A stretch of DNA of 32,340 nucleotides, from positions 1 to 32,340 of the forward strand of contig PMYL01000022.1 in NCBI GenBank assembly GCA_003170825.1. Direction: 5' to 3'. Within the stretch, counting starts at the first letter, position 1; every line of letters begins with the position of its first letter. The notes below the pieces were generated by a model. That model saw only the letters and a program-made list of their open reading frames with translations, searched no databases and had not been told where the DNA came from. This DNA is from Acidobacteriaceae bacterium (GTDB taxonomy: Bacteria > Acidobacteriota > Terriglobia > Terriglobales > Acidobacteriaceae). The translations under genes and the position numbers were made by a program. This document shows positions 1 through 32,340 of the stretch, piece after piece.

Positions 1-480
1 GGAGATATGTGGCTTATGCAAGCGCCGAATAACGACGATTCCCAAATGACGGGAATCACCCTGGGTGGCGGGGGGGTCGGTGTTAACGGAACCTGGAGCG
101 GCACGTCTGAGCCGGTTTCCGTATCTGGCAGCACAGCCACACTGACCTTGTCGCCCGCATCGGCCGCGGTGATCCAATTCGTGCCAGGCACAGGCGGCAG
201 TTGCACCGCGGCTCCCTCGGCGCCAACCAGTCTGGCGGCGACGGCCCAATCCTCCAGCGCCATCGGCTTGACCTGGACGGCGGTCACACCTCCGAGCGGT
301 TGCACCATCAGCGGCTACAACGTCTACCGGAGCACCACCAGCGGCTTCACGCCTGGCTCGGGCAACCTGATCGCCAGCGGCGTGACCAGCCCCAGCTACA
401 CCAACACCGGCCTCACGGCTTCGACGACCTACTACTACAAGGTAGAGGCGCTTGACTCGTACGGCACATCACCGGCCTCG
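1..480 (+). repeat. Near-identical copy of the GH79 C-terminal/Fn3 coding block (partner at 4559-5040)
   Basis: Bases 1-480 align with 4559-5040 with only scattered substitutions; both begin with the same ggagatatgtggcttatgca. The similarity covers the end of the GH79 beta domain and the whole Fn3 domain, then drops where the malectin versions differ. This shows a recent duplication of the upstream module with independent exchange of the C-terminal module. Confidence 0.85.
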
Positions 481-993
481 AACCAGGCCAGCGCAACCAC
501 CAAAGCCGCCTCCGGATCGTGCATCACCATTTGCATCGACTCCGGCTCGACGACAGCGGTAAGTCCGTTCGTGGCCGACGAGGACTTCTCGGGCGGCTCG
601 ACGATTCATCACGCCAACACCATCAACACCGGCAACGTGACCAACCCGGCCCCGGCAGCCGTATACCAGACGGCGCGCGTCGGGGCAACGACGGCATCAG
701 GGGTGGGCGCCACGTTCACCTACACCATCCCGGGCTTCACCGCTGCGTCAAGCCATACGGTGCGGCTGCATTTTGCCGAGACGTACTTCACCACCAAGGG
801 CTCGCGGGTATTCAACGTGAGCATCAACGGGACGCAGGTGCTGACGAACTTCGACATCGTGGCGGCCTCGGGGGGGGGAAGTATCGCCAACATCCAGCAG
901 TTCACGGTGCCGGCGAACGCAAGCGGGCAGTACGTGATTACGTTCACGTCGGTGACGAACAACGCGCTCATCAGTGGGATCGAGATCGACTAG
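1..993 (+). CDS. C-terminal part of a secreted GH79-family / Fn3 / malectin-like protein (5' end outside window)
   Basis: The reading frame is open from base 1, and the Met at base 7 is not a start: the same stretch lies inside the full-length paralogue at 3340-5547 (GDMWLMQAPNNDD there is residues 407-419). Visible order: end of the GH79 C-terminal beta domain (to about residue 62), a fibronectin type III domain (about 68-165, with the NVYRSTTSGF and TTYYYKVEALDSYG strands), then a malectin-like carbohydrate-binding domain ending in ITFTSVTNNALISGIEID. The catalytic barrel lies upstream of the window. The malectin domain is a different version from the one in the two following intact genes. 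A run of nine G (870-878) lies inside the malectin coding region. The role is probably extracellular glycan binding or hydrolysis; substrate unknown. A strong terminator follows directly. Confidence 0.85.
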   Translation, partial: GDMWLMQAPNNDDSQMTGITLGGGGVGVNGTWSGTSEPVSVSGSTATLTLSPASAAVIQFVPGTGGSCTAAPSAPTSLAATAQSSSAIGLTWTAVTPPSGCTISGYNVYRSTTSGFTPGSGNLIASGVTSPSYTNTGLTASTTYYYKVEALDSYGTSPASNQASATTKAASGSCITICIDSGSTTAVSPFVADEDFSGGSTIHHANTINTGNVTNPAPAAVYQTARVGATTASGVGATFTYTIPGFTAASSHTVRLHFAETYFTTKGSRVFNVSINGTQVLTNFDIVAASGGGSIANIQQFTVPANASGQYVITFTSVTNNALISGIEID

Positions 994-1008
994 GTGTGCA
1001 TGACACAT

Positions 1009-1051
1009 CGCAATGCGGGGAGGTCAAGCGATCTCCCCGCATTGCGCTTTT
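1009..1051 (+). terminator. Intrinsic terminator of the first gene
   Basis: A perfect 14-bp stem (1009-1022 with 1033-1046), a 10-nt loop, and CTTTT immediately after (1047-1051), 15 bases past the stop codon at 993. This is the clearest simple terminator in region A. Confidence 0.85.
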
Positions 1052-1107
1052 CTCCGCGGGATGAACGCATTGGCGGCGCAGTTTGCCGTGGACGCGAGTT
1101 CAGTTCC

Positions 1108-1116
1108 TGCTACAAT
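1108..1116 (+). promoter_or_regulatory. Probable extended -10 promoter of the alpha/beta hydrolase gene
   Basis: TGCTACAAT (extended -10 plus TACAAT) lies about 75 bases before the ATG at 1192 and downstream of the terminator, so the hydrolase gene probably has its own promoter. No convincing -35 box is present. The same TGCTACAAT motif occurs before the tRNA-His gene. Confidence 0.45.
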
Positions 1117-1191
1117 AATTTGTGCTTCCGAGCCGGTTGAGTAGCCCGTGATTCCGAGAGCGCGAAGTGTGGGCTTAAAGAGGAAGGAACG

Positions 1192-2241
1192 ATGAAACGT
1201 ATCATTTGTATCGCGATTCTTAACTTGGGCATGTGTGTTTATGCCGCGGCGCAGCCGGATGCTGCGCGGTACGCGGTGAAGTTCTTCGATTTCTACGCCG
1301 AGAACCGCCCAGTGCGCATGGCTTACCGCGACGTCTCTGCTGTGGGAAAGCCCAACGGCGAAACCATATTGCTCCTCCATGGCGAGAACTTTTCCAGCAC
1401 CTATTGGCAGAAAACGGCGGAGATATTGGCTGCTCAAGGCTTTCGCGTGGTGATCCCCGACCAACTCGGCTTCGGCGCGTCTTCCCGGCCCGACATTCAC
1501 TATAGCTTCCACGAATTGTCGGAGAACACGTTTCGGCTGCTGAACTACCTTGGCGTGCGCGAAGTGGAAGTAGTGGGGCATTCCATGGGCGGAATGCTGG
1601 CGGTACGGTTCACGCTCTTACACCAAGCGATGGTGAGAAAACTGATTCTCGAGGATCCTATCGGGCTGGAAGACTACCGTACTTTCCTGCCGTACGTCCC
1701 GCTCGAAAACGAGGTTCACATTGAACTCCACGCGACTTACGACACGTACTTAGCGCGCCACAAGACCTTCTACCTCGGCTGGAAGCCGGAGTACGAGACC
1801 TATGTGCGGGAGGAAGCCAGCTCCCTCGATACAGGAGAGTTTCCGGAAGCTGCGCTCGCCGCCGCGCTTGTTTACGAAATGATCTACGAACAGCCGGTAG
1901 TTTACGAACTGGCCGACGTGCATATCCCAACGCTCATCATCATCGGCGCGCAGGACCGGCCCATCGTCGGCGAAATGATCAAGCCCGACGAAAAGCCGGG
2001 CGATATGCCCAGGATGGACATGGGAACGAAGATGCCGAAGGACAGAGGTACCCAGCGTACCGCCGGCGCGATGCCCGATGCCTACCAGAAGCTATTCGGC
2101 CAATACCAGGCGCTCGCGGAAAAGACTCATGAAGCCATCAAGAATTCGATGCTGGTTCAGATTCCCGATACCGGCCACATTCCGCATCTGGAAAGCCCGG
2201 CCAAGTTCTACCAGAACATCATTCCGTTTCTCACGCCGTAA
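1192..2241 (+). CDS. Secreted alpha/beta-fold hydrolase
   Basis: A 349-residue protein with a short signal peptide (about residues 1-20, ending YAAAQ), so probably periplasmic or secreted. The catalytic triad of the alpha/beta hydrolase fold is visible: the oxyanion HG at 63-64 (LLLHGENF), nucleophile Ser131 in GHSMGG, acid Asp255 in GAQDRPI, and His329 in DTGHIPHLE. A Met/Lys/Asp-rich insertion (about 262-296) lies between the acid and the His and is unusual for the fold. The start is supported by an aggaagg ribosome-binding site at 1181-1187. The substrate cannot be told; ester or lactone hydrolysis is most likely. It sits within a glycan-active cluster but behind its own promoter, so a functional link is unproven. 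Confidence 0.85.
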   Translation: MKRIICIAILNLGMCVYAAAQPDAARYAVKFFDFYAENRPVRMAYRDVSAVGKPNGETILLLHGENFSSTYWQKTAEILAAQGFRVVIPDQLGFGASSRPDIHYSFHELSENTFRLLNYLGVREVEVVGHSMGGMLAVRFTLLHQAMVRKLILEDPIGLEDYRTFLPYVPLENEVHIELHATYDTYLARHKTFYLGWKPEYETYVREEASSLDTGEFPEAALAAALVYEMIYEQPVVYELADVHIPTLIIIGAQDRPIVGEMIKPDEKPGDMPRMDMGTKMPKDRGTQRTAGAMPDAYQKLFGQYQALAEKTHEAIKNSMLVQIPDTGHIPHLESPAKFYQNIIPFLTP

Positions 2242-2408
2242 CGGTGCTTCCCGGCATTTCTTGAGACCGTTTCTCTATGGCCGCTTTTGGGTGATCGCCG
2301 AGGTTCCGGCAGATGCGACAAAGATAATCCACTTTTTCAAGTTCGCGTCTGCTTCTCTTTTTTGTTCTGGAGCGTGTTTGGCTCTGTTGACATCCTCTCT
2401 ACTGGCGG

Positions 2409-2546
2409 TCAGAGAGTAGGCAGCCAGAGGCGGTATAGGTTGAAGGCCAAGCCGAGCAGGAGGGCTTGGCGGTATTGTGTGTGTAGGGTTCTGCCGGGTG
2501 CGCGGCATGGGAGGTTACGTTTCACCGCCGAGAAGACGCTTTCGCG
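2409..2546 (-). pseudogene. Transposase C-terminal remnant (DDE type)
   Basis: On the minus strand the sequence reads ESVFSAVKRNLPCRAPG... and ends ...LLLGLAFNLYRLWLPTL followed by a stop at 2409-2411. This is the typical last 45 residues of an IS4/IS5/IS1182-like DDE transposase (the ES...KR segment carries the final acidic residue). An in-frame stop lies just upstream, and the rest of the element is missing. It abuts the truncated regulator start, so an old insertion and deletion probably broke that gene. Confidence 0.7.
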
Positions 2547-2565
2547 TCAAGGATCGTATTCCATA

Positions 2566-2757
2566 ATGATTGAACTCCGGTTCTACGATCCAGTCTTCCA
2601 GCGCGAACGGCGATTTGCGGTCAATGTGCATGGCAATTCAACCGATAAACTCATGGAATCAATAGCTTAATGTCCATCAGAAAATCATTGGAATTTCATC
2701 GGAGCCACCTCTTGACACCTGTGCTTTCCATGGCCTAGCATCACCGAGTGTTTTAAT
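2566..2757 (-). pseudogene. Truncated winged-helix regulator start plus its upstream region
   Basis: About 190 bases match 16901-17090 closely (roughly nine of ten bases). On the minus strand an ATG at 2631 opens MHIDRKSPFALEDWIVEPEFN, the first 21 residues of a paralogue of the regulator at 14760-16967; the reading then runs into foreign sequence next to the transposase tail. An in-frame TGA just upstream of this ATG shows that the conserved start is this Met, which sets the start of the intact paralogue. The upstream part (2632-2757) is equally conserved, including an imperfect inverted repeat at 2680-2697. Confidence 0.75.
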
Positions 2758-2784
2758 TCGCACAGCTTCCCCGCTCGCGAACAC

Positions 2785-3309
2785 AAGAAGGAGCATCCTA
2801 AGAGAAAGGCGATCGCCGTCTGCGCCGCCGGATTGTTCCTCGCGTTTTTTGTCGGTTCCGCGAATGCGCAAGTGAGTTGCACCACGCAGCACAACGACAA
2901 CATGCGTACCGGTGACAACTTGTACCGGTGACAACTTGAATGAGACCATCCTCAACCAGTCCAACGTAAGCGTGAGCATTTTTGGGATGCTCTTCAAGGT
3001 GACGGTGGACGATCAGGTTTACGCAACACCGCTTTAGCCACGAACACCACCAACAAGGTCACCTTCTTCACCTACACCTTCCCGGGCTTAACTCCAGGAG
3101 TCAACTATCTGGTGCGACTGCACTTCTGTGAGACGTTCTTCACCACCGCGGGTTCGCAGGTGTTCAACGTGACGATCAATGGGACGCAGGGGCTGAACAT
3201 CGCCAACATCAAGCAGTTCACGGTGCCGGCGAATGCAAGCGGGCAGTACGTGATTACGTTCACGTCGGTAACCAACAACGCGCTTATCAGCGGCATTGAA
3301 ATTGACTAA
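2785..3309 (+). pseudogene. Internally deleted quinoprotein-like / malectin protein
   Basis: The first part encodes a signal peptide (AVCAAGLFLAFFVGSANAQ) and the start of a propeller protein: TTQHNDNMRTGDNL, then NETILNQSNVSVSIFGMLF in another frame. It then jumps near 3040 to the last third of a malectin domain (FTYTFPG...LISGIEID, stop 3307-3309). Three lesions are visible: no start codon after the aaggag at 2788-2793, a 16-bp tandem duplication that shifts the frame, and loss of everything between the propeller start and the malectin end. The malectin part also lacks about 14 residues after NGTQ compared with the first gene. The original gene probably resembled the one at 5695-8790 but carried the other malectin version. 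Confidence 0.75.
2906..2937 (+). repeat. 16-bp tandem duplication that shifts the frame
   Basis: gtaccggtgacaactt occurs twice in direct succession (2906-2921, 2922-2937). Removing one copy restores the frame MRTGDNLNETIL, so the duplication is a frameshift lesion in the pseudogene. Confidence 0.9.
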
Positions 3310-3339
3310 TCACAATCCAACCGAGTGGGGAGATACCAA

Positions 3340-5547
3340 ATGAACAAGAAAACGGCAGTGCGACAGATTTCCTTTGCGCTTTTGCTTCTGACGCTTTGCG
3401 TCGTAATTCCAGGGAACGCGGGGGCGCAATCGGATGCGGTCACCGTCTCTCTCAATCCGAGCAACCCAGGAGCCACCATACCGTCGGATTTTTCCGGCCT
3501 CAGCTTTGAGGAGCAGGATCTGGTGCCCGTCAGCGGCAAGTATTACTTTGTTAAAACGAACCAGCCGCTCATCACCCTGTTCAACACGCTGGGCGTGAAG
3601 AGCCTGCGCATCGGCGGCAACACCGCGGATAGCGGGACTCTGCCCGCGAATGCGGATATTGACGCCTTCTTTGGATTCGCGGAAGCCGCGAATGTAAAGG
3701 TCCTGTATACCCTTCGCCTGAAGACATTCGATGCGGCCGCGGCCAACACCACGGCCACCTATATCATGGACCACTACAGTGCGGATTTGACCTGCTTTGA
3801 GATTGGCAACGAGCCGGATGTCTATCTCAGTTCCTATTCGACGTATCAATCGGAGGCGCAAACTTATATCGACACGATTTCCGCATCGAACCCCACGGCG
3901 AAGTTCTGCGGTCCTGGGGGAACCGGAGGATCGGGAACGTGGGCCGCCAGCTTCGCGCAGTATTTCGCGAGTACGGGGAAGATCGCGCTCGTAACGCATC
4001 ACAATTACTTCGGCGGAGCCGGTGGTTCCACAACCGGTGCGGCGGCGCGCAATTTGCTGCTTTCGGCTACCATGGACAGTAACTATGCCACGAACGCCAA
4101 CATATATGTCCCCACCGTGCTGAGCGAGGGGCTCAGCTACCGCATTTCGGAAACCAACAGTTTCTATAACGGCGGATCCTCGGGCTGCAGCAACACGTTC
4201 GCGGAGGCGCTCTGGGACCTGGATTATATGTACTGGTGGGCGGGTGAAAAGGCCGAAGGCCTCAACTTTCACACGGGAGACACCGTGTCGGGGGGCACCG
4301 CCTATTATTCGTTCTTCATCACAACCACGGGCGGCTACAATGTTCATCCAGGGGCGTATGGCCCGCTGGCATTCAAGCTGGGCGGGCATGGGCGCATCGT
4401 GCCTGTGACCCTGTCGAATCCCTCCGGTATGGACCTCACGGCTTACGGGGTTCTCGCATCCGACAACAGCCTGTGGGTGACAATCATCAATAAGACGCAC
4501 GAAACCGGCTCAATCACTGCGGACCTGACCATCAATCTCGGCGGGAATTACTCCAACGGAGATATGTGGCTTATGCAAGCGCCGAATAACGACGATTCCC
4601 AAACGAAGGGAATCACCCTGGGTGGCGGGGAGGTCGGTGTTAACGGAATCTGGAGCGGCACGTCTGAGCCGGTTTCCGTATCTGGCGGCACAGCCACACT
4701 GAACTTGTCGCCCGCATCGGCCGCGGTGATCCAATTCGTGCCAGGCTCAGGCAGTTGCTCCGCGGCTCCCTCGGCGCCAACCAATCTGGCGGCGACAGCC
4801 CAATCCTCCAGCGCCATCGGTCTGACCTGGACGGCGGTGACCCCTCCGGCCAACTGCTCGATCAGCGGCTACAACGTCTACCGCAGCACCACCAGCGGCT
4901 TCACGCCTGGCTCGGGCAACCTGATCGCCAGCGGCGTGACCAGCACCAGCTACACCAACAGCGGCCTTGCCGCTTCGACCACCTACTACTACAAGGTAGA
5001 GGCGCTTGACTCGTACGGCTCATCGCCTGCCTCGGCGCAAGCGCAAGCCACCACGCAATCCGGCGGTTCCGGCGGGGACTTCATTGCCATCAACTGTGAA
5101 GGTCCGGTGGTCAACAACTTGGGCGGCGGCGACGCTTCCTTTGCCGCGGACGAGGACTTCACTGGCGGCGGAAAAGCCACCCCGACCACGCACTCCATTA
5201 GTACGACCGCGGCCGGCGCCAATGCGGCGCCCATGGCGGTGTATCAGACCCAGCGTGACGGAACCTTCACCTACACGATTCCGGGCATGGTGGCCAACAG
5301 CCAGCACACCATCCTGCTGCACTTCGCCGAGATCTATTTCACCGCGGCGGGGAAACGTGAATTCAATGTGGCCATCAACGGCACAAATGTGCTCACCAAC
5401 TTTGACGTCTTTGCCGCTGCCGGAGGAGAATACATCGCTGTGGTCAAGTCGTTCACGGCCAACGCCAACAGCAGCGGCCAAATCGTGGTCGCCTTCACCA
5501 GCGGCGCAGTCAATCAATCTTCTGTTGCGGGTCTTGAAATCCGCTAA
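3340..5547 (+). CDS. Secreted GH79-family glycoside hydrolase with Fn3 and malectin-like domains
   Basis: 735 residues from the ATG at 3340, chosen over the in-frame GTG at 3325 because of the ggggaga ribosome-binding site at 3327-3333. Signal peptide 1-30 (ending NAGAQ). Residues 45-310 resemble GH79 enzymes (beta-glucuronidase/heparanase type): SLRIGGNTADS at 88-98, acid/base Glu158 in GNEPD, probable nucleophile Glu271 in ISETNSFYNGG, 113 residues apart as usual in the family, and LNFHTG at 308-313. The GH79 C-terminal beta domain covers about 340-468, Fn3 476-574, and the malectin-like domain 580-735 (FTYTIPGM...FAEIYF...VLTNFDV), ending LEIR. It probably removes uronic acids from exported or environmental glycans; the exact substrate is unknown. 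The C-terminal domain was exchanged relative to the first gene. Confidence 0.85.
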   Translation: MNKKTAVRQISFALLLLTLCVVIPGNAGAQSDAVTVSLNPSNPGATIPSDFSGLSFEEQDLVPVSGKYYFVKTNQPLITLFNTLGVKSLRIGGNTADSGTLPANADIDAFFGFAEAANVKVLYTLRLKTFDAAAANTTATYIMDHYSADLTCFEIGNEPDVYLSSYSTYQSEAQTYIDTISASNPTAKFCGPGGTGGSGTWAASFAQYFASTGKIALVTHHNYFGGAGGSTTGAAARNLLLSATMDSNYATNANIYVPTVLSEGLSYRISETNSFYNGGSSGCSNTFAEALWDLDYMYWWAGEKAEGLNFHTGDTVSGGTAYYSFFITTTGGYNVHPGAYGPLAFKLGGHGRIVPVTLSNPSGMDLTAYGVLASDNSLWVTIINKTHETGSITADLTINLGGNYSNGDMWLMQAPNNDDSQTKGITLGGGEVGVNGIWSGTSEPVSVSGGTATLNLSPASAAVIQFVPGSGSCSAAPSAPTNLAATAQSSSAIGLTWTAVTPPANCSISGYNVYRSTTSGFTPGSGNLIASGVTSTSYTNSGLAASTTYYYKVEALDSYGSSPASAQAQATTQSGGSGGDFIAINCEGPVVNNLGGGDASFAADEDFTGGGKATPTTHSISTTAAGANAAPMAVYQTQRDGTFTYTIPGMVANSQHTILLHFAEIYFTAAGKREFNVAINGTNVLTNFDVFAAAGGEYIAVVKSFTANANSSGQIVVAFTSGAVNQSSVAGLEIR

Positions 5548-5657
5548 GACGAACTCAAGCAACTCAGGCCGGCGGCAGTTCATGTCATCGGCCTGAGCGC
5601 GATAACGTTCACGTCGGTGACGAACAACGCGCTCATCAGCGGGATAGAAATTGACTA
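4741..5657 (+). repeat. Fn3-malectin coding block plus 3' tail, near-identical to 7987-8900
   Basis: The two blocks share the Fn3 domain, linker GGSGGDFIAIN, malectin domain, stop codon, the post-stop hairpin and a leftover foreign tail, and diverge only after gacta at 5657/8900. The identity through non-coding sequence shows DNA-level duplication or gene conversion rather than protein selection. Confidence 0.85.
5563..5597 (+). terminator. Hairpin after the GH79 gene
   Basis: ctcaggccg (5563-5571) pairs with cggcctgag (5589-5597), 16 bases after the stop codon. There is no T-run, so it may stabilise the 3' end rather than terminate. The same hairpin follows the next gene at 8806-8840. Confidence 0.4.
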
Positions 5658-5658
5658 G
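5602..5658 (+). repeat. Orphan 3' codons of the other malectin version (recombination scar)
   Basis: Read in frame from 5602 the sequence is ITFTSVTNNALISGIEID and a stop, identical to the last 18 residues of the first gene, but it lies behind the stop codon of this gene. It is not translated. It shows that a type-LEIR malectin module was recombined in front of a type-GIEID gene end. Confidence 0.9.
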
Positions 5659-5694
5659 CAGGCTGGTTGGGCACAAGTACAAGGAGAAATGAAC

Positions 5695-8600
5695 ATGGTT
5701 CAGAAACGTGGTTTTGCATCTCTCACATCGCGCGAAGGTGGCGCGATTCTCCCCCTGGGTAAGATCGCCGCGTTTGTCTTTCTGGCGTTCACGTTCGTGT
5801 GTTTCCTCTCGGCATCGGCCGGCGCACAGGTCAGCGTCTTGACCCAACACGCGGATACCGAGCGCGATGGAGTCTACAGCAATGAGACCCACCTTACCCC
5901 GACCTCCACCATCCACAAGCTCTTTACGATGTCGCTCGATGACCCCGTTATGGGACAGGCGCTAGTTCTAGGCGGAGTGAGCGTGACTGGCTATCCGACC
6001 AACGTCCTTTTGGTTAGCACCTCGTCGGCCGAGGGCACGGGCGCAACGAGCGCCTGGGCATTCAACGCCGACACAGGAGCCAAACTCTGGCAATTGAGCT
6101 TGGGGACCAACGCGGCTTTTACCACGTCGACGCCTGTGGTGGACCCCACTTTGGGTCCGCACGGGGCGCTCTTCGTGGTGACCAAGAGCAGCAGCACCAA
6201 TACGAACGAATTGCATGCGATTGACGTGCTTGCCGGAACCGAGCTAACCGGGAGCCCGGTGACCATCTCGGCCTCAGCCGGTGGAGACAGCTTCGATTCG
6301 GCCCAAGAGAATGCACGCGCTGCGCTATTGGACGTCAACGGCACCATTTATACCTCGTACTGCCACATGACGGACTCTGGCACCTACCATGGCTGGCTGA
6401 TCGGCTACAAATACACGACCGGCTCTGGCTTCTCCCAGAACGGCGTATGGTGCGACACCTGCGCCGGCGGAAACGAGGGCGGCATTTGGCAGGGCGGCGA
6501 TGGCGTCATCTATGACGGGACGAGCATCTTCGTCGCAACGGGCAACGGCACGATAGGCGGCGGGAATTACGGGATGAGCATCGTGCAGTTAAGCCCCTCC
6601 AATCTCGGCACCGTGGAGTCCTCCTACCTGCCGCCAAACGCGCAAGGGAATAGCAACGGTGACGCCGACCTGAACGGCGGCGGTATGGTCATTATGCCCG
6701 GCACCGGGGGCAAGATCTTCATTGGGCCTACGAAGTATGGCGCCTTGTATCTCGTGAACGATGCCAATCTTGGCGCTGCCGCCATAAATACTTACAGCGC
6801 GAACGGCGCCGTAGGCCATTCCCCGATCGCATGGAATTCCGGCAGCGCGCAGTACGCCTACGTCTGGCCAGGCGGAAGTGCCATCCAGCAGTTTTGCTAT
6901 TCGGGGGGAAGCACCGGCAGCGGTCCGTGCGAGCAATCCACATTCACGGCCGGAGGCACCCTGGCCCTCTCGTCTACGCCCACCGGCACGAATGCCATCC
7001 TGTGGGCGTATGGAGGGAACGAACTCCACGCAATGAATCCGGTGAATGTGTCCGCGGCGGACTACTGGAACAGCAACCAAACCTCGGGTGATTCGACGGG
7101 TTCAGGACCGGGAATGTTTCAATACATCGCCATAGCCAACGGCAAGGTGTACGTTCCCTCTGGCAACACCCTCATCGCTTATGGGTCACCCGTAGTCGTA
7201 AACTGCACGGCAGCACCCACGGTACCGGGCAACCTGACGGCAACAACAGCATCCTCGAGCCAGATTAACTTGAGCTGGACGGCGAGCACCGCCGGCTCCG
7301 GCTGCTCGATTACTTACAACGTGTACGAGAGCACGACTTCCGGCTTCACGCCGTCGTCGAGCAACCTGATAGCGAGCAATGTGAGCGGGACGACCTACTC
7401 CGCCGCCGGGCTTGCGCCTTCGACAACTTATTACTACGTCGTTGAAGCGGTCGACTCGTTCGGCGCCTCGGCGGCCTCGACACAGGCGGGCGCTACCACG
7501 AGTAGCGGCTCGACGACTGAAGGACCCTACGGCGGCAGGCCCGCGGCGATTCCCGGCACGGTGCAAGCCGAGAACTACGATACTGGCGGACAGGGCGTTG
7601 CCTATGACGTCACGTCGACGAACGGGACTGGCAACAGCTACCGCTCCGACGGCGTGGATCTTGAGGTGACCACCGATACCGGTGGGGGCTATAACCTCGG
7701 TTGGACTGCAACCGGCCAGTGGTTCAAGTACACGGTGAGCGTGACCACTGCCGGAACTTACACGGTGACGTTCCGTGTTGCAGCTATCGGCGCTGTGACC
7801 GACGCATTCCACATCTCCAACTCGTCGGGGACCAATCTGAGCGGCAACATCAATGTGCCTGCGACCGGCGGCTGGCAAACATGGGAGAACGTGACGGGCA
7901 CGGTCACGCTCCCGGCGGGCACGCAGATCTTGACCTTCGACCAGGACAATCCTGGCTGGAACCTCAACTACTTCGCCTTTACATCGTCCGGCGGCAGTTG
8001 CTCCGCGGCTCCTTCGGCGCCAACTAATCTGGCGGCGACAGCCCAATCCTCCAGCGCCATCGGCTTGACCTGGACGGCGGTGACCCCACCGGCCAACTGC
8101 ACCATCAGCGGCTACAACGTCTACAGCAGCACCACCAGCGGATTCACGCCGGGATCGGGCAACCTGATCGCCAGCGGCGTGACCAGCACCAGCTACACCA
8201 ACAGCGGCCTTGCCGCTTCGACGACCTACTACTACAAGGTTGAAGCGCTCGACTCGTTCGGCGCCTCGGCGGCCTCGAACCAGGCCAGCGCCACCACGCA
8301 GACAGGCGGTTCCGGCGGGGACTTCATAGCCATCAACTTTGAAGGTCCGGCGGTCAACAACTCGGGCGGCGGCGACGCTTCCTTTGCCGCGGATGAAGAC
8401 TTCACCGGCGGAGGGGCTTCCACCCCTACCACGCACTCCATTAGCACCATCGCGGTCGGCGCCAATGCGGCGCCGATGGCGGTGTATCAGACCCAGCGTG
8501 ACGGAACCTTCACCTATACGATTCCGGGCATGGTGGCCAACAGCCAGCACACCGTTCTGCTGCACTTCGCCGAGATCTACTTCACCGCTGCGGCAAGCCG

Positions 8601-8790
8601 TGAGTTCAACGTGGCCATCAACGGCACAAATGTGCTCACCAACTTTGACGTCTATGCCGCAGCCGGAGGAGAATACATCGCTGTGGTCAAGTCGTTCACG
8701 GCCACGGCCAACAGCAGCGGCCAAATCGTGGTCGCCTTCACCAGCGGCGCAGTCAATCAACCTTCTGTTGCGGGTCTTGAAATCCGCTAA
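5695..8790 (+). CDS. Secreted quinoprotein-like propeller protein with Fn3, CBM6, Fn3 and malectin-like domains
   Basis: 1031 residues from the ATG at 5695. The in-frame ATG at 5689 is only 2 bases from the aaggag (5681-5686), while 5695 has 8-base spacing. Long signal peptide to about residue 44 (SASAGAQ). Residues 46-503 form a PQQ-dehydrogenase-like beta propeller of the kind common in Acidobacteriota (TQHADTERDGVYSNET, then GGIWQGGDGVIYDG and FVATGNGTIGGGNYG), without a clear catalytic centre. Fn3 505-602; CBM6-type domain 613-763 (GTVQAENYDTGG, aromatic-rich GWTATGQWFKY, end NPGWNLNYFAF); second Fn3 768-870; malectin-like 876-1031. Four accessory modules on one propeller suggest a sugar-polymer-binding surface or extracellular protein. 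It starts 30 bases after the scar behind the GH79 gene, so they may share a transcript. Confidence 0.85.
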   Translation: MVQKRGFASLTSREGGAILPLGKIAAFVFLAFTFVCFLSASAGAQVSVLTQHADTERDGVYSNETHLTPTSTIHKLFTMSLDDPVMGQALVLGGVSVTGYPTNVLLVSTSSAEGTGATSAWAFNADTGAKLWQLSLGTNAAFTTSTPVVDPTLGPHGALFVVTKSSSTNTNELHAIDVLAGTELTGSPVTISASAGGDSFDSAQENARAALLDVNGTIYTSYCHMTDSGTYHGWLIGYKYTTGSGFSQNGVWCDTCAGGNEGGIWQGGDGVIYDGTSIFVATGNGTIGGGNYGMSIVQLSPSNLGTVESSYLPPNAQGNSNGDADLNGGGMVIMPGTGGKIFIGPTKYGALYLVNDANLGAAAINTYSANGAVGHSPIAWNSGSAQYAYVWPGGSAIQQFCYSGGSTGSGPCEQSTFTAGGTLALSSTPTGTNAILWAYGGNELHAMNPVNVSAADYWNSNQTSGDSTGSGPGMFQYIAIANGKVYVPSGNTLIAYGSPVVVNCTAAPTVPGNLTATTASSSQINLSWTASTAGSGCSITYNVYESTTSGFTPSSSNLIASNVSGTTYSAAGLAPSTTYYYVVEAVDSFGASAASTQAGATTSSGSTTEGPYGGRPAAIPGTVQAENYDTGGQGVAYDVTSTNGTGNSYRSDGVDLEVTTDTGGGYNLGWTATGQWFKYTVSVTTAGTYTVTFRVAAIGAVTDAFHISNSSGTNLSGNINVPATGGWQTWENVTGTVTLPAGTQILTFDQDNPGWNLNYFAFTSSGGSCSAAPSAPTNLAATAQSSSAIGLTWTAVTPPANCTISGYNVYSSTTSGFTPGSGNLIASGVTSTSYTNSGLAASTTYYYKVEALDSFGASAASNQASATTQTGGSGGDFIAINFEGPAVNNSGGGDASFAADEDFTGGGASTPTTHSISTIAVGANAAPMAVYQTQRDGTFTYTIPGMVANSQHTVLLHFAEIYFTAAASREFNVAINGTNVLTNFDVYAAAGGEYIAVVKSFTATANSSGQIVVAFTSGAVNQPSVAGLEIR

Positions 8791-8844
8791 GACGAACTCA
8801 AGCAACTCAGGCCGGCGGCAGTTCATGTCGTCGGCCTGAGCGCG

Positions 8845-8901
8845 ATAACGTTCACGTCGGTGACGAACAACGCGCTCATCAGCGGGATAGAAATTGACTA
8901 A
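8845..8901 (+). repeat. Second orphan malectin tail (recombination scar)
   Basis: The same 18 untranslated codons plus stop as at 5602-5658 (ITFTSVTNNALISGIEID), here behind the stop of the propeller gene. The same hairpin (8806-8814/8832-8840) lies between. Two copies of the same scar mean that it was copied together with the module. Confidence 0.9.
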
Positions 8902-8917
8902 GCGCTGAGAAGCCAAG

Positions 8918-8969
8918 ACCCGCGGATGGCAGAGATACACGGATTCGTCCATCTCTGCTTTCCGCGGGT
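8918..8969 (+). terminator. Strong hairpin ending region A
   Basis: acccgcgga (8918-8926) pairs perfectly with tccgcgggt (8961-8969), extended inside by ggcagagat with atctctgc. There is no long T-run. It probably separates the propeller gene from the next transcript. Confidence 0.5.
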
Positions 8970-8975
8970 TGCCTC

Positions 8976-8981
8976 TATAAT
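8976..8981 (+). promoter_or_regulatory. Probable -10 box of the SUMF1-domain gene
   Basis: A consensus TATAAT 25 bases before the ATG at 9006; no good -35 is visible at 17 bases. The start would give a 5' leader of roughly 17-20 bases with gagaagagg as ribosome-binding site. Confidence 0.45.
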
Positions 8982-9005
8982 AAGTATGGAGAGAAGAGGC
9001 CGACC

Positions 9006-9779
9006 ATGACATGCTGGTGGTGTGCGCACTGGATATGGAGACAAAGGCGGCTGCTGATCCTGATAGTCTTGACGGTGGCTTTCGCCTGGCAAGTAGCGCG
9101 GACGCCTGTCGCGGCGCATGGACGAACGAAGGTGAATCGAATTGACGGCCTGACGTACGTCTGGATTCCTTCGGGCACTTTTCAGATGGGCTGTTCGCCG
9201 GGTGATTCCGAATGTTTCGATAACGAAAAACCCGCGCACACTGTGACTCTTACCAGAGGGTTCTGGATCGGGCAGACCCCTGTTACACAGGCGGAGTACC
9301 TCAAAGTGATGGGCAGCAACCCGAGCAAATATCACGGAGCGCAGCTGCCAGTCGAAGAGGTAACTTGGGACAACGCCAAGGCCTATTGTGAGCGCATTAA
9401 GATGAGGCTCCCAACGGAGGCCGAATGGGAATATGCGGCGCGGGGCGGCGCTGCGGGAGCGCGCTATGCCGCGGTCAAGGACATCGCCTGGTATAACGCC
9501 AACGCCGCATCTGCAACCCACGTGGTCGCGCAGAAGCAGCCGAATGCCTTCGGTGCTTACGACATGCTGGGAAACGTACGGGAGTGGGTAGCGGATTGGT
9601 ATGGTTCATACGATGCTGCGGACGCAATTGATCCACACGGGCCTCAAACCGGGAAGTTCCGAGTGGGCCGCGGGGGCTCCTGGTATGACAGCGCACAGAT
9701 TGCCCGCGCTTCGAGCCGCGGCAACAATGGCGGCGGCTGTGGTCCCGCCTGTCACGGTTTCCGGTGCGCCGCCAATTGA
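9006..9779 (+). CDS. Exported SUMF1/formylglycine-generating-enzyme-fold protein without the catalytic cysteines
   Basis: 257 residues. A hydrophobic N-terminal segment (about 15-33, LLILIVLTVAFAWQV) is a signal peptide or anchor. Residues 47-257 are a full SUMF1 domain: WIPSGTFQMGC, FWIGQTPVTQAEY, LPVEEVTWDNAKAYCE, RLPTEAEWEYAARGG, NAFGAYDMLGNVREWVADWYG, GRGGSWYDS and the final GFRCAAN. In true formylglycine-generating enzymes the stretch after GGSW carries the copper-binding Cys pair; here it reads YDSAQIARASSRG with none, and the only nearby Cys are in GCGPAC. A sulfatase-activating role is therefore unlikely, and no sulfatase gene is nearby. Many Acidobacteriota carry such exported SUMF1 proteins of unknown role. 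Confidence 0.8.
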   Translation: MTCWWCAHWIWRQRRLLILIVLTVAFAWQVARTPVAAHGRTKVNRIDGLTYVWIPSGTFQMGCSPGDSECFDNEKPAHTVTLTRGFWIGQTPVTQAEYLKVMGSNPSKYHGAQLPVEEVTWDNAKAYCERIKMRLPTEAEWEYAARGGAAGARYAAVKDIAWYNANAASATHVVAQKQPNAFGAYDMLGNVREWVADWYGSYDAADAIDPHGPQTGKFRVGRGGSWYDSAQIARASSRGNNGGGCGPACHGFRCAAN

Positions 9780-9993
9780 ACTTTTGTGGATGTGCGGTGC
9801 AGCTACGTGCAATGTTCCGTTTCGGTGACGACCTGTTGCGACTTATACCTTACATTCCGCAGGTCGAAGAGGTGAAATAGCGTGAATTATCTTGCTAGAT
9901 TCATAGAACTCACCTGTCATTTTTGAAATCGCACTGGACGGAGCTCACATTAGATATGCCACGATGGCTTCACAGAATGCGCCAGGAGACCAA

Positions 9994-12267
9994 ATGAGAC
10001 GACAAGCACTGTGGTTGAATTCCAATAGAATGACATGCGCTCTGGCGCTAATCGGGATGCTTCTGGCCCCGGCAAGCCTTCATTCGCAAACCATGGTGAC
10101 CATCACGGTCGAAGATAGCCGTGGCGCTGCGCTACAAGGGGCTACGGTCACTGACTCCGCAGGCACGCTCCTCGGGCGGAGCGATTATTCTGGCCGAATC
10201 AGCGTTGCCTGTTCCATCCCATGCATTCTGCGTGTGAATGCACCAGGCTTTGTTGAGAAATCCCTCGAACTCAGTACTGCAACGGTCGTTCAATTGGAGC
10301 CTGCCGCCAAATCCGAACAAGTGACCGTAACCGCATATCGCGCTCCGCTTGGCTTACTTGACAGCCCCATTACGACGCGCCTGCTGACTCAAACCGCACT
10401 CGACACGACGGCAGCTGTAACTCTGGATGGAGAGCTGCGGCAACTTCCAGGCGTCGAACTTTTCCGCCGCTCCAGCTCTTTGGTTGCCAACCCTTCTTCA
10501 CAGGGAATCAGTCTGCGCGCCCTGGGTTCCACTTCGGCCAGCCGAACCTTGGTCATCCAGGACGATGTGCCGCTGAACGATGCCTTTGCGGGAACCATCC
10601 ATTGGCTGGAGCAACCGGAGCTGGCGATCCGGAGCATTGAGCTGATGCGCGGAGGCGGCAGCGATCTCTATGGATCGAGCGCCATTGGCGGCGTGGTCAA
10701 TCTGCTGCCGGTGCGGCCCGTCTCCGATCAGGCAGAACTCAGGTCAAGTTATGGCGCAGAGGGTACATACGACGACAGCCTCATGCTCCAATCCAAGCGC
10801 GGCTCCTGGGGCCTGTTGACCTCTGGCGGAGTACTGGGCACGGATGGATATATCCAAGAGGCGCCGGCACAACGCGGGCCGGTGGACATCGCCAGCAACG
10901 TTCACAGCCAGAACGGCATGGCGATGGCCGAGCGTGTTCGCGGTCCGCTCCGGCTCATGCTGCGCGGCAGTGGCTTCAACGAAGCGCGCGGCAATGGCAC
11001 TCCCGATCAGACCAACGGAACCCGCCTCTGGCGTTACTCGACTGGCGGCGACTGGCAGGCTCCCCGCGGCGGTTCGCTGATTGCGCGGATCTATGGCTCG
11101 ACGGAACGCTACCGCCAGACCTTTTCGCAGATCGCGAATCCCACGACCTTGCGCAACAGCGAGGCGCTGACCAAATTCTCGCTTACGCCATACAACGAAT
11201 TGGGTGCGGTGGCTTATTGGAGCCAGCCCCTCGGCGCCGGACTGTTGCTGGTCGCGGGAGCCGATACTCACGATGTGCGCGTTTGGGACCGGGAGCAGAG
11301 CTTTGGCAGTACAGCTACCCTAACTAACCTGCACGACCATCAAAGAGATTCCGCAGCCTATGCTGAAGCAATGTGGGTACACAAGGCATGGACGCTCACC
11401 GCCTCCAGCCGGATGGACTGGTTCCAGAACTTTGATGGCAAGCAACTCCTCTGGAACGGAGGGGATTGGACGCCATCCTCTACCCAGCCGTCGCAATTCG
11501 ACCAGCGGTTCTTCGATCCTCGCATTGGCTTATCGAGAAGAATCTTCACTCATTGGTCGATCTCGGCATCTGGTTTTCGAGCCTTCCGCACGCCTACGCC
11601 CAACGAGCTTTACCGCTCGACTCAGGTAGGCAATAAACTGACGACTCCCAACGGGAACCTGCTCAGCGAGCGCGCTACTGGCTGGGAGAGTGGACTGGCA
11701 ACCGAGCGCCACTGGGGCAGTGTCCGCGCCAGCTACTTTCTCACCCAGGTCAACAGGCCCATCGTCGCGATCACAACCTGTCCGACGTGTTCGCCTATCC
11801 TTCTGAAGCGCGAGAATCTGGGACAGATCGAGAGCCGCGGAATCTCCCTGGACTTCGAACTCAGGCCGCTCCACTGGCTTGCTGCCGATGGCGGATACCA
11901 ATACGCGCACGCAACGGTAACCCAGGGCAGCCAGGACCTAGGCAACTGGATTCCCGAAGTGGCCCGTAACATGGCGACGATGAATCTGCGCGCCCAGCGT
12001 CAAGCGCTCGGATCTCTCAATATTCAATCTCGCCTGAGCGGACATCAGTACGACGATGATGCCAATCTTTTCCTGCTGCATGGCTACTTCCGTCTCGACG
12101 CCTATGCTTCGCATGACTTCGGCAAGCGCTTCCAGTTCTTTGCCGCAGGTGAAAACCTTCTTAACCGCCAGATCGAGGTTTCCAAGACCCCCACTACCAC
12201 ACTGGCCATGCCCCGAACGGAGCGGTTTGGTCTCACGATCCGGATCGGTGGGCTGGAGAATCGCTGA
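9994..12267 (+). CDS. TonB-dependent outer-membrane receptor
   Basis: 757 residues from the ATG at 9994, which has aggag at 9984-9988; the in-frame ATG at 9964 has no ribosome-binding site. Signal peptide to about residue 31 (ASLHSQ). Residues 34-104 are a carboxypeptidase-regulatory-like beta-sandwich (VTITVEDSRGAALQGATVTD). The plug follows (about 108-235) with QVTVTAYRAP as TonB-box-like segment, ISLRALGSTSASRTLVIQDDVPLND and the plug end IELMRGGGSDLYGSSAIGGVVNLLP. The rest is the beta barrel, ending in FGLTIRIGGLENR. It imports a scarce ligand through the outer membrane using TonB energy; siderophore, cobalamin or oligosaccharide cannot be told apart here. It is followed at 117 bases by a second receptor. 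Confidence 0.85.
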   Translation: MRRQALWLNSNRMTCALALIGMLLAPASLHSQTMVTITVEDSRGAALQGATVTDSAGTLLGRSDYSGRISVACSIPCILRVNAPGFVEKSLELSTATVVQLEPAAKSEQVTVTAYRAPLGLLDSPITTRLLTQTALDTTAAVTLDGELRQLPGVELFRRSSSLVANPSSQGISLRALGSTSASRTLVIQDDVPLNDAFAGTIHWLEQPELAIRSIELMRGGGSDLYGSSAIGGVVNLLPVRPVSDQAELRSSYGAEGTYDDSLMLQSKRGSWGLLTSGGVLGTDGYIQEAPAQRGPVDIASNVHSQNGMAMAERVRGPLRLMLRGSGFNEARGNGTPDQTNGTRLWRYSTGGDWQAPRGGSLIARIYGSTERYRQTFSQIANPTTLRNSEALTKFSLTPYNELGAVAYWSQPLGAGLLLVAGADTHDVRVWDREQSFGSTATLTNLHDHQRDSAAYAEAMWVHKAWTLTASSRMDWFQNFDGKQLLWNGGDWTPSSTQPSQFDQRFFDPRIGLSRRIFTHWSISASGFRAFRTPTPNELYRSTQVGNKLTTPNGNLLSERATGWESGLATERHWGSVRASYFLTQVNRPIVAITTCPTCSPILLKRENLGQIESRGISLDFELRPLHWLAADGGYQYAHATVTQGSQDLGNWIPEVARNMATMNLRAQRQALGSLNIQSRLSGHQYDDDANLFLLHGYFRLDAYASHDFGKRFQFFAAGENLLNRQIEVSKTPTTTLAMPRTERFGLTIRIGGLENR

Positions 12268-12384
12268 AATGCATGCCTGTAAATTGCTGCCCGTACTCCG
12301 ATCCACATGCGAAAGAAGATGAGTTCTGCGTTCCCTTCCGCGTTTCTACAGATTGACCATCAGATTCCCTGGGGTTGACTCGTA

Positions 12385-14700
12385 ATGAAGAGATTCACGG
12401 CCTTCTTCCTCTTTTCTGCCGTACCGCTGCTTTGCCAAACTAATCGAGGTGAATTGCGCCTCAACGTGATCGACCCCGCCGGTCTGGGCGTTAAAACCAC
12501 GGTTCAGATCGTCAGCCGGGCCAATCAATATCGAAATGCTCTGGCGACCAGCGATCTGGGAGATCTGGATGTGCAGCGTCTTCCGTTTGGCACATACGAG
12601 CTTGAAATCAAACAACCGGGCTTTGCGGCCAAATCCGAATCGATCGAGATTCGCTCATCGCTGCCGACCGTTGTGAAGATCCAGCTTCAACTGCCTGAGG
12701 TGAATGAATCGATCACCGTACGTGCGGCCAACACACTCAGCAATCCGGACGAGGCAGGTTCCGTCAGCCAGGTCGGCGCGGGGTTTATCCAGGACCGGCT
12801 CAGTTCAGTTCCAGGCCGCGGCCTTCAGGATTTGGTCAACTCGCAGCCCGGCTGGCTCTATGAAGGCAATGCGGTGCTGCATCCCCGCGGATCGGAGTAT
12901 CAGACGCAGTTTGTCGTCGATGGCATACCGCTGACCGACAATCGCTCCCCGAGTTTTGGACCGGAGATTGAGGCGGACGACGTCGAATCGATGAGCATCT
13001 ATACAGCCGGGATTCCCGCCGAGTATGGCCGAAAGATGGGTGGCATCGTTGAAGTGAACACTCTTCAAGATTCTCAGGCTGGCCTCCATGGTCAGGTCTC
13101 CCTCTCCGGCGGCAGCTTCGATTCGGCCGGCGCATTCGGGAAGGGGCAGTATGTCTGGGGCAGGAATACGCTTGGGGGCAGCGCAAGCGGGAGCATGACG
13201 GAACACTACTTGAATCCTGTTGTTCCCCAGAACTTTTCGAATACCGGCACCGTCGGCGATTTTTCTTTAGATTACGCGCGGGAGCTGACGGCGAGCGATC
13301 GTGTTCGGTTGATCGCGCGCCATGAGCTCGCGCGCTATGACATTCCGAATGAAATGGTGCAGCAGGCGGCAGGGCAACGCCAAAATGCCGACAACTTTGA
13401 AACCATGGGAGTCGCCTCCTACGAGCACATCTTCTCATCCAAATCTACAGGCGAGATGCGCGGGATGGTTCGCGACAACTCGAATGATTTCTACTCCAAC
13501 CCGGAATCGACACCGATCGTCGTCTTCCAGCACAACTGGTTTCGCGAGGGCTACTTCAAAGCCAGCGTGACGGTGAATCACGGCCGAAACGAGTGGAAGG
13601 CTGGCGTTGAGTCGGACAACACCTTTCTGAATGAGATGTTGAACTACAACATCACTGACCCCACGCAATTCGACCCTGGTTCACCGCTGACTTTTGCATA
13701 CCAGGCCAATCGCCCGGATCTGGAGCAGTCGGTCTATGTGCAGGATCTGATCCGGCTTCACAACTGGACCATCAATGCCGGCTTGCGCTGGGACCACTAT
13801 CAATTGCTTCTCAACCGGCAGGCCTTGCAGCCGCGGCTTGCCATTTCCCATTACTTTCAAAAAGCCGATGCGGCCCTGCACTTCTCTTATGACCGAATCT
13901 TCCAGACACCGTCGTTCGAAAACATCCTTCTGACAAGTTCGCCCGTGGTCGCGAGTATCGATCCCGCGGGCTTCCTGAATCTTCCCGTTCAGCCATCGCA
14001 GGGAGATTATTACGAAGCCGGCTTGAACAAGGCATTCTTCGGGCATCTGAAGCTGGGAAGCAATTACTTCAGAAGAGTTGTCGATAATTATGCCGATGAC
14101 AGTCAGATCTTCAACACCACGATCAGCTTTCCTATCGCCTTTCGGAAAGCGATTCTTTACGGCGCCGAAGGGAAGATTGAGATTCCCGACTGGCATCGTT
14201 TTTCCGGCTTCGGAAGTTACTCCTATATTGTCGGCAACGCGTGGCTTCCGGTGACCGGCGGATTGTTCTTCGGCTCCAATGCCAGTCAGGCTGCGTCTCA
14301 GTTGACCGGGCACACTCCGGACACGCAAGACCAGAGGAATACCGTCCGCGGACGCGTCCGCTATCAGGCGACGCCGCGGATCTGGGCCGCATTCGGAGTG
14401 CAATACGATACCGGCTTGCCCTTCGACTTTGATGGCGATCCGGCCACTGTGCTCGCTCAGTATGGTCAGCAGGTCCTGAATCGCATTAACTTCGCTCGCG
14501 GCCGAATCTATCCAACCTTTCTGGCGAATGCTTCCGCGGGCGCGGACATCTACAAATCCGACCGCGTGAAGATCCGCTTCCAGGCGGATGGCCAGAATCT
14601 GAATAACGTTCTGAATGTGATGGATTTCGGCGGCCTGTTTTCCGGCAATGCCATTGGGCCATCAAGAAGCTTTGCCCTGCGCCTCACAAACATCTTCTAA
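12385..14700 (+). CDS. TonB-dependent outer-membrane receptor
   Basis: 771 residues with a short signal peptide (about 1-18, VPLLCQ). Residues 20-110 form a carboxypeptidase-regulatory-like domain (GELRLNVIDPAGLGV). The plug (about 111-225) contains SITVRAANTLSNPDEAG, LQDLVNSQPGWLYEGNAVLHPRG, TQFVVDGIPLTDNRSP and IPAEYGRKMGGIVEVNT. The barrel ends with a terminal aromatic (FALRLTNIF). It differs clearly from the preceding receptor, so this is not a recent duplicate. The ribosome-binding site is weak (ggggt about 12 bases before ATG). The ligand is unknown; the adjacent position suggests a shared or related substrate. The stop lies 6 bases before the tRNA-Pro fragment. Confidence 0.85.
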   Translation: MKRFTAFFLFSAVPLLCQTNRGELRLNVIDPAGLGVKTTVQIVSRANQYRNALATSDLGDLDVQRLPFGTYELEIKQPGFAAKSESIEIRSSLPTVVKIQLQLPEVNESITVRAANTLSNPDEAGSVSQVGAGFIQDRLSSVPGRGLQDLVNSQPGWLYEGNAVLHPRGSEYQTQFVVDGIPLTDNRSPSFGPEIEADDVESMSIYTAGIPAEYGRKMGGIVEVNTLQDSQAGLHGQVSLSGGSFDSAGAFGKGQYVWGRNTLGGSASGSMTEHYLNPVVPQNFSNTGTVGDFSLDYARELTASDRVRLIARHELARYDIPNEMVQQAAGQRQNADNFETMGVASYEHIFSSKSTGEMRGMVRDNSNDFYSNPESTPIVVFQHNWFREGYFKASVTVNHGRNEWKAGVESDNTFLNEMLNYNITDPTQFDPGSPLTFAYQANRPDLEQSVYVQDLIRLHNWTINAGLRWDHYQLLLNRQALQPRLAISHYFQKADAALHFSYDRIFQTPSFENILLTSSPVVASIDPAGFLNLPVQPSQGDYYEAGLNKAFFGHLKLGSNYFRRVVDNYADDSQIFNTTISFPIAFRKAILYGAEGKIEIPDWHRFSGFGSYSYIVGNAWLPVTGGLFFGSNASQAASQLTGHTPDTQDQRNTVRGRVRYQATPRIWAAFGVQYDTGLPFDFDGDPATVLAQYGQQVLNRINFARGRIYPTFLANASAGADIYKSDRVKIRFQADGQNLNNVLNVMDFGGLFSGNAIGPSRSFALRLTNIF

Positions 14701-14706
14701 CTTATG

Positions 14707-14753
14707 CTGGTCGGGGCGGAGGGATTCGAACCCCCGGCCCTCTCCTCCCAAAA
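14707..14753 (-). other. 3' part of a tRNA-Pro gene (candidate att site)
   Basis: Bases 14707-14753 match the tRNA-Pro gene at 31102-31148 at 45 of 47 positions and in the same orientation: encoded CCA, 3' acceptor strand, T arm and variable region up to the anticodon loop. The 5' half (D arm, 5' acceptor strand) is absent, so this cannot be a working tRNA. A tRNA 3' fragment downstream of, and parallel to, the complete gene is what integration at a tRNA 3' end leaves behind. Confidence 0.75.
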
Positions 14754-14759
14754 GCCACG

Positions 14760-16967
14760 CTAAAATACGCCTTGCGCAATGAAGATATGGCTGCCCGAGT
14801 CGTGCTTGTCGCTGATGAGAAAATCTCGCCCATCAGGGAGCAGGCTCAATCCTGCAGAGGCCGACGGCAGCCGATTCAGCTTCGCAATGCCGGTAATTCT
14901 TTGCGTGACGGGATCATAAATGGAGATCGACGGCGTCGATTGTCTCTGGTCCAGAAAATAGACGCCGCTTCGGCTCACCGCCCAATAGCCCCAGTAGCAC
15001 GCCATCGGCTGATCGAGAATGTGGACAGCCTCGCCTCCCGCTGCCGGCATGCGCCACAGACCGTTCTCATCATCGCGTGCAAAGTAGAGCCATTTGCCGT
15101 CCGGCGATTCCTGGCCGGCGATCCCGTCGTCGCTGGTCACTGGTTGCGGCGTTCCGCCCGACTCCGGAACTTTCCAAAGCCGCCAGCGCCCGCCGCGGTT
15201 GGAGCGAAAGTAGATGGAGCGGCCGTCAGCCGACCAGCGCGGAACGATATCGTTGACATCTCCAAAGGTGATTTGTGTCGCGCTGCCGCCAGTGGCAGAA
15301 ATCGCAAAGATGTGCGCATGCCCGTAGATTCTCGCATCGAAGAGAATCCGGCCGCCCTGGGGAGACCATGACGGACTGCCTGGGCCGGAGATAACGCCGT
15401 CAAGCCGCGTCAGTTGCCGCATCGATTGACCGTCGATGGAAGAGACCCAGATTTGCCGAGATCCAGAGCGCCAGGATTGGAACGCAAATTGCGCGCCATC
15501 GGGAGAGAGGCTGGGAGCGGAATCCTGCGCGCTGGAAGAGACAATCTGCGTCTCTTTCGTTTCGCGCGAATCGCCCGACACCGTAATGCGCTGGATGCCG
15601 AAGATTGCCGAGCCTTGTACAAAGGCGAGGTCGTTTCCATTCGGCGAGATGGCTGGCTGGGTGGCATTCTCGGTTCCCACCGGCAAGCGCTGCGGCGCGC
15701 CGTTCTTCAGAGAGACCTTCCAAAGGGCATCCTCGCTAGCCCGATTGGAGGAAAAGATGATGGATCGATTGTCCGAGGACCATGCGATTCCGTGAATCAA
15801 CTTACCGTCATGCGTGATCTGGTGGACTGCTCCCCCGGCGGTGGAAACCCAGTACAGTTCTGTGTCCCAGCTTTCGGTCGCGCGCAGGAAGACGATCTTC
15901 TCTCCGTCCGGCGAGAAGACTGGGTCGATATCTCCTTCCCAGCCGGGCGGGGGAGTGGTCAGGGCGCGAGTACGAAGGGTCTCCACATCGATCAGATAGA
16001 TCGACGAACTTGCTTGTGCCCCAATGTGATCGACCAGAACCAAACTCTTGCCATCTGGAGACCAGGAGAGCGCGCCATCCTCCCAGCGCTTGGTTTCACC
16101 AGGAACATAAACCTTGCGCACGGAATGCGAATCATCCAGGGATGCGACGCAGAGTCCCAGGCCGGCTTCCGACAAGGAGAGAAAGGCGATCTGCTTGCCG
16201 TCTGGCGACCAGGCGGGGCTGTATTCGTAGTCGGATAGGCCGGTGAGTTGGAGCAGTGTCTCGCTGCCCAGCTCCTTGATGTAGATTTTCTGGCTGCCGC
16301 CATCCTCTTTTGCCCAGACAAAGGCCAGCCGCTTGCCGTCCGGCGACCAGGCCGGACGGCTTTGCTCGCCGGCGTTGGTCGTAAACTGAAAGATCCGGAT
16401 CGCGGAAGGTGTAGATTTGACCCGCGTCGCATGCACCGCCCAGATCGCGAGTCCAATTGCCAGCGCCAAGGCAAGCGCCGAGGCTGCGATGCGGATTCCG
16501 GTCCTTCGCTCTCCGGCCGCCTGACTCTTCGGCAAAGCAGCGGGCGTGGCCTCCCCAGCAACGGCAGTTGCAGGTGGGCCTTCCCGCCCCTCCGGCAACC
16601 CGGGAGAATCTGGACGTGGAAGATCGGCGGCGGGACGCTGCAGGGGGCGCGCTGTCACCAGCAAGCAGTAGCCAGCCTTGGAAACCGTCTTGATGAACCG
16701 GGGATTGTGGGGATCGTCCTTCAGGATGTGTCGCAAGACCGAAATGCAGCGCGTCAGGGCATCCTCGCCCACAAAGGTGTCAAGCCAGATGGCGCGGAGA
16801 ATCTCCTCTTTTGAAACGACGCACTTCGCCTGGCCCGCCAACTGAAGCAGGACGCTCATCACTTTGGGTTCGACCCGGTGGATGGTTTTGCCCCGAGACA
16901 GTCGATTGAACTCGGGTTCTACGATCCAGTCTTTCAGCGCGAACGATGATTTGCGGTCAATGTGCAT
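14760..16967 (-). CDS. Membrane-anchored winged-helix regulator with TolB-like propeller
   Basis: 735 residues from the ATG at 16967. A GTG at 16988 is in frame, but the truncated paralogue at 2566-2757 has a stop codon in that stretch, so the ATG is preferred. Residues 8-105 are an OmpR/ToxR-type winged helix (LSRGKTIHRVEPKVMSVLLQ, VSKEEILRAIW, RCISVLRHILKDD, FIKTVSKAGYCLLV). A Pro/Ala-rich linker leads to one transmembrane helix (about 159-180). The periplasmic part has many PD40/TolB-like blades (PAWSPDGKRLAFV, YSPAWSPDGKQIAFLS, DPVFSPDGEKIVFLR, VPRWSADGRSIYFRS). This is the CadC/ToxR one-component design: a periplasmic sensor with cytoplasmic DNA binding and no kinase. Target genes are not evident. 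Confidence 0.85.
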   Translation of the reverse strand: MHIDRKSSFALKDWIVEPEFNRLSRGKTIHRVEPKVMSVLLQLAGQAKCVVSKEEILRAIWLDTFVGEDALTRCISVLRHILKDDPHNPRFIKTVSKAGYCLLVTARPLQRPAADLPRPDSPGLPEGREGPPATAVAGEATPAALPKSQAAGERRTGIRIAASALALALAIGLAIWAVHATRVKSTPSAIRIFQFTTNAGEQSRPAWSPDGKRLAFVWAKEDGGSQKIYIKELGSETLLQLTGLSDYEYSPAWSPDGKQIAFLSLSEAGLGLCVASLDDSHSVRKVYVPGETKRWEDGALSWSPDGKSLVLVDHIGAQASSSIYLIDVETLRTRALTTPPPGWEGDIDPVFSPDGEKIVFLRATESWDTELYWVSTAGGAVHQITHDGKLIHGIAWSSDNRSIIFSSNRASEDALWKVSLKNGAPQRLPVGTENATQPAISPNGNDLAFVQGSAIFGIQRITVSGDSRETKETQIVSSSAQDSAPSLSPDGAQFAFQSWRSGSRQIWVSSIDGQSMRQLTRLDGVISGPGSPSWSPQGGRILFDARIYGHAHIFAISATGGSATQITFGDVNDIVPRWSADGRSIYFRSNRGGRWRLWKVPESGGTPQPVTSDDGIAGQESPDGKWLYFARDDENGLWRMPAAGGEAVHILDQPMACYWGYWAVSRSGVYFLDQRQSTPSISIYDPVTQRITGIAKLNRLPSASAGLSLLPDGRDFLISDKHDSGSHIFIAQGVF

Positions 16968-17090
16968 GGCAATGCACCCGATAAACACATGGAATCAATA
17001 GCATATTATCCATCAGAAATTCATTGGAATTTCATCGGAGCAACCTCACGACACCTGTGTTCTCCATGGCCTATCTTCACTAAGGATTTC
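16968..17090 (-). promoter_or_regulatory. Conserved upstream region of the winged-helix regulator
   Basis: The roughly 120 bases before the start are conserved as well as the coding start in the broken paralogue at 2632-2757. It contains the inverted repeat gaaatt-6-aatttc at 17016-17033 (one mismatch in the other copy at 2680-2697). Conservation outside the gene suggests a promoter/operator, perhaps for self-regulation. Confidence 0.5.
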
Positions 17091-17371
17091 AGAATCCTTG
17101 CAAGATAAGCTCGAATACCCGGAGCCAGAGTTGGAATGTCCCACTGGGACGCATCGCAATCAAACCAACCGGCCACAAGCCACCGCCGTTTCCCTTGGCG
17201 GTTGGGCCGAGGTTTCTGCCCGGCAATACGCATTGTATTCCCGGAGCCATACCCGGCGCAGCTGCGTATCGCTGAAGGCTCCCTTTTGCCTGGTACTCTT
17301 GGCTAGAGTCGCCCCGGGCGGAGCCTGGGTTTGCATATCCGGCGCAAATTGCGCCCAATCACAAACAGTTT
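17091..17371. other. Intergenic stretch with nothing recognisable
   Basis: Between the regulator's upstream region and the IS630 element. Short open frames on both strands (for example a 78-codon one on the minus strand, 17160-17396) resemble nothing I know and overlap the left IS end; I see no promoter or RNA gene. Confidence 0.4.
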
Positions 17372-18519
17372 CAGAGGAATGATACCGGTCTGACAACAGA
17401 CATAGAGTAATGGCACCCTGTTCTCAGGGGTATACTGATGCGCAAGCCGTCCTCTTTGAATCCGTGGTTTACGGTGAAGCAACTTGTCGCCTGGGTCAAG
17501 GAGGCTCCCGACAAATGGCATATCAGCGGCGGTTGGCGATCTGGCTGACCCATGCGGGGCCATTTGCCGCGCATCGCGTGGCCGATCTGCTGGCGGTTTC
17601 AACGCAGGCGGTTTGGAAGTGGGTAGCCGAGTACAACTCGCTTGGACCCACAGGGCTCGACCGCAAAGGGCGAGGCGGAAGACGCTGGGGGCTGATGACT
17701 TTGGATGAGGAACGAGCCTTCCTTGCCGAGCATCTATCAGAGGCCGAAAGCGGCGATCTGCTGACCGCCAAACAGCTTGCTTCCGCACTTGCGAAAAAGC
17801 TCGGGCAAGAGGTTTCCATCGACTACATCTACGGTCTTCTGCATCGTCATCAATGGCGCAAACTGGCTCCGCGCCCTCATCACGCCAAGCAGGATCCGGC
17901 GCTTGCCGAAGCCTTCAAAAAAAACTCCTTCAAACACTCGACACCATAGCCCAGAGCCTTCCTTCTGGCACTCGGATGCGTGTTCTGTTTCAAGACGAGG
18001 GCCGTTTCGGACGCATCAGCGACGCGCTAAGTTGTTGGGCGCCGTTGCCCTTGCGACCCGTTGTCGGCAGCCAACTGGTCCGCGAATACGTGTACGCCTA
18101 TGTGGCCGTCTGCCCCACCGACGGGCAGATGTCTTCGATGATTTTGCCCTGGGTAGATGCCCGCTTGATGAGCATCTTTCTGGCCCAGACTGCAGCGCAA
18201 TTTCCCAACGACTTCTGCGTTATGTTTTTGGATGGAGCCGGTTGGCACACGGCCCATGAACTGACTGTTCCGGCCAACATGAGATTTCTTGCCCTGCCGC
18301 CCTACTCGCCGGAGTTGAACCCGGCCGAACACGTCTGGGAGTACATTCGCGAAAACGATATACGCAATCAAATCTTCAACACCCTGGATGAGGTCATGGA
18401 TACAGTCGAAACGAGTCTGCGCCATTTGCATGAAGCGCCTGAGTTCGCTATTCCGGCGTGGCCCACTTTGACCATTTGATTTGGCCCACCTGGGAGTGAT
18501 ATTGTGCATCATTTCTCCG
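17372..18519 (+). mobile_element. IS630-family insertion sequence, probably inactive
   Basis: About 1.15 kb around a DDE transposase. The ends are tentative: cagaggaatgatac (17372-17385) is an imperfect inverted match (11 of 14) to 18506-18519. The length fits IS630. I could not confirm a TA target duplication. Confidence 0.6.
17515..18479 (+). CDS. IS630 transposase in two frames (orfA 17515-17949, orfB to 18479)
   Basis: orfA carries the helix-turn-helix part (AYQRRLAIWLTHAG, HRVADLLAVSTQAVWKWVAEYN); orfB carries the DDE catalytic core (first Asp in LFQDEGRFGR, second in FLDGAGWH, Glu in LNPAEHVWEYI). They overlap at a run of eight A (17917-17924); a -1 slip there gives EAFKKKLLQTLDT and one protein of about 321 residues. 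A second frame break lies near 17515: a frame opening at 17438 encodes TVKQLVAWVKEAPDKW, the usual N-terminus before AYQRRLA, but one base is missing at the join. Either translation starts at 17515 (aaggagg at 17498-17504) without about 26 residues, or this copy is dead. Confidence 0.8.
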
Positions 18520-18580
18520 GGTTTTGGTTTGACGGGTTTTGAAAGATATTCATGCCCGTCGTAGTCGCGGCGGTGAGAAT

Positions 18581-19348
18581 GTGGGAATCGCCAGTGACTA
18601 TGCACGCGCGCATCTTGGAATATCCTTCGATCATCCATTATCCGGAGCGTTGCAGGAGTGCGCTCTCCTCTGTTTTGTTGACCCGTTTCTGTGCCCAGAC
18701 TGCCTAGAGCTCCAGTGGGATGCGATCTACCCCGGCCTTGCGTTCCAGCGTGCCGTTCAGCGGCTTGCATCAGGGAGCCTCTCAATACCGGAGTCGCTTC
18801 ATGGAGCCTACGAAGTCGCGTACCAGGCCTACGGGTTGGATTCGAACCGACACTGGCATGCGGCATGCCATCGGATTGTGGAACTGACCCAAGAGCCTGC
18901 GAAGCAGACCGTTCTCGACCGGAGCGACGCTATCTTGCCCGGTCCGGATTCCGTCGTTCATGAATTCCAGCGCAGCTTTTTTCTCGCGGCGCTGAGACTC
19001 AGAAGCGATCATCCTAGCATTTTTTACGAGCCGCAGCTTTACTTTCCACCTCCGTGGAACCGTTTCGTATCTGTGTCCTTGCCGCCGCTCCTAGTCAATC
19101 CCGGAGGGATTGACTTTCTGCGCATTGAGGACAATCGTAGCGCACGAGTCAACCTTCCATTGATTTATCACATTATCTCAGCGAGCGTCCTCGACGATCT
19201 CGCCCGGCACGGATCGGTTCAGAACTCCAAACATTTCGTTCGGGCATTGCGAAAGACACTACCCGAAACGTTCACCCCCGACGCGGAGCCGTCGTATTTC
19301 CAGCGTATTCTGGGCGACGGCTATGATACATCCATTGATCACTTCTAA
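18581..19348 (+). CDS. Unrecognised protein, first gene of a two-gene cassette
   Basis: About 255 residues from the GTG at 18581 (weak ggtga before it); the frame is open upstream to a TTG at 18539, only 20 bases past the IS right end, so the true start could have been lost to the insertion. No signal peptide or membrane segment. A CPDC motif lies near the N-terminus (FVDPFLCPDCLELQW), followed by a helical middle and a Pro/aromatic segment (YEPQLYFPPPWNRF). I recognise no family. The stop is 18 bases before the next start, so the two genes are probably co-transcribed. They sit between an IS element and an att-like site, a typical place for accessory cargo. Confidence 0.6.
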   Translation: MGIASDYARAHLGISFDHPLSGALQECALLCFVDPFLCPDCLELQWDAIYPGLAFQRAVQRLASGSLSIPESLHGAYEVAYQAYGLDSNRHWHAACHRIVELTQEPAKQTVLDRSDAILPGPDSVVHEFQRSFFLAALRLRSDHPSIFYEPQLYFPPPWNRFVSVSLPPLLVNPGGIDFLRIEDNRSARVNLPLIYHIISASVLDDLARHGSVQNSKHFVRALRKTLPETFTPDAEPSYFQRILGDGYDTSIDHF

Positions 19349-19366
19349 GAGGTCCGGAGACCTGAT

Positions 19367-19822
19367 GTGAACATCCTACTTGACTGTATCAGCCTATCTC
19401 CTGAGGAACATGCGGCGGTAGCGGCCGCGATTCGCCAAGTTGCGCCAGAGGCGGTTGTCCACGAAGTCGACGACCAACGGTCACGGCGATTTGACCCGGC
19501 CACATTAGGAGCAGTGGCCGGCGTTGTTTCCGCCGTCTGTGCCGCCGTCGCGGCGGTTCTTCAGACGATCCAGGTGCGGCGGGACGGGCGTCGTGCATCG
19601 CGGAGCGAAGCGGAGGAAGCCATCGTGCGCGTACAGGTGACGCTCCATGAAAGCATTGAGGTTTCGGTCCGGCAGGATCTCGTGACTGAGCTCCAGAAGC
19701 TGCCCGAACCTGTGCGCATCTATCTGCCTGATGGAAGGAGTTTTTACGAAGTGACGGCTGAGCCGAGCCACGAGATCGTTTTGATCAAGGGTGAGCCGGT
19801 CTCCATAAAAACAATATGCTGA
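19367..19822 (+). CDS. Small protein with EACC1-like layout (possible conflict-system component)
   Basis: 151 residues from a GTG at 19367 with ggaga at 19355-19359; the overlapping ATG at 19365 is followed at once by a stop. Layout: N-terminal beta-alpha unit (MNILLDCISLSPEEHAAVAA), an acidic/basic hinge, one hydrophobic helix (about 44-67, LGAVAGVVSAVCAAVAAVLQ) followed by VRRDGRR, then a small C-terminal beta-rich part (PVRIYLPDGRSFYEV). This order resembles 'effector-associated constant component' (EACC1) proteins of bacterial NTP-dependent conflict systems. That is a pattern judgement from memory and not a domain hit; no caspase-like or STAND partner is nearby. Otherwise a hypothetical membrane protein. 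Confidence 0.6.
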   Translation: MNILLDCISLSPEEHAAVAAAIRQVAPEAVVHEVDDQRSRRFDPATLGAVAGVVSAVCAAVAAVLQTIQVRRDGRRASRSEAEEAIVRVQVTLHESIEVSVRQDLVTELQKLPEPVRIYLPDGRSFYEVTAEPSHEIVLIKGEPVSIKTIC

Positions 19823-20629
19823 AATGCAGTAAAACGGGCCAACAAATATACTTTAGAGGTCCGAGCCAAGAGCTGCGAAGCGGGCTTCGTTCAAGTCGGC
19901 TTGTGGGAACCAAAACGACGCTTACGGTCTGAAGTATCATTTGGCGGGTTTACTTCCTCGCCAACAGCACGGTTCAACAGATTTCAATAGACTTCAACAC
20001 CTCTGCTCCCAAAGCAGGTCAAATCGTTTGTTGAATCCTGTTGAAATTGAGTGAACTTAAGTGCTTTTGGTTGAATTGTTTACCGTATTCCTACTTAACC
20101 TTGTTGATCCTTGTGGTTCTTGGGTGCTCTGACAGCTACAAAATCGACTACAGTCAGGAAACTGCCTGAGGTTTTTTGCGTGGCGGAACAATGAGAAAAG
20201 CGCGTCAGTTGCCGCAGGTTGGCTCTGCAACACTTCTCCGATGTCTTGGCGTTGCCCCCATGTTGGAGTGAAGGATCACTGATTCCAAGGCTCCTCCAAG
20301 CAGAAAACATTCCCTTTTCCGGCCGAATCGAATATTGGCCAAGCACAACACCGCCTTCCCGCAACGCTTTAAGAGCTTTATAATCAGTTCTCCAGGTAAA
20401 CATCTGCCGGTCGTAAAGCAGTGAGTAACTCCAGAGCGGATAGCAGAATCATAGCGACGCCAAGGTTCGGCAGCTTGCATCATCGCTACGACCTTGCAGC
20501 CTGAGTCAGAGTTTCGCACATCTCGCCGCAGAACTGAAGATGACTTATAGGAGAGGTGTGCCGTCGAACTCCTGCGGACTGAGCCATATCGTCGTAGTGA
20601 CGATTCGTGGTCACTGAATGCCTCTCCCT
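19823..20629. other. 807-bp gene-poor stretch
   Basis: Contains the att-like site described separately and AT-rich sequence. Two overlapping minus-strand frames (20095-20403 and 20205-20519) have no recognisable motif, no good ribosome-binding site and unusual composition, so I do not call them genes. A small inverted repeat, agtgac/gtcact (20596-20601/20610-20615), lies just past the cysG stop and may mark the 3' end of that transcript. Confidence 0.4.
19973..20075. other. att-like site: tRNA-Pro anticodon-arm match flanked by ttcaac/gttgaa repeats
   Basis: Bases 20000-20017 are identical over 18 bases to the anticodon arm of the tRNA-Pro gene (31131-31148 region). On the left are three ttcaac/t copies (19973, 19983, 19993) and on the right three gttgaa copies (20030, 20040, 20070), so arm repeats point toward the core from both sides. 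Tyrosine-integrase attachment sites often have a tRNA anticodon-arm core with flanking arm sites. No integrase gene is in the window, so this is a hypothesis. Confidence 0.4.
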
Positions 20630-22078
20630 TCAGTCGAAAATCTCCTCAGGAATGGACTTCCCGCTTAAAATCGAGTCTCCATTTCGCCCGGATGGAATTT
20701 TGGCGAGGCACAGGAACGCTGCGGAGGACTCTCGTAGAGCCCAGCCGGCGATGAGCAGACTGGGCGCGAGGGTGGGTTCGGCGTCTCCCAGCGCGGCGAG
20801 CGTGGTGCATCGAACCTGCTGGCCGGGCTGAGCGACGCGTGAGACGACGGCGCAGGGGAAGTCGGAAGGAAGTCCTTCGTCGAGCCATTGCTGAGCTAGC
20901 AAGCTCAGGTCACGGCCAGGCATATAGACCACCCGCGTCGCCTCTTCTCGTTGGGGCAGCGGCGCGCACCACGATCGGCTGTCCGGTTGCGACTGCGCGT
21001 GGTGGCCGGTGGAGAAGATCACGTTGGACGCGCTGTTGCGGCTGGTGAGCGAGCAGCCAACGGCAGCGGCGGCGGCGAAGGCGGCGGTGATTCCGGGGAC
21101 GATCTGGAAAGGCACGCCCGCTTCGGCGAGGGCAGCCATCTCTTCGGCGGCGCGGCCGAAGATGAGCGGGTCGCCGCTCTTGAGGCGAACCACACTGCGA
21201 TTCAGGCGGGCGTGTTCGATCATCAACTGGTTAATTTCGTCCTGGGTGATGGTCTTGCTGCCGCAGCGTTTGCCCACGTTGAGAACTTCAGCCGAGGGTG
21301 AGGCCAGTTCGAGAATCGCCTGCGGAACAAGGTCGTCGTGGAGGACGACGCCGGCGGTCTGGATCAGACGCAACGCCTTGACGGTGAGCAGGTCGGGGTC
21401 TCCGGGACCGGCTCCGACCAGGTACACCGTTTGTGCGGAAGCGCGCGGATCTTCCTCAACCTCTTGCAGGAACCCTTCGGAAAGACCGGGGATTGCCGCA
21501 TGGGAATTGGATGGGAAGACCGGGCGCTGGGCCAGTTGATGCAGCAAAAGTTTGCGGTCCTCGTTGCGGGGAAGCGTTTTGAGAATCTCGCGGCGTAGTT
21601 GACCCAGATTTTGAAGCCACGGACCGAGATCTTCAGGCAATAGCTTGTCGATCTCGCGGCGCAGGAGCTGGGCGAAGGCGGGGCTTTCACCGGCAGTGGA
21701 GATGGCGATCTGAAGGTCGCCGCGGCTGACCATCGAGCCGAAAAAGAAGTCGCAGTTGGGGATATCGTCCACGCTGTTGCAAAGGATGCCCAGTTCGACC
21801 GATCCGCGATAGACAGCCGCGTTGACGGCTGGCGAATCAGTGGCAGCGATGACCAGGAAGTTGCCGTCAAGGTCGGAAAGCTCGAAGCGGCGATCGATCC
21901 ATTCGAGTTTGCCTTCCGCAGCCAGTTGCCGGATTTCAGGGCGCGCATCGGGGGCGATGACGCGGAGGCGAAGGCCTGTCTTGAGCAGGCTGCCGATCTT
22001 GTCCAAAGCGATAGTGCCCGCGCCTACCAGGAGGCAGCGGCGGCCATCGAGTTTGAGGAAGATCGGCAGAAGGCTCAT
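20630..22078 (-). CDS. cysG: Siroheme synthase (precorrin-2 dehydrogenase/ferrochelatase fused to uroporphyrinogen-III methyltransferase)
   Basis: 482 residues from the ATG at 22078; the frame is open further upstream but overlaps the sulfite reductase. It makes siroheme, the cofactor of the neighbouring reductase. Residues 1-165: NAD-binding LVGAGTIALDKIGSLLKTG (17-35) and Asp104 in NSVDD, at the same position as the catalytic Asp of enterobacterial CysG; STAGESPAFAQLLR at 127-140. Residues 216-450: methyltransferase with VYLVGAGPGDPDLLTVKAL, VVRLKSGDPLIFGR and QIVPGITAAFAAAA. Domain order is as in CysG. The last 27 residues (from FLCLAKIPSGRNG) extend past the usual end. It lies 10 bases after the reductase stop, so the two form one operon, presumably under the same cysteine leader. 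Confidence 0.92.
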   Translation of the reverse strand: MSLLPIFLKLDGRRCLLVGAGTIALDKIGSLLKTGLRLRVIAPDARPEIRQLAAEGKLEWIDRRFELSDLDGNFLVIAATDSPAVNAAVYRGSVELGILCNSVDDIPNCDFFFGSMVSRGDLQIAISTAGESPAFAQLLRREIDKLLPEDLGPWLQNLGQLRREILKTLPRNEDRKLLLHQLAQRPVFPSNSHAAIPGLSEGFLQEVEEDPRASAQTVYLVGAGPGDPDLLTVKALRLIQTAGVVLHDDLVPQAILELASPSAEVLNVGKRCGSKTITQDEINQLMIEHARLNRSVVRLKSGDPLIFGRAAEEMAALAEAGVPFQIVPGITAAFAAAAAVGCSLTSRNSASNVIFSTGHHAQSQPDSRSWCAPLPQREEATRVVYMPGRDLSLLAQQWLDEGLPSDFPCAVVSRVAQPGQQVRCTTLAALGDAEPTLAPSLLIAGWALRESSAAFLCLAKIPSGRNGDSILSGKSIPEEIFD

Positions 22079-22088
22079 GGTATTTTCT

Positions 22089-23786
22089 CTAATCGCCCAC
22101 GCCGTGCGGCACGCGGCCGGTGGGAGCGTCGCGCTCGACGGCGGCAAGAACCTCGCCGGCCAGAAAGGCGCGCAGTTCGTCGTTCGAATGGCGGCCGAAC
22201 CAGGCGCGCAGGTTCTCCTCCGGCTCGCGGCCGGCGAGATAGTGGCGCAGCAGGCGTTCGATCGCTTCCGGCACCAACTGGGCGAGGCAGCGATAACCCA
22301 CCGGGCGGGCGATTGCGGCGTGCTGGCCCACCGCTCCACCGAGGCAGAAGTAGTAGGCGTCGGTGAGCTTGCCCTCGTGCTTGATCTTCTTCCCCTCGAT
22401 GCCGATGTCTGCAATCCAATGCTGGCCGCAACTGTTGGGGCAGCCGGTGACGTGGAGCTTGAGCTGCTGGTCGAACTCGGGCAGCCGCTCTTCCAGTTCG
22501 TCCACCACCCAGCGGGTAAAGCCCTTGGTCTCCGTGATGGCGAGCTTGCAGAACTCCGAGCCGGTGCAGGCGACGGCGCCGCGCCAGAAGAACGAGCCAT
22601 CGACCTGGAGGCCGCTCTGGCCGAGTTCGCGGGCGAGTTCCGCCGTCTTGCTGTTGGGTATATCGATGAACAGCAGGTTTTGCGAGACGGTGGCGCGGAG
22701 CGCGCCGCTGCCGAAGCGCTCGGCGAGTTCGGCTGCCGCTTCCAACTGCTCGCCGGTCAGGCGCCCGCGAAGGACGGATGCCCCCACGTAGCTCAAGCCC
22801 GGCTGGCGCTGCGGATGGATTCCGGCGTGGTCGCGGAGGATTTCATCGGGTACTTGTTCCGGCACACCGGGCAGCAACTTGAAATCGAGGCGCGACTGAA
22901 GTTCAGCCAGGAAGCTGTCAGCTGTCCAACCCTCCTTCATGAACAGATACTTCAGCCGGGCGCGGTCGCGACTCTCGCGCAGGCCCTGCTGGTCGCGGAA
23001 GATCTCGGTGACGGCGCGCGCCACACGGACGGCCTGGTCCGGGAGAATGAAGGCGTCAAGGCGAACGGCGAGATGCGGTTCGTTGGACAAGCCTCCTCCC
23101 ACCCGGAGCGAGAAGCCGACTTGGCCGTCGTGTTTCACCGCGGTGAGCGCGATATCGTTGATCTCCGGATAGGAGCACCAGGAGGAGCAGCCGGTGGCGG
23201 AGATTTTGAATTTGCGGGGCAGGTTGTAGAACTCCGGATTTGCCTTGAGCAGTTGCGAAATCTCGGCGGCGAGCGGAGAGGCGTCGATGAGCTCATCGGC
23301 GGCCACGCCGGCCAGAGGGCAGCCGGTCACGTTGCGCACCACATCGCCGCAGGCGCCTTTGGGCGAGAGTCCAATGGCGTCGAGCGCATCCACAATTTCG
23401 GGAAGCGATTCGATGGTGAGCCAGTGAAGCTGAATGTTCTGGCGGACGGTGATGTCGGCGAGGTTGCGTCCGTACTTCCGCGCCAGGCCGCCGATGACGC
23501 GAAGCTGGCCGGCGGAGAGAATCCCGTTGGGGACGCCGATGCGCATCATGAAGTAATCGGAAGCCAGGCCTTCGCCGCCTTTGCCGCCGGTGACGCCCAT
23601 GCCGTCACCCTGGGTGTAGACGCCCCACCATTTGAAATAAGTGGCAGCCCACTCGGGGACCACGCTCGCGCGGCCCTGGCGGGCAAAGGCGCGCACCTCG
23701 TCGAACGCCTCCCACGGGTTCTTCTCGCGCTTGAGGCGTTCCGCACGTTGGGCCTTGGTCTCTTTTTCCGGAATAATTTGAGCCAT
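22089..23786 (-). CDS. sir: Ferredoxin-type siroheme sulfite (or nitrite) reductase
   Basis: 565 residues from the ATG at 23786 (MAQIIPEKETKAQ) with gaggga just upstream; the open frame extends to 23969 but that part is the leader region. Six-electron reduction of sulfite to sulfide in the cytoplasm. Two ferredoxin-like halves each followed by a siroheme/4Fe-4S domain: ITVRQNIQLHW and VRNVTGCPLAG in the first, SYVGASVLRGRL and ATVSQNLLFIDIP in the second. The cluster and siroheme ligands are complete: Cys407 and Cys413 in ACTGSEFCK, Cys449 and Cys453 in GCPNSCG. Sequence alone does not fully separate sulfite from nitrite reductases; the cysteine-codon leader, cysG and the nearby cysDNH favour sulfite. 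Confidence 0.88.
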   Translation of the reverse strand: MAQIIPEKETKAQRAERLKREKNPWEAFDEVRAFARQGRASVVPEWAATYFKWWGVYTQGDGMGVTGGKGGEGLASDYFMMRIGVPNGILSAGQLRVIGGLARKYGRNLADITVRQNIQLHWLTIESLPEIVDALDAIGLSPKGACGDVVRNVTGCPLAGVAADELIDASPLAAEISQLLKANPEFYNLPRKFKISATGCSSWCSYPEINDIALTAVKHDGQVGFSLRVGGGLSNEPHLAVRLDAFILPDQAVRVARAVTEIFRDQQGLRESRDRARLKYLFMKEGWTADSFLAELQSRLDFKLLPGVPEQVPDEILRDHAGIHPQRQPGLSYVGASVLRGRLTGEQLEAAAELAERFGSGALRATVSQNLLFIDIPNSKTAELARELGQSGLQVDGSFFWRGAVACTGSEFCKLAITETKGFTRWVVDELEERLPEFDQQLKLHVTGCPNSCGQHWIADIGIEGKKIKHEGKLTDAYYFCLGGAVGQHAAIARPVGYRCLAQLVPEAIERLLRHYLAGREPEENLRAWFGRHSNDELRAFLAGEVLAAVERDAPTGRVPHGVGD

Positions 23787-23798
23787 TTTCCCTCTTTC

Positions 23799-23840
23799 AA
23801 AAAACAGAAAGCCCGCGACAGCTATGGCTGTATCGCGGGC
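23799..23840 (-). terminator. Intrinsic terminator in the sulfite reductase leader (attenuator)
   Basis: In the minus-strand RNA: gcccgcga (23840-23833), a 2-nt bulge, cagc, loop cata, gctg, tcgcgggc (23818-23811), then tttctgtttttt (23810-23799). This is a 12-bp stem plus U-run, placed between the leader ORF and the ribosome-binding site, only about 13 bases before the reductase ATG. A terminator in a 5' leader implies conditional read-through. The tacagc of its left side is complementary to gctgta, which covers the third Cys codon of the leader ORF, a possible antiterminator pairing. Confidence 0.8.
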
Positions 23841-23880
23841 ATTTGGAAACCGTGGATTCGATCTGACTTTTAGACCCAGG

Positions 23881-23934
23881 TCACCTGTGCGCGCGAAGCG
23901 GCGTACAGCGGCGACAACAGGGCTGACCTTGCAT
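23881..23934 (-). CDS. Cysteine-rich leader peptide of the sulfite reductase operon (MQGQPCCRRCTPLRAHR)
   Basis: A 17-codon ORF, minus strand, with three Cys codons in five (TGT TGT CGC CGC TGT) and a TGA stop. The A of its ATG is 7 bases past the -10 box, so the mRNA is predicted to start at the start codon (leaderless). The ORF lies in an imperfect hairpin: ggtca-gc-cctgt (23928-23917) pairs with acaggtgacc (23888-23879), which includes the stop codon. Slow translation of Cys codons would change which structure forms before the downstream terminator. Known parallels are the polycysteine leaderless ORFs of mycobacteria that attenuate sulfur genes. Regulation is inferred, not shown. Confidence 0.75.
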   Translation of the reverse strand: MQGQPCCRRCTPLRAHR

Positions 23935-23940
23935 AAAGAG

Positions 23941-23969
23941 ATAGTAGGGGCGGGCCGCGCGAAAGTCAA
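23941..23969 (-). promoter_or_regulatory. Sigma-70 promoter of the sulfite reductase-cysG operon
   Basis: -35 ttgact (23969-23964), exactly 17 bases, -10 tactat (23946-23941) on the minus strand. Both boxes are near consensus. The predicted start falls on or next to the A of the leader ATG at 23934. Confidence 0.75.
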
Positions 23970-24017
23970 GTCGGCCTCAGCGCAAACCTCCGCCCAGAAA
24001 ATTCCGGGATCAGTCTG

Positions 24018-24046
24018 TTGACAAGAATCCGAATGTTGTTTAAGTT
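24018..24046 (+). promoter_or_regulatory. Sigma-70 promoter of the porin unit, divergent from the sulfite reductase promoter
   Basis: Consensus -35 ttgaca (24018-24023), 17 bases, -10 taagtt (24041-24046). Its -35 is about 50 bases from that of the minus-strand promoter, back to back, so one regulator could bind between them. Confidence 0.6.
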
Positions 24047-24069
24047 GGAAAAACAGAGTTGCTCACGAG

Positions 24070-24117
24070 ATGCAAACCTTCTTCGTCAAAATCGCGTGTT
24101 GTTGCTGTCTCCGCTAG
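24070..24117 (+). CDS. Cysteine-rich leader peptide 1 of the porin unit (MQTFFVKIACCCCLR)
   Basis: 15 codons with four consecutive Cys codons (24097-24108), two codons before the end. It starts 24 bases after the -10 box, with only a weak gag before the ATG. The codons just before the Cys run (AAA ATC GCG with the preceding base context, 24088-24096) form the left arm of a hairpin whose right arm lies after the stop. A ribosome stalled on the Cys run would cover that arm. Confidence 0.75.
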   Translation: MQTFFVKIACCCCLR

Positions 24118-24148
24118 CGCCCGCTGGCCTGTCCGCGATTTTGTCTTT
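24088..24148 (+). terminator. Terminator-like hairpin overlapping the CCCC leader
   Basis: aaaatcgcg (24088-24096) pairs perfectly with cgcgatttt (24134-24142), followed by gtcttt. The Cys codons and the stop codon lie in the loop, with an inner stem gctagc/gctggc at 24113-24128. It can form only if no ribosome sits on the Cys run, so low Cys-tRNA would favour read-through. The U-run is short and interrupted. Confidence 0.6.
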
Positions 24149-24242
24149 CCCAAATTCAAGCGCTTCACGTTGATTTTTCGAGTACTGGATGCCCCTGTTC
24201 ACGCCCATCTACACAGGTTTTATTGAGGACTCTGCCCGCTCA

Positions 24243-24302
24243 ATGAGCAGGCCGGGAACAGCGCATTGCTCGTGTTGTTATTGTCTGCCCACCTGTCGAT
24301 AA
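24243..24302 (+). CDS. Cysteine-rich leader peptide 2 of the porin unit (MSRPGTAHCSCCYCLPTCR)
   Basis: 19 codons, five of them Cys (positions 9, 11, 12, 14, 18), between the first leader and the porin. The ATG lies in a short inverted repeat (gctcaatgagc, 24238-24248) and gagca (24245-24249) can pair with tgctc (24267-24271) at the first Cys codon. A weak promoter-like pair (ttcacg, 17 bases, tattga) precedes it. It could be a second attenuator in series or serve a second transcript. A small hairpin follows (24327-24332/24336-24341). Confidence 0.65.
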   Translation: MSRPGTAHCSCCYCLPTCR

Positions 24303-24379
24303 AGGTCTGTCTCCCCATGCGGGCCAGGGACCTACGGTCCTAACTCATCCAGCTCCCAAGATTCAAAGGAGAATCCAAA

Positions 24380-25882
24380 GTGTCAAAAGCTCTTGATGCT
24401 TTTATGTCCGCTTCTCTGCGCCTGTTGCCGCTATCGATCTCTGCTATGCTTTTTTTGTTTGCTATAGCGGACGGCCGGCCCTTGGCCGCGCAGGACGACA
24501 TCACCACGCAACACGGGACGCCCGGGTTCAATGGCGTATTCATGACCGGTCCGGCCTCGAACCCGTTGAGCTTCCTGAACGGCCCGGCCTGGCGTACTAC
24601 CGCCAACCCGGCGCCCTATGACTTCCACGACTTTGCCCCGGCGACCTATCTTGACGAAAAGCTGCCCCATTGGATCGATCTGCAGGCCGAGGAGCGGTTC
24701 CGGTATGAGGCGCACGACAATAATAACTTCAAAGCGGGTGCCAATGACTCCTACCTGTTGAACCGCTTCCGGTTCAAGGTGGATCTGCATACGCCCAGTT
24801 GGCTGCGGATTACGGCGCAGGTGCAGGACGCCCGTGCGGGCTTCCAAAACCCGCCGCTCGGCCCGCCGAACACGGTTCGCTGGGATCTGAAGCTGGCTTA
24901 CGCCGAGGTCGGCGCGCCCGACAAGCACTGGTTCAGCCTGCGCGTGGGCCGACAGCTCATCAACTACAACAATACGATCATCGCCAACTCCGAGTGGCGC
25001 AACCAGGCCCGTTCCTACGATGCGGCGGTGCTGAACCTGAATGCGAAGCGCGAGCACCTGGGCATTTTCGCTGCCTCGCCTTTGGTGCCGCAGGCCTATG
25101 GCGTGAGCCCGCATCAGGAAGGCAACAACATCTACGGAGCCTACGGCCGCATCGATGACCTGGTGCCGCACTCGAACCTTGAGCCATTCTTCCTGTGGCG
25201 CGTGCAGCCGGCAGAGGTCGTCGAACCGGCCGCCGCCAAGACCACCGGGAAGGAGAACGAGAAGGCTGGTGGCGTGCGCTTCAAGGCGCAAGCCCACACG
25301 GCGCTCGATTACGGGGGGGAGCTGATCTTCGAAGGCGGCACAGTGGGACCACAAAGCATCGGCGCCTGGGCGGCGCAGGGAGGCGCGGCATACCAGTTCC
25401 TCGATGCAGTGGCCAAGCCGCGCGTCTTTACCCAGTACGACTACGCCTCGGGCAACAGCGATCCGGCAACTAACGGAAAGCACTCCACCTTCGATACGAT
25501 CGAACCGACAGCCCACGACCGCTTTGGAATCACTGACCTGTTCGGCTGGCAGAACATTGAATCGGTGCGCGTGGGAGCCACCGTTGAGCCCCACCGGCGG
25601 CTCACCTTCACGGTGCAGGGGCTGGACTTTTGGGCGGCTTCGGCGCTGGACTCGATCTACAACACTTCGGGCAGTTCGATCGTGTACAACAAGACCGCCC
25701 ACGGCCGCCATGTGGGCGCGGAAATCGATAGCTACTCCTGGTATGAACTCAATAAGCACTTCAACCTGGGCGGCGGCATCGGCTACTTCGGCGGTGGCCA
25801 GTTCCTGACGAATGTGTCAACCAGCCACTCGTACACGACCTACTACTTTGCGCTGAACTTCAAAGACAACGGAAAGAAGTAG
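24380..25882 (+). CDS. Outer-membrane porin of the alginate-export family
   Basis: 500 residues from a GTG at 24380 with a strong aaggag at 24366-24371 (8-base spacing). Signal peptide to about residue 37 (RPLAAQ). The rest is beta-barrel-like with alternating aromatics: WIDLQAEERFRYEAHDNNNF, LNRFRFKVDLHTPSWLRITAQVQDAR, WFSLRVGRQLINYNNTIIANSEWRN, and a typical end TTYYFALNFKDNGKK, as in Alginate_exp-type porins. In this family substrates are often unknown. Placement behind two cysteine-rich leader ORFs and divergent from the sulfite reductase suggests uptake of sulfate or another sulfur source across the outer membrane; that is inference from regulation. The C-terminus is complete. Confidence 0.82.
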   Translation: MSKALDAFMSASLRLLPLSISAMLFLFAIADGRPLAAQDDITTQHGTPGFNGVFMTGPASNPLSFLNGPAWRTTANPAPYDFHDFAPATYLDEKLPHWIDLQAEERFRYEAHDNNNFKAGANDSYLLNRFRFKVDLHTPSWLRITAQVQDARAGFQNPPLGPPNTVRWDLKLAYAEVGAPDKHWFSLRVGRQLINYNNTIIANSEWRNQARSYDAAVLNLNAKREHLGIFAASPLVPQAYGVSPHQEGNNIYGAYGRIDDLVPHSNLEPFFLWRVQPAEVVEPAAAKTTGKENEKAGGVRFKAQAHTALDYGGELIFEGGTVGPQSIGAWAAQGGAAYQFLDAVAKPRVFTQYDYASGNSDPATNGKHSTFDTIEPTAHDRFGITDLFGWQNIESVRVGATVEPHRRLTFTVQGLDFWAASALDSIYNTSGSSIVYNKTAHGRHVGAEIDSYSWYELNKHFNLGGGIGYFGGGQFLTNVSTSHSYTTYYFALNFKDNGKK

Positions 25883-25921
25883 CCAACGCCGTACTGGAAC
25901 TCCGGGACGAGGCTGGTGTGA

Positions 25922-26203
25922 TGGACCATCGCGCTGTTCGCATCCAGCCTTGTCCTCTTTGCATCGATTTTGGGCCGCTATCCCAGCGACTTTGGCCAAA
26001 TGCCCATCGGCTCCGGCCGTGCGCTCTTGGGAAACGCAACTCCGATTGCGCAGCAGATTGCGGGCGGATGGAACCTGAGCGGCATCGCGACCCTGCAGAC
26101 CGGTCCGTCCGTAGAGGCGGCGCTTTCACCCACGGCAGACATAATGACCGCAACGGCAACCACATCGCGGCAGCTCCAGTTCGCCTTGAAGTTTCTCTTC
26201 TAA
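25922..26203 (+). pseudogene. Remnant of an Oar-like TonB-dependent receptor
   Basis: The open segment contains GRALLGNATPIAQQIAGGWNLSGIATLQTGPS and ends SRQLQFALKFLF. Both are standard near-C-terminal pieces of the large carboxypeptidase-regulatory TonB receptors of Acidobacteriota, but here they are joined with the intervening 100 or more residues missing, and there is no start or plug. Confidence 0.65.
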
Positions 26204-26332
26204 GGAACCTCTGATTAAGTTCCACTACGCATTGAGCTTTCCCTCAGGGGCTAAAGCCCGCGTTGATTTTGCGCCATTTCTGGCACGGCTAAAGCCGTGC
26301 CCTTTCAAAACGTCAACTAAATCAGAGGTTCC
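26204..26332. repeat. MITE-like element, 129 bp, with 18-bp terminal inverted repeats
   Basis: ggaacctctgattaagtt (26204-26221) is repeated inverted at 26315-26332 with one mismatch. Inside are two hairpins with the same taaa loop: gggc/gccc (26248-26259) and ggcacggc/gccgtgcc (26282-26301). No coding potential. The ends look like IS termini, so a non-autonomous element moved by a related transposase is likely. It begins directly after the pseudogene stop. Confidence 0.7.
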
Positions 26333-26378
26333 CTCAGGCGTACATCGAGCGAAGAAAGACTGGCGGGGCAGGCCGGAG

Positions 26379-26407
26379 TTGCGCTTGCCCCGGCATTTTG
26401 CTACTAT
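26379..26407 (+). promoter_or_regulatory. Promoter of the cysDNH operon
   Basis: -10 tactat (26402-26407) with extended TG (ttgctactat) and ttgcgc 17 bases upstream (26379-26384). The -10 is identical to that of the sulfite reductase promoter. The predicted start is about 26414, 4 bases before the leader ATG. Confidence 0.6.
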
Positions 26408-26417
26408 GGGCCTACAC

Positions 26418-26486
26418 ATGACGAGCGCTCCCCAAAGCCGGTTCTGTTGTTGCCTGTCGAAGATCTTCGACGGGTGTATTTTCTAG
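26418..26486 (+). CDS. Cysteine-rich leader peptide of the cysDNH operon
   Basis: 22 codons, starting MTSAPQSRF and continuing CCCLSKIFDGCIF; Cys at 10, 11, 12 (TGT TGT TGC, 26445-26453) and 20. An in-frame ATG at 26406 overlaps the -10 box, so 26418 is the start; the mRNA would begin at most a few bases before it. No ribosome-binding site, as expected for (nearly) leaderless translation. Fourth such ORF in the window, and in front of the sulfate-activation genes. Confidence 0.75.
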   Translation: MTSAPQSRFCCCLSKIFDGCIF

Positions 26487-26546
26487 TCTCTGATTTCCCT
26501 TCGCAATTCATCAGAAGACGCACCCGCGCTGAAAAGCCGGTGTGCG
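26456..26546 (+). promoter_or_regulatory. Alternative hairpins of the cysDNH leader
   Basis: Segments 1/2: perfect palindrome 26456-26471 (stem gtcgaa, loop gatc) starting 2 bases after the CCC codons. Segment 2 continues as cgggtg (26471-26476), complementary to cacccg in segment 3 (26521-26526). Segment 3 (cgcacccg, 26519-26526) can instead pair with segment 4 (cggtgtgcg, 26538-26546). Thus 1-2 plus 3-4, or 2-3, can form, the classic attenuator geometry: a ribosome on the CCC codons would cover segment 1 and free segment 2. No U-run follows segment 4, so the output step is unclear (Rho or another mechanism). Confidence 0.5.
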
Positions 26547-26595
26547 GACCCGCAGCATTGGCCCTCAGCGATTCAATTACTGAAAGAGGTCATAC

Positions 26596-27552
26596 ATGCC
26601 GGCCGCCGAAAGCGAGATTTCCCTGCCACCGCCGCCAACGAGCGCAACCGCTCCGCCGCGCCTGAGTCATCTGCGCCTGCTTGAGGCGGAGAGCATCCAC
26701 ATCCTGCGCGAAGTCGCCTCCGAGTTTGAGCGTCCTGTGATGCTGTACTCGATCGGCAAGGATTCCTCCGTCATGTTGCGGCTGGCGCAGAAGGCCTTCT
26801 ACCCCGGCCCGATTCCGTTTCCTCTGTTGCATGTGGACACCGGATTCAAGTTCGCGGAGATGCTCACTTTTCGCGATGCGATGGCCCGCTCCGCCGGGGC
26901 AGAGCTGCTCGTGTGGCGCAATGAAGGCGCCATAGCGGCGGGGACTAATCCCATCGTGCTCGACACCAAGCGCTGCTGCGGACTGCTCAAGACGCAGGCG
27001 CTGCTCGACGCGCTGCGGCACTACAACTTCGACGCGGCCTTCGGCGGCGCTCGCCGCGATGAAGAGAAGTCTCGCGCCAAAGAGCGCATCTACTCCTTCC
27101 GCGACAGCGCCGGGCAGTGGGACCCGAAGAACCAGCGCCCCGAGTTGTGGAATCTCTACAACGCGCGCATCCATCCCGGCGAGAGTATTCGCGTCTTCCC
27201 GCTTTCCAACTGGACGGAGATGGATGTCTGGCAATACATCCACGAGGAGAAAATCCCGGTCGTGGATCTCTATTTCGCAAAAGAGCGCCTAATGTATGTG
27301 CGTGGCGATGCGTTGCTTCCCATTGAGCAGGCATTTGTCGCGCGTCCCGGCGAGCAGCCGCAACTGGTCAAGTCGCGTCTGCGTTCGCTTGGATGCAGCC
27401 CATGCACGGGGGCCATTCGTTCCGATGCGGATACCATTCCCGCCATCATTGCGGAGCTGCTCTCCTTTCGCTCTTCTGAGCGCGCCAATCGCACCATTGA
27501 CCACGACCAGGAAGGCTCCATGGAGATCAAGAAGCGGGAGGGATATTTCTAG
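26596..27552 (+). CDS. cysD: Sulfate adenylyltransferase subunit 2
   Basis: 318 residues, ribosome-binding site gaggt about 7 bases before ATG. Makes adenosine 5'-phosphosulfate (APS) from ATP and sulfate together with the GTPase CysN. ATP-pyrophosphatase PP-loop at 52-59 (SIGKDSSV), then the family blocks [50 protein letters not shown] and [20 protein letters not shown], and the C-terminal [13 protein letters not shown]. It has about 20 extra N-terminal residues rich in Pro/Ala. First gene of a four-gene operon behind the CCC leader. Confidence 0.95.
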
Positions 27553-29277
27553 ATGGCCGCGCTCACGACTCCCAGTTTCTCCATCGATGAATTCCTGCAA
27601 CAGGAACGCGAGAAGGATCTGCTGCGCTTCTCGACCGCGGGCAGTGTGGATGACGGAAAGTCCACTCTGATCGGCCGCCTGCTCTACGACACGCAGTCGG
27701 TCTACGAAGATCAGGTGCGCTCCATCCAAGGCAAGGGAACAACCGCTCCCGGGCAGATCGATTTCGCCCTGCTCACCGATGGTCTCCGGGCGGAGCGCGA
27801 ACAGGGCATCACGATCGATGTGGCCTATCGTTACTTCTCCACGGCGCGGCGCAAGTTCATCATCGCGGATACGCCCGGTCACGAACAGTACACGCGCAAT
27901 ATGGTTACGGGGGCTTCGACGGCCGATGCGGCCGTGGTGCTGATTGACGCGAGCAAGGGTGTGCTCTTGCAGTCGCGCCGCCATGCCTACATCGCGTCGC
28001 TGCTGCGCGTGCGGCATGTACTGGTGGCCGTGAACAAAATGGATCTCATCGGCTACGATCAAGCTGCCTTCCGCGCAATTGAGCGCGATTTCAGTTTGCT
28101 GCTTGAACAGATTGCAGCCGACACCGGCAGTCCGGTCGAGTCTATTTTTGTCCCGGTCAGTGCGCTGGCCGGGGACAATATCGTTCATCGTTCCAAAGCC
28201 ATGCTATGGTACAGCGGACCCTCCCTGCTTGAGTTGCTTGAGGCGCTGCCATCGTCGCTTGACACGCGCGCCGAACCCTTTCGCTTTCCGGTACAGCGAG
28301 TTCTTCGACCTGACCACAGCTTTCGCGGCTTCGCCGGCCAAATTGCATCTGGAACAGTTCGCCCTGGAGACAGAGTGACCGTGCTTCCTTCCGGCAGAAG
28401 CGCGGAGGTCTCACGCATCGTCACCTACGATGGCGATCTTGCCGAGGCGTATGCGCCACTCTCCGTTACGCTGGTGCTGAACCGGGAACTCGACATCAGC
28501 CGCGGCGACCTCATCGTCTTAGCTGATGCGCCGGCAACTGTTGCCAAGAGCGTCAAGGCCGCATTGGTCTGGATGGATCGGCGTCCGCTCGAACTCCATC
28601 GCCGCTATCTGCTCAAGCACACAAGCCAGACCGCGCCTGCGTTTCTTTCATCGATCGAGCACCGCACCAACATCGGCACGTTCTCGCACGAACCCGCCGA
28701 GACGCTGGAGATGAACGGCATCGGCGTGGTGACCCTGAATCTGCTGCGGCCGATCGCGCTCGACCTTTACGGAGAAAATCGCGGCACCGGCGCTTTTATC
28801 CTGATTGACGCCGAAACCAACAGCACGGCCGCGGCGGGCATGATTACCACGGCGTCCAGCTATGAAACAGAGGGCAGCCACATCCATGCGGGCGCATGGG
28901 GACCGGTAACCGCCGGCGAAAGGGCCGCGCGCTGGGGGCACCGCGGCGGCGTTCTCGAACTGAGCGGACCCACGGAGCTGATTGACGCGATCGAGCGTTC
29001 TCTGTTTGCAGCCGGGGCCATATCCAATCGCATCGAAGCCGACGATGACGCCTTTCTCCTTCATCCCAGCCTGCTGGAAATCGTCACCGAGATGCAGATT
29101 CAATCCGGCCTGCTTGCTCTCGTTGTTCACGAAAACGATAGCGGCACGCTCATGGCGCGCGCGGAAGACCGGCAACTCACCCTCGACGCAAACGATCCAC
29201 TCAAGGCGGTCTCTGCCGTCCATCAGTTGTTGCACAGCACAGGCATCCTTATTTTTTTTGAAAAGGCGGATTTGTGA
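27553..29277 (+). CDS. cysN: Sulfate adenylyltransferase subunit 1 with a degenerate APS-kinase-like C-terminal domain
   Basis: 574 residues; its ATG follows the cysD stop with no gap. GTPase motifs: GSVDDGKSTL (30-39), DTPGHEQYTRNM (106-117), NKMD (161-164), VSAL (202-205). EF-Tu-like beta barrels to about residue 425. Residues 455-574 align by eye with APS kinase (CysC), as in CysNC fusions: WGHRGGVLELSG at the position of the usual GHR...W.TGLSG, but the P-loop GAGKST is replaced by PTELID, so kinase activity is not expected. The end LDANDPLKAVSAVHQLLHSTGI also matches the CysC end. With an APS-type CysH next door, APS kinase is not needed. Confidence 0.92.
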   Translation: MAALTTPSFSIDEFLQQEREKDLLRFSTAGSVDDGKSTLIGRLLYDTQSVYEDQVRSIQGKGTTAPGQIDFALLTDGLRAEREQGITIDVAYRYFSTARRKFIIADTPGHEQYTRNMVTGASTADAAVVLIDASKGVLLQSRRHAYIASLLRVRHVLVAVNKMDLIGYDQAAFRAIERDFSLLLEQIAADTGSPVESIFVPVSALAGDNIVHRSKAMLWYSGPSLLELLEALPSSLDTRAEPFRFPVQRVLRPDHSFRGFAGQIASGTVRPGDRVTVLPSGRSAEVSRIVTYDGDLAEAYAPLSVTLVLNRELDISRGDLIVLADAPATVAKSVKAALVWMDRRPLELHRRYLLKHTSQTAPAFLSSIEHRTNIGTFSHEPAETLEMNGIGVVTLNLLRPIALDLYGENRGTGAFILIDAETNSTAAAGMITTASSYETEGSHIHAGAWGPVTAGERAARWGHRGGVLELSGPTELIDAIERSLFAAGAISNRIEADDDAFLLHPSLLEIVTEMQIQSGLLALVVHENDSGTLMARAEDRQLTLDANDPLKAVSAVHQLLHSTGILIFFEKADL

Positions 29278-29975
29278 TGAGCGCAGTGGAAATACACGCT
29301 CAGGTGAATGCCAAGCTGGAACAGGTGCGCGCCATCCTTGCGCGCGAAATCACAGGCCAGCCGGATGTGTGCCTGACTTGCAGCTTTCAGGCGGAAGACG
29401 TGCTGCTGGCGAAGCTCGCAATCGAGTTGGATTCCAGTATCCCCATTCTTTTTCTCGACACGGGTTATCATTTTGCGGAGACCTATGCGTATCGGGATCA
29501 TCTTGCGCGCGAGTGGCGGCTTAACCTTATCAATCTGCTACCCGAAAAGACCGTAGCCGAGCAGGAGGCGGAGCACGGCCTGCTCTATCAATCGGCGCCT
29601 GACCAGTGCTGCAAACTGCGCAAGGTTGAGCCGCTCTTCAAGGCGCTTGCCGGGTACCGCGTCTGGCTTACCGGCCTGCGGCGCGAACAGGCAAAGAGCC
29701 GCGCGGCGCTGGAGGAAGAGGCTCTCTTCACGCTTCCCGGCGGAAAGCAGGTGCTGAAGCTGGCGCCGCTGGCTGCGTGGACAACGCGGGATGTCTGGTA
29801 CGCCTGCGAACAGCTCGCCATTCCGCTGCTTCCGCTCTATGCGCGTGGCTACTCCTCCATCGGCTGCGAGCCCTGTACTACGCTTCCGCTGGATCCAAAC
29901 GATCCGCGCTCGGGCCGCTGGGCCGGGCGCAAGGTTGAGTGCGGCATTCACATCGAGGCAGCGCCGTCGCAATAA
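29277..29975 (+). CDS. cysH: APS reductase (4Fe-4S phosphoadenylyl-sulfate reductase family)
   Basis: 232 residues from the ATG at 29277, which overlaps the cysN stop by one base (tgatg), so translation is probably coupled. Reduces APS to sulfite with thioredoxin. SFQAEDVLLAKL replaces the P-loop region; LFLDTGYHFAETY at 58-70; catalytic Cys222 in VECGIH near the C-terminus. Cys111-Cys112 (DQCCKLRKVEPL) and Cys197/Cys200 (GCEPC) are the four cluster ligands that mark APS-specific enzymes and are absent from PAPS-specific ones. This fits the inactive kinase domain of CysN. Confidence 0.93.
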   Translation: MSAVEIHAQVNAKLEQVRAILAREITGQPDVCLTCSFQAEDVLLAKLAIELDSSIPILFLDTGYHFAETYAYRDHLAREWRLNLINLLPEKTVAEQEAEHGLLYQSAPDQCCKLRKVEPLFKALAGYRVWLTGLRREQAKSRAALEEEALFTLPGGKQVLKLAPLAAWTTRDVWYACEQLAIPLLPLYARGYSSIGCEPCTTLPLDPNDPRSGRWAGRKVECGIHIEAAPSQ

Positions 29976-30005
29976 AACGGGCGCGCCGGAATTGAGGAAA
30001 CGGAA

Positions 30006-30812
30006 ATGCAATATCTCATTGGATTCATCATCGCTCTGTTTATTGCGTTCACCGGAGTTGGCGCCGGCACCGTCACCGTGCCGGTGCTGGTTTTGTTTCT
30101 TGGAGTGCCGGCACCGGTTGCCGTCGGCATCGGCTTGATGTTCGCCTCAGCGGTCAAATTGATTCTGGTGCCGGCGCAAATCCTTCGCCGCAACGTGGTT
30201 TGGCGGACGCTTGGATTCATGCTTCTGGGCGGCGCGCCCGGCGTCATCGTCGGGTCGCTATTTCTGAAACATCTGGTGAATGTTGGCTCTCAGAACATGC
30301 TCAACGCGATTCTTGGATTGATTCTGGTGAGTACGGCGGGTTGGCAGATATTCTTTTCCTTCCGTCCGATGAGAAAGAATCCGGACGCTCGGGATCGCAG
30401 CTCCCTGCTTTCATGGCTGATGCTCCCAGTAGGAGCCGAGGTCGGCTTCTCCTCCGCCGGAGCCGGCGCTCTGGGCTCGGCGGCGCTACTCAGCCTCACT
30501 GATTTAGCGCCCGCGCAAGTGGTCGGTACGGACATCGCCTTTGGCTTTGTCGTCTCACTCATTGGCAGTGGCGCGCATTGGTTCTCGCACGCCTCCAACC
30601 CAGATTTGCTCATTCATCTCATTGAAGGTGGCGTTGCCGGAGCCATTGTCGGAACCATCCTCAGCACCCGCATTCCGCGCCATCAGTTGCGCTTTGCCCT
30701 ATGGGTTTGGCTTCTCGTCCTTGGCGGCCAACTCCTCTTCAACAGCTATGAGGCATGGGCAACCCCCCATAAGCTGACAGTTAGCCAGTCTCAACCATTT
30801 CATCGAAACTAG
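30006..30812 (+). CDS. TSUP (TauE/SafE) family membrane permease
   Basis: 268 residues, gaggaaac before the ATG, 30 bases after cysH, last gene of the operon. Repeated hydrophobic helices with the family's Gly/Pro-rich pattern (FIALFIAFTGVGAGTVTVPVLVLFLG, LGFMLLGGAPGVIVGSL, and the second half VGAEVGFSSAGAGALGSAALLSL...GTDIAFGFVVSLIGSG), about eight membrane spans. TSUP proteins move sulfite, sulfonates, sulfate or other small anions. In this operon sulfate or sulfite transport is the natural reading; no ABC-type or SulP-type sulfate importer is present. Direction of transport cannot be told. Confidence 0.85.
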   Translation: MQYLIGFIIALFIAFTGVGAGTVTVPVLVLFLGVPAPVAVGIGLMFASAVKLILVPAQILRRNVVWRTLGFMLLGGAPGVIVGSLFLKHLVNVGSQNMLNAILGLILVSTAGWQIFFSFRPMRKNPDARDRSSLLSWLMLPVGAEVGFSSAGAGALGSAALLSLTDLAPAQVVGTDIAFGFVVSLIGSGAHWFSHASNPDLLIHLIEGGVAGAIVGTILSTRIPRHQLRFALWVWLLVLGGQLLFNSYEAWATPHKLTVSQSQPFHRN

Positions 30813-31102
30813 GATGCACCGTTGTGGCTTGCCCTGACTGCGATTTGCTGATTCTGACTGATTGTTCTGTATTGGGTTGAGACAGCTTCAGCATGACGGG
30901 AGCGCATCTGCCTGGAAACAGATGGTTCCCCCTTGGACACCGTTCCAGAACCATTGAGAATTCAAGAGCATAGCGGTCCATGAAGATATCAGGAACCCAA
31001 TCTGTAGGCGATTTTGTAGCGGTTAAAGCACCCCAGAGCCACAAACTTCAACAAGAAGGTTTTTCTTGCTCGAAGATAAACTATAGAAACTAAAAGCTAA
31101 AC

Positions 31103-31179
31103 TGGTCGGGGCGGAGGGATTCGAACCCCCGACCCTCTGCTCCCAAAGCAGATGCGCTACCAGGCTGCGCTACGCCCCG
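31103..31179 (-). tRNA. tRNA-Pro (anticodon TGG)
   Basis: 77 bases including the encoded CCA. Acceptor cggggcg/cgccccg, D arm gcgcagcctggtagcgc, anticodon stem tctgc/gcaga with loop tttggga (anticodon TGG), T arm with ggttcgaat. Complete and functional-looking. Its 3' part is repeated at 14707-14753 and its anticodon arm at 20000-20017. Confidence 0.95.
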
Positions 31180-31236
31180 ACGTTCTGCCTCGATTGTAGC
31201 GCGAATCGGGTTTCTGTTGGGTTTGAGCGGGAGCAC

Positions 31237-31767
31237 TTAGCGGCTGGCCAGCCAGAGCAACAGCCACACCACCAGCGCCAGGGGGATGGCGAAGACCAGC
31301 GCCAGGGCACCGGCCAGCAGGAGCAGAAACATCCAGTCCTGCCGGTTGTGGCGGCGCGGTTCGGTTAAGTGGAGGCAGAGCAGGCGGTAGTTGCGGCGGT
31401 TGGCCTTCCAAAAGATGTCGAAGATGTCGCCGAAGAGGGGAACGGATCCCACCAGAACGCCGATGCCGAGATTGGCGGCCATGCGCGCCAGCGTGACGTA
31501 GGGTACGCCGCGAATCCAGGCCGCCAGGGGAATGATCAGCGAGAGCAGTCCGGCCAGCACGTCGCCCAGGCCGGGAACCAGCCCGATGATCCCGCCCAGC
31601 CCGAAGCGGATGCCGGTGCCGGGGACTCGAAAGGCCTCATCCAGCAGAATCTCTATGCTGTGCAGGGTCCGGTCGCGGAAGAACCATGCGCCGCGATTCC
31701 AGCGGTCCGGCGGCGGGAGCGTGGCCGTGGCCTGGGGGCTTGCCGGGATTGGATCGTGGCGGGGCAT
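31237..31767 (-). CDS. DUF4112 membrane protein
   Basis: 176 residues. The conserved core (about 35-130) reads [48 protein letters not shown]... [22 protein letters not shown], the hallmark of the DUF4112 family. Two or three membrane segments: the Gly-rich 50-80 region, about 98-115, and a strongly hydrophobic C-terminus ([28 protein letters not shown]). The function of the family is unknown. The gene runs convergent with nothing and lies between two tRNA genes. Confidence 0.88.
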
Positions 31768-31813
31768 GGGCGTTTTCCCTCAGGATCGGACGAAACCGAA
31801 AGACTTGATTCGA

Positions 31814-31822
31814 TGCTACAAT
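31814..31822 (+). promoter_or_regulatory. Extended -10 promoter of the tRNA-His gene
   Basis: tgctacaat at 31814-31822, 12 bases before the mature 5' end of the tRNA. The same extended -10 as before the hydrolase gene at 1192. Confidence 0.6.
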
Positions 31823-31833
31823 CAAGGATAGAT

Positions 31834-31909
31834 GGCGGCAGTAGTTCAGTGGCAGAACGCCTGACTGTGGCTCAGGATGTCGTGGGTTCGATCCCCACCC
31901 GCCGCCCCA
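31834..31909 (+). tRNA. tRNA-His (anticodon GTG)
   Basis: Cloverleaf with anticodon stem cctga/tcagg, loop ctgtggc (anticodon GTG), T loop ggttcgatcc, encoded CCA at 31907-31909. The first base is the extra G (position -1) typical of tRNA-His, facing C73. Confidence 0.95.
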
Positions 31910-31956
31910 AGTTTACACGGACCGCACGGGCCGCAAGCCCCACTTCCCGAGTTGCC

Positions 31957-32340
31957 GTGACCCCAAAAATCCATGAAAACACAGTTGTTGACGACGCGAT
32001 CCCCGGACTGCCGGGGTGGTTGACCCCGTTTGAGCCGCGGCGCGGTTTAACCAACGGCCACCTGCAGACGATTGTGGGGAATTTTCTTCCCCGTCCGCCC
32101 TTCCGCCTTTCGTCCGTCTCCGAGGCGGTCGAGGTGGACCCCGTCGATGGCAGCCGCGTGCTGTGCCATTGCCACTGGCAGGCCGAGCACCCGCAGGCAG
32201 ATCTGGACCGGGCCGGGCGGCTAACCGTGATTCTGGTCCACGGGCTCGAGGGCTCGTCGGACTCCCGCTACATTCAGGGCATCGCCGCGCGGGCCTGGGC
32301 TGCGGGTTGCAACGTCATCCGCATGAATATGCGCAACTGC
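31957..32340 (+). CDS. YheT-like alpha/beta hydrolase, 5' part (runs out of the window)
   Basis: 128 codons visible, open to the window end. Typical start of the YheT family: PGWLTPFEPRRGLTNGHLQTI, then LTVILVHGLEGSSDSRYIQGIAARAWAAGCNVIRMNMRNC, with the oxyanion HGLEGS block; the nucleophile Ser lies beyond the window. The start is uncertain: the GTG at 31957 is the first good candidate in frame; no ATG fits and no clear ribosome-binding site is seen. Function in bacteria is poorly defined (putative esterase). Confidence 0.8.
   Translation, partial: MTPKIHENTVVDDAIPGLPGWLTPFEPRRGLTNGHLQTIVGNFLPRPPFRLSSVSEAVEVDPVDGSRVLCHCHWQAEHPQADLDRAGRLTVILVHGLEGSSDSRYIQGIAARAWAAGCNVIRMNMRNC

Follow-up and report, generated by a model that had tools for sequence, protein, structure and literature searches.

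Polycysteine leader ORFs predicted to sense cysteine upstream of sulfur-assimilation and porin genes in Acidobacteriaceae

Sulfur genes and short cysteine-rich ORFs at the locus

The window, i.e., the whole stretch of 32,340 nucleotides that we analysed, carries genes for sulfate reduction and an outer-membrane porin, and short ORFs with clustered Cys codons precede them. Pfam searches agreed with the first-pass annotation on the neighbouring genes (sulfite reductase, CysG-type synthase, porin, CysD, CysN, CysH, and TauE-type proteins), and all four of the short ORFs that it had pointed out were found in the sequence:

20630-22600, minus strand: CysG-type siroheme synthase ORF as listed (PF13241, PF14824, PF00590)
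22089-23786, minus strand: cysI, ferredoxin/siroheme-type sulfite reductase (PF01077, PF03460)
23881-23934, minus strand: cysI leader ORF, MQGQPCCRRCTPLRAHR, with Cys at codons 6 and 7 (23919-23914) and codon 10 (23907-23905)
23941-23969, minus strand: promoter-like site of the cysI leader, TTGACT-17-TACTAT; box end 6 nt before the ATG
24018-24046, plus strand: promoter-like site of porin leader 1, TTGACA-17-TAAGTT, assigned by eye
24070-24117, plus strand: porin leader 1, MQTFFVKIACCCCLR; Cys codons 24097-24108
24189-24302, plus strand: porin leader 2, 37 aa, MPLFTPIYTGFIEDSARSMSRPGTAHCSCCYCLPTCR; Cys cluster at residues 27-36
24380-25882, plus strand: porin of the outer membrane, PF13372 (alginate export) family by Pfam
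26379-26407, plus strand: promoter-like site of the cysD leader, TTGCGC-17-TACTAT, assigned by eye; box end 10 nt before the ATG
26418-26486, plus strand: cysD leader ORF, MTSAPQSRFCCCLSKIFDGCIF, with Cys codons at 26445-26453 and at 26475-26477
26596-27552, plus strand: cysD (PF01507)
27553-29277, plus strand: cysN (PF00009)
29274-29975, plus strand: cysH (PF01507)
30006-30812, plus strand: TauE/TSUP exporter (PF01925)

Since the domains of the CysG-type ORF begin only at residue 180, its true start probably lies near 22075. One detail of the earlier description needed revision: the cluster and the end (24302) of the CSCCYC ORF hold, while its supposed start at 24243 is an internal ATG and the conserved start is at 24189. 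Promoter-like boxes stand upstream of the cysI leader, the cysD leader, and porin leader 1, and none is clear in the window sequence upstream of porin leader 2.

We scanned the full window, on both strands, for ATG-started ORFs no longer than 45 aa that have three or more Cys within six residues. This gave 10 rows, or eight once ORFs with a common stop were merged, which correspond to the four reported ORFs and four others within larger ORFs. The latter count in favour of chance; however, four such ORFs lie in the two stretches between genes, which total 1,306 bases, against 0.08 per shuffle, with none of 3,000 shuffles reaching four, and conservation across relatives (see below) refutes a chance origin. 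We thus give chance practically no weight, in line with the original argument that the runs are hard to explain by it. An Rfam search of the whole window at gathering scores returned two tRNAs only and no described family in the leader regions, and a known Rfam element was therefore rejected as the identity of the leaders. A separate scan of the window's own genome for leaderless TGTTGT leaders showed no excess (15 matches vs. 17 in the reversed control); three matches were in frame with a CC peptide, namely the cysI leader, the cysD leader, and a third (L185) that we take for chance.

Conservation of the cysI leader

Upstream of cysI in Acidobacteriaceae, a short ATG-started ORF with at least three Cys in six residues was found in 76 of 84 distinct regions (duplicates removed; L113 and L166, with cut upstream DNA, left out), whereas 1.1% of shuffled regions pass the same filter. 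Relatives that keep the genes and lack the Cys runs had been proposed as a refutation, and such an ATG leader was present at 72 of the 78 cysI loci with sufficient upstream DNA, from 80 named loci. Two kinds of locus fail the filter with Cys codons still in place: the leader of L146 starts with GTG and contains CCGCC, and L156 and L164 have only CC. In L162 and L163, cysI directly follows a cysH-like coding end, leaving no space for a leader, and L167 has lost the Cys run with the terminator still present. In a second family of the same order, all eight cysI regions with sufficient upstream DNA (cut L193 left out) have a Cys leader, seven of which pass the three-in-six filter, and their non-Cys residues are unrelated. 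A phylum-wide draw recovered the leader in 25 of 27 Acidobacteriaceae cysI rows and no leader in three rows from other classes (L311-L313). Two nitrite-reductase-like paralogs (L201, L202) are without a leader, as expected for a sulfur-specific device.

The prediction that Cys would be kept while the remainder drifts was borne out: Cys is the most conserved residue, and the 76 cysI leaders, 12 to 29 aa long, encode 74 distinct peptides that have little in common besides the Cys run and the residues whose codons form the antiterminator. Conserved Cys could also mark functional Cys-rich micropeptides (e.g., metal- or thiol-binding) that are no sensors. Against this stand the diversity of the peptides, the tight coupling of the leader to the downstream terminator, and the outcome for five leader peptides tried against NCBIfam, none of which matched a family at E up to 1, and we consider a micropeptide function very improbable. 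The promoter-like box lies 6 or 7 nt upstream of the ATG in 53 of the 76 related leaders, and an SD-like tetramer precedes 2/76 cysI leaders vs. 67/76 cysI genes; from these positions the cysI leader looks leaderless.

A terminator and a predicted matched antiterminator at cysI

Two predicted RNA structures lie in the region of the cysI leader and the stretch that follows it:

23802-23840, minus strand: intrinsic terminator (hairpin 23811-23840, U-rich tail 23802-23810)
23827-23909, minus strand: predicted antiterminator (fold −27.3 kcal/mol)

An intrinsic terminator with a U-tract was found in 82 of the 84 cysI upstream regions, compared to 7 of 840 shuffles at equal energy. Its covariation in 38 of the 76 leaders (alignment A2, picked by the author for similar length) was matched by none of 500 shuffles. 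The predicted antiterminator joins the leader's 3' portion and stop region (about 23874-23909) to about 23827-23857, which includes the 5' arm of the terminator. Across the 76 leaders, the codons after the Cys run bind the terminator 5' arm of their own region at −27.0 kcal/mol and swapped partners at −23.3 kcal/mol, and none of 5,000 permutations was as good. The computed antiterminator pairing is 0.69 when the first Cys is masked by a ribosome and 0.18 when the mask sits at the stop; it shifts by more than 0.2 in the predicted direction in 68 of the 76 leaders and in the reverse direction in none. For the full transcript at equilibrium the terminator dominates in both states (mean 0.86 stalled and 0.96 at the stop; the window's own copy gives about 1.0 in either state), and therefore the choice must be kinetic.

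Clustered codons for the product amino acid, an intrinsic terminator, and, by computation, an antiterminator that excludes the terminator and depends on ribosome position are thus all found at cysI. Read from sequence, the anatomy of this leader is that of classical attenuation, and the combination of an intrinsic terminator with a complementary antiterminator fits transcription attenuation.

The cysD leader

All 22 usable relatives (L053 and L054, cut, left out) have a Cys leader at cysD, and boxes resembling its promoter are also found in relatives. By the position of the box, this leader looks leaderless as well. In two genomes of the same class (L196, L198) cysD has no leader, and in L198 it follows a cysH-like coding end. 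The leader RNA can form mutually exclusive stems:

26453-26543, plus strand: the set of stems 1:2, 2:3, and 3:4
26453-26461 with 26466-26474, plus strand: stem 1:2
26470-26492 with 26512-26527, plus strand: stem 2:3
about 26522-26527 with 26538-26543, plus strand: stem 3:4

Stem 3:4 pairs in 73.4% of cells and barely switches, from 0.50 stalled to 0.59 at the stop, with a rise in 10 and a fall in 3 of the 21 rows of alignment A1 (L051 left out). Covariation of the cysD stems showed no excess over shuffles, the 12 bases that follow 3:4 in the window's copy contain no T, i.e., no U-run, and the U-run is weak in three close relatives. A conserved intrinsic terminator at cysD was sought and, given the missing covariation excess and the window copy, is doubtful. 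Another terminator-like site (26451-26476) proved to be stem 1:2 and was rejected, its U-run being lost in relatives.

The leaders might instead sense cysteine and act on translation or via Rho, with an intrinsic hairpin not the main step. The window's cysD leader, lacking a U-run after 3:4, speaks for this, as do the earlier suggestion of Rho for cys leaders and the available excerpts on mycobacterial polycysteine leaders, where these are cited as translation attenuators. Against it, the cysI terminator with its U-tract far exceeds the shuffled expectation, and the cysI leader is matched to that terminator in sequence. For the leaders in general we judge this explanation unlikely; for cysD in the window's own lineage, it is the strongest rival.

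Porin leaders and further targets

Two Cys leaders precede the porin of the window. Leader 1 occurs in all eight close versions, the window's among them, and overlaps one further element:

24088-24142, plus strand: terminator-like stem (arms 24088-24096 and 24134-24142)

The 5' arm stands immediately upstream of the Cys codons, an inner stem joins 24113-24118 with 24123-24128, and the U-tract is weak in 3/8 versions. The absence of the stem when the ribosome is stalled is a consequence of the mask itself. As for leader 2, its orthologs keep the longer ORF from 24189 (five ATG-started versions including the window), with the inner ATG at the 24243 place missing in three of the five (L062, L063, and L064). 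Neither of the porin leaders looks leaderless, and a porin relative of 61% identity (L068) has no such leader.

Similar Cys leaders in relatives precede a PF03601 protein, another porin, outer-membrane receptors, and a peroxiredoxin. We inspected 18 stretches from model matches for further leaders: L279 and L280 have none, in L282 a Cys run is present and the contig ends within the gene, and in L277 the gene has no Pfam family. The first-pass regulon (cysI-cysG, porin, and cysDNH-TSUP) is supported, with a target set wider than first described.

Proposed mechanism and significance

We predict that the conserved Cys codons of the leaders serve as cysteine sensors through ribosome-mediated attenuation, at cysI most likely transcriptional, and we hold this reading with considerable confidence. 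When Cys-tRNA is short, the ribosome at cysI would stall on the Cys codons, and the segment past the Cys run would capture the terminator 5' arm as an antiterminator, allowing cysI-cysG to be read. With ample cysteine, the ribosome would instead move on to the stop codon and cover the antiterminator segment, and the terminator would form. At cysD an equal logic may operate via stems 1:2, 2:3, and 3:4, with an intrinsic, Rho-dependent, or translational last step. At the porin, stalling on the CCCC of leader 1 would place the ribosome directly over the 5' arm of the terminator-like stem. The predicted joint outcome is that sulfate reduction and outer-membrane uptake are raised under cysteine shortage, with the leaders as gauges that restrict the reading of these genes to such conditions.

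We lean, by a small degree, toward a broader reading in which Terriglobia run an RNA-based cysteine regulon, a protein-free counterpart of CysB/CymR control, built on a portable, mostly leaderless polycysteine leader with at least three RNA outputs: antitermination (cysI and a second cysD group), a 1-2-3-4 switch (cysD), and a ribosome-covered terminator arm (porin). Its targets would extend past sulfate reduction to porins, beta-barrel receptors, and transporters. The Cys runs are conserved across two families of Acidobacteriota, while the remainder of each peptide drifts. Cys leaders themselves are known elsewhere; what would be new, if true, is that cysteine controls a whole regulon by transcription attenuation. 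What is gained is a sensor amino acid, an anatomy, and a target set in Acidobacteriota, bacteria common in soil, and, if true, a DNA signature that links unassigned outer-membrane receptors and porins with sulfur nutrition.

Comparison with known systems

In the trp and his attenuators of enterobacteria, a leader ORF holds the sensor codons, and a ribosome at its stop covers the antiterminator ahead of a terminator. The present leaders are predicted to share this plan; unlike in those attenuators, the sensor amino acid is Cys, several RNA layouts occur in one regulon, and translation probably begins at or near the RNA 5' end. Leaderless polycysteine sORFs of Mycobacterium are reportedly cysteine-responsive, with an attenuation cited as translational (Canestrari, 2020).

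In the excerpts available, polycysteine sORFs and cys leader peptides stand before cys operons in Mycobacterium and other Actinobacteria, leaderless in M. smegmatis, and are described as having no obvious intrinsic terminators, with translational regulation cited (PMC13236596, PMC9031893, PMC1262725). Both systems place a short ORF with consecutive Cys codons before sulfur genes, and the leaderless start is shared at cysI and cysD, as judged by box position, while the porin leaders differ. Here, in contrast, cysI has an intrinsic terminator with a matched antiterminator, the targets are cysI, cysD, porins, and receptors, and the phylum is Acidobacteriota. Given the cysI terminator, the predicted sensing resembles that of the mycobacterial system, yet we do not file the leaders as a member of it. 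Also comparable is the uORFC-8-2 motif of Rhodobacterales cysS, described as combining a uORF that holds tandem Cys codons with a terminator and its terminal U-run, and for which, as here, ribosome-mediated transcription attenuation is predicted (PMC8632094). As described there, that motif controls cysteinyl-tRNA synthetase in Alphaproteobacteria, whereas the leaders reported here precede sulfate assimilation and transport units and have a probable leaderless start.

Cysteine-run ORFs in the window

The first-pass annotation had claimed four very short ORFs with clustered Cys codons ahead of the sulfur-assimilation genes and the porin, a PF13372 outer-membrane protein (24380-25882). Both strands of the entire window, which is a complete contig from a 3.49 Mb draft genome, were searched for ATG ORFs that are no longer than 45 aa and have three or more Cys per six residues; this returned 10 rows, or eight ORFs once those with a shared stop were merged. 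Four of these fall within larger ORFs and the other four are those reported, all present where they had been placed, except that the third starts at 24189 and not 24243, the longer form being the one kept by orthologs:

23881-23934, minus strand: cysI leader
24070-24117: porin leader 1
24189 (start): porin leader 2
26418-26486, plus strand: cysD leader

The Cys runs had also been held hard to explain by chance, and this is borne out by dinucleotide shuffles (n = 3,000) of the intergenic DNA at 23787-24379 and at 25883-26595, which yield 0.08 such ORFs per shuffle versus the 4 observed, with 0/3,000 reaching 4.

Leaders ahead of cysI in relatives

Within the genus, 28 of 30 cysI loci, window included, carry a leader that passes a filter of at least three Cys within six residues, and the two missed by it (L007, L024) have a CC-bearing leader in the same place. 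Among 80 named cysI loci, upstream DNA was sufficient in 78, and the leader passes in 72 of these. In the pooled and deduplicated set, 76/84 cysI regions pass vs 1.1% of shuffles, and a leader with a TANNNT box just upstream occurs in 59/84 vs 0.18% of shuffles; the antisense-strand control gave 5/84 without the box requirement and 0/84 with it. In a second family of the same order, a leader is found in all eight usable cysI regions, seven of which pass the filter, while the leader below it (L191) has CC plus one additional Cys. From 297 genomes drawn across the phylum, the best 30 cysI loci were read; 25 of the 27 Acidobacteriaceae rows pass (these rows include the window itself and two genomes already in earlier sets, G031 and G068), and in the two misses (L308, L309) cysI starts ~10 bases past the upstream gene. 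No cysI leader was found in three rows of other classes among these best 30 loci. G092, a genome of the same class in a different family, carries both a leader and a terminator ahead of cysI (L276), a weak model match (E 3.6e-4) read by eye.

The runs themselves vary (CCRRC, CCACCC, CCGCC, CCMCMC, CRTCCHNC) and the leaders have little else in common, so that the pattern proposed as a check in the first-pass annotation, Cys runs kept while other residues drift, is what the relatives display; leaders alike in little but their Cys run are what selection on the Cys codons would leave. In 53/76 cysI leaders the ATG follows 6 or 7 nt after the end of the TANNNT box, and an SD-like tetramer precedes 2/76 leaders vs 67/76 cysI genes. 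We infer that the leader transcript would begin at the ATG, i.e., a leaderless start.

Terminator and predicted antiterminator at cysI

In 82/84 regions, the stretch from leader to cysI holds a terminator hairpin with a U-rich tail, each hairpin at ≤−15 kcal/mol, a value that the terminator finder reaches in 7/840 shuffles. Covariation at cysI was computed on an alignment of 38 of the 76 leaders, where 89.7% of terminator cells are paired, covariation scores 0.058 vs 0.020 (0/500 shuffles), and one inner pair has both sides changed in six rows. The 5′ arm of the terminator is complementary to the leader codons that follow the Cys run and to the stop region. This antiterminator duplex averages −27.0 kcal/mol with its own partners vs −23.3 kcal/mol with swapped ones (0/5,000 permutations as good) and −18.6 kcal/mol with shuffled arms, the own arms being better in 76/76. 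In the window copy, the antiterminator fold reaches −27.3 and the terminator stretch −21.5 kcal/mol.

With the transcript extended to the terminator apex, mean antiterminator pairing was 0.69 when a ribosome mask was set at the first Cys and 0.18 when set at the stop; the shift exceeds 0.2 in 68/76 leaders and is reversed in none. In the full transcript at equilibrium the terminator is favoured in both mask states (0.86 when stalled, 0.96 at the stop; about 1.0 each in the window copy), a modelled result that counts against the attenuation model. Since the terminator wins either way at equilibrium, the cysI decision would need to fall during transcription. In classical attenuators the decision is taken during transcription.

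Leaders of cysD and the porin

Read by eye, the cysD leader is present throughout the window's cysD group (22/22 usable members, window included), always with CC, a Cys further on (in DGC) and a TANNNT box ahead of the ATG; 13/22 pass the three-in-six filter. Three pairings can be drawn in its RNA, of which 1:2 and 2:3 share bases. Pairing cells amount to 95.2% for 1:2, 90.6% for 2:3 (slid versions 31-54%) and 73.4% for 3:4, and neither 1:2 nor 2:3 showed covariation above shuffles. Swapping the partners weakens the duplexes slightly, with permutations reaching the own value in 10/5,000 (1:2), 76/5,000 (2:3) and 3/5,000 (3:4). A ribosome placed at Cys gives the 2:3 stem 0.80, and one at the stop 0.00, in part because the mask covers the stem; 3:4 is little altered (0.50 and 0.59), and the window copy has no T among the 12 bases past it. 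In a second cysD group (L055-L060), multi-Cys leaders occur in 6/6 (CCACCC in five, CCCACCC in L058), followed by a cysI-like terminator.

Porin leader 1 has three to five consecutive Cys in all eight close versions, a set that includes the window and two copies from a single genome; seven retain leader 2, whose Cys residues lie near its end. Immediately 5′ of the leader 1 Cys codons lies AAAATCGCG, with its partner CGCGATTTT past the stop codon, and the AAAATCGCG arm would lie under a ribosome occupying the Cys codons. The stem forms in 7/8 once the mask is set at the stop codon, and its stalled value of zero arises because the mask itself covers the arm; three of the eight have a weak U-tract. 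A porin 57% identical (G019) has a cysD-type leader in place of the porin leaders, which is independent support for placing the porin in the proposed regulon. A porin 61% identical (L068) has no such leader.

Other genes behind cysteine leaders

Covariance models of the cysI attenuator and the cysD leader found matches in 62 (E up to 0.1) and 42 of 99 genomes, respectively; many weaker matches are partial and only some were read, 18 stretches being taken. Because Cys codons are built into the models, those in the matches are not independent evidence, while the identity of the genes behind them is. Leaders precede the second cysD group at L272, L273, L281 and L283, a PF03601 protein (L266, leader GTG-started by eye), which we take to be of the YeiH family, and a PF07396 porin (L267). 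Cys leader MKASSTRTCCRCLCSAGRVSVREI and a terminator-like hairpin stand ahead of a 1-Cys peroxiredoxin (L275, G008), possibly linking cysteine shortage to peroxide defence. A cysD-type leader, MSRLYPSRACCRSNHFGGWPL, precedes a 173-aa open frame that matched no Pfam family (L277, G005). On contig C7 of G000 (49016-49399), a dense one-strand array of TGYTGYTGY matches is probably a tandem repeat.

Six large receptors also follow leaders (L268-L271, L274, L278); the two scanned carry PF25183 with CarboxypepD_reg, and the remaining four are similar at the N-terminus. At 26042-26200 the window holds a remnant resembling the C-terminal part of the large outer-membrane receptor that in relatives follows a Cys leader. 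Two short stretches are 58% identical to L269, PF25183 scores E 0.0013, below the family cut-off, and the remnant may be a decayed former regulon member. Between it and the cysD leader promoter sits an 18-nt inverted repeat (26204-26332; arms 94% complementary, 93 nt between), which resembles a small mobile or repeat element.

Comparison with published cysteine leaders

Cysteine leaders in Acidobacteriota were not found in titles and abstract openings, a coverage that leaves out most subscription journals. For M. smegmatis, leaderless polycysteine sORFs are cited as acting by translation attenuation (PMC13236596, PMC9031893). The Cys-run leaders described for Actinobacteria in 2005 lack obvious terminators (PMC1262725), whereas the Acidobacteriaceae cysI leader has one in 82/84 regions. 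The predicted cysS leader of Rhodobacterales combines tandem Cys codons with an intrinsic terminator (PMC8632094), as the cysI leader does here.
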